The position numbers and the translations under genes were made by a program. The notes below the pieces were generated by a model, which saw only the letters and a program-made list of their open reading frames with translations, ran no database searches and had not been told where the DNA came from. DNA of 64,000 bases from Acinetobacter proteolyticus (GTDB taxonomy: Bacteria > Pseudomonadota > Gammaproteobacteria > Pseudomonadales > Moraxellaceae), in assembly GCF_000367945.1 (NCBI RefSeq), contig NZ_KB849179.1, forward strand, positions 1,206,935-1,270,934, given 5' to 3'. This document shows, piece after piece, positions 1-64,000 of this stretch. Each line of letters begins with the position of its first letter. The stretch's first letter is position 1.

Positions 1-8
1 TTAAACAA

Positions 9-932
9 ATGGGGATTTTGGCTTTTTCTCTGCTCGTGGCTACACCATTGGCTTTTGCCCAACCGACTACCCAAAGTTCCAATAAAGCGCCTCTTAAATC
101 ACAAGCCAATATTCAGCAAAGCTTTGTAATCGCATCTAAATATACTCAACATGATTATTTGATTCAGATCTCGGTTCCTGCTGGTGAAGTCCCAAGTGAA
201 GGTTTTCCTGTGTTGTATGTATTGGATGGCAATGCCGCATTTGATAGTGCTGCCAATATTGCTAAGTCGGTGGGTGGTGGTGCCAATCGTTTGGGCTTGA
301 GTCCAGTCGCTATTGTTGCAATCGGCTACCCACAGCAAAACAGTTTTGATGTAGAAAAGCGTGCTTTAGACTACACCCCAAAAGCATCGGCTGAATTTCA
401 AAAACAAGCCAAGTACACTTATGGTGGCGCAGACCAATTCATTCAATTTATTGAGAAAGAACTAAAGCCTGCGATTCAAACCAAAATTAAAGTTAATCCA
501 CAGCAACAGAGTTTATTTGGACATTCCTTTGGTGGACTATTTGTTTTACATGCTTTCTTTAGTCAACCGCAAATGTTCCAACGTTATATTGCGGCCAGCC
601 CTTCACTCTGGTTTGATAATTATGCGTTGCTCAATCGGCAGGTAGATTGGTTAAAGAATCAAAATAAAATCCAAGATATCATGCTGATGACCACAGTGGG
701 TACGCATGAGCATGGTCGAAGTCCAACACCAGACGCTGAATCCTTGCAGAAGCAGAACAACTTCTATCAAAACTTTAATCAGCAACGTTCAAAGCATTTC
801 TTGTTCTGGAATTATCGACATCCTGCTGAACAGCATTTGACTAATATGTATGCCAGCTTACCGAAAGCGATTATGTTAGCAGGTTGTCAGCCACAAAGTT
901 GTTCAAATCTATTTGATGAACCAACACCATAA
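9..932 (+). CDS. Exported alpha/beta-hydrolase, esterase D/IroE-like (5' end probably outside window)
   Basis: Putative periplasmic serine esterase of the esterase D/IroE/BesA branch of the alpha/beta-hydrolase fold, a branch that includes siderophore and other small-ester hydrolases. The visible N-terminus (LLVATPLAFA) is the hydrophobic core and cleavage region of a signal peptide. The nucleophile elbow GHSFGG places the serine near residue 173, and a late His in AEQHLTN is a candidate catalytic base. The first ATG has no Shine-Dalgarno sequence, and the frame stays open to the window edge with Lys and Gln codons before it. The true start, with a charged signal-peptide n-region, is therefore probably just outside the window. 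The substrate cannot be read from the sequence. A hairpin terminator follows. Confidence 0.75.
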   Translation: MGILAFSLLVATPLAFAQPTTQSSNKAPLKSQANIQQSFVIASKYTQHDYLIQISVPAGEVPSEGFPVLYVLDGNAAFDSAANIAKSVGGGANRLGLSPVAIVAIGYPQQNSFDVEKRALDYTPKASAEFQKQAKYTYGGADQFIQFIEKELKPAIQTKIKVNPQQQSLFGHSFGGLFVLHAFFSQPQMFQRYIAASPSLWFDNYALLNRQVDWLKNQNKIQDIMLMTTVGTHEHGRSPTPDAESLQKQNNFYQNFNQQRSKHFLFWNYRHPAEQHLTNMYASLPKAIMLAGCQPQSCSNLFDEPTP

Positions 933-952
933 AGTCCTGAATAAACATAGCT

Positions 953-986
953 AAATTTAAGCGGGCTATTTGTTCCGCTTAAATTT
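953..986 (+). terminator. Hairpin terminator after the esterase gene
   Basis: A perfect 12-bp stem (953-964 with 975-986, arms AAATTTAAGCGG and CCGCTTAAATTT) with a 10-nt loop starts 20 bp after the esterase stop codon. Only a short T-rich run follows. Confidence 0.55.
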
Positions 987-1048
987 GAACTTTTCTATAG
1001 AATAGATTGGTTATACTGCAAGAAGATGTCATAACAACAGTAAATACA

Positions 1049-1672
1049 ATGCATAAGATTTTCGGCTTAGGCTTATTGAGCTTGATCAGTATCGGTTTAA
1101 GCGCATGTAGCGGTTGCCCCATGATTGCAGGTTGCAATGGCACCGATCGATCACCTTACTTTATCACCCCGATGAACAGTCAGGCTCGAGGAATTCCTGT
1201 TCCTCCTCAAACCAAATTGACCTATCAATCACAACACTTTAGACAGACCCATCAGCAAACTCATGCTTTAGAAGAACAAAACCTAACAGGCATCGCCTTG
1301 CCTGAAAATACTGCAATCCTTTGGGGAGGTATGCCTATTGATAAGTTTTTTCAATTTTCAAATCCCGAAATGAAGGGCTTTAGCGTCTATCCTGCAATAG
1401 GCTTTAAATCAGAACAATCGAATGCATTTCTAAATTTATGGAAAAGTTGTGAAAGTGATTTAAGCATTTACCTAAAAAACACCAATGACTGGTCATTTAA
1501 TCCATCTAATATGGAGATACGAGGCTGTGGCCACTTTCAACAACGTAGTGAATATATAGATGATGAACTACGTCAAAATCAAGCTGATGATTTTCTTAGA
1601 AAGATCAATCAAGCCTTACAACAATTACCTAAACAACAGAACTATCCCATCATCCAAAGACCAAGCAAATAG
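1049..1672 (+). CDS. Putative outer-membrane lipoprotein, paralogue of the 60.2-60.7 kb lipoprotein
   Basis: Lipoprotein of unknown function, 207 residues. The signal peptide ends in the lipobox LSAC, with the lipidated Cys at residue 20. I chose the ATG at 1049 because it gives a compact lipoprotein signal; an in-frame start at 1007 would add 14 non-signal residues. The mature protein aligns by eye with the product at 60171-60743: both have a W-G-G-x-P motif, a hydrophobic F-S/N-x-x-M-x-G-F/Y-S-x-Y-P block, an L-W-x-x-C motif and a D-W-S-F-N block. The two genes are therefore paralogues. No named domain is recognised. It sits between an esterase and a convergent acyl-CoA dehydrogenase gene with which it shares a terminator. 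Confidence 0.75.
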   Translation: MHKIFGLGLLSLISIGLSACSGCPMIAGCNGTDRSPYFITPMNSQARGIPVPPQTKLTYQSQHFRQTHQQTHALEEQNLTGIALPENTAILWGGMPIDKFFQFSNPEMKGFSVYPAIGFKSEQSNAFLNLWKSCESDLSIYLKNTNDWSFNPSNMEIRGCGHFQQRSEYIDDELRQNQADDFLRKINQALQQLPKQQNYPIIQRPSK

Positions 1673-1680
1673 TCAAAACA

Positions 1681-1708
1681 AAACAGCCTGCTCAAAAGCA
1701 GGCTGTTT
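1681..1708. terminator. Bidirectional terminator between convergent genes
   Basis: A perfect 12-bp inverted repeat (AAACAGCCTGCT / AGCAGGCTGTTT) with loop CAAA lies between the stop codons of the lipoprotein gene (+) and the acyl-CoA dehydrogenase gene (-). It can serve both strands. Confidence 0.75.
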
Positions 1709-1725
1709 GGCTAGATAAATGCCAA

Positions 1726-2874
1726 TTAAGCTTTACCGATAATGCCACGCGCCACGATTTCTTTCATAATCTCGTTGGTTCCGCCATAAATACGCTGGAT
1801 ACGTGCATCAACAAAGAAGCGTGAAATCGGGTATTCAGTCATATAACCGTAGCCACCAAATAATTGCAGCAAGTTATCGGCTACTTTCATTTGCATATCA
1901 GTACTAAAGCTCTTCAAGGCTGCTGCCGTTTCCACATCCAACTTGCCTTCATTGTATAAAGCCACGTTTTGATTATAGAAAGCGGCTGTTGCCAACTCGT
2001 CAATCTTCGCTTGTGCCAATACAAAACGTGTATTTTGGAATTGTGAAATTGCCTGACCAAAGGCTTGGCGTTCTTTGACATACGCTGTTGCTAAATCAAT
2101 TGCGCCACGAATTGCACCTAAAGCGGTAGCTGCAATCGCAGTACGCTCACGCGGAAGCTCTTGCATCAAATAAGCAAAACCTTGCCCTGCTTGACCCAAC
2201 AATTGATCTTTCGGTACTTTGACATTATCAAAGAATAACTCTGAGGTGTCTTGTGAATGCAAACCAATTTTGTCGAGGTTAGTTCCCTTTTTAAAGCCAT
2301 CTAAATGCGTGTCAACTAACATGAGTGACACACCTTTGGCACGTGCTTGTGGATCAGTTTTTACTGCCAGAACCACCAAATCAGCATGCTGACCATTTGA
2401 AATAAAGGTTTTTGAACCATTTAACAGATAATGATCATCTTGCAGGATGGCACTGGTACGCATTGCTTGTAAGTCTGAGCCCGCACCTGGTTCAGTCATA
2501 CCAATGGCACCGACCACTTCGCCTGACACCATTTTTGGTAACCAGTACTGTTTTTGTTCTTCTGTTGCAATGTGCTGGATATACGGCGCAGCGATTTCAG
2601 AGTGACATGAAATCGCGGTTGATAATGCACAGTAGCCTGCACGTGCAGACTCTTCAACCAACATCAATGAATAATGCGTTGGTACACCATAACCACCATA
2701 TTCTTCTGGGACATCAACACATAAGAATCCATTTTCGCCCAATGCATTCCATACTGAACGCGGCATAATGCCTTCACGTTCCCATTGCTCATAATGCGGT
2801 GCAATCTGCTCGCTCATAAAGCGTTTAAAGTTGTCGCGGAAGAGTTCCAAATCCGAATCGTAAGCTAACATCAT
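1726..2874 (-). CDS. Acyl-CoA dehydrogenase (long-chain/isovaleryl type)
   Basis: FAD-dependent acyl-CoA dehydrogenase of 382 residues, a normal length, expected to introduce the alpha-beta double bond in an acyl-CoA. The FAD/substrate signature GMTEPGAGSD lies at residues 125-134. The C-terminal block reads YGGTNEI where medium-chain enzymes have YEGT with the catalytic Glu. Here the base is therefore probably Glu243 in ELPRERT, the position used by isovaleryl- and long-chain acyl-CoA dehydrogenases, and the flanking sequence resembles mammalian LCAD. The gene stands alone and is convergent with the upstream lipoprotein. Chain-length preference cannot be settled from sequence. Confidence 0.9.
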   Translation of the reverse strand: MMLAYDSDLELFRDNFKRFMSEQIAPHYEQWEREGIMPRSVWNALGENGFLCVDVPEEYGGYGVPTHYSLMLVEESARAGYCALSTAISCHSEIAAPYIQHIATEEQKQYWLPKMVSGEVVGAIGMTEPGAGSDLQAMRTSAILQDDHYLLNGSKTFISNGQHADLVVLAVKTDPQARAKGVSLMLVDTHLDGFKKGTNLDKIGLHSQDTSELFFDNVKVPKDQLLGQAGQGFAYLMQELPRERTAIAATALGAIRGAIDLATAYVKERQAFGQAISQFQNTRFVLAQAKIDELATAAFYNQNVALYNEGKLDVETAAALKSFSTDMQMKVADNLLQLFGGYGYMTEYPISRFFVDARIQRIYGGTNEIMKEIVARGIIGKA

Positions 2875-3118
2875 TATTTCCTTTCGCTTTCATTGTTCTT
2901 AAAAATTCGTTCGCAGTCATGCTAATAACTTTTAGATGGGATGTCATGTCCCGTTTACATCAAATCACTAGACTGATTCGGTCAATAATTTTTTTTGCAT
3001 CGGCTATCTTTAGATCACAGTTGTTTATCGATTAAACAGCTTGTTGGTTTTTTTATGCTACACAGCTCAATTTTATGTCATATTCGTTTTATTCTTTGTG
3101 ACAACCTTCAATACGACC

Positions 3119-4117
3119 ATGAACACAAAACGTAATATCTATAAAACCGCAGAACATCCATTTGCTCAGTATGTTCGTATTTTAGGTAAGGGCAAAACTG
3201 GTTCTCGTTCGCTCAGTTATGAAGAAGCCTATCAAGCGTTTAGCATGATTTTAAAAGATGAAGTCTTGGATGTGCAGTTGGGTGCATTCTTAATGCTACT
3301 GCGTGTTAAAGAAGAATCCGTCGATGAACTGGCTGGTTTTGTCCAAGCCACGCGTGATCAACTCAACTTTCAGCCCCTTGAGGTCGATCTTGACTGGTCT
3401 TCTTATGCAGGCAAGCGTAAGCACTATCCATGGTTCTTATTGGCAGCACTCACTTTAGCGCATCATGGTTACAAGATTGTGATGCATGGTGCATCGGGGC
3501 ATACCATTAATCGTGTCTATACTGAACAAGTTTTACAGTATCTAGGCTATTCAATTTGTCAAAATCAACAGGAGGTTCGTGAGCAACTTGAACAGCACAA
3601 CTTTGCCTACCTGCCACTGGAAGCCATCTCACCTATTTTAAGTGAATTGATCTCGCTACGAAATGTGATGGGCCTACGTTCTCCAATCCACACTTTGGCA
3701 CGCCTGATTAATCCATTTAATGCCAAAGCGACCTTACAAGCGATCTTCCACCCTGCTTATCGGACTTCACATCAACAGACCGCGTTTCGCTTGGGTTATC
3801 AAAACAGTGCAGTGATTAAAGGTGAAGGTGGTGAGTTTGAACGTAATCCTGATGCCAAAACTTTGATTTGTGGCATTAAAAATGGTGAACTATACGAACA
3901 CGAACTACCAAAGCTAACACCTGATCGTAGCCCAATTGAAGAAGAACTGGATCTAACTGTGTTTAAAGCAGTTTGGCTGGGTGAACAGACGCATGAATAT
4001 GGTGAAATGGCAGTCATTGAAACCATGGGAATCGGGTTATATACCATGGGTATCGTCAATAACTATGATGAAGCAATGGATAAAGCCAAAGTGCTATGGG
4101 AAAAGCGTCTAAACTAA
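3119..4117 (+). CDS. ybiB: YbiB/TrpD2-family nucleic-acid-binding protein
   Basis: A protein with the anthranilate phosphoribosyltransferase (TrpD) fold that belongs to the TrpD2/YbiB group. Known E. coli YbiB binds nucleic acid rather than acting in tryptophan synthesis. The N-terminal helical domain (YEEAYQAFSMILKDEV, LGAFLMLLRVKEES) and the later VMHGASGH and GLRSPIHTLARLINPF blocks fit this family. I take the ATG at 3119, giving 332 residues, close to the family length. An in-frame ATG at 3041 would add a hydrophobic tail not expected for a cytoplasmic protein. There are no tryptophan genes nearby, which supports TrpD2 rather than TrpD. A shared hairpin separates it from the convergent gene downstream. 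Confidence 0.8.
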   Translation: MNTKRNIYKTAEHPFAQYVRILGKGKTGSRSLSYEEAYQAFSMILKDEVLDVQLGAFLMLLRVKEESVDELAGFVQATRDQLNFQPLEVDLDWSSYAGKRKHYPWFLLAALTLAHHGYKIVMHGASGHTINRVYTEQVLQYLGYSICQNQQEVREQLEQHNFAYLPLEAISPILSELISLRNVMGLRSPIHTLARLINPFNAKATLQAIFHPAYRTSHQQTAFRLGYQNSAVIKGEGGEFERNPDAKTLICGIKNGELYEHELPKLTPDRSPIEEELDLTVFKAVWLGEQTHEYGEMAVIETMGIGLYTMGIVNNYDEAMDKAKVLWEKRLN

Positions 4118-4122
4118 ACCCA

Positions 4123-4154
4123 AATGGCGATTTCAAGTAAAAGAAATCGCCATT
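4123..4154. terminator. Bidirectional terminator between ybiB and a convergent lipoprotein gene
   Basis: A 12-bp perfect stem (AATGGCGATTTC / GAAATCGCCATT) with an 8-nt A-rich loop lies between convergent stop codons. Confidence 0.65.
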
Positions 4155-4179
4155 CATTGAATAAAATATACAGACTATT

Positions 4180-4689
4180 TTATAAGTTTTTCGATTCAAG
4201 GATTGAATCTCTCGTAATCACAATAGAATCAGCAATAACTTTACTTTTTTTGAAAAGACCACCCACAACAAGCCGGCACGAAAGATTATCTGTTAATAAC
4301 GCCTCAATCTGCTTCTTCCTGAGACAGGTATTCATGGATTCATCTTCACACACTTTAAAAGTACCCGATGAAATATACATCTCATGTTCAACATGCTCTT
4401 CATCAATCGAAACAGATCCGACGACGACATAATCTTGTATTGGCCTGCATTTAAAATGTGAATATTTATAGTTTTCCTTAAGATACAAATCGCTTAAGTT
4501 ATTTTTCGTCATCATCTCAAAACTGAACAAGTCTCCACTGATCCCATCAAGTCGAGAATAGGTTATTTTTCCTAACTTGACATCTTGAACGGTTTTACTC
4601 TTTTCATTTGTAGGAGAACTACATCCTGCAAGAACAAAACTGAATAGTACGATTTGCTTAAGGATCAATTGACCAATCTCACGTTTCAC
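4180..4689 (-). CDS. Hypothetical lipoprotein
   Basis: Small lipoprotein (169 residues) with no recognised domain. The signal peptide ends in VLAGC, placing the lipidated Cys at residue 23. The start codon read here is GTG. The mature part contains several Cys residues (C46-type spacing is irregular) and a C-terminal hydrophobic stretch VVGGLFKKSKVIADSIVI. The gene is AT-rich compared with its neighbours and lies in a small run of exported proteins of unknown function. A cell-envelope role is only an inference. Confidence 0.6.
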   Translation of the reverse strand: MKREIGQLILKQIVLFSFVLAGCSSPTNEKSKTVQDVKLGKITYSRLDGISGDLFSFEMMTKNNLSDLYLKENYKYSHFKCRPIQDYVVVGSVSIDEEHVEHEMYISSGTFKVCEDESMNTCLRKKQIEALLTDNLSCRLVVGGLFKKSKVIADSIVITRDSILESKNL

Positions 4690-4752
4690 TTTTTGCTCAA
4701 CTTTAGAAACCCGTATATTTTAGCTACAGCACAATAGACCATTTAAATGCAC

Positions 4753-5163
4753 TTAATCTTCAATATAATAAAAATCTGGCCAAAACGGATATTCCTGGCC
4801 TGAAGAATGAATATTTCTTAAGCTCAATTGATCGCCTATTTTGATTGTAATCTTGTTCGGATCGTGAGGCCCCGAAAGATAGGCATCTCGTTGTTGACCT
4901 ATAAGGGTCTTACAATATGCATGATGCGCTTTGATTCTTTGGGAGTTTCGCATTGTTTGCGCCTCCTCCACCTGAATCCCAATTAATAACATGGGATAAC
5001 CATCGTTTTTTATACTTGTATATTGAGCTTGAGGTGAAGTGTATTGCTGACTCGCAACAACCTTCACATTGAGTAAACATTCAATGGGTTGTTTGGCAAA
5101 AGTTATGCTTGTATTAAAGATAAAAAATACAGTTAAAACGATTTTAAGATCGATCCTATTCAT
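4753..5163 (-). CDS. Hypothetical exported protein
   Basis: Predicted periplasmic protein of 136 residues, not assignable to a family. The ATG at 5163 gives an ordinary signal peptide (MNRIDLKIVLTVFFIFNTS) cleaved near TFA/KQ. A TTG codon at 5178 in the same frame could add five residues but is less likely. The mature protein has two Cys residues that could form a disulfide and ends in an acidic aromatic tail FYYIED. It follows, on the same strand, the region upstream of the neighbouring lipoprotein gene and may be co-transcribed with it. Confidence 0.55.
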   Translation of the reverse strand: MNRIDLKIVLTVFFIFNTSITFAKQPIECLLNVKVVASQQYTSPQAQYTSIKNDGYPMLLIGIQVEEAQTMRNSQRIKAHHAYCKTLIGQQRDAYLSGPHDPNKITIKIGDQLSLRNIHSSGQEYPFWPDFYYIED

Positions 5164-5346
5164 TATTTTTCGCGCCAAATATCGCCATGACTATTTTTCA
5201 TTGCTACCCTGTGCTCATCATTATACTTCTTTCTAACAAAATCTATTGAGTGAGCTGTTATTATTAAACTGAATAGTAAACACTACCCAAATGAATTTTA
5301 TTGTTCACAATACGATATGTCTGTCAAACAGTTAAAGTGAGAATAA

Positions 5347-5907
5347 ATGTTGGATCAAGACCTTCAAACAAGCAATATTAAAACAATAATATCTAAATAT
5401 AGAAAAAATCGTTTTAAGCAACCATTTTATATCGGTATGGTATTAGCCATCACGCTAGGCAATTACCCTTCAGCATACGCACAAAATGACCTCACATTAA
5501 CCGTATCCAATCAATTAGAACTTGCCAATCAGGGCAACACAGCAGCTCAAGTTTATATTGCAGATTCATATTACATGGGGAGAAATGGTTTTCCGATGGA
5601 TGATAAATTAGCACTCAAATATTATCTTTTAGCTGCAGATAAAAACCATGCTGCAGCTCAATATATACTTGCGACAATGTACCTTGAAGGCGAAGGAACC
5701 ACTGTAAACCAGCAGCTTGCTTTTAAATATCTAGAAAAATCAGCATATAACAATTTATCTCAAGCACAATTTGCATTAGGCTTATGGTATCAAGATGGGG
5801 ATGATTTTTTGAAAGCGAATCCGCAAAAAGCGAAATATTGGCTAAACAAGGCGGCTAAAAATAATTCTACTCAAGCCCAAATCGAGTTAGAAGAGTTAAT
5901 GCAATAA
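5347..5907 (+). CDS. Exported Sel1-repeat (TPR-like) protein
   Basis: Protein of 186 residues with about three Sel1-like repeats after residue 60: the units AAQVYIADSYYMG, AAAQYILATMYLEGEG and QAQFALGLWYQDGD each open a pair of helices closed by A-x-x-Y-x-L-x-x-A-A. Sel1 repeats are protein-protein interaction scaffolds, often in the periplasm. The N-terminus has an unusually long basic region before a hydrophobic core ending in SAYAQ, a plausible signal peptidase site. If translation starts instead at the internal Met near residue 31, the signal would lose its charged region, so the upstream start with an AGTGAGA ribosome site is preferred. The partner is unknown. Confidence 0.75.
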   Translation: MLDQDLQTSNIKTIISKYRKNRFKQPFYIGMVLAITLGNYPSAYAQNDLTLTVSNQLELANQGNTAAQVYIADSYYMGRNGFPMDDKLALKYYLLAADKNHAAAQYILATMYLEGEGTTVNQQLAFKYLEKSAYNNLSQAQFALGLWYQDGDDFLKANPQKAKYWLNKAAKNNSTQAQIELEELMQ

Positions 5908-5908
5908 A

Positions 5909-5932
5909 AATGCCCCGCTCTTTGGGGGCATT
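5909..5932. terminator. Terminator between the Sel1 gene and yeaC
   Basis: An inverted repeat (AATGCCCC / GGGGCATT) immediately follows the Sel1 stop codon and lies downstream of the convergent yeaC gene, so it can act on both strands. Confidence 0.65.
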
Positions 5933-5951
5933 CTCAATCATTCAATCCGTA

Positions 5952-6224
5952 TTAAACAAAACGAATTGGCTTAAATTCAGGTTCGTTGTGGTGATGATCA
6001 TCATCACACTCCTCACCGTCTTTTTTGGTGCCACGATCGATATAGCCACTGCGCTGTTCTTTTGGCAAATGTTCCATTTCCCATGCATACACCGCTTGCA
6101 TACAGATTTCACGCTGTTCTTTGGTTAATGCAATACCATTTGGCCATTTACCAATTTCAACAGCAGTACGAAGACGCTCAACAATTTCAGGATTTAAAAT
6201 AGCGAGCATTTGTTCAATATTCAT
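5952..6224 (-). CDS. yeaC: YeaC/DUF1315 family protein
   Basis: Small conserved protein of 90 residues matching the YeaC (DUF1315) pattern: an N-terminal helical part with LNPEIVERLRTAVEIGKWPNG and a C-terminal acidic/histidine-rich tail (EECDDDHHHNE). No biochemical role is established for the family. The start codon overlaps the stop of nadK in an ATGA junction, so it is probably translationally coupled to NAD kinase. The His/Asp cluster could bind metal, but that is speculation. Confidence 0.8.
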   Translation of the reverse strand: MNIEQMLAILNPEIVERLRTAVEIGKWPNGIALTKEQREICMQAVYAWEMEHLPKEQRSGYIDRGTKKDGEECDDDHHHNEPEFKPIRFV

Positions 6225-7129
6225 GAGTCATCCTGCTGAAAAGATTCAAAATCTTGATTCCACCCCAATTTGGTACGACATGCCATATAGAAGTCATAAC
6301 CAGGTGGATGTAATAAGCTTAGTTTAAACGGATGTTTGCGAATATGCACAGTATCACCAACATTTAATGCAACACTATGTTGACCATCGGCACTGACCAT
6401 CGGCAAAACACGATTTTCCCGAATGGTAATCTTCACCTCACTTTGCCCACCGACAACAATTGGTCGTGATGACAAAGTATGTGGATGCATTGGAACCAGT
6501 GCAATCGCATCCATACTCGGATGCAAGATTGGTCCACCACCTGAAAGTGAATATGCAGTTGAACCTGTTGGCGTTGAAACAATCAGGCCATCACTATGCT
6601 GACGATAAACATATTGCCCATCAATATTCAGTTCAAAATCGATCATATGAACCGATTTCCCTGAATGCAACACTACATCATTCAATGCAATTGCATCATA
6701 AATCGTTTCACCATTGGTTCTGACTTCCATTTCCAACAAGAAACGGCGATCCAGCTGAAACTGACCTTGCAAGACCTGATCAAGCTTAAATATCGCTTCT
6801 GCTGGCTTAATATCGGTTAAGAAGCCCAGTCGACCACGGTTGATGCCGATTACAGGGGTATTGTGTCGAACCAATGCACGTGCAGCATGCAGTAACGAAC
6901 CATCCCCTCCGACAACCACGACTAAATCAACCACTTCACCCAGTAAATTTCGGCTAACGGTCTGCCCATGACTATAAGGCACCAGTTTGGCTGTTTCCTG
7001 ATCAAAAACGGGGTTTAAGCCTAAAGTGATCAAATGATCATGAATTAAACATAACGTTTCTACTACAGAATATTTGTCTGGTCGTCCAATTAGACCAATA
7101 TTTCGAAAGGATTTATGTGAAATTTGCAC
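6221..7129 (-). CDS. nadK: NAD kinase
   Basis: ATP-NAD kinase making NADP from NAD in the cytoplasm. The glycine-rich GGDGS motif with the catalytic Asp occurs in VVVGGDGSLLHAARAL. The downstream ALNDVVLHSG and TPTGSTAYSLSGGGP blocks form the NAD site. I chose the GTG at 7129 (302 residues) because the family-like sequence begins with QISHKSFRNIGLIGR; in-frame ATG codons at 7165 and 7180 would add up to 17 unconserved residues. It overlaps yeaC by 4 bp, and a divergent mrcB gene lies upstream. Confidence 0.93.
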   Translation of the reverse strand: MQISHKSFRNIGLIGRPDKYSVVETLCLIHDHLITLGLNPVFDQETAKLVPYSHGQTVSRNLLGEVVDLVVVVGGDGSLLHAARALVRHNTPVIGINRGRLGFLTDIKPAEAIFKLDQVLQGQFQLDRRFLLEMEVRTNGETIYDAIALNDVVLHSGKSVHMIDFELNIDGQYVYRQHSDGLIVSTPTGSTAYSLSGGGPILHPSMDAIALVPMHPHTLSSRPIVVGGQSEVKITIRENRVLPMVSADGQHSVALNVGDTVHIRKHPFKLSLLHPPGYDFYMACRTKLGWNQDFESFQQDDS

Positions 7130-7363
7130 GAATAATTCAGCTCCGTCGCGATTACTGACTATCATATCATTAACAACCAATGTTGCGTTGATGATTGATT
7201 AAAAAGTATAAAAATGTCTATCCGTTGTTTTTTTATACGATTAATGTCAACACATCCTTAAACTTTTTATTACATGTAGCTATTTATTCACAGTTTTATG
7301 ATTGCAAAATGACAATAAGCTATCGCATCATTACCGACATTGTTTTGGTTTTAACGCAAATCT

Positions 7364-9772
7364 ATGAAGTTTGAACGTGGTATTGGTTTTCTAGCACTCA
7401 TTTTTTCAATGTTAGTGATAGGTGTCTTTGTTGCTTTTAGTATCTATCTGATCCGCTTGGATAATATTATTCGTGACAAGTTTGAAGGTCAGCGTTGGGA
7501 CATCCCTGCCAAGGTGTTTGCTCGCCCATTAGAAATCTATTCTAATGCACCGATTACCCAAGAGAATTTTACCCAAGAGTTAAAATTACTGGGTTATAAA
7601 AACACAGCGAATTACGACAAATCAGGTAGCTATGTGGTACAAGGCAACAAAATGTTTGTGCATACCCGTGGCTTTGATTACGGTGATAGTACAGAGCCTG
7701 AACAAGTGCTTGAACTTGCCTTTGCTGATGGACAGGTCAGTGAAATTCGCTCAACCAAACCTTCAAATACAGGAATTGCACGTTTAGAACCTTTATTGAT
7801 TGGCGGTATTTATCCGCAACATAATGAAGACCGTGTTCTGATTAAGCTGAATAAAGTACCCAAAACTCTGATTGAAGCGTTAATTTCAACAGAAGACCGT
7901 AATTTCTACCATCATCATGGTATTTCAATTCGCGGTACAGCCCGTGCTTTGGTCAGTAATGCGACTGGTGGTCGCCGTCAAGGTGGTTCGACCTTAACGC
8001 AACAGTTGGTTAAAAACTTCTATCTTTCCCCAGAGAAAACACTGAAACGTAAAGTCAATGAAGCACTCATGTCGCTGTTGATCGAATTACATTACAGTAA
8101 AGATGAAATTCTGGAAGCATATTTAAATGAAGTAAACTTGGGACAAAACGGCAGTTATTCAATCAATGGCTATGGTTTGGCATCACAATTTTATTTTGGC
8201 TTACCGTTACGTGAACTGAATATCTCACAACAGGCATATTTAGTTGGTCTGGTTCAAGGTCCTTCTTTGTATAACCCTTGGCGTAATCCAGAATCTGCAA
8301 AAAAACGTCGTGATGTTGTATTAAATAACATGAAAGTCATGGGCTACTTAACCGAAGCTGAATACCAAGACGAAATTGCCCGTCCTTTAAATGTGGTGAG
8401 TAAACCAACCTTAGGCCCTGCAAAATTCCCAGATTTCCTTGATATTGTCCGTCGTCAACTTCGAACTGAATACCAAGAAAGCGATATCACCAATCAAGGT
8501 CTAAGAATCTTTACCACACTTGATCCAATTGCACAGACCCAAGTCCAAAATGCCTTTAAGAGCACCGTGGATCGTTTAGCCAAAGCCAACCCTGCCCGAC
8601 TGAAAAACTTGCAAGGTGCTGTTCTGGTTGCGCATCCAGAAAATGGTGAATTGGTGGCTGCCGTTGGTTCAACCCAAGATTTTACTGGCTTTAACCGTGC
8701 GCTGGATGCTAAACGCCAAGTGGGTTCTTTGTTAAAACCAATTATTTATTTAAATGCGATTGAATCTGGTCGCTACACTTGGGCAAGTCCAATCGAAGAC
8801 AGTGCAGTCAATATTCCGATTGATGGCGATAAAAGCTGGACACCAAAGAACTATAGTGGTGGTGAACATGGTGTTGTGCCGATGCAACAAGCCTTGGCTA
8901 ACTCGTATAACCTTTCTACAGTACGTTTAGCCAATGAGTTTGGTTTATCTGCATTCAGCAATAAATTAAGACAGTTTGGCGTCAGCTCAGACATTCCTGC
9001 CTACCCGTCGATTTATTTGGGTGCCGTGAATATGTCACCAATGGAAGTATTAAGTATTTACGGCAATTTTGCGACAGGTGGCTTTAAATATCCACCACGC
9101 TCGATTCGTACCGTTGTGGATGCCAAAGGACATTTACTGGATCGTTATGGCTTAAATGTGCAACAGACCATTGATCCTGCTGCTGCCTACATTGTTAACT
9201 ATGGCCTACAGCAAGTAATGCGGTCTGGTACGGGCCGCTCAGCCTATAACAGCTTACCTGAATCACTCAATTTAGCAGGTAAATCTGGAACCACCAATGA
9301 CACCCGAGATTCATGGTTTGCGGGTTATTCTGGTAATCATGTAGCTGTCGTATGGTTAGGTCTGGATGACAATAAAGTAACGGGCTTAACTGGTTCATCA
9401 GGTGCATTGCCCGTCTGGACCAATGTGATGCGTCAATTGCGCCAAGAACCTGTCAACCTACGTCAAACGGACAATGTCCAATGGCAATGGATTGACAGCG
9501 CCAGCGGTGATTTATCAGCACAAGGTTGTGATGGTGCAATGTATATTCCATTGTTGCGTCAAACCGTGCCACGTCGTGCCACCCTTTGTGGCCAATCTCA
9601 CTACGAAGTCGAGCCGACCTATATTCCACAGTCGGAAGAAACTCCTGCTGATGATCATAATGACGGTATCAGCAACTATATTCGCGAAAGTGAAAACCAG
9701 ATGGATACAGATTTATCTAATCGTCAACCAAGCCGCGTGATTTCAAGCGGCAGTTATAGTGGCGACAACTAA
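7364..9772 (+). CDS. mrcB: Penicillin-binding protein 1B (bifunctional transglycosylase/transpeptidase)
   Basis: Class A PBP that polymerises and cross-links peptidoglycan at the outer face of the inner membrane. The single N-terminal membrane anchor spans about residues 8-30, followed by the UB2H-type region. The glycosyltransferase domain has catalytic Glu177 in TEDRNF and the GGSTLTQQLVKNF motif. The transpeptidase domain shows the SxxK serine at 455 (GSLLKP), SxN at 514-516 (SYN) and KSGTT at 640. At 802 residues it is the usual size. The next gene is a TPR lipoprotein, as expected for PBP1B with an LpoP-type activator. Confidence 0.95.
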   Translation: MKFERGIGFLALIFSMLVIGVFVAFSIYLIRLDNIIRDKFEGQRWDIPAKVFARPLEIYSNAPITQENFTQELKLLGYKNTANYDKSGSYVVQGNKMFVHTRGFDYGDSTEPEQVLELAFADGQVSEIRSTKPSNTGIARLEPLLIGGIYPQHNEDRVLIKLNKVPKTLIEALISTEDRNFYHHHGISIRGTARALVSNATGGRRQGGSTLTQQLVKNFYLSPEKTLKRKVNEALMSLLIELHYSKDEILEAYLNEVNLGQNGSYSINGYGLASQFYFGLPLRELNISQQAYLVGLVQGPSLYNPWRNPESAKKRRDVVLNNMKVMGYLTEAEYQDEIARPLNVVSKPTLGPAKFPDFLDIVRRQLRTEYQESDITNQGLRIFTTLDPIAQTQVQNAFKSTVDRLAKANPARLKNLQGAVLVAHPENGELVAAVGSTQDFTGFNRALDAKRQVGSLLKPIIYLNAIESGRYTWASPIEDSAVNIPIDGDKSWTPKNYSGGEHGVVPMQQALANSYNLSTVRLANEFGLSAFSNKLRQFGVSSDIPAYPSIYLGAVNMSPMEVLSIYGNFATGGFKYPPRSIRTVVDAKGHLLDRYGLNVQQTIDPAAAYIVNYGLQQVMRSGTGRSAYNSLPESLNLAGKSGTTNDTRDSWFAGYSGNHVAVVWLGLDDNKVTGLTGSSGALPVWTNVMRQLRQEPVNLRQTDNVQWQWIDSASGDLSAQGCDGAMYIPLLRQTVPRRATLCGQSHYEVEPTYIPQSEETPADDHNDGISNYIRESENQMDTDLSNRQPSRVISSGSYSGDN

Positions 9773-9793
9773 GTCGACAAAAGGATACTTGGC

Positions 9794-10351
9794 ATGATGA
9801 AAAAAATTACGGTGATCACTGGCTTATTGTTATTAGCAGGCTGTACCACAACACCTGAAAAATCGACTAAGCCAGCAAATCAATCGCCCACCCACAATTC
9901 ACAGAACAAGAAGGTCACTCAACCTTCTTCAGGTGTAAAAATTACACCTTATGAACAGAAAGAGATTAAACGCCAAAGTGTGCCTGTAGTTGTGCCACAG
10001 CAAAAAGTTCAGCAAAAGTTTAATGACGGCAGTCAACTGCCCGCATTTAAAACCTTAATGCAAAAAACGCAAGTGGCGTACAAGCAGCAACAACTTGCTG
10101 AAGCTGAACGTTATGCTCTACAAGCACAACGAATTGCACCGCAAGCAACGGAAACCTATTTGTATTTGGCAATGATCGCTGATCAGCGTAAAGAATATGC
10201 CAATGCCGAAGCACTGGCACGCCGTGGCTTGAGTTATGCACAAAGCAATGCTATGAAGAAACAGCTCTGGCTGATCATCCTGAAAGCCAGTGAAGCCCGT
10301 GGGCATACCATTAAGGCTCAGGAAGCACGCAGGACTATTCAGACACTCTGA
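9794..10351 (+). CDS. lpoP: TPR lipoprotein, probable PBP1B activator (LpoP-like)
   Basis: Outer-membrane lipoprotein of 185 residues with lipobox LLAGC (Cys17), a Pro/Gln/Ser/Lys-rich linker (about 20-75) and two to three TPR-like helices (AYKQQQLAEAERYALQAQRIAPQ; YLYLAMIADQRKEYANAEALARRGL). In Pseudomonas a lipoprotein of this shape, LpoP, encoded beside the PBP1b gene, activates that enzyme. The same position, 21 bp after mrcB with an AAAGGA ribosome site, and the long linker make the same role likely here. It ends only 2 bp from the stop of the convergent Nudix gene, with no hairpin between. Assignment rests on context as much as on sequence. Confidence 0.75.
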   Translation: MMKKITVITGLLLLAGCTTTPEKSTKPANQSPTHNSQNKKVTQPSSGVKITPYEQKEIKRQSVPVVVPQQKVQQKFNDGSQLPAFKTLMQKTQVAYKQQQLAEAERYALQAQRIAPQATETYLYLAMIADQRKEYANAEALARRGLSYAQSNAMKKQLWLIILKASEARGHTIKAQEARRTIQTL

Positions 10352-10353
10352 TC

Positions 10354-11265
10354 TTAGCCAGTTGAACTAAACTGACGAATCCCTGCAAGCCCATAAGCAT
10401 GATGCTTTTGGGCTTGTTCTAAATCTGCAGGAGCAACACCACCTAAGGCAAATACAGGAATATCACTGTTCTGTGCCAGTTCTGCAAAACCATTCCAACC
10501 CAATCCCTGTACTTCAGGATGCGTTGCTGTCACGTTTACAGGACTTAAAAATACCGCATCACAGCCAATTTGATGTGCATGCTGCAACGACACAGCATCA
10601 TGGCAAGCCGCAATAAAACGTTTCCCTACAATCATTTCAGCCTTATTTAAATCCATCAATTGTGATTGTTTCAGGTGAATGGTTTGAATTTTGGCTTGTA
10701 GATCACTGCTCAACTGCAGCCAAAGCGCATAATTGACAATTAGCCTTGAATATTGTGCATCGGTTAAATGCTGCAATTGTGACTCAATCTGAAGCTGATC
10801 CTCTAAAGATGTACGCCAATAGAACAAGGTATTCTGTTCCGATAAGTGACTGAGTTGATCATTGATTTGAATCAAATGTGGCCAACTCAAGCGCTGTAAA
10901 ATTGCAGCATTGGCTTTCGGGAAATTTAAGTTAGCCAACTGATCACGGTGATACCAAGCCCACGGTTGATGAATAAGCCCAAGTAATTCATCAGGTACAT
11001 AAGCATGGAATAAATGCAGATTAACAATAAGGTCATCATATTCATGACGAATCAGATCAAATGCATGCCAATCTTTTAGACCAATGCCAACTTCTTCATA
11101 AATTTCACGGCGACAAGCCTGCTCAGGGCTCTCTCCTGGTTCGACTTTTCCGCCAGGAAATTCATGTTTGTTACCCTGATGTTGGTTTGCTTGTCGCCAA
11201 CCCACTAAAACTTTAGTTTTGTGTAATAAAATTGCGATCGCAACATCAACTGTAGCTTTTGTCAT
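10354..11265 (-). CDS. Nudix hydrolase fused to a ThiE-like domain
   Basis: Two-domain protein of 303 residues. The N-terminal half is a Nudix hydrolase with the complete box G-K-V-E-P-G-E-S...R-R-E-I-Y-E-E-V-G (residues about 38-60), of the MutT type that sanitises 8-oxo-dGTP. The C-terminal third (about 200-300) resembles thiamine-phosphate synthase ThiE: a CHDAVSLQHA start, DAVFLSPV, and the phosphate-binding FALGGV near the end. Fusions of this type are known in gammaproteobacteria. Whether the ThiE part is active cannot be judged. The gene is convergent with and almost abuts lpoP. Confidence 0.82.
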   Translation of the reverse strand: MTKATVDVAIAILLHKTKVLVGWRQANQHQGNKHEFPGGKVEPGESPEQACRREIYEEVGIGLKDWHAFDLIRHEYDDLIVNLHLFHAYVPDELLGLIHQPWAWYHRDQLANLNFPKANAAILQRLSWPHLIQINDQLSHLSEQNTLFYWRTSLEDQLQIESQLQHLTDAQYSRLIVNYALWLQLSSDLQAKIQTIHLKQSQLMDLNKAEMIVGKRFIAACHDAVSLQHAHQIGCDAVFLSPVNVTATHPEVQGLGWNGFAELAQNSDIPVFALGGVAPADLEQAQKHHAYGLAGIRQFSSTG

Positions 11266-11376
11266 AACCGTTTAAATTCTCTCAGCTTTTCAGATTCATT
11301 CTAAGGAATTCCACGTGGCATTCCCATGTCAAAAAATAAAATTAATAGATGATTTTGTAAATTGTTAAAATTTCCG

Positions 11377-11410
11377 TTGACAGGTCTATTCGATAATGAT
11401 TATCATTTAA
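11377..11410 (+). promoter_or_regulatory. Fur-controlled promoter of hemP
   Basis: A perfect -35 hexamer TTGACA (11377-11382) is separated by 18 bp from TATCAT (11401-11406). A Fur-box-like sequence starting GATAATGATTATCATT (11392-11410) overlaps the -10, matching most of the 19-bp Fur consensus. Iron-bound Fur would block this promoter. Confidence 0.75.
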
Positions 11411-11442
11411 AACATTAAAAAACACACCACGGAGCATAACAA

Positions 11443-11613
11443 ATGAACGCACCATTCAGCCTATTTACTCGTAGTACCGATGCAGCTCAATCATTGCCAA
11501 TGTTGCATTCAAACAACCTTTTTGCCTTAGGTCGCGAAATCCGCATCATGCATGCAGGTGAGGAATATCGCTTACGTTTAACCCGTAATAATCGCCTGAT
11601 TTTAACGAAGTAA
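11443..11613 (+). CDS. hemP: Hemin uptake protein HemP
   Basis: A 56-residue protein recognised as HemP by its C-terminal block REIRIMHAGEEYRLRLTR ending in RLILTK. The family is linked to haem uptake and iron homeostasis, but its exact action is unclear. The ATG is preceded by GGAG eight bases upstream. The gene stands alone with its own Fur-box promoter and has no haem receptor beside it, the arrangement of a solitary iron-stress gene. Confidence 0.9.
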   Translation: MNAPFSLFTRSTDAAQSLPMLHSNNLFALGREIRIMHAGEEYRLRLTRNNRLILTK

Positions 11614-11701
11614 TATAATAATAATCGGACAATAACAAGAAACGTGGGAATAGCAGTATGTCAGCGCATACTGCTTTTTTAGTTGGTTTGCTCAAATTCA
11701 T

Positions 11702-13045
11702 TTAAGCAACTGAGCTTTTAAGCAATATGCTGACTTTTAGACCACCATATTGAGACTGTTCAAATTGAATTTTGCCTTGATGCAACTCGACAATTTTGCT
11801 GCAAATCGATAAACCCAAGCCAGAGCCTTGTGTTTTGCTTCCCAAAGCCCGATAAAAGCGTTCACCCAAACGTGCTAAATTTTCTGTATCCATCCCTTGG
11901 CCTTCATTTTCTACAATCAAAGCCAAATATTGCTGCTGTTGCTGTAAAGAGATATAGACTTGTCCATGTTCTGGCGTGTATCGAATAGCATTGTCCACAA
12001 GATTTCGAGCACAGGTAAAGATCAGTTGCTGATTTGCAAGAATCTGGCCCTGCAGATCTGCTGCAGCCTGCCAATACAATTGAATATGCTTCTCTTTTGC
12101 GAATAAGTGAAGTGCCTGTATTGCCTCGTCAATATTCTCCTGCAGCGAAAAATAAGTCTTCGGCAAATTTTCCGCACGCTCTGGGTCTAAACGTGCCAAT
12201 AACAATAAATTCTCTAAAATTTGAATACCTCGACTCACATCCTGCTGCATTTGACTAAAATCAGCTGCGCGTTCTGGATATTTACGCTGCAATAACTGCA
12301 AACGCATTTGAATCGCAGATAAAGGTGAACGTAACTCATGCGATGCATCTGCGGTAAAACGTTGTTCAGCCTGTAGAGACTGGTCTAAGCGTTGTAATAA
12401 GCGATTGAGCTGACCCAACATCGGTTGCAGTTCTTTTAACTCCACCTCACCCGCTTGAACAGGGCTAAGATCATCCGCATTCTTGGCCGAGATTTGCTTT
12501 GATAATTGATGAATCACACTAAATTGACGCTTGATCAGGAAATGCAGCATGATCCACTGCATCAACCACACCAAAATTAAGACCAGTGCATATCCCATAA
12601 AACTATGCAGCAAATCTTGAAAACGCTCTTCTAAAGGTTGCAATATCAACACTTGCATATGCGAATTTTCATCTTCACCCGCATAACTTCGCCAGAGCTG
12701 ACCTTTCTGCCAAATCAAACCGTAGTCGCCATGTGCGGCCTCAACCAAGCTGTAATACTGTTGATCGAGTTGAAAGTCTTCTGACTGGGTGAGTACTTGC
12801 TGCTGATTGCTTAAGCGATATTGAATATCAAACTGATCACTGAGCTCATCAATTTGCTGCCCAGAGGGGGTAGTTAAATCCGCGATAAGCAGCATATCTG
12901 AAATCTCATCCATGATTTCGTCTTGTACTTGCATGGTTTGGTAAGCAGAAATGACCGCGAATAAAAGCAATGCCACACATCCTGCAACAACGGAGCTGAT
13001 TAAAGAGGTTTTAACCAGTTTGTTTTGTAAAGACACCACTTTCAT
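11702..13045 (-). CDS. qseC: Sensor histidine kinase, QseC-like
   Basis: Inner-membrane histidine kinase of 447 residues. Two membrane segments (about 15-36 and 150-170) enclose a periplasmic sensor of roughly 110 residues. The HisKA phospho-acceptor His236 lies in DASHELRSPL; the N-box RNLVDNAIRYTP and G-box GSGLGLSI mark the ATPase domain. It starts 4 bp after the response-regulator stop, so the two are co-transcribed. The gene order ygiW-qseB-qseC matches that of enterobacteria and supports the QseC name, but the stimulus cannot be inferred. Confidence 0.85.
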   Translation of the reverse strand: MKVVSLQNKLVKTSLISSVVAGCVALLLFAVISAYQTMQVQDEIMDEISDMLLIADLTTPSGQQIDELSDQFDIQYRLSNQQQVLTQSEDFQLDQQYYSLVEAAHGDYGLIWQKGQLWRSYAGEDENSHMQVLILQPLEERFQDLLHSFMGYALVLILVWLMQWIMLHFLIKRQFSVIHQLSKQISAKNADDLSPVQAGEVELKELQPMLGQLNRLLQRLDQSLQAEQRFTADASHELRSPLSAIQMRLQLLQRKYPERAADFSQMQQDVSRGIQILENLLLLARLDPERAENLPKTYFSLQENIDEAIQALHLFAKEKHIQLYWQAAADLQGQILANQQLIFTCARNLVDNAIRYTPEHGQVYISLQQQQQYLALIVENEGQGMDTENLARLGERFYRALGSKTQGSGLGLSICSKIVELHQGKIQFEQSQYGGLKVSILLKSSVA

Positions 13046-13049
13046 GCTG

Positions 13050-13709
13050 TTATTCCTGATGCATGCGATAGCCTAAACCACGAATGGTTTTAATATATTG
13101 CCCGCCAATTTTCTTCCGAATCTGATAAATAAACACTTCAATGGCATTACTTTCAATTTCATCCCCCCATGCATATAAGGATTCTTCCAGTTGTTCCCGT
13201 GTCAAAATATGATCGGGCTTCAGCATGAGTTTATGCAAAATCTGAAATTCTTTCGCGGTCAGATTAATGGCCTGCCCTGCTTTGTTCAGTGTTTTGGCTT
13301 GTGGGTCTAGCTGTAAATCGGAAAAATTCAGGTACTGTCCCGCTTGGGCTTGATGCTGGCGTAATTGTGAACGAACCCGTGCCGAGAGTTCCTCCAAGTT
13401 AAATGGTTTCACCAAATAATCATTGGCACCCAAATCCAAACCTTCGACCCGATCATGAATATGATCTTTGGCGGTAATAAAAATAACCGGGGTTTTACTG
13501 TCCTGACGGCGAATCGCTTTCAGAATGTCATCCCCTGTGGCCTGTGGTAAGCCCCGATCCAATAAGATGCAATCATATTGATGCTGTTCAACTGCCAAGA
13601 TCGCATGATCACCACGCTCCACCCAATCGACGCTATAACCATCCATCTCTAACCAGTCTTTAATACTCTCTGCCTGAGAGGCATCATCTTCAGCCAATAA
13701 AATTCGCAT
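13050..13709 (-). CDS. qseB: Response regulator, QseB-like (OmpR family)
   Basis: Two-domain response regulator of 219 residues. The receiver domain has the acidic pair Glu7/Asp8/Asp9, phospho-acceptor Asp51 (LLDRGLP) and the Lys in FITAKD. The C-terminal OmpR/PhoB winged helix contains ILTREQLEESLY and the recognition region FIYQIRKKI, ending with the usual IRGLGYRM. It lies between ygiW and qseC and probably controls the cluster. Confidence 0.88.
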   Translation of the reverse strand: MRILLAEDDASQAESIKDWLEMDGYSVDWVERGDHAILAVEQHQYDCILLDRGLPQATGDDILKAIRRQDSKTPVIFITAKDHIHDRVEGLDLGANDYLVKPFNLEELSARVRSQLRQHQAQAGQYLNFSDLQLDPQAKTLNKAGQAINLTAKEFQILHKLMLKPDHILTREQLEESLYAWGDEIESNAIEVFIYQIRKKIGGQYIKTIRGLGYRMHQE

Positions 13710-13761
13710 AAATAACCCTCTCTCTTGATCTATAACATTTTTCTAAAAATAGAGCATAAGC

Positions 13762-13787
13762 AAAAAACCACATGATTGTCATGTGGT
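13762..13787 (-). terminator. Terminator between ygiW and qseB
   Basis: A perfect 9-bp stem (ACCACATGA / TCATGTGGT) with a 3-nt loop; on the minus strand it is followed by six Ts. It sits after ygiW and before qseB, so qseBC must be expressed by read-through or from a promoter of its own. Confidence 0.7.
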
Positions 13788-13808
13788 CTTTTGGGATCAT
13801 CAGCTTGC

Positions 13809-14174
13809 TTAGAATTGAACTTGATCTACATCAACCTCAACACGCTTGGCTGGTTTATAATCAATATCAATTTCGCCAATCAAGGTCACAGGCGTTTTTG
13901 CCGATACAGCTTTACCTTGCCATAAGTCATCATCAATATCGACGGTGATTGAACCGGTTTGATCACTAAACTGATATTTCTCATCGCCAGTAGCCTTCAC
14001 CACATAACCTTTTAATTGCACTGGCGTATCATCTTTCATCGTCAATGCTTGTTTAACTGTAGTCGTTTGAGTTGGTGCTATCGCCTGTTGATTCACAGCA
14101 TTTGTATTTGCAACTGCAAAAGTTGTCACACCAACCAAACCAGCAATTACTGCAACTTTAGAAATAACATTCAT
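13809..14174 (-). CDS. ygiW: YgiW/BOF-family periplasmic OB-fold protein
   Basis: Periplasmic protein of 121 residues with a signal peptide cleaved near AVA/NT and a C-terminal OB-fold domain of the bacterial OB-fold (BOF, YgiW/YdeI) family: the blocks PVQLKGYVVKATGDEKYQFSD and GSITVDIDDDLW are typical. Members are linked to stress tolerance. It precedes qseB-qseC, as in E. coli where this gene is a QseB target, but a terminator follows it. Confidence 0.85.
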   Translation of the reverse strand: MNVISKVAVIAGLVGVTTFAVANTNAVNQQAIAPTQTTTVKQALTMKDDTPVQLKGYVVKATGDEKYQFSDQTGSITVDIDDDLWQGKAVSAKTPVTLIGEIDIDYKPAKRVEVDVDQVQF

Positions 14175-14262
14175 CTTGATACCCTCATTGTGGCTTCTTC
14201 ATTTCGATGTAGCTATTAAAACAAATCAAGATGAGGTGAATCTGAAGATTCAAATTTTCTGT

Positions 14263-16071
14263 TTAACTCAGAGGTACCACGCGTAAAACTTCCTCCAAAG
14301 TGGTTACCCCTTCAAGGACTTTACGTGCCCCTGCAATACGTAAGGGCTCAATCCCTTCTTTTTTGGCCTGTGCTCTTAAATCATTGAGTGTGCAATTTGC
14401 ACTGATCAACGACTTTGACTCCAAACTCACTGGCATGAATTCATAAATGCCAACACGACCTTTATAACCGGTCTGACGACACGCCTCGCACCCCACGGCT
14501 TTATACATTGTGGTCGGCATATCCATCATGTAATCAAATGTCAGGTGTTCCCATTCTTGCTCATTGATGGCGGTTTGCTGTTTGCAATGCGGACACAGGC
14601 GACGCACCAGACGTTGTGCTAATACCCCTAAAATTGTAGCTGCGGTAAGGAACGGCTGGATTCCAAGATCATGTAAGCGAGTCAAACTCGACGGCGCATC
14701 GTTAGTATGTAAAGTGGAAAGGACTAAATGCCCTGTTAATGCCGCTTGTATCGCCATATTTGCAGTATCGTGATCACGAATCTCACCCACCATGATAATG
14801 TCAGGGTCTTGCCGCATTAAAGCACGTACACCATCCGCAAAACCTAATTCAATATTTGGATTGACCTGCATTTGGTTAAAGCTTGGTTCCAACATCTCAA
14901 TTGGATCTTCAATGGTACAAACATTGACCTGTTCGGTTGCCAGTTGTTTTAACGATGAATACAGCGTGGTGGTTTTACCTGAACCTGTCGGGCCTGTCAC
15001 CAAGATAATGCCATGACTGTGCTGCGTCAGTTGCTGCCAGCTCTGCAACAAATGCCCTTCAAAACCCAATTGCTGGAAACTACGAACCAACACTTCTGGG
15101 TCAAAGATACGCATCACCAATTTTTCGCCAAAGGCGGTAGGTAAGGTGGAAAGACGCAATTCTGTTTCTTGCCCTTTCGGTGTACGCGTTTTTAAGCGTC
15201 CATCTTGCGGTTTTCGCTTTTCCGCCACATTCATACGGCCCAAGATTTTAATGCGCGAAATTACCGCGGTGAGCGTATTGGCAGGCATGTTGTAGATGGT
15301 GTGCAATACCCCATCAATACGAAAACGCACCTTACCTTTATCTTTCCTTGGCTCCAAATGAATATCACTGGCGCCTTGCTCGAATGCGAATTGCAGCACC
15401 CAATCCACCAGCTTCACAATATGCTGATCATTGGCATCTGGGTTTTGGGTATCACCTAACTGCAATAAAGCCTCAACGCCTTTATTTTCCCGATCATAAA
15501 TACTGGCATTCTGCGATGAATTGACCGCCCGACTGACTTGATAATATTCAACCAGATAACGTTGCAGTTGCTCGGGATTGAGCAGCACTTTCTCAATTTT
15601 CTTTGGCGCTAAACTCCGCTCCAAGTTATTGAGCCATTCAGTGGTAAAGGGCTGATCCGTCCCAATCAAAATCCGATCTGCATGTACTTCAACCGCTAGA
15701 ATATGGTTTCTAGCTGCAAATTCTTGTGACATGACACTGGTTAGAGCAGCCACATCTGCTTTGAGCGGATCAATCACAAATAAAGGAATATCTGCTTTTT
15801 CAGCCAACCATTGACACAAGCGATTGAGTGCTAGCGTAGAACCCAGATTGAGTTGATCTTTTAAATTAAAATTGGCAATCCACTGCAAAGGATGCCATTT
15901 CAGTTGATCCTTCTGACGATGTGTGGTTTGGATGAGTAACTTATCCCGTTCAGTAATACGACCATCTTTCAATAGTTGCTCTAAACACCACGTCACATCA
16001 ATCGTAAACGAAAAGTTTGCAAATTTTGCCTGCGCTTGTATCACCGTCAGTTCCCCAAATATATGACTCAA
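14263..16071 (-). CDS. GspE/PilB-type secretion or pilus assembly ATPase
   Basis: Hexameric ATPase of the type II secretion/type IV pilus assembly family, 602 residues. The core has the Walker A motif GPTGSGKT at 360-367, the Asp box TIEDPIEM, Walker B (DIIMVGEIRD) and the His box STLHTNDA. Two CxxC pairs (CPHC and CEAC) form the zinc module of GspE/PilB. The N-terminal region (1-200) is the variable MSHA/PilB-type part. It stands alone, without other gsp or pil genes in the window; an unlinked GspE is plausible because Acinetobacter type II secretion genes are scattered. GspE or a PilB-like paralogue are both possible. Confidence 0.82.
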   Translation of the reverse strand: MSHIFGELTVIQAQAKFANFSFTIDVTWCLEQLLKDGRITERDKLLIQTTHRQKDQLKWHPLQWIANFNLKDQLNLGSTLALNRLCQWLAEKADIPLFVIDPLKADVAALTSVMSQEFAARNHILAVEVHADRILIGTDQPFTTEWLNNLERSLAPKKIEKVLLNPEQLQRYLVEYYQVSRAVNSSQNASIYDRENKGVEALLQLGDTQNPDANDQHIVKLVDWVLQFAFEQGASDIHLEPRKDKGKVRFRIDGVLHTIYNMPANTLTAVISRIKILGRMNVAEKRKPQDGRLKTRTPKGQETELRLSTLPTAFGEKLVMRIFDPEVLVRSFQQLGFEGHLLQSWQQLTQHSHGIILVTGPTGSGKTTTLYSSLKQLATEQVNVCTIEDPIEMLEPSFNQMQVNPNIELGFADGVRALMRQDPDIIMVGEIRDHDTANMAIQAALTGHLVLSTLHTNDAPSSLTRLHDLGIQPFLTAATILGVLAQRLVRRLCPHCKQQTAINEQEWEHLTFDYMMDMPTTMYKAVGCEACRQTGYKGRVGIYEFMPVSLESKSLISANCTLNDLRAQAKKEGIEPLRIAGARKVLEGVTTLEEVLRVVPLS

Positions 16072-16088
16072 TTATTTTTTTAAAGTTT

Positions 16089-16823
16089 TTAGCTTTGCTC
16101 TACAGCGACAACTGTGACACTCCGATCATCCACTGTAAATCGAATATTCAATTCTGAAAAACACATACCATAGACCCGCGCAGCATCATCTTGATACGCT
16201 GGCCTTGGATCTAAAGATAACACTTGTTCCAGTTCATCGAATATCTTTTTATCCAAAATCCTGTGCTTTAATAACTGTTGTTGCTGTGACTGTGCAGTTT
16301 CCGTCCACAATACTGTTTTTCGAACTGGCTCTTGTTGGGCATAACCACTGACCGAGTCTTCAATCGAATCGGAATATTGGATATACGGTTTGATGTCTAA
16401 AATCGGTGTCCCATGGAGTAAATCACTGCCCATAACATAGAGGCGAACTGCTTTACCTTGCTTTTCAACCCGTAAAAAACGTACCACTGACAAGCCGATG
16501 GGTGATGGTCGATACATGCTCCGAGTGGCAAAAACACCAACTTTCTGATTACCACCGAGTCGTGGTGGACGTACTTGTGGACGAAATTTAGACATTTGAT
16601 TCAAAGAGTTATCTTGATTTTTGTTTTCATGGAACTGCCATAGCAGCCACAAATGACTAAAATCTTCGATTCCCTCAAAAGCCAAAATATCGTTATAAGG
16701 CTCCACCATCTCTATATAGGACTCGACTTGTACGAGGTTTGGCTGGCGTGGGATGCCAAATTTCTCACGATATGGAGAATGCATATGGCCAATGATCGGC
16801 ATGACTACTGAATTGCTCATCAC
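16089..16823 (-). CDS. trmO: tRNA (N6-threonylcarbamoyladenosine37)-methyltransferase
   Basis: TrmO (TsaA/YaeB) methylates the threonylcarbamoyl-adenosine at tRNA position 37 using SAM. Of 244 residues, the N-terminal beta-barrel contains family blocks PIIGHMHSPYREKFGIPRQP, DFSHLWLLWQFHEN and VGVFATRSMYRPSPIGLSVVRFL; the C-terminal helper region ends the protein. Length and motifs agree with the family. It is 17 bp upstream of the GspE-type gene on the same strand, probably by chance or co-transcription. Confidence 0.92.
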   Translation of the reverse strand: MMSNSVVMPIIGHMHSPYREKFGIPRQPNLVQVESYIEMVEPYNDILAFEGIEDFSHLWLLWQFHENKNQDNSLNQMSKFRPQVRPPRLGGNQKVGVFATRSMYRPSPIGLSVVRFLRVEKQGKAVRLYVMGSDLLHGTPILDIKPYIQYSDSIEDSVSGYAQQEPVRKTVLWTETAQSQQQQLLKHRILDKKIFDELEQVLSLDPRPAYQDDAARVYGMCFSELNIRFTVDDRSVTVVAVEQS

Positions 16824-16920
16824 TTTTTCTTATAAACACAATTAAATATATTCAGTTTATCGAGAATGATTTTAGATTAGAATAGCGATCTGTTTCTTTT
16901 AACTGTGATCGAGACCTTTA

Positions 16921-17700
16921 ATGGCTGCTTTTAACGTTGAACGCATTACTCATGTTCACCACTGGAATGACACGCTTTTCAGTTTTAAAACTACACGCGA
17001 CACCAGCTTACGTTTTAAAAATGGTCAGTTTGTGATGATCGGCCTTGAAGTGAATGGTAAGCCTTTAATGCGTGCTTATTCGATCGCGAGTGCGAATTAT
17101 GAAGAAGAACTCGAATTCTTCTCTATTAAAGTACAAGACGGTCCATTAACTTCTATCTTACAAAAAGTACAAGTGGGCGACGAGATCCTGATTTCTAAAA
17201 AGCCTACTGGCACTTTAGTACACGACGATTTATTACCAGGTAAAAATTTATACCTTTTATCTTCTGGTACTGGACTTGCTCCATTCCTTTCCCTGCTTCG
17301 TGATCCTGAAACTTACGAAAAATTTGAAAAAGTGATTATGGTTCACGGTACACGTTATGTATCAGAACTTGCTTATCAAGATTTGATCTTAAATGAACTC
17401 CCGAACCACGAGTTCTTTGAAGAACTCGGGATCAAAGACAAACTGATTTACTACCCGACTGTGACACGTGAACCATTCCACACTCAAGGCCGTGTGACCA
17501 CAGCAATTGAAACTGGCGAATTGTTTGAAAAAATTGGTTTACCACGTTTCAACCGTGAAACTGACCGTGCTATGCTTTGTGGTAGCCCTGCCTTTCTTAA
17601 AGATGTTGCAGCGTTACTTGATCAACATGGTCTGGTTGAATCACCGCGCATGGGCGTGATGGGTGACTATGTAATTGAACGTGCATTTGTTGAAAAATAA
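16921..17700 (+). CDS. fpr: Ferredoxin--NADP reductase
   Basis: FAD-dependent oxidoreductase shuttling electrons between NADPH and ferredoxin/flavodoxin, often for iron-sulfur repair and oxidative stress. It has 259 residues. The FAD-binding motif RAYSIAS and the NADP-binding GTGLAPF are present, and the C-terminus MGDYVIERAFVEK is the family type ending in an aromatic region contacting FAD. A rho-independent terminator follows. It is divergent from trmO. Confidence 0.93.
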   Translation: MAAFNVERITHVHHWNDTLFSFKTTRDTSLRFKNGQFVMIGLEVNGKPLMRAYSIASANYEEELEFFSIKVQDGPLTSILQKVQVGDEILISKKPTGTLVHDDLLPGKNLYLLSSGTGLAPFLSLLRDPETYEKFEKVIMVHGTRYVSELAYQDLILNELPNHEFFEELGIKDKLIYYPTVTREPFHTQGRVTTAIETGELFEKIGLPRFNRETDRAMLCGSPAFLKDVAALLDQHGLVESPRMGVMGDYVIERAFVEK

Positions 17701-17719
17701 TTTTCAATTCATGTAAGAA

Positions 17720-17750
17720 AAACCGAGGTTTAAACCTCGGTTTTTTATTT
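17720..17750 (+). terminator. Rho-independent terminator of fpr
   Basis: A 24-bp perfect palindrome (AAACCGAGGTTT and its complement, 17720-17743) is followed by a T-rich run. Confidence 0.85.
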
Positions 17751-17820
17751 TATATTTAGCTTATTTTTATTTATATTAATTTTTATAAACCAATTATTTA
17801 AAAAAACTAAATATAATAAA

Positions 17821-18381
17821 TTAAGCTGCCTCTAAATGAATTAAGCGCTCGATATAATACCAACACTCTTCGATTTGAGCACGATCCTTATTTACTTTAG
17901 CATAAGCAGTCATACCATCAAGTATATTGATATACATTGCAGTAAGTACATGTGGCTGGAATACCTTAGCCTTTTCAAATAGGTTTTCAATCAACCCCAT
18001 GATCCACTCACGATATTCAACAATGGGACCGATAATGGAAGGATATTGTTGTAATATTTCCAACGAAGCTTTTTGAAACATACAACCATGAAAATCATCT
18101 GAGTTGAACCAAGACAAATGCCAAAAATATATTGCCTTGATTTTCCCCAAATAATCATCTTCTGCGATTAAGCTAATTTCATATTCAATTGCATCTTGAA
18201 TACTTTTATTTCTTCGAGACAAGCACTCTTCGATCAGGTTTTCTTTTGAAGGGAAATACTTATAGAAAGTCATTTTGGCAACCCCTGACTCACTAATAAT
18301 TCGATCCACCCCCACAGTACTATAGTTATGACGGTTGAAAAGATCTAAAGCCGTTGCAATAATATCCTCTTTTTTTGACAT
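17821..18381 (-). CDS. TetR-family transcriptional regulator
   Basis: TetR/AcrR-type repressor of 186 residues. The N-terminal helix-turn-helix covers residues 1-50, with TVGVDRIISESGVAKMTFYKYFPSKENL typical of the family. The C-terminal ligand domain is all-alpha and unassigned. It is divergent from a haem-oxygenase-like enzyme gene, with 447 bp between the start codons containing inverted repeats, so that enzyme is its likely target. The inducer is unknown. Confidence 0.85.
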   Translation of the reverse strand: MSKKEDIIATALDLFNRHNYSTVGVDRIISESGVAKMTFYKYFPSKENLIEECLSRRNKSIQDAIEYEISLIAEDDYLGKIKAIYFWHLSWFNSDDFHGCMFQKASLEILQQYPSIIGPIVEYREWIMGLIENLFEKAKVFQPHVLTAMYINILDGMTAYAKVNKDRAQIEECWYYIERLIHLEAA

Positions 18382-18429
18382 TTTATTATCCTTTTAGAAT
18401 TCTATCAAAAAACTTAATGCATTATTTAG

Positions 18430-18466
18430 ACATAGTTTACATGCTGGAAAATTCTGGCCACTATGT
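18430..18466. promoter_or_regulatory. Candidate TetR operator (inverted repeat)
   Basis: Arms ACATAGT (18430-18436) and ACTATGT (18460-18466) form a 7-bp perfect inverted repeat 48 bp upstream of the TetR gene start. The 23-bp gap is longer than in a usual TetR operator, so assignment is tentative. Confidence 0.35.
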
Positions 18467-18733
18467 ATGATTTATCTTATTGTAAGAGCATTATAGAAAA
18501 TTATATTTTCTTTATTGTTCCCTCTATAGAGTAAGTAAAAATCAGTCCTCATACAAGATCATTTGTAAAAAAATTTTACTATTTTAAAAAAATATTAAAT
18601 ATAGCGTGAAGCTATTCACCTTTTATTGACAGTTAAGTTAATTCATAAACTTTCTTACTATTTTTTAGCCTTTTTAATAAATTGATTTCACAAAAAAATC
18701 ATTTTATATTTAAACCATCCAATAAAAAGATAT

Positions 18734-18768
18734 TTGGTTGAACCAATAGTTATTCATAAGCAACCAAA
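18734..18768. promoter_or_regulatory. Candidate operator of the HDO enzyme gene
   Basis: TTGGTTGAACCAA (18734-18746) is a perfect odd palindrome, and TTTGGTTG (18733-18740) is again mirrored by CAACCAAA at 18761-18768. These repeats lie 60-95 bp upstream of the enzyme start, where a regulator could contact the promoter. Confidence 0.4.
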
Positions 18769-18828
18769 GATAATCTAACTAAATAATTGGAAAAGCAATA
18801 ATATTATTAATTCATCGAGTACAAGACT

Positions 18829-19683
18829 ATGCCAAAAACATTTGAAAACTTTAACGACCCAAGACAAAATGCTATTGAAGGAATGAAGAATAGTATTTCA
18901 ATTGATTTGTGGAATAAGAATTTGAATTTCCTGAATGAGCTCCGTGCAGAAATTTCAAATCATCCTGTTTCACGTCATCCAGCCATTCAACTTTTAAATG
19001 ACGGCGTTATTGATAAAGAAACTTTGAAACATATTCATTTAGAATATCGCCATGCCATTGTACAGGTATTTACGGATGCTTTATTGATGGCGCAATTTCA
19101 AAGCAAGCAACTAGAACCACGCTTATTATCAGGTTCTAAAATGTTTCCACGCTTTTTACTTAATCTTAATATTCTGGATGAGTTCGGTTTCCGCCCAGGT
19201 CTTGATCAAGAAGGTTACTATTCAGGTAACCCGGAATATGCACACTACCCTTTATTTGAAGATGTGCTAAATGACTTTGAGCTGAGTCAATCAGAACGTA
19301 ATGACTATCAACCCTCTTTAATTGCGCAACGTGTTCGTAACTACTTAGAAAACTCATTTGATAGTTACCAAGCAGTAGCTGCTTTATTGGCAGTCGCAGA
19401 AGAAGAAGTGATTCTATTTAGTCCTGCATTACGTCAGGCAACCAATGCTGTTGGTTTTGATGTCGATAGTGGTTATTACTATGTGCATGGTGTGTCACAT
19501 GATGCAACCGCTGAAGCAGCGGACGACGATCATGAAGATGATTTATGGTTTGTATTGGCACAAGCTTGTGTTGAATCTGAATATGCCTCGATCCGCCAAA
19601 TTTGTCTTGAATATTGCGATTTATGGGAACAGTTCTGGGATGAACAAATTGCCTATTATGGCGCATTCAAAAAACTGGCTTAA
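18829..19683 (+). CDS. Haem-oxygenase-like (iron-containing redox) enzyme
   Basis: All-alpha protein of 284 residues placed by sequence character in the haem-oxygenase-like diiron oxidase/iron-containing redox enzyme superfamily (relatives: UndA, CADD, SznF). Candidate metal ligands: Glu72 and His75 in LEYRH (an ExxH pair as in UndA), the Glu191-193 cluster, and a C-terminal helix with His220, His224, Glu229, Asp232-234 and His235. The exact ligand set is not certain. No biosynthetic gene is adjacent except a divergent TetR regulator, so the reaction and substrate are unknown. A rho-independent terminator follows, so it is a single-gene unit. Confidence 0.7.
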   Translation: MPKTFENFNDPRQNAIEGMKNSISIDLWNKNLNFLNELRAEISNHPVSRHPAIQLLNDGVIDKETLKHIHLEYRHAIVQVFTDALLMAQFQSKQLEPRLLSGSKMFPRFLLNLNILDEFGFRPGLDQEGYYSGNPEYAHYPLFEDVLNDFELSQSERNDYQPSLIAQRVRNYLENSFDSYQAVAALLAVAEEEVILFSPALRQATNAVGFDVDSGYYYVHGVSHDATAEAADDDHEDDLWFVLAQACVESEYASIRQICLEYCDLWEQFWDEQIAYYGAFKKLA

Positions 19684-19700
19684 TCTTTTTTGCTCAAGGA

Positions 19701-19737
19701 AGCCATCTTCAACTTTTAGTTGAAAGATGGCTTTTTT
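19701..19737 (+). terminator. Terminator of the HDO enzyme gene
   Basis: Hairpin AGCCATCTTCAACT / AGTTGAAAGATGGCT with a single bulged base and a TTT loop, followed by TTTTTT. Confidence 0.85.
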
Positions 19738-19863
19738 ATATCTTGGAGACCGATAATATCGTTAGCCTAAATGCCTAATCCTTTGCTGTAGAGATGAATT
19801 TAACCGAAGCTAAGCTACAATTTACGATATAATTCAACTTTCTTTCCCGCAAACGTTTCGCGC

Positions 19864-20319
19864 ATGTTTTCACAATTTGATGTTAACTTATTGGTTCTGC
19901 TGGTTTTATTGGGTTGCGGTATCTTTAGTCAAAACACGGCAGTAACGATCGCAGCTGCATGCCTGATCTTGGTCAAACTGACTCCTCTAAATCAGTTTTT
20001 CCCCTATATTCAAAATCATGGTTTGAATATTGGCATTATTATCCTGACCATTGGCGTCCTTGCACCGATCGCAAGTGGAAAAATCAGCGGTGAAAGCATC
20101 CTGAAATCATTTATCAGTATTAAATCATTGGCTGCAATTGCGGTTGGATTATTGGTGGCTTGGCTTGGTGGACGCGGCGTTAAACTGATGAGTAATCAAC
20201 CTGATGTGGTTGCGGGGCTTTTGATTGGAACCGTGGCAGGTGTAGCGCTATTACGCGGCGTACCTGTTGGCCCACTGATTGCCGCAGGGATATTGTCCTT
20301 GCTGATTGGTAAATCTTGA
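19864..20319 (+). CDS. yeaL: YeaL/DUF441 membrane protein
   Basis: Small inner-membrane protein (151 residues) of the DUF441 family with four hydrophobic segments and typical blocks [34 protein letters not shown] and [25 protein letters not shown]. The function is unknown. It lies tail-to-tail with metR, separated by a 9-bp-stem hairpin. Confidence 0.85.
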
Positions 20320-20364
20320 TTAGAATAAAACTCTAAAATAGAAACTTATCACGCGTTAAAAGAT

Positions 20365-20387
20365 AGGTAGTGGTATTGCCACTACCT
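20365..20387. terminator. Stem-loop between yeaL and metR
   Basis: Perfect 9-bp inverted repeat (AGGTAGTGG / CCACTACCT) with a 5-nt loop between convergent genes. It lacks a clear T run, so termination is likely but not certain. Confidence 0.5.
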
Positions 20388-20406
20388 GATAACCAATAAT
20401 CGCTAA

Positions 20407-21339
20407 TTACTGTTCATAATATAGGGTGCGTAACTTAGAAAACTTTTCCAACTGCTTAATAAAGCCTTCAAAATAATTCTTTTCCTTATCTTCACTACGA
20501 TAACCCGCATAAAGCTTCCGTCTTAAACCTTGTGCAGAAACACAGTCTAAGCGACGACTGACCACCCAGCCCTTTTGTTCATATTCATTCACCACCCAAT
20601 CAGGCAATGCCGCAATACCACGCCCACTGGCAACCAATTGGATCAACATTTGGGTCAAATCGGTGGTCCGAATATGTTTGGGTTGAATATTGGCTGGGAT
20701 AAACAAATGCGCCATGATATCAAGACGATGTTTATCGACAGGATAGGTAATCAAAGTTTCTTCTGCCAAATCTTCGACCGTAACCTGCTCTGCACGCACC
20801 AACGGATGCGTATTGGAAAGCACTAAACGAGATTCATATTCAAAGATTGGAAAATACTCAATGCCTTTTAACGCAATTGGATCAGCAGTAATCAGCAAAT
20901 CAAATTCTGCATTTTGCAATAACTCATGCGGATTCGATTCAAAACCTGCTGCAAAATCTAAGTCCACATCAGGATATTGCTGGCGATATTGATTGAGTAA
21001 TGGCATGAGCCAATCAAAGCAGCTATGACATTCTGATGAAAAAATAATTCGTCCCGTTTGCCCATGTACGATGCGGGTAATATCGGTTTGTGCAATTTGT
21101 ACTTGAGGCAATACATCATCTGCCAGTTTCAGTAAACGTTCCCCCACATTGGAGAAGCTCACTGGACGACTACGACGATTGACCACTTCAACCCCATACC
21201 AGTGATCCAATTCTTTTAACTGATGTGAAATAGCCGATGGCGTAAGACATAAATCGGTGGCCGCAGCGACCAATGAACCATGCTCTCTTAAAGCGAGTAA
21301 TGTTTTTAAATGACGGAGTTCTAACACGACTACTACCAT
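20407..21339 (-). CDS. metR: MetR, LysR-type regulator of methionine synthesis
   Basis: LysR regulator (310 residues) that in known bacteria responds to homocysteine and controls metE/metH. The N-terminal HTH (LELRHLKTLLALREHGSLVAAATDLCLT...) and the effector domain with ECHSCFDWLMPLL, ETLITYPVDKHRLD and GRGIAALPDWVV match E. coli MetR closely. A GTG four codons downstream (21327) giving a start at LELRH is an alternative. No metE or metH lies beside it here. A perfect MetR box immediately precedes the start. Confidence 0.88.
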   Translation of the reverse strand: MVVVVLELRHLKTLLALREHGSLVAAATDLCLTPSAISHQLKELDHWYGVEVVNRRSRPVSFSNVGERLLKLADDVLPQVQIAQTDITRIVHGQTGRIIFSSECHSCFDWLMPLLNQYRQQYPDVDLDFAAGFESNPHELLQNAEFDLLITADPIALKGIEYFPIFEYESRLVLSNTHPLVRAEQVTVEDLAEETLITYPVDKHRLDIMAHLFIPANIQPKHIRTTDLTQMLIQLVASGRGIAALPDWVVNEYEQKGWVVSRRLDCVSAQGLRRKLYAGYRSEDKEKNYFEGFIKQLEKFSKLRTLYYEQ

Positions 21340-21342
21340 TAT

Positions 21343-21355
21343 TGAATTTAATTCA
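21343..21355. promoter_or_regulatory. MetR-type binding site, probably autoregulatory
   Basis: TGAATTTAATTCA is a palindrome fitting the MetR consensus TGAA-N5-TTCA with a central T/A. It lies 4 bp upstream of the annotated metR start. Binding here would cover the ribosome site or promoter edge. Confidence 0.6.
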
Positions 21356-21566
21356 TCTTAGCACAATATTAATTAATTTGTCTCAACTTGGTTTTGTTTC
21401 ATCATCCTTTATCTTAGGGTTGTATAAAAACGCTGCATAGAAAGTGCTGCTGGTACTTCGATACATTGGTATTTAAAAAATTTCAGCTTGAGCTGAGAAC
21501 ATTTCATGGAATTAAAGCGCTGCCAGCTTTTAAAACTTTTACAATAAACAATTCACTTTGCAGACC

Positions 21567-22262
21567 ATGCCTACAATGACCCATCCAAGTCAAAAGACGC
21601 TTGAACGCCAAACACTCAGCCTACCTGAAGGACACGACAAACTGTTGCTGCATTCATGCTGTGCACCGTGTTCAGGCGAGGTCATGGAAACCTTGATTGA
21701 GTCAGGCATCGACTTTTCGATCTTTTTCTATAATCCGAACATTCATCCAGTCAAAGAATATTTAATCCGTAAAGAGGAAAATATCCGATTTGCCGAAAAG
21801 CATAATATTCCTTTTATCGATTGTGACTACGACACGGATAACTGGTTTGCCCGTGCCAAAGGCATGGAAAATGAGCCTGAGAAAGGTATTCGCTGTACCA
21901 TGTGTTTTGATATGCGCTTTGAACGTACTGCTCTATATGCCTATGAACATGGCTTTAGTCTGATCAGCAGTTCGCTTGGAATTTCACGTTGGAAGAATAT
22001 GCAGCAAATTAATGATTGTGGTTTGCGTGCAGCGGCGCATTATCCAAATATTCAATATTGGGATTATAACTGGCGTAAACATGGCGGCGCGGTACGTATG
22101 CTAGAGATCAGCAAGCGTGAAGAGTTCTATCAACAGGAATACTGTGGCTGCGTTTATTCACTCAGAGATAGCAATCGTTGGCGTGTGAGCAATGGTCGTG
22201 ATCGCATTAAATTGGGTGTTAAATTTTATAGTAATGCGATGGATGGTGAGTCAAATCAATAA
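21567..22262 (+). CDS. queH: Epoxyqueuosine reductase QueH
   Basis: QueH (DUF208) reduces epoxyqueuosine to queuosine in tRNA, an alternative to QueG. The 231-residue protein has the N-terminal CC motif in [11 protein letters not shown], the pair CTMC (MCFDMR) and CGC in YCGCVYS, which together bind metal/iron-sulfur centres in the family. I use the ATG at 21567; the TTG codon at 21558 is less likely, and a further ATG at 21576 is also possible. The gene is divergent from metR. Confidence 0.9.
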
Positions 22263-22279
22263 AAGTAATGTCGAAATAA

Positions 22280-22305
22280 AAGGCTAATTCAAATGAATTA
22301 GCCTT
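22280..22305 (-). terminator. Terminator between queH and the DUF4198 gene
   Basis: AAGGCTAATTC / GAATTAGCCTT forms an 11-bp perfect stem with a 4-nt loop and is followed on the minus strand by a T-rich run. It can end the DUF4198 transcript and perhaps queH. Confidence 0.7.
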
Positions 22306-22313
22306 ACCGCTTC

Positions 22314-23105
22314 TTAATTTACAGCAACACTGATAATGCTATAGAACTGATTGCTTGGCTTTTGCTTCGCATCGACCGCTTCACTGACTTCAATCAAATA
22401 CTCGCCTGCTTTGGCAAAAACTAAATCAGCACTGCCATCTGCTGCTGTCTTTAGACTAATGCTTTGCTTATCGGTTGCTCCTTTAGCACGGATGACCACA
22501 TTGGCATTGACCAATGCTTGATTGGCTTTCGATGCTTTAATTTTAATTGTTTGATTGGCTTTTAGCTCACTTGGATGAGTTAAAAACTCAACTTGAATCG
22601 CTGCTGTGCTTGCCTGCACTGGCGTGTTCTTCTCTTTAGACACATAAGTCAATAATGTCCATTCCCGGGTAATTTCAACAGGCGTAAATTTTTTCGCTTT
22701 TAAATCCGAAGGAATGACAAAATCACGTTCAGCTTTAGCAGGTGCTTTGTCTGCTGGCATATCAAAGAACATTTTCCATTCTTTTTGATCTTGTACATAT
22801 TTCAATGGATAACTAGCACTGGTTTTAACACTATAAGTTCCAGCTTCGGGCAACTTTAAATCAAATACGGTTGCCGAACCCAATTTAGACTCTGCTGCAA
22901 CTGTGGTTTTACTGTTATTCGGGCTGGTGACTTCAAACTTCGCATCTTTTAATGCATATTCACTTTGCAAAGCTTCTTCTGCATAGCCCGAGATAATTGC
23001 GACTTGGGTTTGTTCAGTGGTATACGCAAGTGGCGCAACATAGGGTTCATGAGCAAAGCTATAACCTGAAGCAAGCAACAATGAACTGATCAATAATTTT
23101 TTCAT
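22314..23105 (-). CDS. Exported DUF4198-like protein, possibly iron-regulated
   Basis: Periplasmic or secreted protein of 263 residues. The signal peptide (KKLLISSLLLASGYSFA) is cleaved before HEPYVAP, so the mature protein begins with His-Glu-Pro, the kind of N-terminus seen in DUF4198 proteins. The rest is two beta-rich immunoglobulin-like domains (about 30-110 and 165-260). A Fur-like sequence lies 62 bp upstream of the start. A role in metal handling is an inference from that site and from known DUF4198 associations with metal/iron uptake. Confidence 0.65.
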   Translation of the reverse strand: MKKLLISSLLLASGYSFAHEPYVAPLAYTTEQTQVAIISGYAEEALQSEYALKDAKFEVTSPNNSKTTVAAESKLGSATVFDLKLPEAGTYSVKTSASYPLKYVQDQKEWKMFFDMPADKAPAKAERDFVIPSDLKAKKFTPVEITREWTLLTYVSKEKNTPVQASTAAIQVEFLTHPSELKANQTIKIKASKANQALVNANVVIRAKGATDKQSISLKTAADGSADLVFAKAGEYLIEVSEAVDAKQKPSNQFYSIISVAVN

Positions 23106-23166
23106 TCTCTTTCCACCCTTTATAAAAATTCAGCTAAAAAACGTCTGCTTTGCATTATACATAAAT

Positions 23167-23185
23167 GAAAATAATTATCATTCAA
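23167..23185. promoter_or_regulatory. Fur-like site upstream of the DUF4198 gene
   Basis: A 19-bp sequence from 23167 containing ATAATTATCATT matches about 13 positions of the Fur-box consensus by eye. It lies between the DUF4198 gene and the divergent MFS gene. Confidence 0.45.
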
Positions 23186-23300
23186 TTAATCAAATTTTAT
23201 GCTACCTCTCCAAATCAGTTGAGATAAAAATTGTGTTCTATTTCACTTTTCTGAATGCGAGTCGAATATAATACGGCGGTACTTTTTGACTTGAAATATT

Positions 23301-24521
23301 ATGTCCTCGCCAAGCTCTCCCTTAGATTCCACACCCTCACACAACTATTCCTTATTTCTGGTTATTTTCTCCCTCGCTGTTGGTAGTTTCTGTATTGGAA
23401 CGACTGAATTTGTAGCAATGGGTTTGATTCAGGAAATCGCCACGGATTTAAATGTCAGTGTGCCGCATGCAGGCTATTTCATCAGCGCCTATGCCCTCGG
23501 TGTCATGGTGGGTGCACCGATTATTGCGATTTTAGGGGCAAAAGTACCGCGTAAGACGTTATTGCTTAGCTTAATGCTGTTTTATGGCTTGGCCAATGCG
23601 GCTACGGCTTTTGCCAGCACACCAGAAGCCATGCTGCTGTCTCGTTTTATCGCAGGCTTTCCACATGGTGCCTACTTCGGTGTTGCAGCATTGGTTGCGG
23701 CTGAACTGGCAGGTAAGCAACGCCGTGCCACAGCGATTGCACAAGTGATGATGGGACTCACCATTGCCAATGTCATTGGCGTGCCGATTGCCACATGGCT
23801 GGGTCAACAATTTGGCTGGAAATCAGGTTTTGAGTTTTCTGCGGTGATTGCGTTTATTACCCTCATTGGTGTCAGTTTATTTGTACCCAATATCCCATTG
23901 CAGAAAACTGCGAGTATCAAAGCGGAGTTGACGGGTTTAAAGAATATCAATATGTGGCTGACTCTTGCCGTTGGTGCAATTGGCTTTGGTGGCATGTTCT
24001 CGGTATATAGCTATGTCTCACCGATTCTGACGGAATATACTCATGCCGATATTCGTGTGGTACCTGTAGCGCTCGCGATTTGGGGCATTGGTATGGTGAT
24101 TGGTGGCTTGGTTGCCGGTTGGTTGGCAGATAAAAATCTATTTAAAACCATTATTGGCATCTTGATCAGTTCGGCACTCGCCTTTGTTGCCGCCAGTTTT
24201 ATGATGTCTCATCTCTACACCGCAATTGTAGCCCTATTCTTGATTGGTTTTACCGTGATCGGTCTTGGTGGTGCTTTACAAACCCATTTGATGGATATCG
24301 CAGGTGATGCACAAACCTTAGCGGCATCACTGAATCACTCTGCCTTTAACTTGGCCAATGCACTTGGTGCTTTCTTGGGTGGTTGGGTTCTCAGCCACAA
24401 TATGGGTTGGTTAGCACCGATCTGGGTGGGTTTTGTCTTGAGTTTAGGTGGTCTGGCGATTCTGTTAATTGCGCTGGCATATGCCAAATATTCACAAAAA
24501 AATGCATCTGCCGTGTCTTAG
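23301..24521 (+). CDS. MFS drug/sugar exporter, AraJ/YdhP type
   Basis: Major-facilitator transporter of 406 residues with about 12 membrane segments. It belongs to the DHA1-like group (AraJ, YdhP, NepI): the signature TEFVAMGLIQEIA near residue 35, GYFISAYALGVMVGAPI and the motif AKVPRKT after segment 2 are typical. Proton-driven efflux of small compounds is expected. The substrate is unknown. It is divergent from the DUF4198 gene and its 3' end overlaps a weak hairpin. Confidence 0.8.
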   Translation: MSSPSSPLDSTPSHNYSLFLVIFSLAVGSFCIGTTEFVAMGLIQEIATDLNVSVPHAGYFISAYALGVMVGAPIIAILGAKVPRKTLLLSLMLFYGLANAATAFASTPEAMLLSRFIAGFPHGAYFGVAALVAAELAGKQRRATAIAQVMMGLTIANVIGVPIATWLGQQFGWKSGFEFSAVIAFITLIGVSLFVPNIPLQKTASIKAELTGLKNINMWLTLAVGAIGFGGMFSVYSYVSPILTEYTHADIRVVPVALAIWGIGMVIGGLVAGWLADKNLFKTIIGILISSALAFVAASFMMSHLYTAIVALFLIGFTVIGLGGALQTHLMDIAGDAQTLAASLNHSAFNLANALGAFLGGWVLSHNMGWLAPIWVGFVLSLGGLAILLIALAYAKYSQKNASAVS

Positions 24522-24529
24522 CGGCAGAT
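24506..24529 (+). terminator. Hairpin overlapping the MFS stop codon
   Basis: ATCTGCCG / CGGCAGAT stem of 8 bp spans the stop codon (24519-24521). There is no strong T run, so termination is uncertain. Confidence 0.4.
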
Positions 24530-24542
24530 TCACCCACTGATT

Positions 24543-25151
24543 TTAATGCATTAATTTTGCAATCTGTCGATCATGCCATTTTGATAAGAATAACAAGGCG
24601 CTGATCGACCCAATCAGGGCAAAGAACATATCTGATTGTGTATCCCACTCATCCCCTTGTGTACCCAAAAACTCTTCTGCCCCTTGCCCCAAAGACAATG
24701 CAGCCGCCCATTCAATCAATTCATAGCTGGCACTAATTGCCAACACAATACAGATCACAATAAAACTGAGCATTTTGCCTTTGCTTAAAATATGATTGCG
24801 AATCAGGATTTCACGCGCAGCTATGGCAGGGACAAAGCCCTGCATAAAATGTCCAATCTTGTCATAAGGATTACGTTCTAAACCAAACCATTGTGCCATC
24901 TCAAAACCCAACGGTACACGCGCATAGCTATACGCCCCGCCCACAATCAGCACAACGGCATGCAAGAAAATCAGTCCATACAACAAAGAACTGAGCGGGA
25001 AAGCTTTATAAGTCGCAAACAATAACGGCACCACGATCAATACGGGGATGACTTCAAGCCACCATGTGGTTCGATCAAAAGGTTGAATCCCAGAAATGAG
25101 CAGCAAAATGGCTAAAATCGCCGTGCCCAAATACAGTATAGAAATACGCAT
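24543..25151 (-). CDS. YjdF/DUF2238 membrane protein
   Basis: Inner-membrane protein of 202 residues with six to seven hydrophobic segments. The conserved motifs NPYDKIGHFMQGFVPA, SYELIEWAAAL and QGDEWDTQSDMFFALIG identify the DUF2238 (YjdF) family, whose function is unknown. Its acidic and histidine residues next to membrane segments (KIGH, ELIEW, DEWD.QSD) may form a polar site. It lies downstream of the siderophore operon but is separated from it by a strong hairpin, so probably is not part of it. Confidence 0.82.
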   Translation of the reverse strand: MRISILYLGTAILAILLLISGIQPFDRTTWWLEVIPVLIVVPLLFATYKAFPLSSLLYGLIFLHAVVLIVGGAYSYARVPLGFEMAQWFGLERNPYDKIGHFMQGFVPAIAAREILIRNHILSKGKMLSFIVICIVLAISASYELIEWAAALSLGQGAEEFLGTQGDEWDTQSDMFFALIGSISALLFLSKWHDRQIAKLMH

Positions 25152-25192
25152 AATATTATAAAAGTATGGTTTATTTCATGACATCATATAAA

Positions 25193-25218
25193 AAACCCGA
25201 AGACAACACTTCGGGTTT
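25193..25218 (-). terminator. Terminator at the end of the siderophore transport operon
   Basis: 10-bp stem (AAACCCGAAG / CTTCGGGTTT) with a 6-nt loop flanked by A and T runs on both sides, so it works in both directions. It ends the four-gene operon. Confidence 0.8.
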
Positions 25219-25245
25219 TTGTTGTAAAATCATACGATTGGATTT

Positions 25246-26199
25246 TTATTTCACCGCATCCGCCACTTCTTTCAGCATCGCCTTCATGCCATCTAAGCCA
25301 TTATTCATCAAGTACCAGTTACTAGAATCCAGATAGACGATATTGCCATTTTTCGCCGCTTGGGTTTGGTTGATAATCTTGTTATTTAACACCTGTTTTG
25401 CCCCTTGCTGATTTTCAGTAATTGCAGCCCCACGGTCGATCACAAACAGATAATCAGGATTTTTCTGGGCAATAAATTCATGCGACACCGCCATACCATG
25501 CAAGCCGACTTTGATTGAAGGATCTACTGGAGTAAAACCATAGAGATCATGGATATTACCAAAGCGTGAACCTGGTCCATAAGCCGCAATTTTGCTGTTA
25601 TTGACCAGAACCACCAAAGCAGTTTTACCTTTCGTTTTGGCTTTTAATGCGGCAATATCTTTTTCCAAAGTTTGTAGTTGCTGCTCCGCTTCTGGCTTTT
25701 TACCCACCATTTCAGCAATATTCAGGGTTTGCTGCTTAAATGAGTTGAACTGATCGTTGTAATCCACATCAACAAAATAAGTTGGTGCAATCTGTTTGAT
25801 CTGCGTCACCAGATTTTCCATTCGTCCGCTCATCAAAATCAATTCAGGTTGGCTGGCTGCAATTTTTTCCAGATTCGGTTCTTTGACTGTACCGACATCC
25901 AGATATTTGCCCTCATTAAAGTCTTGCAGTACTTTTGGTAACGGTGTGCCTTTGGGTAAAGCCACCACTTTGTCATCCGCACCTAAAGCATGGATGGTAT
26001 TCAAAGCACTGGTATCCAATACCGCAATTCGAGATAAATTTGCAGGAATCGTGATTTGACCCGCCTTACTTTCAAAGCTACGCGTATCCTGTGCAGCAGC
26101 CGTATTTCCTTCCTGTGTTGCAGAAGGTGTGTTGGAATTACCACATGCAGCCAAGACCACACTCAGCATCATGACTGGCAATGTTTTTTTGAAAAGCAT
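25246..26199 (-). CDS. Ferric-siderophore binding lipoprotein (FatB/YclQ-like)
   Basis: Periplasmic binding lipoprotein (317 residues; lipobox LAAC, Cys19) of the helical-backbone type used for siderophores and vitamin B12. The FatB/YclQ/CeuE subgroup is suggested by PANLSRIAVLD, the ligand-loop region YGPGSRFGNIHDLYGF and LHGMAVSHEFIAQKNPD. These receptors bind ferric catecholate or mixed-type siderophores such as petrobactin or anguibactin-like ligands; the exact ligand cannot be read here. It is last in a permease-permease-ATPase-receptor order. Confidence 0.85.
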   Translation of the reverse strand: MLFKKTLPVMMLSVVLAACGNSNTPSATQEGNTAAAQDTRSFESKAGQITIPANLSRIAVLDTSALNTIHALGADDKVVALPKGTPLPKVLQDFNEGKYLDVGTVKEPNLEKIAASQPELILMSGRMENLVTQIKQIAPTYFVDVDYNDQFNSFKQQTLNIAEMVGKKPEAEQQLQTLEKDIAALKAKTKGKTALVVLVNNSKIAAYGPGSRFGNIHDLYGFTPVDPSIKVGLHGMAVSHEFIAQKNPDYLFVIDRGAAITENQQGAKQVLNNKIINQTQAAKNGNIVYLDSSNWYLMNNGLDGMKAMLKEVADAVK

Positions 26200-26208
26200 A
26201 ACGAACTC

Positions 26209-26973
26209 CTAACTAATGAAATACAAACCTAATTTGTGTTGTTGAACCTGTTGAATCGGGATATGAAAATCGAAAATATCCTTAAGAATGCGTTCATCCA
26301 TCATCTGCTGTGGATGACCTTGATAGACCAATTGCCCTTCTTTCATGGCAATGATGTGATCGGCATAGACCGAGGCAAAATTGATGTCATGAATCACGAC
26401 AATGATGGATTTGCCATGATTTTCAGCCAGATCTTTTAACACCTTCATAATTTGTGAAGAGTGCTTCATATCCAGATTATTCAAAGGTTCATCCAGCAAG
26501 ATATAATCGGTGTCTTGTGCCAGAATCATGGCGATATAAGCACGCTGACGTTGGCCACCAGACAGCTCACTGAGTTGGCGATGGCGCAGTGCCTCTAAAT
26601 CCATATAGGCAATGGAACGGTCAATCACTTCACGATCTTCTGCGGTCAAGCGTCCTTGTGAATATGGAAAACGACCAAATGCCACCAAATCTTCAATACT
26701 CAGCCTTAACTCGGTATGGTTGGACTGCTTTAAGATGGCCAGTTTTTTCGCAATCTCGGCGCTTTTCATCTGGTGTAAATCTTGCCCATCCAGCAACACT
26801 TGCCCTTGATCAGCCTCGATTAGGCGGCTCATCAGCGAAAGTACGGTACTTTTACCTGCACCATTCGGACCGATAAAAGCCGTAAATTGTCCTTTGGCAA
26901 TCGTCAGTGAAAGTGCATGCACCACCTGTTGTTGCTGATAGCTTTTGCTTAAATTCTTTAGCTCTATTGCCAT
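26209..26973 (-). CDS. Ferric-siderophore ABC transporter ATPase
   Basis: ABC ATPase of 254 residues energising siderophore import. The Walker A motif GPNGAGKST, signature LSGGQRQR and Walker B DYILLDEP are all intact, with the switch His in VVIHD. It overlaps the permease gene 27920-26964 by 10 bp and is 9 bp from the binding-protein gene, so it is translationally coupled. It is FatE/YclP-like. Confidence 0.9.
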   Translation of the reverse strand: MAIELKNLSKSYQQQQVVHALSLTIAKGQFTAFIGPNGAGKSTVLSLMSRLIEADQGQVLLDGQDLHQMKSAEIAKKLAILKQSNHTELRLSIEDLVAFGRFPYSQGRLTAEDREVIDRSIAYMDLEALRHRQLSELSGGQRQRAYIAMILAQDTDYILLDEPLNNLDMKHSSQIMKVLKDLAENHGKSIIVVIHDINFASVYADHIIAMKEGQLVYQGHPQQMMDERILKDIFDFHIPIQQVQQHKLGLYFIS

Positions 26974-27920
26974 TTTTTATTTTCCTTCAGTAATATCCAG
27001 AAGAAATAAATTCCACCGACAAAATTAATGATCACACTCAACGTGGTTTTGAAATTCAATAGATGCAATACGATAAATTGCCCGATCATCAAACACAGGA
27101 TGCTGACCAGAATAATGCCGATTAATAAGATGTGATGCTGATGGGTCTTGAACAGTTCTAAGGTAATGTTGAGGACCAGCAAACCTAGGAACATCATCGG
27201 GCCTGCCAAAGCTGTTGCTGAAGCCAAGGCCAATACCACCAGAATCAATAACACGCGACTGGTCTTGTCATAATCCAGCCCCAAGTTCAGGGCATGATCA
27301 CGCCCCAGCGCCATCACATCCAGCTTGTGATAGTGCTTTAAGCTGTAAAACAGAATCGGCACAATGGTCAGCAAAGACAATCCAACCGTTTCCATTTTCA
27401 CCACATTAAAACTGGCAAAACCAGCATAAGCTGCAATCTGAAATTCATCAGGATCGAGCAAGACCTGAAAGAAGGTGGTCATGTTGTCGAATAAAGTCGA
27501 ACAGATCAGCCCCACCAACAACAGAAAATAAATATTTTGCTGTGCAACTTTTTGGAAAATAAACCGATATAGCAACAAGGCAAACGTGACCATGAGCAGC
27601 AAACTGATCAGATAATCCGTAACAAAGTTAAGTGACAGTAAAGTGCTTGCACCAAAGAAATAAATAATGGCCGTTTTGGACAACTCATACAGCTTATCCA
27701 ACCCCAAAGCCTGCGGTGTCACCACTCGGTTATTCACAATAGTATGAAAGACCAAAGTTGAAACACCAACGGCGACGCCTGCGACGATGATTGCAGCAAC
27801 GGTTTTTAAACGCAGACCGAGTGCATATTGCCATGCCACACCCAAATTCCAACCCAGATATAAGGCAATGCTCAGCAGCATCAAGAAGGCTAAAACAATC
27901 AACTTGTTTTTATAAGGCAT
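26964..27920 (-). CDS. Ferric-siderophore ABC permease, FecCD family (second)
   Basis: FecCD-type inner-membrane permease of 318 residues, with about nine to ten hydrophobic segments. The region LALASATALAGPMMFLGLLVLNI contains the coupling-helix Gly-Pro that contacts the ATPase. It overlaps the other permease gene by 11 bp. It resembles YclO/FatC. Confidence 0.88.
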   Translation of the reverse strand: MPYKNKLIVLAFLMLLSIALYLGWNLGVAWQYALGLRLKTVAAIIVAGVAVGVSTLVFHTIVNNRVVTPQALGLDKLYELSKTAIIYFFGASTLLSLNFVTDYLISLLLMVTFALLLYRFIFQKVAQQNIYFLLLVGLICSTLFDNMTTFFQVLLDPDEFQIAAYAGFASFNVVKMETVGLSLLTIVPILFYSLKHYHKLDVMALGRDHALNLGLDYDKTSRVLLILVVLALASATALAGPMMFLGLLVLNITLELFKTHQHHILLIGIILVSILCLMIGQFIVLHLLNFKTTLSVIINFVGGIYFFWILLKENKKWQ

Positions 27921-28866
27921 AGCGATATCTCCTCAGTAATAACCACAGGAAAATCACACTGCCGACGACACCCATAATCAAACTCACAGAGACCTCATAT
28001 GGATAAATCACCACCCTGCCAAAAACATCGCAAAGCAGAACCAGTAAGGCACCGAGTAATGCAGTATGTGAAAGTGTTCGACGGATATTGTCACCTAGAT
28101 ATAAGCTGACCAAATTCGGTACGATCAGTCCTAGAAAAGGAATCGCACCCACGGTCACAATCACCACGCCTGTAATCACCGAGACAAGCAACAAGCCTAG
28201 AAATAAAGTCTGCTTATAATTCAGTCCCAGATTGGTAGCAAAATCCTGTCCCAAGCCTGCCAAGACAAAACGATTGGCAAAGATATAAATCAGAATCAAC
28301 ACAGGAACACTGAGATAGATCAGCTCATATTGGCCATTTAAAATGGTGGAAAAATCACCTTGCAACCACCCCGCCAAGTTCTGCAATAAATCCATTTGCA
28401 AGGCGATAAAGGTGGTAAAGGCCGAGATAATACTGCCAAAAATCATCCCCACCAGAGGAACAAAAACGGTATCTCGATGCTTGAGGGTTGCCAAAATACT
28501 CATAAATGCCATTGCGCCCATCAGTGTCACGGCAATTGCAAAGCCTGTTTTTACAAAGATTGAAGCACTCGGCAGTAAGATAATCGAAACCAAGACGCCT
28601 AAACGGGCACAGTCATACAAACCAGCAGTAGTTGGAGAAACAAAACGGTTGCGGCTGAGCGACTGCATAATCAAGCCGCAGACACTCAGCCCCGCGCCTG
28701 CCACCACAATTGCCATCAGACGCGGTAAACGGCTGGTCCAGAACAGCTGCCAGTCTTGAGGGTTACCCGCCCACAGACCCGCGAGACTCATCTCGCCTAC
28801 ACCGACAAATAAGGAAATGAATGCCAATGGAAGCAATAATAAAATGAGATAACGCCGCTTAATCAT
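27910..28866 (-). CDS. Ferric-siderophore ABC permease, FecCD family (first)
   Basis: First gene of the importer operon, a FecCD permease of 318 residues. Family features include AGAGLSVCGLIMQSLSRNRFVSPTTAGL and GAIPFLGLIVPNLVSL (the coupling region). Two permeases of equal length will form a heterodimer. A Fur-like promoter region precedes it. It resembles YclN/FatD. Confidence 0.88.
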   Translation of the reverse strand: MIKRRYLILLLLPLAFISLFVGVGEMSLAGLWAGNPQDWQLFWTSRLPRLMAIVVAGAGLSVCGLIMQSLSRNRFVSPTTAGLYDCARLGVLVSIILLPSASIFVKTGFAIAVTLMGAMAFMSILATLKHRDTVFVPLVGMIFGSIISAFTTFIALQMDLLQNLAGWLQGDFSTILNGQYELIYLSVPVLILIYIFANRFVLAGLGQDFATNLGLNYKQTLFLGLLLVSVITGVVIVTVGAIPFLGLIVPNLVSLYLGDNIRRTLSHTALLGALLVLLCDVFGRVVIYPYEVSVSLIMGVVGSVIFLWLLLRRYRYAL

Positions 28867-28923
28867 GTTGGGAGAACTTCATAGGATGCGCAAACTTAAA
28901 ATAAGCTTAAAAAATACAAAATA

Positions 28924-28959
28924 GATAATAAGAAACTATCACAAATGATAAATATTATT
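28924..28959. promoter_or_regulatory. Fur-like operator region of the siderophore operon
   Basis: About 60-95 bp upstream of the operon start lies an AT-rich segment with AATGATAAATATTATT (28943-28958) and the imperfect mirror GATAATAAGAAACTATC (28924-28940). Both resemble Fur boxes in the 6-1-6 form, with about 13 of 19 consensus matches for the 28941-28959 stretch. Confidence 0.45.
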
Positions 28960-29033
28960 GTTAACTTTTTTAAATGAAATATCATCTATATGAAGTACAG
29001 CTTAATTAAACCGATAATTAATCATCATAAAAA

Positions 29034-29085
29034 AGGCGCTCAGCAGCAACGTAGCTGAGCTTTAGAGCTAAATTGAGTGTCGCCT
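29034..29085. other. Structured intergenic sequence
   Basis: GCTCAGC (29038-29044) and GCTGAGC (29054-29060) form a 7-bp stem, and outer arms AGGCG / CGCCT (29034-29038 and 29081-29085) could extend a larger fold. It lies in the 292-bp space upstream of the siderophore operon and downstream of the K+ channel gene. It may be a terminator or a small RNA; no ORF is convincing. Confidence 0.3.
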
Positions 29086-29158
29086 CATCCGAATAAATGG
29101 CTGAGCATTACCAACTTATACTGAAGCCTTAGGCTACATTTTTATAATAAATTTCAAA

Positions 29159-30142
29159 TTATTCAGGAAGCTTTTCACCACAATGCGGACAGTATCGGCA
29201 TAACTTCTTTTCCTGCTCCTGATCTTCTAGCAACTTTTCTCTGACCAGCTGCATAATAATTTCATGGGTCTGCTCTTTAGGTAAACCGACCTTTTTACGA
29301 ATCCGTTCAATTTCTACTTGATCATGCAACAAGTCCAACCCTTTGGCCTGTAACACTTCTCTAAATTCCTGTTCCAGCCGCTGATTACGCATATTTAATT
29401 CATTGGCGAGACCCGAAGCCAGAATACCCGCGGGCAAAGCGGCAATACCCACCCCGAGAATGGTAATAAATGCACCGAGTATCCGCCCCAAGTTGGTCAC
29501 AGGGGTCACATCGCCATAACCGACTGTGGTTAAGGTAACCACTGCCCACCACATCGATTGCGGTATTGAGCTAAAGGCTTCAGGCTGGGCTTTATTTTCA
29601 ACCACATAAATCGCAGATGCTGTCATGACAATCATAATGACCAGAATAAAGATGACCGCCTGAAATGAACCTTTTTCACGCTGGATGACGCGCAGTAAAA
29701 TTTGCAGGGAAACAAAATAACGGGTTAGCTTGAGTAAACGAACTAAGCGTAAGACTCGTAAGAAACGTAAATCGATCGGAACAATGAAATTGAGATAAGC
29801 AGGCAAAATCGCCAATAGGTCGATAATTGCGCCGCCACTTTTCATCCAGCGAATCCGTTGTTTCCAAGCAGCCTCTTGTGGCTCTTCCTCAACAATACTC
29901 CAGAGCCTGAGCAGGTATTCTCCACTAAAAATGATGATCGACAGATTTTCAAAAATATCGAAATAAGGCTTGTACAGTTGATAAAATTCGTTGACGGACT
30001 CCAGTAACACCGCAGCAACGTTGCCAATAATCAAGGCAATCAATAGATAGTTTACACAGGTACTTACCGTACTTTTATAGTCATCATTGTGCAAATTGTC
30101 ATAAACAAAGCGTCTTAATTGCTGCCATGAAAATTGAGTCAT
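29159..30142 (-). CDS. Voltage-gated-type potassium channel
   Basis: Six-segment K+ channel of 327 residues. Segment S4 (124-141) has Arg126, 129, 132, 135, Lys138 and Arg141 at every third position, the hallmark of a voltage sensor. The selectivity filter TTVGYGD is at 205-211. The cytoplasmic C-terminus is a charged helix and ends in CRYCPHCGEKLPE, whose three CxxC-spaced Cys residues suggest a small zinc site not found in the core family. It probably sets membrane potential or K+ flux; physiology is unknown. Confidence 0.88.
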   Translation of the reverse strand: MTQFSWQQLRRFVYDNLHNDDYKSTVSTCVNYLLIALIIGNVAAVLLESVNEFYQLYKPYFDIFENLSIIIFSGEYLLRLWSIVEEEPQEAAWKQRIRWMKSGGAIIDLLAILPAYLNFIVPIDLRFLRVLRLVRLLKLTRYFVSLQILLRVIQREKGSFQAVIFILVIMIVMTASAIYVVENKAQPEAFSSIPQSMWWAVVTLTTVGYGDVTPVTNLGRILGAFITILGVGIAALPAGILASGLANELNMRNQRLEQEFREVLQAKGLDLLHDQVEIERIRKKVGLPKEQTHEIIMQLVREKLLEDQEQEKKLCRYCPHCGEKLPE

Positions 30143-30410
30143 ACCATACTTATTGTTTGATCAAGCAAGCTGAAAATGTAGCATGTTGCTTTCATATTTA
30201 ATAAGGGATTTTAATCTGAAGCCCTATTTTCTTGTATAAAACAAAATCATTTGCCAATACATGGCCCTATATAACGCGGTTTCAACAAAACTTTCTTTGC
30301 AGTTTGGCGTTCGCTTCAACCATAATAAAAGCTTAGTGGTTATTTTCTTTAACGATTCATTCATAAAGAACTATAAATTTTATTAAACCCGTACAACAAG
30401 GGGAAATTAC

Positions 30411-31868
30411 ATGGGATTTAAAGCTCTCCCGACGCTGATCTCTTTATTTATTGCATTACTGATCTGGTTCGTGATTCCTGTACCCGCTGGCGTTGATCCT
30501 GATGCTTGGCATTTACTGGCGATGTTTGTCGGTGTGATTGCCGCCATTATTGGTAAAGCCATGCCCATTGGTGCAATTGCAATTATTGCCATTACTTTAG
30601 TCGCCGTGACAGGTGTGACTAATGACAGTCCTAGTGGCGCCATTCAAGATGCGCTCAGCAGTTTTGCCAATCCGCTGATCTGGTTGATCGGTATTTCGAT
30701 CATGATTTCTAAAGGTTTACAAAAAACCGGACTCGGTGCACGCTTAGGCTATTTATTTATCGCAGTTTGGGGCAAGAAAACCATTGGTATTGGTTATAGC
30801 ATGGTACTGTCTGAGCTGATTCTTGCACCAGTTACCCCAAGTAATACCGCACGTGGCGGTGGGATTATCCATCCGATTGTACGCGCAATTTCCACCAGCT
30901 ATGACTCTGACCCTGCCAAGGGTACCGAAGGCCGTATGGGGAAATATTTAGCTTTGGTGAACTATCAAGCCAACCCGATTACTTCTGCCATGTTTATTAC
31001 CGCAACCGCCCCTAACCCGTTGGTGGTTGATCTGGTAGCGAAAGCAACCAACAGTCAGATTTCCTTGAGTTGGAGTACATGGGCACTGGCGATGTTATTA
31101 CCGGGTTTAATTGCCTTGATCATCATGCCATTGATTATGTACTGGATGTACCCACCTGAAGTCAAAGAAACTCCGAATGCAGCTCAGTTTGCCAAAACCA
31201 AGTTAAAAGAAATGGGGCCTGTCAGTAAAAATGAAATCATTATGCTGGGTGTATTTGGTATTTTATTGCTGTTATGGGCGGGTATTCCTGCCATGATTTT
31301 TGGTTCGGCTTGGGCGGTTGACCCCACCACAACGGCTTTTATTGGTTTGGGCTTACTGCTAATTACTGGCGTACTGACTTGGGAAGATATCCTGACGCAA
31401 AAAAGCGCATGGGATACCATTACTTGGTTTGCGGCCTTGGTGATGATGGCGACTTATTTAAATAAGCTCGGTTTAATCACATGGTTCTCAGGTGTGTTAG
31501 AAACTGGGATTGGGCACCTAGGTCTTAGCTGGATGCCTGCGTGTATATTGTTAATGCTTGCCTATTTGTACGCACATTATATGTTTGCCAGTACCACCGC
31601 ACATATCACTGCCATGTTTGCAGCCTTTTATACAGCTGGACTGGCGTTGGGTGCTCCACCGATGTTGTTTGCTTTAATGATGGCAGCGGCTTCGAGCATC
31701 ATGATGACCTTAACCCATTATGCAACAGGTACATCGCCTGTGGTATTTGGTTCGGGTTACACCACGCTGGGTGAATGGTGGAAAGCTGGCTTTGTTATGA
31801 GTGTGGTCAATATCATCATCTTTGTGGTGATTGGCGGACTGTGGTGGAAAGTGTTGGGTTATTGGTGA
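30411..31868 (+). CDS. DASS-family anion:sodium symporter (CitT/SodiT-like)
   Basis: Inner-membrane carrier (485 residues, about 12 hydrophobic segments) of the divalent anion:Na+ symporter family that moves di- or tricarboxylates. Family signatures are the APVTPSNTARGGG region near residue 140 and ATGTSPVVFGSGY near residue 440. Malate, 2-oxoglutarate or tartrate are plausible substrates but cannot be distinguished. AAGGGGA precedes the ATG. A perfect-stem terminator follows. Confidence 0.82.
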   Translation: MGFKALPTLISLFIALLIWFVIPVPAGVDPDAWHLLAMFVGVIAAIIGKAMPIGAIAIIAITLVAVTGVTNDSPSGAIQDALSSFANPLIWLIGISIMISKGLQKTGLGARLGYLFIAVWGKKTIGIGYSMVLSELILAPVTPSNTARGGGIIHPIVRAISTSYDSDPAKGTEGRMGKYLALVNYQANPITSAMFITATAPNPLVVDLVAKATNSQISLSWSTWALAMLLPGLIALIIMPLIMYWMYPPEVKETPNAAQFAKTKLKEMGPVSKNEIIMLGVFGILLLLWAGIPAMIFGSAWAVDPTTTAFIGLGLLLITGVLTWEDILTQKSAWDTITWFAALVMMATYLNKLGLITWFSGVLETGIGHLGLSWMPACILLMLAYLYAHYMFASTTAHITAMFAAFYTAGLALGAPPMLFALMMAAASSIMMTLTHYATGTSPVVFGSGYTTLGEWWKAGFVMSVVNIIIFVVIGGLWWKVLGYW

Positions 31869-31880
31869 TTTAATTTAAGT

Positions 31881-31910
31881 AGGCACTTCAATCCACTTGA
31901 AGTGCCTTTC
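31881..31910 (+). terminator. Terminator of the anion transporter gene
   Basis: 11-bp perfect stem (AGGCACTTCAA / TTGAAGTGCCT) with loop TCCAC, followed by a short T-rich run. It may also serve the convergent gene. Confidence 0.7.
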
Positions 31911-31936
31911 TAACTAAAAATATTTTTATTACTATT

Positions 31937-32662
31937 TTATAATTCAGGAAGTAATGCCAATAACTTCTTCCTTGCAGAAAAGGCTGCTCTTTTTCCTCTA
32001 ATTGTTGAAGGATGCTGGATTCTGTAACATAAGTATTTGCCATCATAAATAAATTTATAAAGTTGGTTTTTATCTATGCTTTCTTCACTGTAATCTTTGC
32101 CTTCTGAATAGAATTTTGGATCAAATAACTCTCTTCTATAAATAGTATTCTGACTACCATTCGCAAATATGATCACACTCGGTTCAAAGTAATCAATTTG
32201 TACCTTTAACAGATCAAATGAAATATTTTTAATTTGATCAAAATATTTTGATTTTATTGGGCTTTTTTCTTTCCAAGCAAAACAAAATAAGTTGCAGTAA
32301 ATTAATCCTTCTGAACCAGATTTATCGGCAACTGCCCGAGTAAAATCGTGAAAGGTAATTTTTTTCGTTCTGGTTTCAAGCATCATTTTTTGGAAAAAGT
32401 TCTTATTCTTTTCAATTGATTTAAAAATGTAATGCTCTAAATCATACACTTGGTCTAACTTGATGTTCCATCCCCTTGTTTCAGCCCCAACTATCATGAT
32501 TCTATTTTTAGCTGTCCAATAATGATCAGGCTCACTTGCAAGAAATAAACCAGATAGTCCCTCTTTTTCTTTACTATACTCATGCACTACATTAAAAAAA
32601 GACTCATCTACTTTAGAGAGTATTTTTAAATATTCTTGTTGTAACACATTAAAGTTTTTCAT
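31937..32662 (-). CDS. Hypothetical protein with a uracil-DNA-glycosylase-like layout
   Basis: Cytoplasmic protein of 241 residues, in visibly AT-rich DNA. I do not recognise a named family, but the order of motifs resembles the UDG superfamily: N-terminal IMIVGAETRGW (cf. the GxDP/water-activating loop), CNLFCF, a strand FEPSVIIFANGSQ, and C-terminal IQHPSTIRGKRA (cf. the HPS leucine loop). The function as a glycosylase is inference only; the catalytic residues differ from those of classic UDGs. It has no partner gene except the neighbouring FGE-domain lipoprotein on the same strand. Confidence 0.5.
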   Translation of the reverse strand: MKNFNVLQQEYLKILSKVDESFFNVVHEYSKEKEGLSGLFLASEPDHYWTAKNRIMIVGAETRGWNIKLDQVYDLEHYIFKSIEKNKNFFQKMMLETRTKKITFHDFTRAVADKSGSEGLIYCNLFCFAWKEKSPIKSKYFDQIKNISFDLLKVQIDYFEPSVIIFANGSQNTIYRRELFDPKFYSEGKDYSEESIDKNQLYKFIYDGKYLCYRIQHPSTIRGKRAAFSARKKLLALLPEL

Positions 32663-32674
32663 TTTAATTGCTCA

Positions 32675-32708
32675 AAAAATAAAGGCTGATTACTCAACCC
32701 TTATTTTT
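32675..32708 (-). terminator. Terminator copy downstream of the FGE-domain gene
   Basis: Arms AAAAATAAAGGCTGA and TCAACCCTTATTTTT with loop TTAC. On the minus strand both mismatches become G.U pairs, so the RNA hairpin is complete. It is nearly identical to the acnB terminator at 34482-34515. Confidence 0.75.
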
Positions 32709-32778
32709 AGATAAATCAAAATATTAAGTCAACAAAACAACTTATTAGATTTTCTAAATATCAACTTTATCTATAATT

Positions 32779-34209
32779 CTAAATTTCCCGCACTACACGA
32801 AAGCCCCACATGGTTGAACGTGCCTGAGACGAATAATAGGCATTGCGATAAGCCGTTCGTACATTATGTACGTTATAAATCCATGCACCACCACGTAATA
32901 CAGGGAAGTTACACAGACCATTATTCTCTGCACCCCAACGTACTGCTGTTGCAGGCGCACCTTGATAATTGGCATGCCAACAATCATCTACCCATTCACG
33001 TGCATTGGCGAGTACATCATACAGACCAAAGGCATTCGGTAAAAATGAGCCCACAGGTGCGGTATATGCATAACCATCATTACAGTTAAATGCTCGCCAT
33101 GTTGCTGTATTGGTTTCTGTGCTTGTCGTGCTTACATCTAAAACATTGGCGTACTTGCAAGCTTGATCACGCTCAGGGTCATTACCCCAATAGAATGTAG
33201 TAGAGGTCCCTGCCCGTGCTGCATATTCCCATTCAGCCTCAGTCGGCAAACGGTAGGTTTTTCCTGTTTTTTCAGACAACCATGCTGCAAAAGCCTGACC
33301 ATCTTCACGGCGTACACACACCACGGGGTCTTGAGTCGTTTGTGCAAATCCTGGATTGCTCGGATTTAAGTCCTTGCGATACCACATATTGTATTCACCA
33401 TCACGTACCTCCCAACTTCGACATCCTTGCACTTCCCAACCTGTTTCTTTCTGGAATTGCAGAAATTGAGCGACCGTTGTTTCATGAGATGCCATTGCAA
33501 ATGGTTGCGTAACATTGACTTGATGTTGAGGAAGTTCATAGGGTCTTGCCTGTGCTGGCACGCCTTCTCGCTCCTGCTCTTCCAGTGTGCCACCCATTTG
33601 ATAGCTGCCTGCGGGGATCACACTCAACTCAGGACAAAAGCCATCAGAACAGTCTTTAAATTTGAATGCCGCAACGGTGTTTGCATTAACCACTACATTG
33701 GTTAAACGTGCGGGTTGAATTGATACATTCATTTGTGGCGGTTTATTGAGCTGTTTTGTCAATAAATCAATGGTTCCCTGCCATTCATTCAGCATTTCAC
33801 GCAGCATTGCAGGACGTTCCATACTCACGCCCGTACCATCATAATCTGGCGCATTACAACGTTCACGGATAAAAGTGGCCTCTGAACCAAACTGAGTGAG
33901 CTTAGGCAACATACGCTGATCTATAAAAGCGGCTAAATTGTTCTGCTGTGTGGTTAATGCTGCCCTCAAATCTTGCAAGGCAGTTAATGCTTTATTATTT
34001 TGTTCTATCGCATCCCGATATACCGCATCACATTGGTTATTTTTCCAAACAAGACTCTGACTTAAAGCGGTTAAGGCCACAGTGGTTGTTTGCAGCTTTA
34101 TCTCAGAATTGATTTTTTTCTTATCATCGTCATTACAGGCTGCCAATAGACATCCTGCAAACACAATACCTGCTGCCTTAACATATGCTTTGGGTAAAGT
34201 CTTCATCAT
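32779..34209 (-). CDS. FGE-sulfatase (SUMF1-type) domain lipoprotein
   Basis: Lipoprotein of 476 residues: signal peptide with lipobox LLAAC, a helical, possibly coiled middle region (40-180), then a C-terminal formylglycine-generating-enzyme (SUMF1/FGE-sulfatase) domain (about 190-476) with PAGSYQMGG, TYRLPTEAEWEYAARAG, NAREWVDDCW and RGGAW plus the closing GFRVVRE. Many proteins with this domain are not sulfatase-modifying enzymes, and the Cys pair of true FGE is not clearly present. No sulfatase gene is nearby. AGGAG precedes the first ATG; the second is also possible. Role unknown. Confidence 0.72.
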   Translation of the reverse strand: MMKTLPKAYVKAAGIVFAGCLLAACNDDDKKKINSEIKLQTTTVALTALSQSLVWKNNQCDAVYRDAIEQNNKALTALQDLRAALTTQQNNLAAFIDQRMLPKLTQFGSEATFIRERCNAPDYDGTGVSMERPAMLREMLNEWQGTIDLLTKQLNKPPQMNVSIQPARLTNVVVNANTVAAFKFKDCSDGFCPELSVIPAGSYQMGGTLEEQEREGVPAQARPYELPQHQVNVTQPFAMASHETTVAQFLQFQKETGWEVQGCRSWEVRDGEYNMWYRKDLNPSNPGFAQTTQDPVVCVRREDGQAFAAWLSEKTGKTYRLPTEAEWEYAARAGTSTTFYWGNDPERDQACKYANVLDVSTTSTETNTATWRAFNCNDGYAYTAPVGSFLPNAFGLYDVLANAREWVDDCWHANYQGAPATAVRWGAENNGLCNFPVLRGGAWIYNVHNVRTAYRNAYYSSQARSTMWGFRVVREI

Positions 34210-34481
34210 CTAGCTCCTTGTTATATGATTGAATAAAACCCTGTATGTTTAAGCTACCGTACAGCAAGCACTGCCCTTGGGCATAAACAAGAAAGTTTAT
34301 TGTTCATGAATAATTAAAATGTATTGATGATTTAATTAGCATAAAAAAGAAGCAAATTTAAAATTACTCAAGAAAAGATACAGATTAAAATTATTCTGAA
34401 AAGTAAATCTTCATTTTTAATACACTTGCTTTGCCTAAATTGTTAAGTCACATCTAGCATAGCGATCAGACACAACATCAA
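34210..34481. other. Intergenic region upstream of the FGE-domain gene
   Basis: AT-rich DNA with no convincing ORF. It must contain the FGE-gene promoter; a small GCCCTTGGGC hairpin is visible near 34272. The rest shows no recognised element. Confidence 0.4.
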
Positions 34482-34515
34482 AAAAATAAGGGCTGATTAC
34501 TCAGCCCTTATTTTT
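34482..34515 (-). terminator. acnB terminator
   Basis: 15-bp perfect stem (AAAAATAAGGGCTGA / TCAGCCCTTATTTTT) with loop TTAC, starting 15 nt after the acnB stop; T run on the minus strand. Confidence 0.88.
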
Positions 34516-34529
34516 AGCTCACTAACATA

Positions 34530-37169
34530 TTAGGTTAATTGAGCCGCTTGGATTTTCTTAGTATCAACTTGATCAGCTTCTTTTGTATATTCGCTCATCT
34601 TGTCGAAGTTCAAGTATTTGTAGATGTCAGCAGAAGCGCTGTCGATTTGCGACGCGTACTGTTGATATTCTTCTGGGCTTGGTAATTTACCAAGAACCGC
34701 AGCTACAGATGCAAGCTCAGCAGAAGCTAAGTAAACGTTTGCACCTTGACCTAAACGGTTCGGGAAGTTACGTGTAGAAGTTGATACACATGTAGTGTTC
34801 GGTGCTACGCGTGCTTGGTTACCCATACACAATGAACAGCCTGGCATCTCTGTACGTGCACCAGCACGGCCATAGATGTTATACAAGCCTTCTTCCATCA
34901 ATTGATGCTCATCCATACGCGTTGGTGGAGCCAACCATAAACGAGTAGACAATGAACCACCAGGTACTTTGTCAAGTAACTGACCCGCTGCACGGAAGTG
35001 ACCGATGTTAGTCATACAAGAACCGATGAATACTTCATCAATCTTGTCGCCTTGAACGTCAGAAAGAAGTTTCGCGTCATCTGGATCGTTCGGGCAGCAA
35101 AGAATTGGTTCTTTGATGTCAGCAAGATCGATTTCGTAAACTTTTAAGTATTCTGCATCAGCATCAGCTTTTAACAAGCTTGGGTTATCTAACCACTTCT
35201 GCATGTTTTCAGCACGACGCGCCATAGTACGCGCATCACCATAACCTTCTGCGATCATCCATTTCAACATGGTGATGTTAGAACGTAAGTATTCAGCAAC
35301 TTTCTCTTCAGAAAGTGTGATTGAACAGCCCGCAGCAGAACGCTCAGCAGATGCATCAGAAAGTTCGAATGCTTGCTCAACGGTCAAGTCATTTTCCATT
35401 TCTGATAAATCGATCTCAAGGATACGACCAGAGAAGATGTTTTTCTTACCTTTCTTCTCTACAGTTAAGTCACCCGCTTGAATCGCGTAGTAAGGAATTG
35501 CATGTACAAGGTCACGTAAAGTGATACCAGGTTGCATTTTACCTTTGAACTTAACCAGTACAGATTCAGGCATATCCAGTGGCATAACACCCGTTGCAGC
35601 TGCGAACGCAACAAGACCAGAACCCGCAGGGAAAGAAATACCGATTGGGAAACGTGTATGTGAGTCACCACCAGTACCAACAGTATCTGGAAGTAACATA
35701 CGGTTTAACCAAGAGTGGATAATACCGTCACCTGGACGTAAAGATACACCACCACGGTTCATGATGAAGTCAGGTAATGTATGGTGAGTTGTTACGTCAA
35801 CTGGTTTTGGATACGCAGCAGTGTGACAGAAAGACTGCATCACTAAGTCAGCTGAGAAGCCCAAGCATGCCAAGTCTTTTAACTCATCACGCGTCATCGG
35901 ACCTGTTGTATCTTGAGAACCAACAGTCGTCATTTTAGGTTCACAGTAAGTACCCGGACGGATACCTTGACCTTCTGCTAAACCACATGCACGGCCAACC
36001 ATCTTCTGAGCTTGGGTGAAACCTTTGCCAGTGTCAGCAGGTTGTACTGGAGTACGGAACAATGTAGAAGGTGCAAGACCTAATTCTTCACGCGCTTTCG
36101 CAGTCAAACCACGACCAATGATCAAGTTAATACGACCACCAGCACGTACTTCGTCTAAAAGTACAGGGGTTTTAAGCTCAGCTTCTGCAATTTGTGCACC
36201 GTCTTTAAATGCAGTTACTTTTGCAGCAGCGTGATCAATTTTCAATACAACTTCGTCACCCATGTTCATGTTGGCAACGTCGATTTCTACAGGTAATGCA
36301 CCTGCATCTTCCATTGTGTTGAAGAAAATTGGCGCAATCTTAGAACCCAAGCACACACCACCATCTTTTTTGTTTGGAATGTGTGGAAGTTCGTCACCGA
36401 AGAACCAAAGAACAGAGTTCGTTGCAGATTTACGAGAAGAACCCGTACCAACAACATCACCTACGTAAGCAACTTGGTTGCCTTTCGCGATCAATTCTTT
36501 GATTTGGTTTAATGGACCAACTTCACCTGGTTTTTCAGGGTTGATGCCATCACGCTCGTTTTTCAACATTGCGTTTGCATGCAATGGGATGTCTGGACGG
36601 CTCCAAGCGTCTTGAGCTGGAGACAAGTCATCCGTATTGGTCTCACCTGTTACTTTGAACACAGTGATTTTGATTTCTTCTGGAACATCAGCACGGCTTG
36701 TGAACCATTCTGCATCAGCCCAAGATTGTAATACCGCTTTAGCAGCAGCATTGCCTGCTTTTGCTTTGTCAGCTACGTCATGGAATGCATCAAATACAAG
36801 CAATGTTTTCTTTAAAGCTTCAGCAGCTAATTCAGCCAGCTCAGCATTGTCTAGAAGTTCAACAAGTGGTGCTACGTTATAACCACCAAGCATTGTACCT
36901 AGTAAGTAAACTGCGCGTTCTTTAGATACGAGTGGAGAGGTTGCTTCGCCTTTTGCAACAGCAGCTAAGAAAGCAGCTTTTACATATGCAGCTTGGTCAA
37001 CACCTGCTGGAACACGATTTTCTAGTAAATCTACTAAATAAGCTTCTTCACCTGCTGGTGGATTTTTTAATAAGGCTACGAGTTCAGCAGTTTGAGCATC
37101 ATCAAGCGGCTTCGGTGGGACTCCGAGTGCGGCACGTTCTTCAACGTGTTGGCGGTAAGCTTCTAGCAC
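34530..37169 (-). CDS. acnB: Aconitate hydratase B
   Basis: Bacterial AcnB (879 residues) of the TCA cycle, converting citrate to isocitrate with a [4Fe-4S] cluster. The N-terminal HEAT-like domain is followed by the swivel and catalytic domains. Cluster Cys residues lie in the C-terminal FIGSCMTN and PGCSLCMG blocks. The start is a GTG preceded by an AGAGGAA ribosome site. AcnB of other bacteria also binds its own mRNA under iron stress, and the leader here contains a long inverted repeat. A strong terminator follows. Confidence 0.96.
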   Translation of the reverse strand: MLEAYRQHVEERAALGVPPKPLDDAQTAELVALLKNPPAGEEAYLVDLLENRVPAGVDQAAYVKAAFLAAVAKGEATSPLVSKERAVYLLGTMLGGYNVAPLVELLDNAELAELAAEALKKTLLVFDAFHDVADKAKAGNAAAKAVLQSWADAEWFTSRADVPEEIKITVFKVTGETNTDDLSPAQDAWSRPDIPLHANAMLKNERDGINPEKPGEVGPLNQIKELIAKGNQVAYVGDVVGTGSSRKSATNSVLWFFGDELPHIPNKKDGGVCLGSKIAPIFFNTMEDAGALPVEIDVANMNMGDEVVLKIDHAAAKVTAFKDGAQIAEAELKTPVLLDEVRAGGRINLIIGRGLTAKAREELGLAPSTLFRTPVQPADTGKGFTQAQKMVGRACGLAEGQGIRPGTYCEPKMTTVGSQDTTGPMTRDELKDLACLGFSADLVMQSFCHTAAYPKPVDVTTHHTLPDFIMNRGGVSLRPGDGIIHSWLNRMLLPDTVGTGGDSHTRFPIGISFPAGSGLVAFAAATGVMPLDMPESVLVKFKGKMQPGITLRDLVHAIPYYAIQAGDLTVEKKGKKNIFSGRILEIDLSEMENDLTVEQAFELSDASAERSAAGCSITLSEEKVAEYLRSNITMLKWMIAEGYGDARTMARRAENMQKWLDNPSLLKADADAEYLKVYEIDLADIKEPILCCPNDPDDAKLLSDVQGDKIDEVFIGSCMTNIGHFRAAGQLLDKVPGGSLSTRLWLAPPTRMDEHQLMEEGLYNIYGRAGARTEMPGCSLCMGNQARVAPNTTCVSTSTRNFPNRLGQGANVYLASAELASVAAVLGKLPSPEEYQQYASQIDSASADIYKYLNFDKMSEYTKEADQVDTKKIQAAQLT

Positions 37170-37194
37170 AGTGTTATTCCTCTTTTTTAAAAAA

Positions 37195-37234
37195 TTACTT
37201 GTAAGTTCCAGCTTTGTACAAGCTTTACAAGTAA
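37195..37234 (-). promoter_or_regulatory. acnB leader inverted repeat
   Basis: Arms TTACTTGTAA (37195-37204) and TTACAAGTAA (37225-37234) are 10-bp perfect inverted repeats, enclosing AGCTT...AAGCT, 26-65 nt upstream of the acnB start codon. It could be an operator or an mRNA stem-loop. Confidence 0.5.
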
Positions 37235-37390
37235 TGTGGACAGCAAAATTTTACTAGACTTCGCGTTAAATGTTAATGCAACTACCGTATTTCTACGTGA
37301 TGCCCATTATTTTATAGCGAAATGTTCATCCTTTTGAAATACCGCTTTGGTCTTAGGTTAAAGTCTAATAAAACAATAAATTACATCCAT

Positions 37391-37419
37391 AAAAAAAGAC
37401 AAACGGTGTTGTCTTTTTT
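37391..37419 (-). terminator. Terminator of the 37.4-37.8 kb lipoprotein gene
   Basis: An 11-bp stem (AAAAAAGACAA / TTGTCTTTTTT) with loop ACGGTG; A/T runs on both sides make it bidirectional. Confidence 0.7.
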
Positions 37420-37428
37420 ATATACACA

Positions 37429-37794
37429 TTAAAAAAGTTTATAGTTTGGCAGCTTGTCGTGTGGGGTAACCAAGCATTCTTCCATAAACTGTTTCTTTAA
37501 ATTTTCACGTAATGCTTCTGGATCTTTTTTCAGTTGATCGGCAGGAAGTGCATAAACCGTATCCAAAATTTTAAAGATAAACTTACGCGTGGTCTCATCT
37601 TCAATCTTTGCCGCATATTCCGTTGCTTGTTTTTGCTCAATTCCATTTTGACGATCCAACGTGATTGAACGTGCAGCGTTACCCACACTGACACAATAGC
37701 CATGCCATTGTTCTTCAGGGGTTAACGGCTTTTTCTCAGCACAACCAACCAAAACTAAACCTATTGCAATAAACAAAACTTTCTTCATCATCAT
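37429..37794 (-). CDS. Hypothetical lipoprotein
   Basis: Small lipoprotein of 121 residues (ATG at 37794 chosen; a GTG at 37815 is an alternative start). The lipobox is LVGC with Cys18. The mature part is mainly alpha-helical, with two Cys (GYCVSVG and EECLV) that may form a disulfide. No family is recognised. Confidence 0.6.
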   Translation of the reverse strand: MMMKKVLFIAIGLVLVGCAEKKPLTPEEQWHGYCVSVGNAARSITLDRQNGIEQKQATEYAAKIEDETTRKFIFKILDTVYALPADQLKKDPEALRENLKKQFMEECLVTPHDKLPNYKLF

Positions 37795-37890
37795 ACTGCG
37801 GCTAATTTGATGCACACATCATACTGAAACTTGTTTATTTTGCAAAAGGAAGCCTTTAAAACCATGCTTTCCGTAATAAAAACATACAAA

Positions 37891-38358
37891 TCATTTGCTA
37901 CAGCGCATGTTATTGCCTAACTTTTGACACTTTCCTCCATTGGCAGAGAGATATGTCGTGCCTGCGACGAGATTATAGGACTTGCCTTTCATATCCCAGC
38001 ATCTTACCCCATTGCAGTTTTTGACAGGGATAAGTATGTCACTTGTCGCAGTAAGATTGCCTGTGGCTGTTGTGGTCGTCGTTACAGTTTTGGTTGGTGT
38101 TGTTGCTGTAGTTGCAGTCACTGTGGTGATTTTTGGCTCTTTCGGTGCAGTCGGCTGTTGTGCTGTGGTAGTGCTATTCTTTTTAACAGGATCGAGCTGA
38201 GGTTCTTGTCTTTGTACAGGTTGTGGCGTTGCAGAATAGGTAGTAACGCCTTTGGCATCGACCCACTTATAGTATTCCTTGGCATTGACTTGGAGTGTCG
38301 AACTGAGGAGCACTAAGCCAAGCACTGCCCAAAGCTGACCAAAAGTGACAGATTTCAT
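37891..38358 (-). CDS. Exported DUF4124-type protein with a Thr-rich linker
   Basis: Periplasmic protein of 155 residues. A signal peptide cleaved after VNA leads to a DUF4124 domain (EYYKWVDAKGVTTYSATPQP), a motif found in envelope proteins. A Thr/Ala-rich linker (about 60-105) separates it from a short C-terminal domain with paired Cys (NCNGVRCWD, KCQ...RCSK). The function is unknown. Confidence 0.65.
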   Translation of the reverse strand: MKSVTFGQLWAVLGLVLLSSTLQVNAKEYYKWVDAKGVTTYSATPQPVQRQEPQLDPVKKNSTTTAQQPTAPKEPKITTVTATTATTPTKTVTTTTTATGNLTATSDILIPVKNCNGVRCWDMKGKSYNLVAGTTYLSANGGKCQKLGNNMRCSK

Positions 38359-38452
38359 TTATTTTCTCCAAAAAATGTCTTAAATTCATTTATTATCAAT
38401 GTCTTATAAAAATTCTATCATATTTTTATTTGCTAAAATAATGTCTTTTAGA

Positions 38453-38482
38453 AAAACTGCCTTAACAGATTAAAGCAGTTTT
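38453..38482 (-). terminator. Terminator of the DUF4189 gene
   Basis: Inverted repeat AAAACTGC / GCAGTTTT with an inner TTAA pair; T run on the minus strand. Confidence 0.7.
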
Positions 38483-38486
38483 GTAT

Positions 38487-39044
38487 TCAGTTCACACGGA
38501 CTGGCATGCTGCAGCCAGACCAATACACACGGCAACTTCCAGTATTACTGGCCGTGCAATCTCGCTGCCCAATTTCTGTTGCTTGCTGTAATGTCGGGGC
38601 ATTTGCAAATGCTGTCCATGTATCAGTCATGACGACAGCAGCACATTGGTTATAATAGGCACGCTCTAAAGCACACGTGCGTCCCCCTCTATTTTTGCAC
38701 TCTTGAATAGCGGACTTACTTGCTTTTCTTTTGCTTGGCAGATCAGTGACGATGCCATAAATGCCATTACCATCAGAAGCAATCGCTCCCCAGCGATCTG
38801 CCCAAACTGGTGCTACAGGTTGATTGCCTCCAGCATTCATTGTCGTACAACCCATGGTCGTGCCATATTGCTGAGGAAATTGACCCTCTGGACAGCCACC
38901 CTCTGCTAACGCTAACGTACTCCAAGTCATACCCATCATGATCAATAAAATACGTACACTATTTTTAGCAATCACATCTATAGAACTCGATGCCTTTAGT
39001 AACATCACGCTCAACACTACTAATCGCCTAAGAAATTTACCCAT
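38487..39044 (-). CDS. Exported DUF4189 protein
   Basis: Protein of 185 residues ending in a DUF4189-like domain (about 80-185) recognised from RWGAIASDGN, the C-x-x-R-G-G-R-T-C block and AYYNQCAAVVM; several Cys suggest disulfides. AAGGAGG seven bases before the ATG fixes this start strongly. The resulting N-terminus is odd: a first hydrophobic stretch (8-16) precedes the real signal-like core (about 32-47, ending TLALA). Function unknown. Confidence 0.65.
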   Translation of the reverse strand: MGKFLRRLVVLSVMLLKASSSIDVIAKNSVRILLIMMGMTWSTLALAEGGCPEGQFPQQYGTTMGCTTMNAGGNQPVAPVWADRWGAIASDGNGIYGIVTDLPSKRKASKSAIQECKNRGGRTCALERAYYNQCAAVVMTDTWTAFANAPTLQQATEIGQRDCTASNTGSCRVYWSGCSMPVRVN

Positions 39045-39375
39045 TCCAAATCCTCCTTATCATGCACATCCCTCTATTGTGCATTTGTCCAAACATCACA
39101 ACAGACGCACTCAAAAAGCGGATTTATCTATTCCACTATAAAAATCAACGCGATTCATAACAATGGTTTTAACTTTAAGCCAAAGGCTAAAACGACCTAA
39201 ATGACAGGATTAAAAATCTAAATTATGAAAATAAAACAATGGATTGGGCCTTTAAATCTTTAAACTCACCATCAACATAGATATTAAAAAATTGTCCCAG
39301 ATGGTTAATACATTTGTCCTTTTTGATTTTTTGTGTAGATGGTTTTTGGTGAGGTTCGAGTAATATTAGAATCAT
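39045..39375. other. Intergenic region downstream of tamB
   Basis: No ORF of useful size and no RNA gene recognised. It holds the promoter of the DUF4189 gene (with its strong ribosome site next to 39044). The rest is plain AT-rich sequence. Confidence 0.4.
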
Positions 39376-39413
39376 AAAAAAGAGGAACTATTTCAGCGAA
39401 ATAATTCCTCTTT
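39376..39413 (-). terminator. Terminator of tamB
   Basis: Long hairpin AAAGAGGAA-TATTTC / GAAATA-TTCCTCTTT with one mismatch and a 3-nt loop; T run on the minus strand. Confidence 0.8.
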
Positions 39414-39441
39414 GTGATGCTCAGCCTAGCTTAAAGTCGGC

Positions 39442-42400
39442 TTAGAATCTCCAATTATAGAATACGTCAATTGCACGCTCTAAGGACTGACTCGCTTCCA
39501 GATATAAACGACGGTTCATCTGATAACGCAAGGTCAATTTATTCACTGGTGTAAACACACCAATACCATAACGAATAAACAGATCTGGCGTAATATAGCC
39601 TGTCAGACTCACCTGCGTATCATCGCCCGTACCCTGTGCATCCAATGCCAAACCACTCAAACCAAAGGTTCGACCAATCTGGTTGGTCAAGGCACGCGTA
39701 CCACCCAAGCCCATACTAATACCCGCAGCAGCAATGGTGTTATTCACGTCAGACTTAAAGCCTTCCGTATTACTTAAACCACTGTTACCTTCATTAATAC
39801 GACCTGTCAGTAAGGCATTCAAGGCTTCTTGTTCAGACAAACCGGCATCGTTATAAATCTGAATATTCGGCACGGTGGCTGTACCCGTGACACGCACCCC
39901 GACCATGCTACCTTGAACGGGTTTATTGGCATCAATATCCAGTGTTGGGTTGGCCAATGGTCCATTGAAACGTGCAATAGCACGGTTCAGATCAAGACTT
40001 TGACCATAGGCTTCGATCTTCACTTTTTGACTGACACCAATCGCACCATTGGCACGCATTGCAGTTTCTAAACCACGTTGCGATAAGTGCAAACGACCGA
40101 CCAATGGAATGGTACTTTCAAAACCTTGGAAAATAACTTGGTTGCCTAAAGTCACAGTCATATCGGCACGGATATCCCACGGTTTAGCCGCTTTTAACGT
40201 CGCCAGCAAGTCTTGGCCTTGTTGAACCACACGCACATCAGGCGACAAGTTCACTACGGTTGCAGAACTTTCTGGCATCGAAATACGCGCACGTGGCACA
40301 TCAATTTTCCCTTTCAGGCTTAAACGCTGCGCAAAAGGATAAACATCCAAGCTTAAATCAGGTTCTACAATCGCCGTGATCATTGGTGCTTGGCGTACCA
40401 ATAAGTTGTCGCCTTTCAGGGTTAGATTTAAATGTGGGTCATTTTTCCAATCAAAATTACCTTTTAAGCGTCCAACACCCTGACCACTGTTAAATGCACC
40501 ATCAATACTGGCAGATTGCTGACGGATCGAAGAATAAAGCTGGATATTGCTTAAATTGACAGGCAGAGAGATCATCGAAATTGCGCCATTTTTCAAACGC
40601 ATCTCACCGACAAACTCAGGTTGAGTCAAGGTTCCATTCATTTTACCTGCCAAGGCCAGAGTCCCTGACATTGAACGTACATCTTTAATAAACGGCTTAA
40701 AGACTTTCAACTGCACATCATTAAACGCAACTTCACCGCGCATTGGCATATTGGCTTGGTACGGATTCACAATCACATTGGCATAACCCGTACCAATATC
40801 TGGTGTTTTCATATCGACACGTAATAACAAACCTTCGCTGATACTTTTCGCAATCAGACTCAATTCATCATAAGTGACTGTTGTAGCAGGATCTTGTGGA
40901 TCATCCGCTGCCAATCCAATTTCACCTTTTTGGGTAACTAAACGAGCATCCAGTTTCGGATGAGTGCCCTGAGCCCAAGATGCTTTGGCATAACCATTAA
41001 GCTGTCCAGTGACCGCCAAACCTTCAGGCATAAATGCGGTAAAATCTTTTAAATCCAGATTTTTGGTAATGAAGGAAAAACTGCCTTTTGCTTTACTCAA
41101 ACGTGCAGGCTGATCCAGACATAACTGACTGCTCGAACTCTGCCAGCAATGCTGACCCACATAGAGTTCCTGTTGCGCCGTGGTATAGATAATCGGCGCA
41201 CTTTGGTTTTGTACCAAACTGATATTACGTGAAGTAAAATTACCTTTTTGCAGTTGGCCTAACCAGTCGTTCTTCGGATTGAAACCGCCTGCCAGTTGTA
41301 GGTAGAAATTCGATTGACGGTTTTTACTCTCAACTTTCAACACATGTGCCTTGCGCGTTCCCGCCAAGTTTACTGTCGCTTGTTCAATTTCACGATTGCC
41401 ATTACGCAAACGATCTACAGTTGCAGTCAATTGTGTTGGTGTCGTTTCAGAAGTCGGTAATTCACCTTGCACTTTTAATGAACGAATTGTCACCAGATCA
41501 TTAAAGGCAAAATTATCAACCATCATATTCGCGGTTGCTTTCAGGCGTGGCTGCGACTGTACATTTAAACTGCCATAGGCACGACCACGTAAGCCTGGAT
41601 AAAGCTCATATAAAGCAGGCGCATTCAACTTAATGCGTAAGTTTTGCGCATTGCCTGTGGCTTGCAACTGGTTCTGTGCATAGGCAAAAAATAAGTCATT
41701 GGCTTCGAATTGTTGTGGCAAGAAACCTTGTTGATTCGAATCAAGCAATAAACTCAGATTACCACGACCTCGAATCGGTTTATTATTTAGGAAGCCTGCA
41801 AGATTGAGCTGACGGATATCAATACGTTTCAGTTTATCCGACCAAACACCAAGTGTTTTAACTCGCCCAGAAACTTCACCTTTGACGCTTGATACAAAAT
41901 ATTGTGGTTTAAAACGTACCAGCGAGGCATCAATATCCCAACCTAATTTATCTTTGAGATTGACTGCACCAGTTGCGAAGATTTTGCCCGCAACCCCATC
42001 ATGATTGAGTTCATTAATCTTGATGTAATCAGGCGTACCTGCAACCTTGATCTTTAAAACGCCATTACCTTGATTCAATGCATTCAGAGAACCATCATAG
42101 TCCACGGCAAAACTTTTAAAGCCGCCACCTGCTTTTTCATCATGGAAAATCAGCGCAGCCGAACTTTTACCTTTTAGGGCAATGGTTTCAGCTTTATTTT
42201 CTTGTGGTAACTGACCCGTTAAATCAATCTGTTCAAAACGAATGATTTGTTGATTTGGCTTGGCAAAACCAGTGGCTTTGATTTCACCATTTAATAAGTT
42301 AATTGGTGCAGCAGCAGCAATGCTTTGTGGATTAAAATTCTGTGCCTTGAGCTGAGCTTGCCATGAAAGCTGCTGCTTTTCGGTTGGTAACTTGACTTTG

Positions 42401-43953
42401 GCCTGACCCGACAAACTACCTTTTTCCGCTTCATAGCGGAAGTTTTCAACATCCAATAGATCGCCTTTTACATCTAAACGCGCATCGTATTTTCCTGTTG
42501 GCAATAACCCCTGTTCATGTGGACGAACTGTGGTTGTCAGGTAGATATCTTGCTGGCCTTCTTTTAAAGTCAGGTTGGTATGACCTTCTTCACTACTGAG
42601 CCAGCCAATATATGGCATGGCACGGTCAATCCCTTTCCATGACACATCCAGCAACATAGGCTGTGCTTTATTGTCTTTTTCTTCCGCTTGGTTCAGCTTA
42701 ACCGCCCAAGTCTCAAACTTATCAAATGCAAGTTGCGCGTTCAGCACCAAACCTTTTTCCATTGAACCTGTAGCGTTCAGGTTAGCATCCAGGTTTGGCG
42801 GTAAGAAATCCTGTGCAATTTGCGGTACGGTTTTGTCTTTCGGGTCTAAACCTTCTAAACGGCCTTTCACATCCCAAGACACATGATCATGCCAGTTTAC
42901 AAAACCCAGTAAGCTGACCACGCCCCCCATCAACTGACCATTAAACTCCCGAATATTCAATTGATGGGTTAAATCAGTATCCATCAATGCTGTATATTGC
43001 CCCTCTGGCACTTGCTCGCCTTTGAGGTCGGTATCCAGCGTTAAAATCAGTTTTTGGATATCTCCATTGAATTTAGCAATACCATCTTTTGCAAACAGCT
43101 TTTGATCTTTGAGTAATGGCAAATGATAGTTTTTAAAGAACAACTCACCATTCATCGGCACATGTTCACGTACAGGATGCACAACTGCCCAACCTGTGAG
43201 TAAATCTGGAGTTCGAGTTGCCACACCCACTTTCAAGGTATCTAGAGAACCTCTGGCTGCAACTTTAATGACGTCGATATCCAGACTTTTAAGTGATGGA
43301 ATAATCAGGTCTGCTTTAGCATTGATTGGATATTTCCCACTAAAATCCATCTCTCCCGTTGCATTTTGGACGGCTAAATACTCCATCTTCATGCGAGAGT
43401 CTTCGAACTTTAATTTGGTTTCTGACCATAAAGCATCTTTTAGATAAATATCGCTAAAATCGACTTTAGATGTTGCAGTTTGCAGTTCCAAATGATCGAG
43501 TTGGGCCTCATCGACTCGCAGTACAAAAGGAAGTTTGATCGGATCAAATCCAAACGGCTTCCCTGAGGGTGGTTTCTTATCGAGGATTTTTAGATTACGC
43601 ACATCGGCATGACTAAGATGCACTTCTTTTTTAAGAATCGCGCGCCACCCCAAAGACACATCGGCACGGTCCAAAGAAACATCAATTCCTTCCAATCGTA
43701 CCAACACATTTTTTAAAATAATACCTGAAAGCAGATTACCACTTTCATATTCGTATTTAATGGTTTTCTGACTTTGAAGTACACGGTCTAATAGAAAACG
43801 GCTACCCTTATCCGTTGACATCATCACAACCAAAGAACTGACCAATAATAAAAGAATGATCAGCACAATCAGCACAATATTTCGAACAATGCGCCGCGGT
43901 GGTCTTGGTTTTGTTGGTGGGGTAAGTTGCTGTTCTACTTCCGTCATAATCAA
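39442..43953 (-). CDS. tamB: Translocation and assembly module TamB
   Basis: Very large (1503 residues) inner-membrane-anchored periplasmic protein. One membrane segment (about 23-45) is followed by the beta-taco/AsmA-like body and a C-terminal DUF490-type domain (about 1130-1503, ending DVFYNWRF). With TamA it helps place beta-barrel proteins and probably moves phospholipids to the outer membrane. It starts 45 bp after tamA, so the two form an operon. Confidence 0.92.
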   Translation of the reverse strand: MIMTEVEQQLTPPTKPRPPRRIVRNIVLIVLIILLLLVSSLVVMMSTDKGSRFLLDRVLQSQKTIKYEYESGNLLSGIILKNVLVRLEGIDVSLDRADVSLGWRAILKKEVHLSHADVRNLKILDKKPPSGKPFGFDPIKLPFVLRVDEAQLDHLELQTATSKVDFSDIYLKDALWSETKLKFEDSRMKMEYLAVQNATGEMDFSGKYPINAKADLIIPSLKSLDIDVIKVAARGSLDTLKVGVATRTPDLLTGWAVVHPVREHVPMNGELFFKNYHLPLLKDQKLFAKDGIAKFNGDIQKLILTLDTDLKGEQVPEGQYTALMDTDLTHQLNIREFNGQLMGGVVSLLGFVNWHDHVSWDVKGRLEGLDPKDKTVPQIAQDFLPPNLDANLNATGSMEKGLVLNAQLAFDKFETWAVKLNQAEEKDNKAQPMLLDVSWKGIDRAMPYIGWLSSEEGHTNLTLKEGQQDIYLTTTVRPHEQGLLPTGKYDARLDVKGDLLDVENFRYEAEKGSLSGQAKVKLPTEKQQLSWQAQLKAQNFNPQSIAAAAPINLLNGEIKATGFAKPNQQIIRFEQIDLTGQLPQENKAETIALKGKSSAALIFHDEKAGGGFKSFAVDYDGSLNALNQGNGVLKIKVAGTPDYIKINELNHDGVAGKIFATGAVNLKDKLGWDIDASLVRFKPQYFVSSVKGEVSGRVKTLGVWSDKLKRIDIRQLNLAGFLNNKPIRGRGNLSLLLDSNQQGFLPQQFEANDLFFAYAQNQLQATGNAQNLRIKLNAPALYELYPGLRGRAYGSLNVQSQPRLKATANMMVDNFAFNDLVTIRSLKVQGELPTSETTPTQLTATVDRLRNGNREIEQATVNLAGTRKAHVLKVESKNRQSNFYLQLAGGFNPKNDWLGQLQKGNFTSRNISLVQNQSAPIIYTTAQQELYVGQHCWQSSSSQLCLDQPARLSKAKGSFSFITKNLDLKDFTAFMPEGLAVTGQLNGYAKASWAQGTHPKLDARLVTQKGEIGLAADDPQDPATTVTYDELSLIAKSISEGLLLRVDMKTPDIGTGYANVIVNPYQANMPMRGEVAFNDVQLKVFKPFIKDVRSMSGTLALAGKMNGTLTQPEFVGEMRLKNGAISMISLPVNLSNIQLYSSIRQQSASIDGAFNSGQGVGRLKGNFDWKNDPHLNLTLKGDNLLVRQAPMITAIVEPDLSLDVYPFAQRLSLKGKIDVPRARISMPESSATVVNLSPDVRVVQQGQDLLATLKAAKPWDIRADMTVTLGNQVIFQGFESTIPLVGRLHLSQRGLETAMRANGAIGVSQKVKIEAYGQSLDLNRAIARFNGPLANPTLDIDANKPVQGSMVGVRVTGTATVPNIQIYNDAGLSEQEALNALLTGRINEGNSGLSNTEGFKSDVNNTIAAAGISMGLGGTRALTNQIGRTFGLSGLALDAQGTGDDTQVSLTGYITPDLFIRYGIGVFTPVNKLTLRYQMNRRLYLEASQSLERAIDVFYNWRF

Positions 43954-43998
43954 CCCGAGAATGTTTTACCCTGATCAAACACAGGGCTAAAAAAGTTT

Positions 43999-46713
43999 TT
44001 AAAGCTGTGGACCAATAAAGAAATGTAATCGAATTGGATTGTTATCATTAGAAATACCCGATGCGATATCTAATCGAATTGGTCCAATTGGCGATCTCCA
44101 GCGGATACCAACACCCACACTATATTCTGTTGGGTTGCTAAATTGTTTGTCATACGCATTACCAAAGTCCGAGAACACCGCAGCACGCCAGCCATCTTTA
44201 AATTGATAATTATATTCTAAAGAGCCAACCCCTAAGGCTTGACCACCTATCTTATAGCCGTTTTCTTCAGGTGATAAGCTCTTATAGTCGAAACCACGTA
44301 AAGACTGATCACCACCGGTAAAGAAGCGCAAGTTATAAGGGACTTTATTAAAGTCATCGGTAAAAATATAACTTGCATCGCCACGACCGACAAATTGGTG
44401 ATTGTCGTTTTCACCCAATGAATAGATGAAGCGCCAACCAGCACTTACAATTGCCATATTGGCATCAGAGAGTAAAGACTCTGTTCCCAATTCCACTTTA
44501 TAGGTTTGCTTAAAACCACGGGTTGGATTTAATCGGGTATTACTGTTGGTTTTTGATGCTTCATAACCTAAGAGCAAAGATTCTTGCTCAGAATCAATTC
44601 CTGAAACTTTAAAAGCATCAGGTAACTCATCGACATTGACATCACCTTTTTTGGTGAGGCGGTCTAAACGATAACGCAAACCAAACGTATGTTGCCAATC
44701 GCCCAATGGATTTTTAATGACACGTTCACCACCCAGTACCGCAGATTCAACCAATAAGTTGACATCTGGACCAATATCATCACGGGTTTCACGTTCATAA
44801 CCACCGACAAGGTTGAAATAGTCATTCAATGGATGTTTATAGGGAATACTATAGCGACCATCAATCGATTGACGGATTTCTGAAACCTCGACGTTGGCAT
44901 CGAAAGAATGTCCATATTTATTGACGATGGCACGACGGTACTGAGTACGAATACGTGCACCCGTATCTGTCCCATAACCAATACCTGTTTCAAGGCTATT
45001 TAAACGATCGGCATTCAATGTCACCACGACAGGAATTTTGCGTTCTGCCCGTGCTTGCTCTTCGAGTTTTTGACGTTCTTCATCATCTTCATCATGCGCC
45101 GGCGGCATTGGCATTGAACGCGCCAAAGCAGGTTGTGCAGGTTCAGCACCCGAGAACTGTGATTCATCTACCACGTCCTGCGTCACTTCTTGTGCCGAAG
45201 TGATTTTTGCACGGGCAAGATCTGCCTTTTGTTGGCTGCTCATCAATTGTGATTCTTGCACACGTTGCTGATCAACCAAGGCCTGTAAGTCCGGTGGTAA
45301 ATCCAAAGGCGGCTGAATGGCATCCGGTTTGATCGTATCAACCAAGGTATAGTTAAAATAACGACTATTGGTTAAGTTGTTTGCCAAGACATTGACACGC
45401 CAGAAAGCATAATCATCGTCTTCTTTCCACGGTGCCAAACTGTCGAGAACCTTTTGGGTGAGTGGCAATGGCTTACTCGGATCACTCATCCGATACTCAA
45501 CTTTCTTTAACTTATAACGCTCGCCCGTTTCATACTTTAAATTAATTTCAGCGGTTTTTTCAGGCTGAGTAATTTTGACATCATGCAATCGCCAAAATGC
45601 ATCAAAATAACCGTTATCCGAAGCCACCGTAGTAATTTTGGTTTTGGTTGCTTCATATAGGCCGTGATTGAAAATATCACCTTCATCCTGTTCTGGAATT
45701 AAGCGAATGACTTGGAATTGCGGCGTATTGGCACCTGCACCGGTAAATTCAATATTTTGTTCTTTAATCTTAACGGGTTCATTTGGAACCACAATCACCT
45801 TCACCTTGCTATCACTTTCTTTCACAAAGGTATAAGTGGCATTGTAATAACCTACCGCTTGCGCCGCCTGATTGGTCAAAGCTCGCAATTGCGGTAAGGC
45901 AACATTAAAATCTTCAAAAGATTCTTGGGTGAAGCTGGATAATTTGGCTTTGATATTCAGTGCCAAAATCGCAGGTGCACCCGTCACATCGGCTGAAATA
46001 CGCGGAATTTTATCCGTACTGAGTAAATTATCTGGGCGGAAACGATTCACAATTCGCTTGAAGAACCCAACCTTTTCCTGCGGTTGATCAGACTTTGGTT
46101 GCAAATCAGCTAATGTTTTACCTGTTTCATTGGCTTCAACCACAATCTTACTGTCGGCTTGAATCTCTCCCATCAACTGGTCAATATTCAACGGCGCTTG
46201 TTTGATTTCCGTCAGTTCAGTCTGTGAGGCATCTGTGATGATAGGCTCAGGATTTCTTGCCGTGTTTTCGCGATACGCTTGTGCTTCATTCTTCGCATCT
46301 TCTGCAACACGGAAGATTTCATTTGCCATGTTTTGATCGACAGGGATTACAGGCAGATTTTCTAAATTTTCATCTAACTGAATCGGTTTCAATTCGTTAA
46401 TTTGATTAGTGGATTGTTCTTGTTCTTTTAATGCGGCCAAACTGTCTTGCCCAGGCAATACCCCTTGATCTGCAAGATTGATTGCTGGCGCAGTCGGTGC
46501 TGATGCAGGAACTGCCGGTTCCATGGCTGGTTCGGTCTGCTCAAGCGCCTGATTTTCAGGCACAGTTAAATTTTGTTCTTGTGCATAAGCAACTGATATA
46601 CAAGAAATAATTAAAAAACCACTACAAATAAGTTTAGGAAAACCCTGCATTTTAAAAATTAAATGCATAGAATGAACCAGTGTCGACTGTTTAAACTTCG
46701 TTTTAGATGGCAT
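43999..46713 (-). CDS. tamA: Translocation and assembly module TamA (Omp85 family)
   Basis: Outer-membrane Omp85 protein of 904 residues. After a signal region (core ICSGFLIISCISVAYA, about 30-44) comes an unusually long, Pro/Glu/Ala/Gln-rich segment to about residue 210, then POTRA domains and a C-terminal 16-strand barrel ending in HFFIGPQL. The usual TamA has about 580 residues, so the insert is a lineage feature. An internal Met at 16 or 22 may be the true start. It forms an operon with tamB. Confidence 0.9.
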   Translation of the reverse strand: MPSKTKFKQSTLVHSMHLIFKMQGFPKLICSGFLIISCISVAYAQEQNLTVPENQALEQTEPAMEPAVPASAPTAPAINLADQGVLPGQDSLAALKEQEQSTNQINELKPIQLDENLENLPVIPVDQNMANEIFRVAEDAKNEAQAYRENTARNPEPIITDASQTELTEIKQAPLNIDQLMGEIQADSKIVVEANETGKTLADLQPKSDQPQEKVGFFKRIVNRFRPDNLLSTDKIPRISADVTGAPAILALNIKAKLSSFTQESFEDFNVALPQLRALTNQAAQAVGYYNATYTFVKESDSKVKVIVVPNEPVKIKEQNIEFTGAGANTPQFQVIRLIPEQDEGDIFNHGLYEATKTKITTVASDNGYFDAFWRLHDVKITQPEKTAEINLKYETGERYKLKKVEYRMSDPSKPLPLTQKVLDSLAPWKEDDDYAFWRVNVLANNLTNSRYFNYTLVDTIKPDAIQPPLDLPPDLQALVDQQRVQESQLMSSQQKADLARAKITSAQEVTQDVVDESQFSGAEPAQPALARSMPMPPAHDEDDEERQKLEEQARAERKIPVVVTLNADRLNSLETGIGYGTDTGARIRTQYRRAIVNKYGHSFDANVEVSEIRQSIDGRYSIPYKHPLNDYFNLVGGYERETRDDIGPDVNLLVESAVLGGERVIKNPLGDWQHTFGLRYRLDRLTKKGDVNVDELPDAFKVSGIDSEQESLLLGYEASKTNSNTRLNPTRGFKQTYKVELGTESLLSDANMAIVSAGWRFIYSLGENDNHQFVGRGDASYIFTDDFNKVPYNLRFFTGGDQSLRGFDYKSLSPEENGYKIGGQALGVGSLEYNYQFKDGWRAAVFSDFGNAYDKQFSNPTEYSVGVGIRWRSPIGPIRLDIASGISNDNNPIRLHFFIGPQL

Positions 46714-46875
46714 GTAAAACTCTAAATTTGTTTTTTAATTTATCGTTTTTGACGGGTGAAATAACTTCAAATCTTTGATTTTTCATCCAATCAGACCTAG
46801 GTATCATACATGCATTTCATCACATTTTTACAGTTCGTCACATTTTTTTATAAATCACAATGAAGTGAACACACG

Positions 46876-48195
46876 ATGAAACAAGACGAGCACTTAATGA
46901 CTTCGCGTCGGTTCGCCCCGATGTTTTTCACTCAGTTCTTTGGCGCACTTAATGATAATGTTTATAAGCAAGCGCTGCTGTTAGTTATTACCTATGGCTG
47001 GATTCAACAACAAAGTGCTCCCGTTAGTACCTTAAATAATCTAGCTGCTTTATTGTTTATTTTACCCTACTTCTTTTTTTCAGCAACTGCTGGCCAAATC
47101 GCGGATAAATACGAGCGCTCGCAACTGATTCGCTTCATTAAAATATTAGAAATCGTAATCATGTTGATTGGTACGGCTGGCTTCTTGCTCGGAAATTTAT
47201 GGTTACTGCTATTCGCTTTATTTTTAATGGGCACTCACTCCACCTGTTTTGGTCCAATCAAATATGCAATTTTGCCTGAAATTTTAAAGCCGCAAGAGCT
47301 CATGTCAGGCAATGCCTTGTTTCAGTCAGGCACATCAATTGCGATTTTGCTGGGAATGATTCTCGGCGGCGCCGTGATTGCTTCTTCTGAGGGCAATCTG
47401 CTCTGGATCAGTGTCACCGTTGTGGCAATTGCTTGCTTAGGCTATTTGTGTAGTCGTTTTATCTTGCCACAGAAAGTCGCTGCACCCGATTTAAAAATTG
47501 ACTGGAACTTTATTCGCACCAGTTTTCAAACCATCAAATATGCCAAAAGCATCCCTGTTATATTTGTAATTTTGTTGGGTAACTCTTGGTATTGGTTCTA
47601 TGGCGCAACCTACCTAACCCAGATTCCGCAACTGACTCAACAAAACCTGCATGCTTCTGAAAATGTAGTGAGCCTATTACTCACCTTTTTCTCGGTTGGT
47701 ATTGGCGTCGGTTCCTTACTCTGTCGAAGAATTGGCGGCTCGGATATTAATATTAAGATGGTGCCTTATGGTGCAATGGGCTTAACTGTTTTTGCGCTAT
47801 ATCTGGCAGCAAGCCTTGCCTTTGTACCTGAGCGTACAGGTGAGTTACTCAGCTTAAAAGATATGTTTACGCTTGGTGCGGTCTATTACCATGTGATGCT
47901 AGCCGTGACTTTGCTGGGCATTAGCGGTGGATTTTATATTGTGCCACTCTATGCCATGATGCAAGCCTATTCTCCACGTTCACATCGAGCGCGTGTCGTC
48001 GCAGCAAATAATATTTTAAATGCTGTATTTATGGTCTCTTCCGCAGTTTTTTCAATTTTAATCTTAAGCATTTTAAAAATTGATATTAAAATCTTATTTA
48101 CCATTACCGCTGTTTTAAGTGCAATTTTCTCATTTTGGTTATTAAAACGTCTAAAACCTTTATTGGAAAATGCGCCCAATACTTTAGAGGATTAA
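46876..48195 (+). CDS. MFS transporter, LplT-like
   Basis: Major-facilitator protein of 439 residues with about 12 membrane segments and the FTQFFGALNDNVYKQA start found in lysophospholipid transporter LplT and in the transporter part of Aas fusions. Import of lysophospholipids across the inner membrane for re-acylation is the likely role. There is no acyltransferase beside it. It is 3 bp from coq7 and divergent from tamA. Confidence 0.75.
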   Translation: MKQDEHLMTSRRFAPMFFTQFFGALNDNVYKQALLLVITYGWIQQQSAPVSTLNNLAALLFILPYFFFSATAGQIADKYERSQLIRFIKILEIVIMLIGTAGFLLGNLWLLLFALFLMGTHSTCFGPIKYAILPEILKPQELMSGNALFQSGTSIAILLGMILGGAVIASSEGNLLWISVTVVAIACLGYLCSRFILPQKVAAPDLKIDWNFIRTSFQTIKYAKSIPVIFVILLGNSWYWFYGATYLTQIPQLTQQNLHASENVVSLLLTFFSVGIGVGSLLCRRIGGSDINIKMVPYGAMGLTVFALYLAASLAFVPERTGELLSLKDMFTLGAVYYHVMLAVTLLGISGGFYIVPLYAMMQAYSPRSHRARVVAANNILNAVFMVSSAVFSILILSILKIDIKILFTITAVLSAIFSFWLLKRLKPLLENAPNTLED

Positions 48196-48198
48196 TAT

Positions 48199-48834
48199 AT
48201 GCGTCATTATACAGGTCTCGATAAACTTATTAATTCTTTTGATCAAGCATTGCGTAGTTTGGTACCAGGCGCAACCAGTGCACAACGGAATAATCCTGCC
48301 AACGATGAACCTTCACAACTTTGTGTCAGTGATGCCCGTCATGTTGCAGGTTTGATGCGTGTCAATCATAGTGGTGAAGTTTGTGCTCAAGCGCTCTATC
48401 ACGGTCAGGCACTCACTGCAAAATTACCGCATGTTCGTGAAGAAATGCAACAAGCTGCAATTGAAGAACAAGACCATTTGGCTTGGTGTGAAGATCGTCT
48501 AAAAGAGTTAGATAGTCACACCAGTGTCTTAAATCCAATTTGGTATGGCCTGTCCTATGGTATGGGAGCAATTGCAGGGATTGCTGGCGACAAATACAGC
48601 TTAGGCTTTGTCGCAGAAACTGAACGTCAAGTTAGCCAACACTTGCAGGAACATATTCAACAACTTCCTGCACATGATGAACGTTCACGTAAAATTCTGG
48701 TCCAGATGAATGAAGATGAATTGCATCACCGTGATACGGCCTTAGAAGCAGGTGGTGTGAACTTACCCGCGCCTGTGCGGATTACCATGACCGCCATTTC
48801 AAAGCTCATGACTAAAACCAGTTATTATCTTTAA
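48199..48834 (+). CDS. coq7: Demethoxyubiquinone hydroxylase Coq7
   Basis: Diiron hydroxylase (211 residues) of ubiquinone synthesis; it adds the C6 hydroxyl to demethoxyubiquinone. Ligand motifs are RVNHSGEVCAQ, EEQDH and EDELHH. It begins 3 bp after the LplT-like gene and is probably co-transcribed. A terminator follows. Confidence 0.93.
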   Translation: MRHYTGLDKLINSFDQALRSLVPGATSAQRNNPANDEPSQLCVSDARHVAGLMRVNHSGEVCAQALYHGQALTAKLPHVREEMQQAAIEEQDHLAWCEDRLKELDSHTSVLNPIWYGLSYGMGAIAGIAGDKYSLGFVAETERQVSQHLQEHIQQLPAHDERSRKILVQMNEDELHHRDTALEAGGVNLPAPVRITMTAISKLMTKTSYYL

Positions 48835-48841
48835 GTTATCC

Positions 48842-48869
48842 AAGGGAATTATCGAAAGCTAATTCCCTT
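48842..48869. terminator. Terminator after coq7
   Basis: 10-bp perfect stem AAGGGAATTA / TAATTCCCTT followed by TT; it separates convergent genes. Confidence 0.65.
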
Positions 48870-48893
48870 TTGATTTAGCTCATAGCATCAAAA

Positions 48894-49373
48894 TTAACGA
48901 AACACAATTTTGCCTTTATCGGTCGAATAACGATCATTCCAATAACTTTGTGATTGCTTGTCTAAATCGGTGAAAATAGTGTAATCGATTTTACCCTGCC
49001 TAAAACTTAATTGGTCACTCTTCTTCACCGCAATAACACGCGTGTCATTGACCCAAACTCGCTGTTGCTGATCAATTTTAATCACAGCCAAAGCTGTGCC
49101 ATCTGATCTTTCCGCAATCCACTGTGGTTGCTGCGTTGTTGTTGATGTACTCGGACTTGGTACCTCTACCGTTTGCTCGATAAAACCCGCCTTGCTATTT
49201 TCTTCTTTACTTTTGCTAATATCACAGCCTTGTGCTTCACTGACTTGGGTACAACCTGATTGTTCTAATTGTTGTCTATATTTGGCATCAATTGCATAGG
49301 CTGAGTTCATGCTGCCATAGAGGACAATCCCCAAGGCAATAAGTAACTTGGCTTGCATAAATAATTCCTTCAT
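48894..49373 (-). CDS. Hypothetical exported protein
   Basis: Predicted periplasmic protein of 159 residues with a signal peptide ending SAYA (start at 49373, or 49358 at the second Met). Two Cys lie in the N-terminal third, followed by a Ser/Thr-rich stretch (VPSPSTSTTTQQ) and a beta-rich C-terminus. I do not recognise a family. Confidence 0.55.
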   Translation of the reverse strand: MKELFMQAKLLIALGIVLYGSMNSAYAIDAKYRQQLEQSGCTQVSEAQGCDISKSKEENSKAGFIEQTVEVPSPSTSTTTQQPQWIAERSDGTALAVIKIDQQQRVWVNDTRVIAVKKSDQLSFRQGKIDYTIFTDLDKQSQSYWNDRYSTDKGKIVFR

Positions 49374-49444
49374 TATTCGCTTGTTATCTATTTAAACATC
49401 CCTTTATACAGGCGTATGTAACTCAAATGTGTTTCGTCACAAAC

Positions 49445-49477
49445 AAAAAATCCATGGAGGCAACCATGGATTTTTTT
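49445..49477 (-). terminator. Terminator of the DUF2799 gene
   Basis: 13-bp perfect stem AAAAAATCCATGG / CCATGGATTTTTT with loop AGGCAA, flanked by A/T runs. Confidence 0.85.
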
Positions 49478-49501
49478 AATCGGATACTAAAACTGAAGGG
49501 T

Positions 49502-50053
49502 TTAATATAAACCATGTTCTGCCTTAAAGCGTTCTAGATTTCGAACCGCTTGATGATAACGTGACTGTACCCAGCTGCTATTGATGCGTAGATCATATAA
49601 ACGTTTCTGATAATCATCCCGAACTTTAGTTGAAAGGTCTTTTCGTTCTAACTCTTTTAAATAACGGTTCATATCATTTTGGGAACGATTAAACTCCGAA
49701 TCTGCTTGATAGTATTCATTAGCCACTTGATAGTAGCTGCGCAAGGATTCGCGTTTTTCGACTGGACAAACCCGAATATCACCACGACCTTCAAGCGCTT
49801 CGCTAAAGATATTTTCTGGGCGGCAATAATAGCCCAAACCTTTTTGATAGCCTTGTTCATATAGCTTCTGATTGGGCACAATATTGGCTTTTTGACAGGA
49901 AGAATAGTATTTATCTAAACGTGAATCACGTCCATCCGAACCATCTTTTTCGCCTACATTGAACCAGTTTGCTGTTTTACATTGCTCGACACTCATGGTC
50001 GCGCAGCCCGAAAGTAAAACCGTTAAAGTTGCTAAAATTAAAATAAGTTTCAT
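49502..50053 (-). CDS. DUF2799 lipoprotein
   Basis: Lipoprotein of 183 residues (lipobox LLSGC, Cys17) with the DUF2799 pattern C-x-T-A-N-W-F-x-V-G-x-x-D-G near its mature start, and a charged coiled-coil-like C-terminus. The function of the family is unknown. Confidence 0.75.
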   Translation of the reverse strand: MKLILILATLTVLLSGCATMSVEQCKTANWFNVGEKDGSDGRDSRLDKYYSSCQKANIVPNQKLYEQGYQKGLGYYCRPENIFSEALEGRGDIRVCPVEKRESLRSYYQVANEYYQADSEFNRSQNDMNRYLKELERKDLSTKVRDDYQKRLYDLRINSSWVQSRYHQAVRNLERFKAEHGLY

Positions 50054-50093
50054 AAAAAACTTCCTATTATTATAGTGTTACTTCATTAAAGTA

Positions 50094-50528
50094 TTACATT
50101 GTAATGACAGGATAATGCATACTTTGAAGATAGGCTAAATCTGCGTGCTGCCATAAATCATATAGAGGAATTTTTACATCCAAAGCCAATGGTAACTTTT
50201 TTGGATTAAATTGCATATGTTCTAAAGTTTCACCCCACGCAATCACATCAATGTCCAAACTGATGTGATGTGATGGACGAACCCGACCAGATTGTGCTTC
50301 TAGTTTTTTAAGGATCTCAGTTACTTCATCAACATGAAGTTGACTTTTTAATAGACAAGCTGAATTCCAATAATCTGCCCCGATTCCATCCCGACATGGA
50401 ATTTCATAAATCGGAGAAAATTCCACTGTGCCCAAACTGGAAATCTGCTCATAGGCAAAAGTGAAATTTTTTTGTTGTTGGACATTACTCGCCAGTGCGA
50501 GCGCAAAAATTGTTTCTGTTGCGTTCAA
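50094..50528 (-). CDS. folK: HPPK-like folate pathway kinase
   Basis: Pyrophosphokinase of the HPPK family acting on 6-hydroxymethyl-dihydropterin in folate synthesis, 144 residues. The C-terminal signature is a variant (RVRPSHHISLDIDVIAWG) of R-x-x-D-[IL]-D-[IL]. Its start lies inside the 3' end of folB (44-bp overlap), which supports co-expression of two steps of one pathway. The N-terminus is rather short compared with E. coli FolK. Confidence 0.78.
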   Translation of the reverse strand: MNATETIFALALASNVQQQKNFTFAYEQISSLGTVEFSPIYEIPCRDGIGADYWNSACLLKSQLHVDEVTEILKKLEAQSGRVRPSHHISLDIDVIAWGETLEHMQFNPKKLPLALDVKIPLYDLWQHADLAYLQSMHYPVITM

Positions 50529-50865
50529 GGCGAATTCCTACTGCATTGGCTTGTGCAATGATGGCGGGTTTGCGAATGGTGATCGTGATTGATTCGATCG
50601 AGGGGAAAGTCGAAAATAGACATTCAAGCACCAATTGTGCGGCGTGCTCAATCAGTTTCGGTTTCGCCTCTTGTATAACTTGGGCTGCAAGCTCGCAGAT
50701 TTGCGCATAGTTGAGTGTATCTTCCAGCTCATCCGAGTATGCAGCTTGTGATAGATCATTATGAATGGTGAGATCTAGCATTAAAGGTTGAATAATTTGG
50801 CGCTCCCAGTTGAAACAGCCAACCACAGTATCAACCTTCAACCCTTCAATTATAATGGCATCCAT
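50485..50865 (-). CDS. folB: Dihydroneopterin aldolase
   Basis: FolB (126 residues) cleaves dihydroneopterin in folate synthesis. It has the family start IIIEGLKVDTVVGCFNWER and the LNYAQICELAAQVIQE block. It overlaps folK by 44 bp. Confidence 0.9.
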   Translation of the reverse strand: MDAIIIEGLKVDTVVGCFNWERQIIQPLMLDLTIHNDLSQAAYSDELEDTLNYAQICELAAQVIQEAKPKLIEHAAQLVLECLFSTFPSIESITITIRKPAIIAQANAVGIRLERNRNNFCARTGE

Positions 50866-50891
50866 AATGACCTAATGAACCGATAAATGAA

Positions 50892-52190
50892 TTAATGCTT
50901 TAAAAACGAAGCAGGTTCAATATTGTGAACCATTTTTAAACGTTGGTCAGCATAAATATCGGTATATGGTGCGAGAACACGCATGAAACGATCAAAATAT
51001 AGCATTTGCTTGAATAACAAAGCGAAGTCACGCGGGAATTTGATACCGTGACGCTCACCGACAGCCACCATATCCATCATGATGTCATTCAAATCTGCAG
51101 GATTGGAACTCAGAATTTCTTGCGGATCTGCCAGTAATACACCGCTAAATAAACGCTCTAAATCGTCAGCCAAGACTTGAGTGTCAATTTTCTGATGCGT
51201 CATGCCCATTTTCAGCATATTCTCAGCCATCGCAATATAATTGGTATGCTGTAAAGCATCCATAAATGCCATGCACGCAGTCCAGACTTCTGGCTTTAAC
51301 TGACCGACAATACCAAAGTCGATAAAACCAATACGACCATCTTCAAGCAGCATCAGATTGCCTGCATGTAAATCGGCATGGAAACTCTTACATAACATTA
51401 AGCTACCAAACCAAGTATTCATCGCAGTAATCAAGACTTGCGTCGGGTCTTTGGCGTATTGTTTCACCACATCAAAGTCAGTCAATGACACACCATACAA
51501 ACGCTGCATAGTGAGTACACGGCGAGTGGAAAACTGGTGATAAACTTTTGGTGCAGTTGCCGCTTGGTTACCTGACACATTCAAGTACTGAATAAAGTCA
51601 TCCAGATTCTGCGCTTCTTCAATAAAATCAACTTCACGCACCATACGTGTTTTGATCTCATCTACGATTTCAGAAAGGGATGCAAACTTGATTTTTGGAA
51701 CGGCTTTTTCTAAAAGTTTTGTTGCCCAATGCACTACATTTAAGTCGGTATATAAAATAGTTTCTACACCTGGTTTTTGAACCTTTAATACCACATCTTC
51801 ACCCGTGACTAATCGAGCAGCATGGACTTGTGCAATTGATGCTGAAGCCAAAGGTTTTTCATCAATAAAACTAAAAATTTCATTGAGATTGCGACCTTCA
51901 AACTCTTCTGCCAATACTTTTTGAATATAGCTAAATGGTAAGGTCGGGGTTTGATCTAAACAGCCTTGGAATTCCTGAACATATTCGCGGGGGAATAAAG
52001 AAGGCGTACTGGCAATAAATTGTCCCAGTTTGATATAAGTCGAACCAAGCGACTCAAAGGTCTCACGCATAAGTTTGGCGTTGCTTGGTTTTTCAGTTGC
52101 ATATTTCACACCGGCTTGTGCTGCAACCACCACTGTCTCACCAATACGTGCAACAGATCGTAATCCATCGAATAAAATATTTCTTTTCAT
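50892..52190 (-). CDS. ABC1/UbiB-family atypical kinase
   Basis: Atypical protein kinase-like protein (432 residues) of the UbiB/ADCK family, which supports ubiquinone synthesis or lipid handling. Motifs: STYIKLGQ (KxGQ), PLASASIAQ (AxAS), HADLHAGN and IDFG. There is no UbiB-type C-terminal membrane hairpin, so it may be an AarF-like relative and not the main UbiB. Confidence 0.8.
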   Translation of the reverse strand: MKRNILFDGLRSVARIGETVVVAAQAGVKYATEKPSNAKLMRETFESLGSTYIKLGQFIASTPSLFPREYVQEFQGCLDQTPTLPFSYIQKVLAEEFEGRNLNEIFSFIDEKPLASASIAQVHAARLVTGEDVVLKVQKPGVETILYTDLNVVHWATKLLEKAVPKIKFASLSEIVDEIKTRMVREVDFIEEAQNLDDFIQYLNVSGNQAATAPKVYHQFSTRRVLTMQRLYGVSLTDFDVVKQYAKDPTQVLITAMNTWFGSLMLCKSFHADLHAGNLMLLEDGRIGFIDFGIVGQLKPEVWTACMAFMDALQHTNYIAMAENMLKMGMTHQKIDTQVLADDLERLFSGVLLADPQEILSSNPADLNDIMMDMVAVGERHGIKFPRDFALLFKQMLYFDRFMRVLAPYTDIYADQRLKMVHNIEPASFLKH

Positions 52191-52246
52191 AATCTTTCTT
52201 GCCTCACAGATGGCATTAGTTTAGCAAATTTTGCTCAATTTACCGA

Positions 52247-53104
52247 TCAAGTTGCCTGACAAACTGGACAATTTACATCTTTTTCAAATTTAAGAATACG
52301 TTGCGATAGATTTAAGCCATTCCAAAGTAATAATTTTTGCTTGAGTGGCGTCAGACCAAGCCCTAAAAATAGCAAAGTGTGATGTGCTTGTAATGACGCT
52401 ATCATTACAGGTGTAGTTGCCAATACGCCAGACTCTGCACAGCGTAGCCCTTCATTGGCATGATCTTCTTTTGGAAACAGGCATTCATAACAGGCTGAAT
52501 CCGACTCCACCATAAACATCTGCCCTTCAAAACCAATCGCGGATGCGCTGATAAGTGGCACTTGATTTTTTTTACACACCGCATTGACCAGATAACGGGT
52601 GCTAAAATTATCACAACCATCTAAGACTACATCTTGATGCTGTACGAGTTCATCAGCATTCGTTTCATCGAATCGTATATTTTGATAGCTGACCTGTATA
52701 TGTGGATTAATATCTTGTAGATGTTTGGCCAATATTTCAGCTTTGTATCGACCTAAATCATTTGTTGTAAATGCGATTTGTCTTTGTAGATTACTTATTT
52801 CAATGGTATCGGCATCGACAATGGTAATCTTGCCCACACCTGCGCGTGCCAATAGCTCGGCACTGGTACAACCAATCCCGCCTGCTCCGATGATCAGTAC
52901 ATTGGCGAGTTTGAGTTTTTCTTGTGCTTCGATATCCCAACCATCTAATAAAATCTGACGACTATAGAGATGCATTTCCTCATTACTTAGCTCAAATTCG
53001 TTTTCTAAATGGTCTGACACGTGAATTGCTTCTTTATCATCAAGGGTAATGCTGATTTTAAGTCGATGTCGGATTTGAGGAAAGTAATAAATTGGAACGA
53101 ACAC
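52247..53104 (-). CDS. ThiF/MoeB-type E1-like adenylyltransferase
   Basis: E1-like enzyme that adenylates a ubiquitin-fold sulfur carrier (MoaD or ThiS). The Rossmann motif GAGGIGCTSAELLARAGVGKITIVDAD, the catalytic region and two zinc CxxC pairs (CYEC and CPVC near the C-terminus) are visible. The start is uncertain: ATG at 53104 gives 285 residues, while a GTG at 53020 (257 residues) fits the family length better, since MoeB proteins start shortly before YSRQILL. A longer start would overlap the CRISPR leader region only slightly. Confidence 0.8.
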   Translation of the reverse strand: MFVPIYYFPQIRHRLKISITLDDKEAIHVSDHLENEFELSNEEMHLYSRQILLDGWDIEAQEKLKLANVLIIGAGGIGCTSAELLARAGVGKITIVDADTIEISNLQRQIAFTTNDLGRYKAEILAKHLQDINPHIQVSYQNIRFDETNADELVQHQDVVLDGCDNFSTRYLVNAVCKKNQVPLISASAIGFEGQMFMVESDSACYECLFPKEDHANEGLRCAESGVLATTPVMIASLQAHHTLLFLGLGLTPLKQKLLLWNGLNLSQRILKFEKDVNCPVCQAT

Positions 53105-53266
53105 TGTTTTCTTTTGACAAAAAGCTGTTTTTACCCCAATATTTTTCTTACTCTTTAACAGCTTAATAAAATCAATAAGTTACTATATCAGTTAAAAACT
53201 TTGGGTATTTCTGCCTTTTTGGATATAACTTGATGTTTTAGCTTATATTATCTTCATTATTTTATA
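53105..53266 (+). promoter_or_regulatory. CRISPR leader
   Basis: AT-rich sequence directly upstream of the first repeat, as expected of a type I-F leader that carries the crRNA promoter and the adaptation signals. It contains a perfect IHF consensus (53170-53182). It also contains the promoter region of the divergent ThiF-type gene. Confidence 0.7.
53170..53182 (+). promoter_or_regulatory. IHF consensus site in the leader
   Basis: AATCAATAAGTTA matches WATCAANNNNTTR in every position. It lies 85-97 bp upstream of the first repeat. IHF bends leaders in type I-E and I-F adaptation. Confidence 0.6.
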
Positions 53267-55574
53267 GTTCATGACGGCATACGTCATTTAGAAATGCAAA
53301 AGGAGATTTTTCCATCCCAACCATTTGTTCATGACGGCATACGTCATTTAGAAAAGCGAGATAAATTCTCTACACGTGCAATAGATGTTCATGACGGCAT
53401 ACGTCATTTAGAAATTGAGACACTCGGAATTGATTCAGGTTTTAAAGTTCATGACGGCATACGTCATTTAGAAATAGGAAGGTCTATACGGACATTACTG
53501 GGATTCGTTCATGACGGCATACGTCATTTAGAAATACGATCAAATAGAGAACATTCATTATTTTTTGTTCATGACGGCATACGTCATTTAGAAAATCAAG
53601 TAAAGGTGTGCAACTACTTACTGATTGTTCATGACGGCATACGTCATTTAGAAACAAGCCAATCAGCAAAATTGCTGAAAACAGAAGTTCATGACGGCAT
53701 ACGTCATTTAGAAAAAACATATTTTTCAAATGGTAACAGCTTGTCTGTTCATGACGGCATACGTCATTTAGAAAAACGGGCTGCGGAAAGGGTTATGTGG
53801 CTGGTTGTTCATGACGGCATACGTCATTTAGAAATATAGGAAGAATACAAAATGAAGGCACTGAATGTTCATGACGGCATACGTCATTTAGAAAATGACA
53901 GGGGTGTTGAACTCATTGTTGGTGGTGTTCATGACGGCATACGTCATTTAGAAATGATTGATCGTAACGCAACGCAATCTGCAATTGTTCATGACGGCAT
54001 ACGTCATTTAGAAATGCGAACTCACTGCCAGTTATTACCAAAGAACGTTCATGACGGCATACGTCATTTAGAAATCCACCCGCTGCACCGCCGTAGCCAA
54101 TCACATGTTCATGACGGCATACGTCATTTAGAAATAATATTTCCTCTAAACGCTGTACTATGCCGTGTTCATGACGGCATACGTCATTTAGAAACGATCA
54201 AACAGGGTATGAAGCGCCCTGTTATGGTTCATGACGGCATACGTCATTTAGAAATACAAACAAATGCAAGCAGAATGGGTCAACCAGTTCATGACGGCAT
54301 ACGTCATTTAGAAAAAGCTTTTGTCGAGCCGCTTCACCTAGGCGCTGTTCATGACGGCATACGTCATTTAGAAATCAATCAAATGACCGGCTTTCTTCAT
54401 TTAAAAGTTCATGACGGCATACGTCATTTAGAAATTGGGAAGACATGCTGGCTAAGTATGGTGCACGTTCATGACGGCATACGTCATTTAGAAAAGATTT
54501 TGCGCTTCAAATCGAAGTGCTTCTTTGTTCATGACGGCATACGTCATTTAGAAATTGCACCTGGTGATAAACCATCATCAATTAACGTTCATGACGGCAT
54601 ACGTCATTTAGAAAAATAAAACGAAGCTTGCCGACGCTTATTGTTCGTTCATGACGGCATACGTCATTTAGAAATGTGCGCCCATTCAAATAAAATTTCT
54701 CTAGGAGTTCATGACGGCATACGTCATTTAGAAAAGCCTCAAACACTTCGAAAAAAATTAACAAACGTTCATGACGGCATACGTCATTTAGAAAATGCAT
54801 CTGCATCTTTAAAATGCAAAACACGGGTTCATGACGGCATACGTCATTTAGAAATAATTTTAATCAATTTGATAGCACATCAACTCGTTCATGACGGCAT
54901 ACGTCATTTAGAAAATCGAGATTTCACAGGCTTCAAGATGCTTTAAGTTCATGACGGCATACGTCATTTAGAAAAGAGACTTCTTCTGCTAATGCTGCAT
55001 GTGCTGGTTCATGACGGCATACGTCATTTAGAAATCAATGACAATGGCATGCCAGTCACCTACCACGTTCATGACGGCATACGTCATTTAGAAATAAACT
55101 CTGGCTAAAAGCTGAAAATCCTGATTGTTCATGACGGCATACGTCATTTAGAAATGTTCGTACACATCGCTATGAATACAAGAAATGTTCATGACGGCAT
55201 ACGTCATTTAGAAATGAAAAGTGCACAGAATCAAGATATAAATTTAGTTCATGACGGCATACGTCATTTAGAAATACAGATGTTGTTGAATTGCTAGATA
55301 TGAGTCGTTCATGACGGCATACGTCATTTAGAAAATTAAGGCTTTGATTGATTTTTGGTGGTCGATGTTCATGACGGCATACGTCATTTAGAAAAGGCAC
55401 AAAAAGATTCAGCTCAGACCATTCTAGTTCATGACGGCATACGTCATTTAGAAAGTTGAATAATACAGCCGAGCTTCTTTATTACTGTTCATGACGGCAT
55501 ACGTCATTTAGAAATTTTTTTATTCATTATTAATTTAACTCTCTTTGTTCATGACGGCATACGTCACATAAATT
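53267..55574 (+). CRISPR. Type I-F CRISPR array, 39 repeats and 38 spacers
   Basis: Twenty-eight-base repeats start GTTCATGACG and end CATTTAGAAA. Within them ATGACG and CGTCAT form a 6-bp stem with loop GCATA, the shape recognised by Cas6f (Csy4). Each unit is exactly 60 bp: all 38 spacers are 32 nt. Repeats 1-38 look identical; the last (55547-55574) is degenerate after CGTCA. The leader side (53267) is therefore the 5' end, transcription is plus-strand, and newest spacers are at the left. No cas1, cas3, csy or other cas gene exists in the window. The spacers show no obvious duplicates. Targets were not searched. Confidence 0.97.
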
Positions 55575-56022
55575 AATGTTCAAATTGAAAATAAGATTTA
55601 AACTGAAAACCACGATGTATCAAAGCGTTTAAAGAAATGGGAAATCGAATTCTGGCAGTTTGTAGTACTTGAAGAACCCACGTTTTTTCGGCTAAAAATT
55701 CAAATAAGATCTTATCATCACATATCCTTGGGCCAGTAAAAATATCTGTCTGATAAACCAGCCCTATCCACAATGACTCCAACAATATATTTTTATTCAG
55801 ATCGACTAAGGCCAAAGTTAAAGTTTCCTCAAAGACACAATCATGGGTAAGGAAAAGTAGATAGCAGTGAGAATATACACAAACCACACCTTCTAACACT
55901 TTACCCTCAACCACAACCCCTGTCTTTTTTCCCTTCACCAAGACTTCAGACTGGGGCAAACTTTTATCTGTCATATCTTGGATCAATGCTAAACCAATAT
56001 AATCAGCCACATACATATTCAA
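55573..56022 (-). CDS. Hypothetical protein next to the CRISPR array
   Basis: Protein of 149 residues with no recognised family, mixed hydrophobic and charged (VYSHCYLLFL, ALVDLNKNILLESLWIGLVYQ). Its stop codon lies at the very end of the last, degenerate CRISPR repeat, so the array abuts it. It is convergent with the crRNA transcript. It might be a degraded remnant or an accessory gene, but nothing supports a CRISPR role. Confidence 0.5.
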   Translation of the reverse strand: MNMYVADYIGLALIQDMTDKSLPQSEVLVKGKKTGVVVEGKVLEGVVCVYSHCYLLFLTHDCVFEETLTLALVDLNKNILLESLWIGLVYQTDIFTGPRICDDKILFEFLAEKTWVLQVLQTARIRFPISLNALIHRGFQFKSYFQFEH

Positions 56023-56073
56023 CTTTGCCTAATAAAATGATTACCGATTATATTTCCATCTATTACTTTGACT

Positions 56074-57108
56074 CTACTTTCGATCATGCATCATTTCATA
56101 CGACTGCGCTCTTAATAAATCTTCTTTAGTTCCAAAAGATTGATTACGCAACTGATCAATTGACTGCTGCTTACTGGCATCCGTGGCATCACTCTTTAAA
56201 ATCTGGTCACGTGCTGCCAAGTAACCATTGACCTGTGTTTGCCATCCAGCTTCTTCTTGATCGACTTTCTCTAAACGATCTGCCGCTTCTGGCCCTAATA
56301 AACTTTCACGCATATTACGAAGCTCTTGTGCTGAACCACCCTTTTCCCGAACTTCTTGAGTCAACTGCTGCAACTCAGCAAATTGCATCGAAACCCGAAC
56401 ACCATCAGCCAATGTTGTTGGAAGTTGGTCAATCAATTTCGCCAACTCAGCCGCCTTTTGTTGAGCGGTCAGGGTTTTATTGGCATGAATACGCATTTGA
56501 TCAATATTAAACTGGTTCAAATTACGTTCATTGCCAAATAAAGCATTGATCTCAGCGGCATTAAAAAATTGCTGTTGTACTTTGTACATCTGCTCAATCA
56601 CTTTTTGATAACCATCAATATCACCAGTTTTAAAATTACCCGTCGGTTTTATATTTTTCAAAGCGTGGGTATAGGCGACATATTGATCTAGCAGATAACT
56701 GGCATAACTTGAAGCCGTGTCAGGTAAAGTCGCACTGAGATACTGTCGAATATCGGCAATCAGTTCTGTTTCAGTTTTTTCACCTAAACTAGAAAAGAAA
56801 TAATCAAAACAACTGCGAATTCCAACGGTTAAAATCAATTTACCATTGGCATCGACCTGAATCGGACAGTCAATTTCGGTGCCTCGCAATGAAGAGGCCA
56901 ATTCAGGCATTTTGACTTTTTGATTATTTCGCGCACTCGCCTCTAAGCTATTTTCTGTAATTTGTGATTGAGCCTGCTGATTCGGCGCATGCTGGGTATT
57001 TTGAGCATCTGGTTTAAATATCCAATAGATTAAAGCCAACAAGAGCAATAAACATACGATTAAAACTATACTGATGGTTTTATTATTCAAAAATTTACCG
57101 TTCATCAT
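56074..57108 (-). CDS. lifO: Lipase-specific foldase (lipase chaperone)
   Basis: Membrane-anchored periplasmic foldase (344 residues; Acinetobacter literature also calls it LipB). It has one N-terminal membrane segment (about 12-30), a flexible linker and the helical foldase body with the RxxFDY motif (RSCFDYFFSSLGE) that contacts the lipase. It wraps around LipA to help it fold before secretion. It is downstream of lipA, with a hairpin between the genes. Confidence 0.9.
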   Translation of the reverse strand: MMNGKFLNNKTISIVLIVCLLLLLALIYWIFKPDAQNTQHAPNQQAQSQITENSLEASARNNQKVKMPELASSLRGTEIDCPIQVDANGKLILTVGIRSCFDYFFSSLGEKTETELIADIRQYLSATLPDTASSYASYLLDQYVAYTHALKNIKPTGNFKTGDIDGYQKVIEQMYKVQQQFFNAAEINALFGNERNLNQFNIDQMRIHANKTLTAQQKAAELAKLIDQLPTTLADGVRVSMQFAELQQLTQEVREKGGSAQELRNMRESLLGPEAADRLEKVDQEEAGWQTQVNGYLAARDQILKSDATDASKQQSIDQLRNQSFGTKEDLLRAQSYEMMHDRK

Positions 57109-57148
57109 CCCTTGCTCTATTTCTCATTCTTTCATTGAACCGTTAAAA

Positions 57149-57176
57149 CCAAAGGAGCAACGGATTGCTCCTTTGG
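57149..57176 (-). terminator. Hairpin between lipA and lifO
   Basis: 12-bp perfect stem CCAAAGGAGCAA / TTGCTCCTTTGG with loop CGGA, 9 nt after the lipA stop, then a TTTTAACGG tail on the minus strand. It is a terminator or attenuator in the lipA-lifO unit. Confidence 0.75.
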
Positions 57177-57184
57177 CAAATGAA

Positions 57185-58201
57185 TTATAAACCTTGATTT
57201 TTTAAACGATTTGCTTGAGTACGATAAGGGGTTACTGGGTTCTGTAAGAAACCAACTAAACCGAGGATCTGATTCACTTCGTCCAAATGGTTAAATGCAT
57301 AATTATCACGAATCACGGTGCCCAAATGACTCGAACAACGTGGTACCAAGCCATCATTTTCACCAGAAATCAGTAAAGAAGTTGCTGTTAATGCATAATC
57401 CATTGGATCTAAAGCATTGGTAAATGGACTGGTTCCACTCCATGAATAATAACGTACACCATTGACCAGTTCTGTTCCTGAACCACAAGCTGTGGTTGGT
57501 ACACCTGCTGGAAAACGTTGGTTAAAGTTTGCTGAACCGCTAGTGGTTAATGAGTTTAAGCCAGCCAGTGCATCTTGATCATAATAATGCCCTGAACCAA
57601 TCCCCACCAACGAGAAGAAGGCATTCACCCCTGCTGCGATCACGGGTGCCAATGCTGGACCCACAGGTGACTTAACCACTGAGTCAACCACATCTGCAAC
57701 ATCTGAACCTTTGGTTGGGCCACCTACTGCTGTGACTGACGCAATTTTATTCGGCAACAAACTTGCGACATAACGAACCGATTGAGAGCCATGACTATGT
57801 CCAATTAAGTTAATTTTCTCCGCACCAGTAATTGCCAATACTTGCTTCGCTTGCAGCAATAATTGCTCACCACGCATTTCCGATGAATTAAAAGAAGCTT
57901 GCTGTGCAACAAAGACATTTGCACCATTACCCACCAAGTCTTCTGTAATACCATTCCAGTATTGCAAAGGGCCCACAGCAGAGAAACCTGCCATCCCGTG
58001 CGCCAATAGAATTGGATATTTGGTTTTCGCATAACTTGATGTCACACTGGTGCTACCGCCGACTGAACAAGAGTTCACATTACAGTTTTGCCATGATGCC
58101 TTTGGTGCAAAAAAATCGAACAAACCTGCATGTACCACAGATCCACTACTCACCAATATGCCCGCCATTAGCGCCATGACATTTAAATATTTTTTCTTCA
58201 C
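57185..58201 (-). CDS. lipA: Secreted triacylglycerol lipase LipA (family I.1/I.2)
   Basis: Secreted lipase of 338 residues. The signal peptide (core MALMAGILVSS, cleaved near VHA/GL) sends it to the periplasm; in Acinetobacter LipA is a known type II secretion substrate. The catalytic Ser is in GHSHGS and the Asp/His pair lies in the conserved NDGLVPRCSSHLG and NHLDEVNQ blocks near calcium-binding sites. Its dedicated foldase follows. It is divergent from an AraC regulator. Confidence 0.92.
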   Translation of the reverse strand: MKKKYLNVMALMAGILVSSGSVVHAGLFDFFAPKASWQNCNVNSCSVGGSTSVTSSYAKTKYPILLAHGMAGFSAVGPLQYWNGITEDLVGNGANVFVAQQASFNSSEMRGEQLLLQAKQVLAITGAEKINLIGHSHGSQSVRYVASLLPNKIASVTAVGGPTKGSDVADVVDSVVKSPVGPALAPVIAAGVNAFFSLVGIGSGHYYDQDALAGLNSLTTSGSANFNQRFPAGVPTTACGSGTELVNGVRYYSWSGTSPFTNALDPMDYALTATSLLISGENDGLVPRCSSHLGTVIRDNYAFNHLDEVNQILGLVGFLQNPVTPYRTQANRLKNQGL

Positions 58202-58294
58202 GTTTTGCTCCTAGCATTTTTCATTTTTATTACAACGATTTAGTCTTTTTCTTCGTATCTGGAATCATTCCGAGCATACAAACGACTGGAAAAA

Positions 58295-58300
58295 ATTATA
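58295..58300 (-). promoter_or_regulatory. Possible -10 of lipA
   Basis: TATAAT on the minus strand. No good -35 lies 17 bp upstream, which would suit an activator-dependent promoter. Confidence 0.4.
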
Positions 58301-58341
58301 CTCCTTCGCAATATTGTGTGATTTTTAGACTAAAACAAACT

Positions 58342-58372
58342 GTGCCAAAATCATAACAATTCGTGCCAAAAT
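58342..58372. promoter_or_regulatory. Direct-repeat regulator site between lipA and the AraC gene
   Basis: GTGCCAAAAT occurs at 58342-58351 and again at 58363-58372. The two 10-bp direct repeats are 21 bp apart, two DNA turns, which is the classical spacing of AraC-type half-sites. Confidence 0.6.
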
Positions 58373-58479
58373 TACGCTGGATTGAAAAAATTCCGATGAA
58401 TGCACATTTTCAAATCCATCACTCTGCTTTAATTTCAGAATGAATTGGATCAGCTTTAAAATGGAATTTACTTCGTCCT

Positions 58480-59499
58480 ATGAGTATTCCCCGTCTTCAT
58501 AATCAGCATTTTATTAGTAGCTCTTATGCACATCTACTGAGTGAGGTGGTATCAGGATGGAATATTTCAGCTGAAACCTTATTTTGGGGCACAGGTGTTG
58601 AAATCGATAAACTATCTGATCTCAATGATAAGATCAGCCTGAATGCCTTTAAAAAAGTGATTGCTCGAACCATTGAGTTAACACAAGAACAAGGCATCGG
58701 TTTTTATGCAGGAACCCAGTTAAAAATCAGTTCACATGGCTTACTCGGTTTTACTGTTGCCATTTCAAAGAATGCCTTAGAAGCGATTGAAACCATTAAT
58801 CAATTTGTCAGCTTGCAATGTTCATTTGTCGACTTAAATTTTAAAGTTGAAGATGGGCTCGCCTATTACAGCATTGCCTATGATCGTTCCTTACTGAATT
58901 TTAATGATGAATCAGATACTCAAGCCTATGAATTTAGCTGTATTTTCTTTCTGACCGGTTTTGTACATTTAGTCCGTTTCTTTATTCCAGATTTCAAGCC
59001 AAGTGTTGATCTACAATGTAAATATCCAGCGTATTTTTCTCGTTTTAGTGACATTTTAACATCGACTTTCGCAGAAATACGTTATCAGCAGCCTTATACC
59101 CGCTTAATTGCTGCTGCAACTTTTCTTGATGCGCCTCTCAGTATGGCCGATCCACTCACAGCAGAAAAGTTTAAATTACTGTGCCAGAAAGAGCTGGATG
59201 AACTGCTTGCGACACAAGATATTTTACAACGGGTCAAATATCTAATTGATGATAAAACAGAAGGCTTATTGAGTATTGATCAAGTTGCTCAAAAGCTAAA
59301 CCTGACCAAAAGAACTTTACAGCGCATGTTGCAAGAAAAAATGATCAGCTTCCAAACCTTGTATGATGAAGTCCGAAAGGAGAAAGCCAAAAAACTGATG
59401 CTGAATCCTTTTCTGACCAAGGATGAGCTTGCTAAAAAGCTGGGGTATTCCTCTCTTTCAAGTTTTAATCGTGCCTATAAACGTTGGGAAATTGAATAA
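58480..59499 (+). CDS. AraC-family regulator, likely controlling lipA
   Basis: Regulator of 339 residues: an N-terminal arabinose-binding-type (OruR-like) domain and a C-terminal AraC DNA-binding domain (about 250-339) with SIDQVAQKLNLTKRTLQRMLQEKMISF and the second helix region DELAKKLGYSSLSSFNRAYKRW. It is divergent from lipA, with direct repeats between them. The effector is probably a small organic molecule but unknown. Confidence 0.8.
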   Translation: MSIPRLHNQHFISSSYAHLLSEVVSGWNISAETLFWGTGVEIDKLSDLNDKISLNAFKKVIARTIELTQEQGIGFYAGTQLKISSHGLLGFTVAISKNALEAIETINQFVSLQCSFVDLNFKVEDGLAYYSIAYDRSLLNFNDESDTQAYEFSCIFFLTGFVHLVRFFIPDFKPSVDLQCKYPAYFSRFSDILTSTFAEIRYQQPYTRLIAAATFLDAPLSMADPLTAEKFKLLCQKELDELLATQDILQRVKYLIDDKTEGLLSIDQVAQKLNLTKRTLQRMLQEKMISFQTLYDEVRKEKAKKLMLNPFLTKDELAKKLGYSSLSSFNRAYKRWEIE

Positions 59500-59531
59500 A
59501 ATTTTAGGGAAGTTTATGCAACAATGGAGCG

Positions 59532-60131
59532 ATGTCTCAATCTTGTGGATGTTTTATGAGTCAGCCAGAAATTACCGCTGTTGAACTTTCTAAAGCTTAT
59601 CGACTGCTCAATCATGGCCCGACAGTTTTGGTTTCTGCTCAGTATGAGCAAGAGCGCAATGTCATGGCAGCGGCTTGGGCTTGTGCATTGGAACTTACCC
59701 CAGCCAAAGTCACTGTGGTCTTGGATAAAAGTACCAAGACTCGCCAACTGGTGGAACAAAGTGGTTATTTTGCTTTGCAAGTGCCCTGCTTTGCGCAAAT
59801 TGATATGGTGCATCAACTTGGAAGCATTAGTCAGTTTGATCATCCAAGTAAGTTAGAAGAATGCAAAACTGAATTGTTTTACCAAGATGATTTTCCTGTC
59901 CCACTGGTAGCAGGTAGTCTGGCTTGGCTGATCTGTAAAGTGATTCCAGAACCACACAATCAACAAGCGCATGATCTATTTATCGGCTCGGTGGTGGGTG
60001 CTTGGGCTGATTCACGGGTATTTCGTGATGGTCATTGGCACTTTCAAGAGGCCAGTAAAGCGTTGCGCAGCCTGCATTACATTGCAGGCGGTACATTTTA
60101 TCTGATTGGGGATGAAGTTAAGGCCAAATAG
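59532..60131 (+). CDS. Flavin reductase-like protein
   Basis: FMN-binding split-barrel protein of 199 residues, like flavin reductase domain proteins. It contains GPTVLVSAQ, NVMAAAWACALELTPAKVTVVLDK, TRQLVEQSGYFALQVP and FIGSVVGAWAD typical of this family. A start at 59556 (Met 9) is also possible. It may reduce flavin for a partner oxygenase, but no partner is adjacent. Confidence 0.75.
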   Translation: MSQSCGCFMSQPEITAVELSKAYRLLNHGPTVLVSAQYEQERNVMAAAWACALELTPAKVTVVLDKSTKTRQLVEQSGYFALQVPCFAQIDMVHQLGSISQFDHPSKLEECKTELFYQDDFPVPLVAGSLAWLICKVIPEPHNQQAHDLFIGSVVGAWADSRVFRDGHWHFQEASKALRSLHYIAGGTFYLIGDEVKAK

Positions 60132-60143
60132 TCTTTAATATAG

Positions 60144-60170
60144 GGCAAAGCAAAACCAGCTTTGCCTCTT
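60144..60170 (+). terminator. Terminator after the flavin reductase-like gene
   Basis: 8-bp stem GGCAAAGC / GCTTTGCC followed by TCTTTT; it lies between convergent genes. Confidence 0.7.
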
Positions 60171-60743
60171 TTATTGATCATTGATTTTCATCAACTCATG
60201 ATACATAAGATCTAAAAACTGCTGCTGTTCTTCATCTTTTTTAAAGTAACGTTGATAAAGACCGCTACAGCTTTGCACATCAGCAATATTGGCTTTATTA
60301 AATGACCAATCCTTTCGATCTTTGATGCTGATGCCTAGATCATCATCACAACGCTGCCATAGCTGAGAAAATCTGGTTCTCTTAGCTGCATCTAATTTTT
60401 TAAAATCGGGATACAAAGAATAGCCGCGCATAGCTGAATTAAAAAACTGTGAAATCATGGTGACTGGTACACCACCCCAATCGATGCTTTGACCAATGGG
60501 CAATCGAATATCAGTCAGTTTATTTTCTGACATGATCTCGGGCTGCTTGCCTTGTTTGAAATACTGTTCCTTGTAGACCAAGGTCGTTCCAGCTGGAACA
60601 TAGATTTTTTTAACCAGCATCGGTTGCTGTGTCACATAGTACGGATAATTCGGTCTTGAGTTACCACCCGTCGGGTTCATACTCCCCACACAGCCTGCTA
60701 AAGATATCGCCATTGCAGCAGATAAAAATATCATCGCTTTCAT
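60171..60743 (-). CDS. Putative lipoprotein, paralogue of the 1.0-1.7 kb lipoprotein
   Basis: Lipoprotein of 190 residues (ATG at 60743, lipobox LAGC). Its mature part shares with the 1049-1672 product the W-G-G-x-P block, the SAMRGYSLYP segment, LWQRCDDDLGISIKDR and the D-W-S-F-N block. The function is unknown. Confidence 0.72.
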   Translation of the reverse strand: MKAMIFLSAAMAISLAGCVGSMNPTGGNSRPNYPYYVTQQPMLVKKIYVPAGTTLVYKEQYFKQGKQPEIMSENKLTDIRLPIGQSIDWGGVPVTMISQFFNSAMRGYSLYPDFKKLDAAKRTRFSQLWQRCDDDLGISIKDRKDWSFNKANIADVQSCSGLYQRYFKKDEEQQQFLDLMYHELMKINDQ

Positions 60744-60822
60744 CGTTGTTATTATCATCCAGATCAATATTCTGATTCGACCTTAAAACGAAATCGATTC
60801 GGAAACAATATCAAATACCAAA

Positions 60823-60851
60823 GAAAAAACCGCTATGAGATTCACAACGGC
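60823..60851 (-). terminator. Terminator of the SDR gene
   Basis: Eight-pair hairpin of CCGTTGTG with CATAGCGG in the minus-strand RNA, two pairs being G.U, then a run of six Ts. On the plus strand the pairs are broken. Confidence 0.7.
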
Positions 60852-60893
60852 TTTACATAAAATCAGATCTTGAGATCTTTATTAGAACAAAAT

Positions 60894-61664
60894 TTATTTC
60901 GCCGCCATACGAATTGCACCATCCAAACGGATCACTTCACCATTCAAATACGAGTTTTCAGCAATATGTGCCACTAAACGTGCAAACTCTTCTGGACGAC
61001 CTAAACGTGATGGATAAGGCACCATTTGTCCTAAGGCATCTTGCACATTTTGAGGCAAGCCTTTCAACATTGGGGTTTCCATAATCCCTGGAGCAATAGT
61101 CATGACACGAATACCATGCCGCGCTAACTCACGTGCAATCGGTAAAGTCATCGCCACCACAGCACCTTTTGATGCCGAATAAGCCGCTTGTCCAATCTGA
61201 CCATCAAAGGCAGCCACTGACGCGGTATTCACAATCACACCACGATCTTCATCACCTTCAGCAACGGTATTTTTACTCATCGCATCTGCAGCAAAACGCA
61301 GCATATTGAATGTACCCGTCACGTTGATGTGCAAGGTTTTTGAGAACATGGCCAAATCATGTACGCCTTCTTTGCCAACCACTTTTGCAGATGGGCCAAT
61401 GCCTGCACAGTTAATTAGTCCATATACACTGCCATGTTTCGCCAATACATCTTTAAAAAACTGCTCTGCCGCAGCTTCATCAGTCACATCCAGTTTTACA
61501 AATTCTGCTTGGGCACCTAAGGTCTGTGCTTGTTGTTCCCCAGCGTCGATATTCATATCAACCAAAGTGACAGAAGCCCCTTTTTCAACTAAATATTCTG
61601 CTGTTGCTGCACCTAGACCCGAACCGCCACCTGTAATAACAAAATGTTTTCCCTGAATTTTCAT
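60894..61664 (-). CDS. Short-chain dehydrogenase (3-hydroxyacyl-CoA dehydrogenase type 2-like)
   Basis: NAD-dependent SDR of 256 residues: cofactor motif TGGGSGLGAAT, LINCAG and the catalytic YSASK with the Ser of NTASVAAF before it. The closest shape is HSD17B10/3-hydroxy-2-methylbutyryl-CoA dehydrogenase, acting in fatty acid or isoleucine degradation. It is divergent from an AraC regulator. Confidence 0.82.
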   Translation of the reverse strand: MKIQGKHFVITGGGSGLGAATAEYLVEKGASVTLVDMNIDAGEQQAQTLGAQAEFVKLDVTDEAAAEQFFKDVLAKHGSVYGLINCAGIGPSAKVVGKEGVHDLAMFSKTLHINVTGTFNMLRFAADAMSKNTVAEGDEDRGVIVNTASVAAFDGQIGQAAYSASKGAVVAMTLPIARELARHGIRVMTIAPGIMETPMLKGLPQNVQDALGQMVPYPSRLGRPEEFARLVAHIAENSYLNGEVIRLDGAIRMAAK

Positions 61665-61746
61665 TTACGTTTCCTATCAAATTAAAGATATAAATTTTTA
61701 TAACTAAGCCTAAAGGCAAGTTTTTTCCGATACAATTTCAAAAAGT

Positions 61747-61758
61747 AGCAAATTTGCT
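61747..61758. promoter_or_regulatory. Palindromic site upstream of the AraC gene
   Basis: AGCAAATTTGCT is a perfect 12-bp palindrome in the 143-bp region between the SDR gene and the AraC gene. A regulator binding site is likely but unproven. Confidence 0.35.
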
Positions 61759-61807
61759 GCGGCTTTTGAGCATTCGATTTCATTTTTCTCCTGTATTTTA
61801 TTGATAT

Positions 61808-62866
61808 ATGAACAAAAATCTCAACCTCGATCTTAATTCGGCTAAGGACACCATTTCAAATGCTTTAATTCGTGAAGCGTTGAGTGTTGCGGCAAGTCGT
61901 GGGTTGAATATTGTCAATATCGCCAATCGAGCAGGTATTTCAGCAGAGCTATTAACCTCCTCTAAGGCACGAGTTCCCGTGGCACAATGTGCGCAGTTAT
62001 GGGTCGAGCTTGCGGAAAGTATGAATGATGAGTTTCTGGGTATGGATACTCACCCCATGCGCCGTGGCAGTTATAGCCTACTAGCAAAACTAGCTTTCAA
62101 TGCCGAAACTCTTGAGCAAGCCATCCACGAGATTTTAAAATTTTTAAGTCTGGTGCTGGATGATATTCGGGGTGAATTGGTACAACGTGGCGCCAAAGCC
62201 TATCTGATCTTGCATGATCGTGAGCACCCGAAACGGATGTTTACTTATTCTACCTATTTAATGTTGGTGCATAGTTTGATGTGTTGGTTGAGTGATCAGC
62301 GCATTGGCTTTCATAAAATGAGTTTTAGATGCCACCCTCCTGTGGAAATACAAGATTATCGGGTGCGTTTTTGCGAGAACATTCAATTTAATGCCGAGCA
62401 AAACCAAATCGAGTTTGACGCGCATTATCTCAAGCATAAAATCAAAAAAGATAAACAAGCACTCAAAGATTTTCTAAGGCACACGCCTTATAACCTGATT
62501 GTACGTTTTAAGAATGAGAACTCGTTAAGCTTGCAGATCCGCCGTCAATTGCTGTTACAGCCACCATCACAATGGGATGAACTGAAAGAGATTGCCCAGC
62601 AATTGAATATGTCGACTGCCACTATTCAACGTCGCCTAAAACAAGAAGGTGTCAGTTACCAGCAGCTTAAAAATGATATTCGATGTGATATCGCGATTGA
62701 ACGGCTGAGTAAAAGCAATGATTCAATTCAGAACATCAGTGATGATTTACATTTCCATGACCCCAGTGCTTTCCATCGCGCCTTCAAAAAATGGACAGGA
62801 GTCAGTCCAGGCAGCTATAGGAAGTCTTCACCCAATAAAAAGAAACGTTTGGGTCATTTAGAATAA
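61808..62866 (+). CDS. AraC-family regulator (OruR-like)
   Basis: AraC regulator of 352 residues with an N-terminal arabinose-binding-type domain and a C-terminal DNA-binding domain (about 260-340): ELKEIAQQLNMSTATIQRRLKQEG and DDLHFHDPSAFHRAFKKWTGVSPGSYR. It is divergent from the SDR gene, so that enzyme is the likely target. A related regulator is at 58.5-59.5 kb. Confidence 0.8.
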   Translation: MNKNLNLDLNSAKDTISNALIREALSVAASRGLNIVNIANRAGISAELLTSSKARVPVAQCAQLWVELAESMNDEFLGMDTHPMRRGSYSLLAKLAFNAETLEQAIHEILKFLSLVLDDIRGELVQRGAKAYLILHDREHPKRMFTYSTYLMLVHSLMCWLSDQRIGFHKMSFRCHPPVEIQDYRVRFCENIQFNAEQNQIEFDAHYLKHKIKKDKQALKDFLRHTPYNLIVRFKNENSLSLQIRRQLLLQPPSQWDELKEIAQQLNMSTATIQRRLKQEGVSYQQLKNDIRCDIAIERLSKSNDSIQNISDDLHFHDPSAFHRAFKKWTGVSPGSYRKSSPNKKKRLGHLE

Positions 62867-62881
62867 TCGAAGGAGTAGACA

Positions 62882-63514
62882 ATGTATTTGCCTGAAATAT
62901 TTGAAGAAACAGATCTTGAAAAATTATACCAACTGATTCAGGACTACCCTTTTGCCACGCTGATAAGTCATAGTGCGGAAGGCTTGGAAGCCAATCATTT
63001 GCCCTTTCATTTATTGCGTGATGAGCACAGCCAAACAGCAGCACTGATTGCACATATTGCCAAGAATAATCCACTACACACTCAAATTGAAAATGGTGCA
63101 GCGGTCTTGATTATTTTTCAGGGTGAGCAAGCTTATATCTCACCGAACTGGTACCCAAGCAAGCAACAACACCATCGACATGTACCCACATGGAACTATC
63201 AAGTCGTCCATGTCAAAGGAAGCATCAATTTCCTGCATGACGAAAAATCTTTACGCGGTATCTTGGCCAGACTGACACGTACTCATGAAGCCAAACAAAC
63301 AACGCCTTGGAAAATGTCAGATGCACCCAGCGAATATATTGCTCAGGAACTGCAAGGCATTGTCGGGATCGAAATTCCGATTTCACAAATCACAGGTAAA
63401 TTTAAACTCAGCCAAAATCGGGAAAAGCCAGATGCTTTAGGCGTGGTAGACGGGCTACAACAACAAGGTGAAAGCCGTTTAGCCAATGCAGTACAGCAAT
63501 ATATCGAGGATTAA
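62882..63514 (+). CDS. PaiB-like FMN-binding protein
   Basis: Protein of 210 residues from the FMN-binding negative transcriptional regulator family (PaiB). Markers are PFATLIS, EANHLPFHLL, YISPNWYPSKQ and VPTWNYQVVHVKGSI, plus the C-terminal FKLSQNR. Some members are named repressors of sporulation in Bacillus, but a DNA-binding role here is unproven. It lies 15 bp after the AraC gene and may be co-transcribed. Confidence 0.82.
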   Translation: MYLPEIFEETDLEKLYQLIQDYPFATLISHSAEGLEANHLPFHLLRDEHSQTAALIAHIAKNNPLHTQIENGAAVLIIFQGEQAYISPNWYPSKQQHHRHVPTWNYQVVHVKGSINFLHDEKSLRGILARLTRTHEAKQTTPWKMSDAPSEYIAQELQGIVGIEIPISQITGKFKLSQNREKPDALGVVDGLQQQGESRLANAVQQYIED

Positions 63515-63708
63515 GCTGAGGATATCACTATATTTTCAATAGCAGCCCAGCACAATAATCAACATTATTGGTGAATAAAAATAATGTTTTGAGACTGATT
63601 TGATTTTTATCTATTATCATGATTTCTAAATCAAAATAACTCAGTTGGGATGCTTTGTAATACATGTAAAGATCGCTCATAGTTCATTATACGGCGCTGA
63701 TTTAGCTC

Positions 63709-64000
63709 ATGTCTTTCCTTTCTAAATTACCTATCTCTAAAACTTTATTCGCTTTAGGCTTCTCTACGGTACTTATATCCTCCAGTTTTGCTGCCATTCC
63801 AAACACGCTTAAACTTGATTATGCCTACTATGCGCCAACCAGCTTAGTAGTGAAAGATCAAAAACTGCTAGAAAAAGCCCTTCCCAATACCGAAATTAAA
63901 TGGGTGTTTAGCCAAGGCAGTAATCGTTCTCTAGAGTATTTAAATAGCAATAGTATTGATTTCGCTTCAACGGCGGGTTTAGCAGCAGTACTTAGCCGTG
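63709..64000 (+). CDS. Sulfonate-type ABC binding protein (3' end outside window)
   Basis: Partial gene, 97 residues visible. The signal peptide (about 1-28, ending SSFAA) leads into a periplasmic binding protein start with LKLDYAYYAPTSLVVKDQ and the IKWVFSQGSNRSLEYLNSNSIDFASTAGLAAVLSR block that resembles aliphatic-sulfonate (SsuA/TauA) receptors. The rest is outside the window. The ATG at 63709 is the first good one with a signal peptide. Confidence 0.65.
   Translation, partial: MSFLSKLPISKTLFALGFSTVLISSSFAAIPNTLKLDYAYYAPTSLVVKDQKLLEKALPNTEIKWVFSQGSNRSLEYLNSNSIDFASTAGLAAVLSR

Follow-up and report, generated by a model that had tools for sequence, protein, structure and literature searches.

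The stretch of Acinetobacter proteolyticus DNA analysed here (64,000 nucleotides; the window) carries a divergent gene pair, and a check of its open reading frames recovered both genes and the spacer as an earlier note, made from the sequence, had described them. One gene encodes a TetR-family regulator of 186 amino acids (17821–18381, minus strand), the other an enzyme of 284 amino acids (18829–19683, plus strand) predicted to be of the HDO type, that is, a diiron (or Fe/Mn) oxidase/oxygenase with a haem-oxygenase-like fold; 447 bp lie between them. The source assembly (4.31 Mb) carries a single copy of the enzyme gene. An FAD/NAD-binding reductase (PF00970, PF00175) is encoded at 16921–17700 on the plus strand, and the terminator scan placed a terminator-like stem between it and tetR, which has its 3′ end on this side (17717–17746, plus strand). 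A second terminator-like stem, with a T run, was read from the sequence 3′ of the enzyme gene (19700–19737, plus strand); it has one bulged base and is missing from the list of the scan, and a count of its pattern is not an independent test, the pattern having been taken from the site itself. Since this stem is followed by a gene for a DUF441 protein as the next gene beyond the enzyme, the enzyme gene is probably transcribed singly. Besides the reductase, the neighbouring genes encode TrmO, QueH and a regulator of the LysR family. As the earlier note had said, the surroundings of the pair showed no biosynthetic genes.

For the enzyme gene, a likely promoter (18682–18710, plus strand; TTGATT and TATATT with 17 nt between them) comes from a consensus scan that performed no better than on shuffled sequences (10 sites versus a mean of 10.9). 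Its hexamers, at 18682 and 18705, are conserved, and the region is nearly unchanged in the orthologue alignment. An imperfect 12-nt dyad from the inverted-repeat listing (I4; 18677–18707, 92% complementary) lies across this promoter. The dyad is AT-rich and its right arm is only partly conserved; we regard it as a weak candidate for the TetR operator, and as the first place to look for one.

Two inverted repeats of the spacer had earlier been proposed as TetR operators. Both appear in the inverted-repeat listing (I3 and I6 of its 10 pairs), and the 24 closest spacers keep them, but their pattern of change fits another role better. On the enzyme side, the predicted mRNA leader (18718–18791, plus strand) consists of an outer helix (18718–18723/18786–18791) and an inner hairpin (18733–18740/18761–18768), and its 14 pairs are kept in all 24 sequences of group A, the group of the window (100% of 336 cells paired). 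The outer helix says little, because it never varies, while in the hairpin a T-A pair becomes C-G at one position in two sequences. On the tetR side, the repeat ACATAGT/ACTATGT upstream of the gene (18430–18466, minus strand) is paired in 96.1% of 154 cells, and eight cells, at two pairs, are changed on both sides among the 24 group-A spacers. When compared with 500 shuffles, which take no account of kinship among the spacers, the both-side changes on the enzyme side were matched 5 times by cells and 119 times by pairs, and those on the tetR side 0 times by cells and 262 times by pairs. The loops of both hairpins vary by a few bases. Compensatory changes together with variable loops suit leader hairpins better than operators, and on this modest evidence the repeats are probably hairpins in two 5′ mRNA leaders; symmetric changes of this kind could also mark a protein site such as an operator. 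Matches to known RNA families were all far below gathering scores and were set aside.

In the middle of the spacer, comparison of the group-A sequences brought out a dyad, GTGAAGCTATTCAC (18606–18619), which is CRP-like by the CRP consensus; GTG[AC]-N6-TCAC is present there in 23 of the 24 group-A spacers, and its strict GTGA form in 19. A palindromic motif search found no one operator common to the seven locus groups, the best sites differing from group to group. Palindromes close to where the enzyme gene starts, in L059, L060 (for example TATACAGGTCTGTATA), L061, L064 and L070, are leads only.

Fold and candidate metal site of the enzyme

By sequence alone the enzyme would stand at the edge of PF14518 (Haem_oxygenas_2). 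The search with the window proteins gave E 1.4e-06 and 28.7 bits, just short of the cut-off (28.9), the genome-wide search gave 29.4 bits, above the cut-off, and 16 of 29 aligned relatives match the family at E 0.01. Sequence and profile searches returned no credible solved HDO homologue. The AlphaFold2 model (pLDDT 86.3, pTM 0.86), however, has the helical haem-oxygenase-like fold that the enzyme shares with HrmI, CADD, BesC, UndA, SznF and FlcD. Foldseek matched the model to BesC, CADD and UndA (E 6.5e-06 to 2.5e-04), and VIA-align to HrmI (Z 22.2 over 220 residues), CADD (Z 22.0 over 209), BesC (Z 20.1) and UndA (Z 19.8), with TenA- and PqqC-like chains scoring lower (Z up to 18.8). Membership of the HDO superfamily by predicted fold is well supported, in line with the earlier proposal of such a fold, for which a comparison including UndA and CADD, now giving Z 19.8 and 22.0, had been suggested. 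Residues 225–233 are the sole inner stretch of the model with pLDDT below 50, which fits the flexibility described for HDO core helix 3, a helix that is disordered or not resolved when the metal is missing (PMC13108848). The same source counts more than 10,000 HDOs, only about a dozen of them functionally validated and mostly biosynthetic (PMC13108848). The enzyme differs from the named HDOs in that sequence searches do not link it to solved members, in its dedicated TetR and in having no biosynthetic neighbours that we could see.

Among 34 close enzyme sequences too many positions are invariant to single out metal ligands. We therefore rely on 29 chosen sequences, aligned with identities as low as 30%, 14 of which come from a distant Acinetobacter subfamily (30–41% identity); 40 invariant columns remain. 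The histidines and acids invariant in 29 of 29 sequences are His70, Asp83, Asp117, Glu118, His139, Glu191, His220, Asp232, Asp233, His235 and Asp238. Our candidate ligands are Glu118 and His139 in core helix 1, Glu191 in core helix 2, and His220, Asp232 and His235 in core helix 3, which stand in the order expected of an HDO site with three histidines and three carboxylates. Since His70, Asp83, Asp117, Asp233 and Asp238 are just as invariant, the choice of these six rests on motif order, and a metal site of HDO type is plausible. This site differs from the one first suggested. Glu72 and His75 are invariant among close relatives only, the distant subfamily having Asn at 72 and Thr, Asn, Val or Ala at 75, which makes them unlikely ligands. 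From the suggested cluster Glu191–193 only Glu191 is invariant, and from the His/Asp-rich stretch 220–235 only His220, Asp232, Asp233 and His235 are. Glu118 and His139 were absent from that list. As for the further Glu ligand that 3H/4C N-oxygenases of the SznF type have on an auxiliary helix, Glu72, on helix 63–95, is Glu or Asn in relatives, and Asp83 is invariant.

Twenty residues separate Glu118 from His139. The spacing in helix 3 is unusual, with 11 residues from His220 to Asp232. In CADD the helix-3 ligands are His174, Asp178 and His181, so that three residues lie between His174 and Asp178; if our six-ligand proposal is right, the corresponding gap is longer in the present enzyme.

A protective HDO, DtpC, has been described in A. 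baumannii, where E143A, H153A and H232A each abolished protection (PMC13232832); the DtpC of the source genome has the published residue numbering. HHalign against 24 DtpC-like sequences placed Glu118 on DtpC Glu143 and His139 on DtpC His153, in a short and weak match (29 columns, probability 14.6%), and by eye the YYxVH motif with His220 resembles YFNLH at DtpC His232. Both proteins are Acinetobacter HDOs without biosynthetic neighbours. They also differ: DtpC has about 470 amino acids, nine residues between Glu143 and His153 in place of 20, and an operon with katE, whereas our enzyme has its own TetR. The enzyme is not DtpC itself, as its length shows, and the source genome has another gene that is dtpC-like and precedes one for a catalase. 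Given that DtpC belongs to a different subfamily, a shared protective role is an analogy. An 'iron-containing redox enzyme' in PMC7296048, G8E09_11585, numbered near a CinA-annotated gene, is probably DtpC.

Pairing and shared history

A scan of one genome per species found 57 loci with the enzyme: 50 of Acinetobacter type (one of them binned as Bacillota), six in Dyella and one in Tistrella, the closest relatives being in Acinetobacter. Within the genus, 55 of 119 genomes have a match, 34 of these with the close form and 21 with the distant form only (31–43% identity). Most matching genomes have one full copy and some have two or three; one genome has five matches, which include fragments. 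At the level of the order, five of 293 genomes match, the source genome counted. A further 19 regions, of which 16 belong to the 21 genomes with only the distant form, brought the loci inspected to 76; leaving out the seven Dyella and Tistrella loci and three Acinetobacter loci that run off a contig edge (L037, L055, L057) gives 66 intact loci of Acinetobacter type.

In 64 of these 66 loci (drawn from two genome collections, so that some species may count twice) a homologous TetR gene lies divergent to the enzyme gene, 75–453 bp away; L046 and L076 have the enzyme without this TetR, as have all seven Dyella and Tistrella loci. The pairing seen in a single window thus holds far beyond it. In A. 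baumannii NZ_CP077849.1 each of three full enzyme copies has a close TetR beside it, on the opposite strand at about 274–330 bp, and a fourth close TetR stands without an enzyme copy. A plasmid of Moraxella osloensis carries the remnants of such a pair: a TetR 41% identical to ours and two enzyme pieces split by transposase genes. TetR and enzyme distances correlate across 65 loci (r 0.658; 0 of 2000 permutations as high, the largest 0.287), which shows joint inheritance and not contact, with a contribution from shared descent. The nearest neighbour lies outside the own locus group for none of 65 enzymes, a count partly built in because the groups were defined from the enzyme and its surroundings, and for one of 65 TetRs.

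The surroundings of the pair, by comparison, vary, with an acyltransferase gene in L025 and a release factor 3 gene in L035. When all ORFs of at least 80 amino acids were compared over 21 loci of 12 groups, few genes other than TetR and enzyme were in common. Group A and the distant group F share the reductase and TrmO, L024 and L045/L077 share a 232-aa ORF, and the remaining shared pairs are weaker. The Dyella and Tistrella loci have SIR2, FUSC, a short-chain dehydrogenase, an aldose epimerase, EF-P and a haloacid dehalogenase-like hydrolase as neighbours, from gene calls that are crude in this GC-rich DNA (four of 10 neighbour ORFs have no family); as a hint to the substrate this context was dropped, because the neighbours differ between loci.

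The TetR is a dedicated partner of the enzyme, in a pairing that is tight and long-lived, and the two form a genuine, conserved unit across many Acinetobacter species, including A. baumannii. In the open-access literature we found no published description of the enzyme or of such a TetR–HDO unit. An HDO encoded by one gene with its own regulator offers an unusually direct route to function: once the signal that releases the TetR is identified, the class of substrate follows.

The regulator, and what the pair may do

The regulator matches PF00440 (E 1.2e-13), and its model (pLDDT 89.2) has the N-terminal helix-turn-helix and the all-helical core of the TetR family. Its structural matches include SCO4454 (Z 22.4), NemR (Z 19.7) and 'TetR1' (8z6d; Z 21.8, 37% identity), a plasmid-borne secretion-system repressor that carries the equivalents of both Cys53 and Cys100. 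These two cysteines are present in 65 of 65 TetR sequences. Cys100 aligns with NemR Cys106 (HHalign, 96.8%; also with MAFFT), the residue named for the response to reactive chlorine (PMC7464077). Beyond the common fold the two regulators differ: NemR has Met at the position of Cys53, the counterpart of its Lys175 in our TetR is Lys162, a residue that the relatives do not conserve, and the partner gene here encodes an HDO in place of nemA/gloA.

NZ_CP077849.1 allows the cysteines to be compared within one genome. Its four close TetRs (270–291 bits) have both. Among 14 weaker relatives (92–129 bits) Cys53 is found in 11 and Cys100 in one, four still weaker TetRs being uninformative for these counts. 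It is Cys100, then, and not Cys53, that marks the kind of TetR paired with an HDO. The 14 are similar in number to the 11 A. baumannii TTTRs of PMC9802203, TetRs with a related helix-turn-helix that drive opaque-to-translucent switching when over-expressed, and may be these TTTRs. Over-expression of three TTTRs is reported to reduce transcripts of katE and of a hemerythrin, as well as those of 'heme oxygenase-like proteins' (PMC9802203). Because Cys100 is invariant, a thiol switch at this residue would be a candidate equal to the sensing of a substrate or product by the TetR; the cysteines, Cys53 included, can also be structural.

The reading that we prefer, with a probability of roughly 0.4, is that the divergent TetR represses the HDO-type enzyme until an oxidant, an electrophile or a small molecule releases it, upon which the enzyme protects the cell or clears a small molecule. 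The TetR would bind the spacer, probably at the enzyme promoter, and let go either upon oxidation or alkylation of Cys100 or upon binding of a small molecule in its pocket. With O2 and its putative dimetal site, the enzyme would then break down some small molecule that is reactive or toxic, or would limit reactive oxygen, and by analogy the outcome may be a protective effect resembling the one described for DtpC. Both the thiol switch of the TetR and the role of the enzyme in protection or detoxification are steps that we infer. The pair is also relevant to oxidative stress in Acinetobacter, in the handling of which another HDO, DtpC, already matters.

A serious, if tentative, alternative is a catabolic unit that senses its substrate, in which the TetR pocket binds the HDO substrate, like a fatty or an amino acid, the HDO oxidizes or cleaves it, the cysteines are structural and the reductase may donate electrons. 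TetRs encoded divergently beside an enzyme commonly respond to what that enzyme uses or makes, and this general habit favours such a unit; no neighbour, however, points to a substrate. Characterized HDOs act mainly on substrates of fatty- and amino-acid type, and one of them, MboA, cannot carry out its second step without a redox partner (PMC13108848). All 23 group-A loci, and seven of 14 loci of the distant groups E/F, do have a reductase gene close to the pair, so that it is not a feature of group A only, but it is absent from all 36 other untruncated loci; as a possible electron donor it is a lead only. Compared with the window, the E/F loci have 88–91% identity in the reductase, 48–53% in the TetR and 29–32% in the enzyme. 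Being common to both, the reductase shows that close and distant pairs occupy the same chromosomal neighbourhood, and at this site the pair either diverges fast or was swapped in place.

Less likely, in our estimate, is the specific form of a defence cassette under a redox switch, in which the TetR senses oxidants or electrophiles through Cys100, together with Cys53, and frees the HDO to clear the cell catalytically of peroxide, or of a carbonyl or quinone that is reactive. If this were true, Acinetobacter would have a second, separately evolved HDO for stress survival and not for biosynthesis, with an unusual spacing of helix-3 ligands, at most three full copies per genome and tuning by structured mRNA leaders. 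A biosynthetic role, in which the enzyme turns a common precursor into a small signal molecule or a modified metabolite by N-oxygenation, decarboxylation or desaturation, would suit the nearest folds, which are those of the N-oxygenase HrmI, the pABA synthase CADD, BesC and UndA; we think it improbable, given the lack of biosynthetic genes beside the copies examined, the 64 of 119 genus genomes without a match and the two or three full copies in some of the others.

That the pair is phage-borne cargo (a moron or a defence gene) is strongly disfavoured, even though both proteins match PHROG families (phrog_16611, 443.7 bits; phrog_21633, 163.4 bits) and the enzyme occurs in 27 IMG/VR loci: six 'phage' records are contigs of 49–379 kb under one phage name that resemble host DNA, PADLOC gave no defence-system match, and an integrase-like ORF lies downstream of the enzyme in four of the five IMG/VR contigs opened (L150, L152, L164, L172). 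In our reading the latter marks a hot spot for insertion beside the pair, and the integrases that landed there explain the matches to phage families. A Pfam integrase domain was confirmed in L150 and L152, and only the arm domain for a similar ORF of L025. L151 had no integrase-like ORF in the stretch examined, and L027, L029 and L030 had no ORF of integrase size directly after the enzyme. In L028 an ORF of 440 amino acids takes this place, and in L025 and L123 a tRNA-Met directly follows the enzyme.

The spacer and chromosomal site of the pair

The middle of the spacer between the divergent TetR and haem-oxygenase-like diiron oxidase (HDO) genes carries a conserved CRP-like dyad (18606-18619 of the window), which was not seen in the paralogous loci L023 and L024. 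In seven other loci (L065, L066, L067, L069, L071, L072 and L074) the chromosomal neighbourhood is as in the window, and the reductase encoded beside the pair is ~90% identical to that of the window, whereas identity to the window proteins is only ~50% for TetR and only ~31% for the enzyme. Such low identity at a shared site may reflect either replacement in place or fast divergence.

Next to pairs elsewhere, integrase genes lie ~500 bp downstream of the enzyme gene (L152, L164) and tRNA-Met genes adjoin the pair (L025:7061-7137 and L123:2562-2638), and these features likely mark a prophage or island insertion site.

Further TetR and HDO-type genes in the same genome

The genome that contains the window also encodes an orphan TetR (L107 / L114:6171-6734), 53% identical to the window TetR, with no HDO gene seen beside it. 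Since this protein resembles the TetRs of distant pairs, it is perhaps a leftover of a second TetR-HDO pair. Elsewhere in this genome, a dtpC-like gene (471 aa product) lies with a catalase gene and a hemerythrin-domain gene (L117:1052-11159), a set like the described A. baumannii desiccation cluster. At L079, a gene for a 263-aa protein, the third in this genome to match PF14518 (66.5 bits), lies next to a phospholipase C-type gene.

Records with doubtful labels and a plasmid locus

NZ_CP077849.1 (L118; 3.66 Mb) is listed as plasmid pDETAB15 but behaves like an A. baumannii chromosome. The CAKLQF/CAKLQH records named 'Acinetobacter phage MD-2021a' (H40-H45; contigs of up to 379 kb) look like host DNA, and a contig binned as Bacillota, probably misbinned, carries an Acinetobacter-type TetR-HDO locus (L031). 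Moraxella osloensis plasmid pNP7-2 (L121) encodes a related TetR, and its enzyme gene is in pieces, with transposase genes between them.
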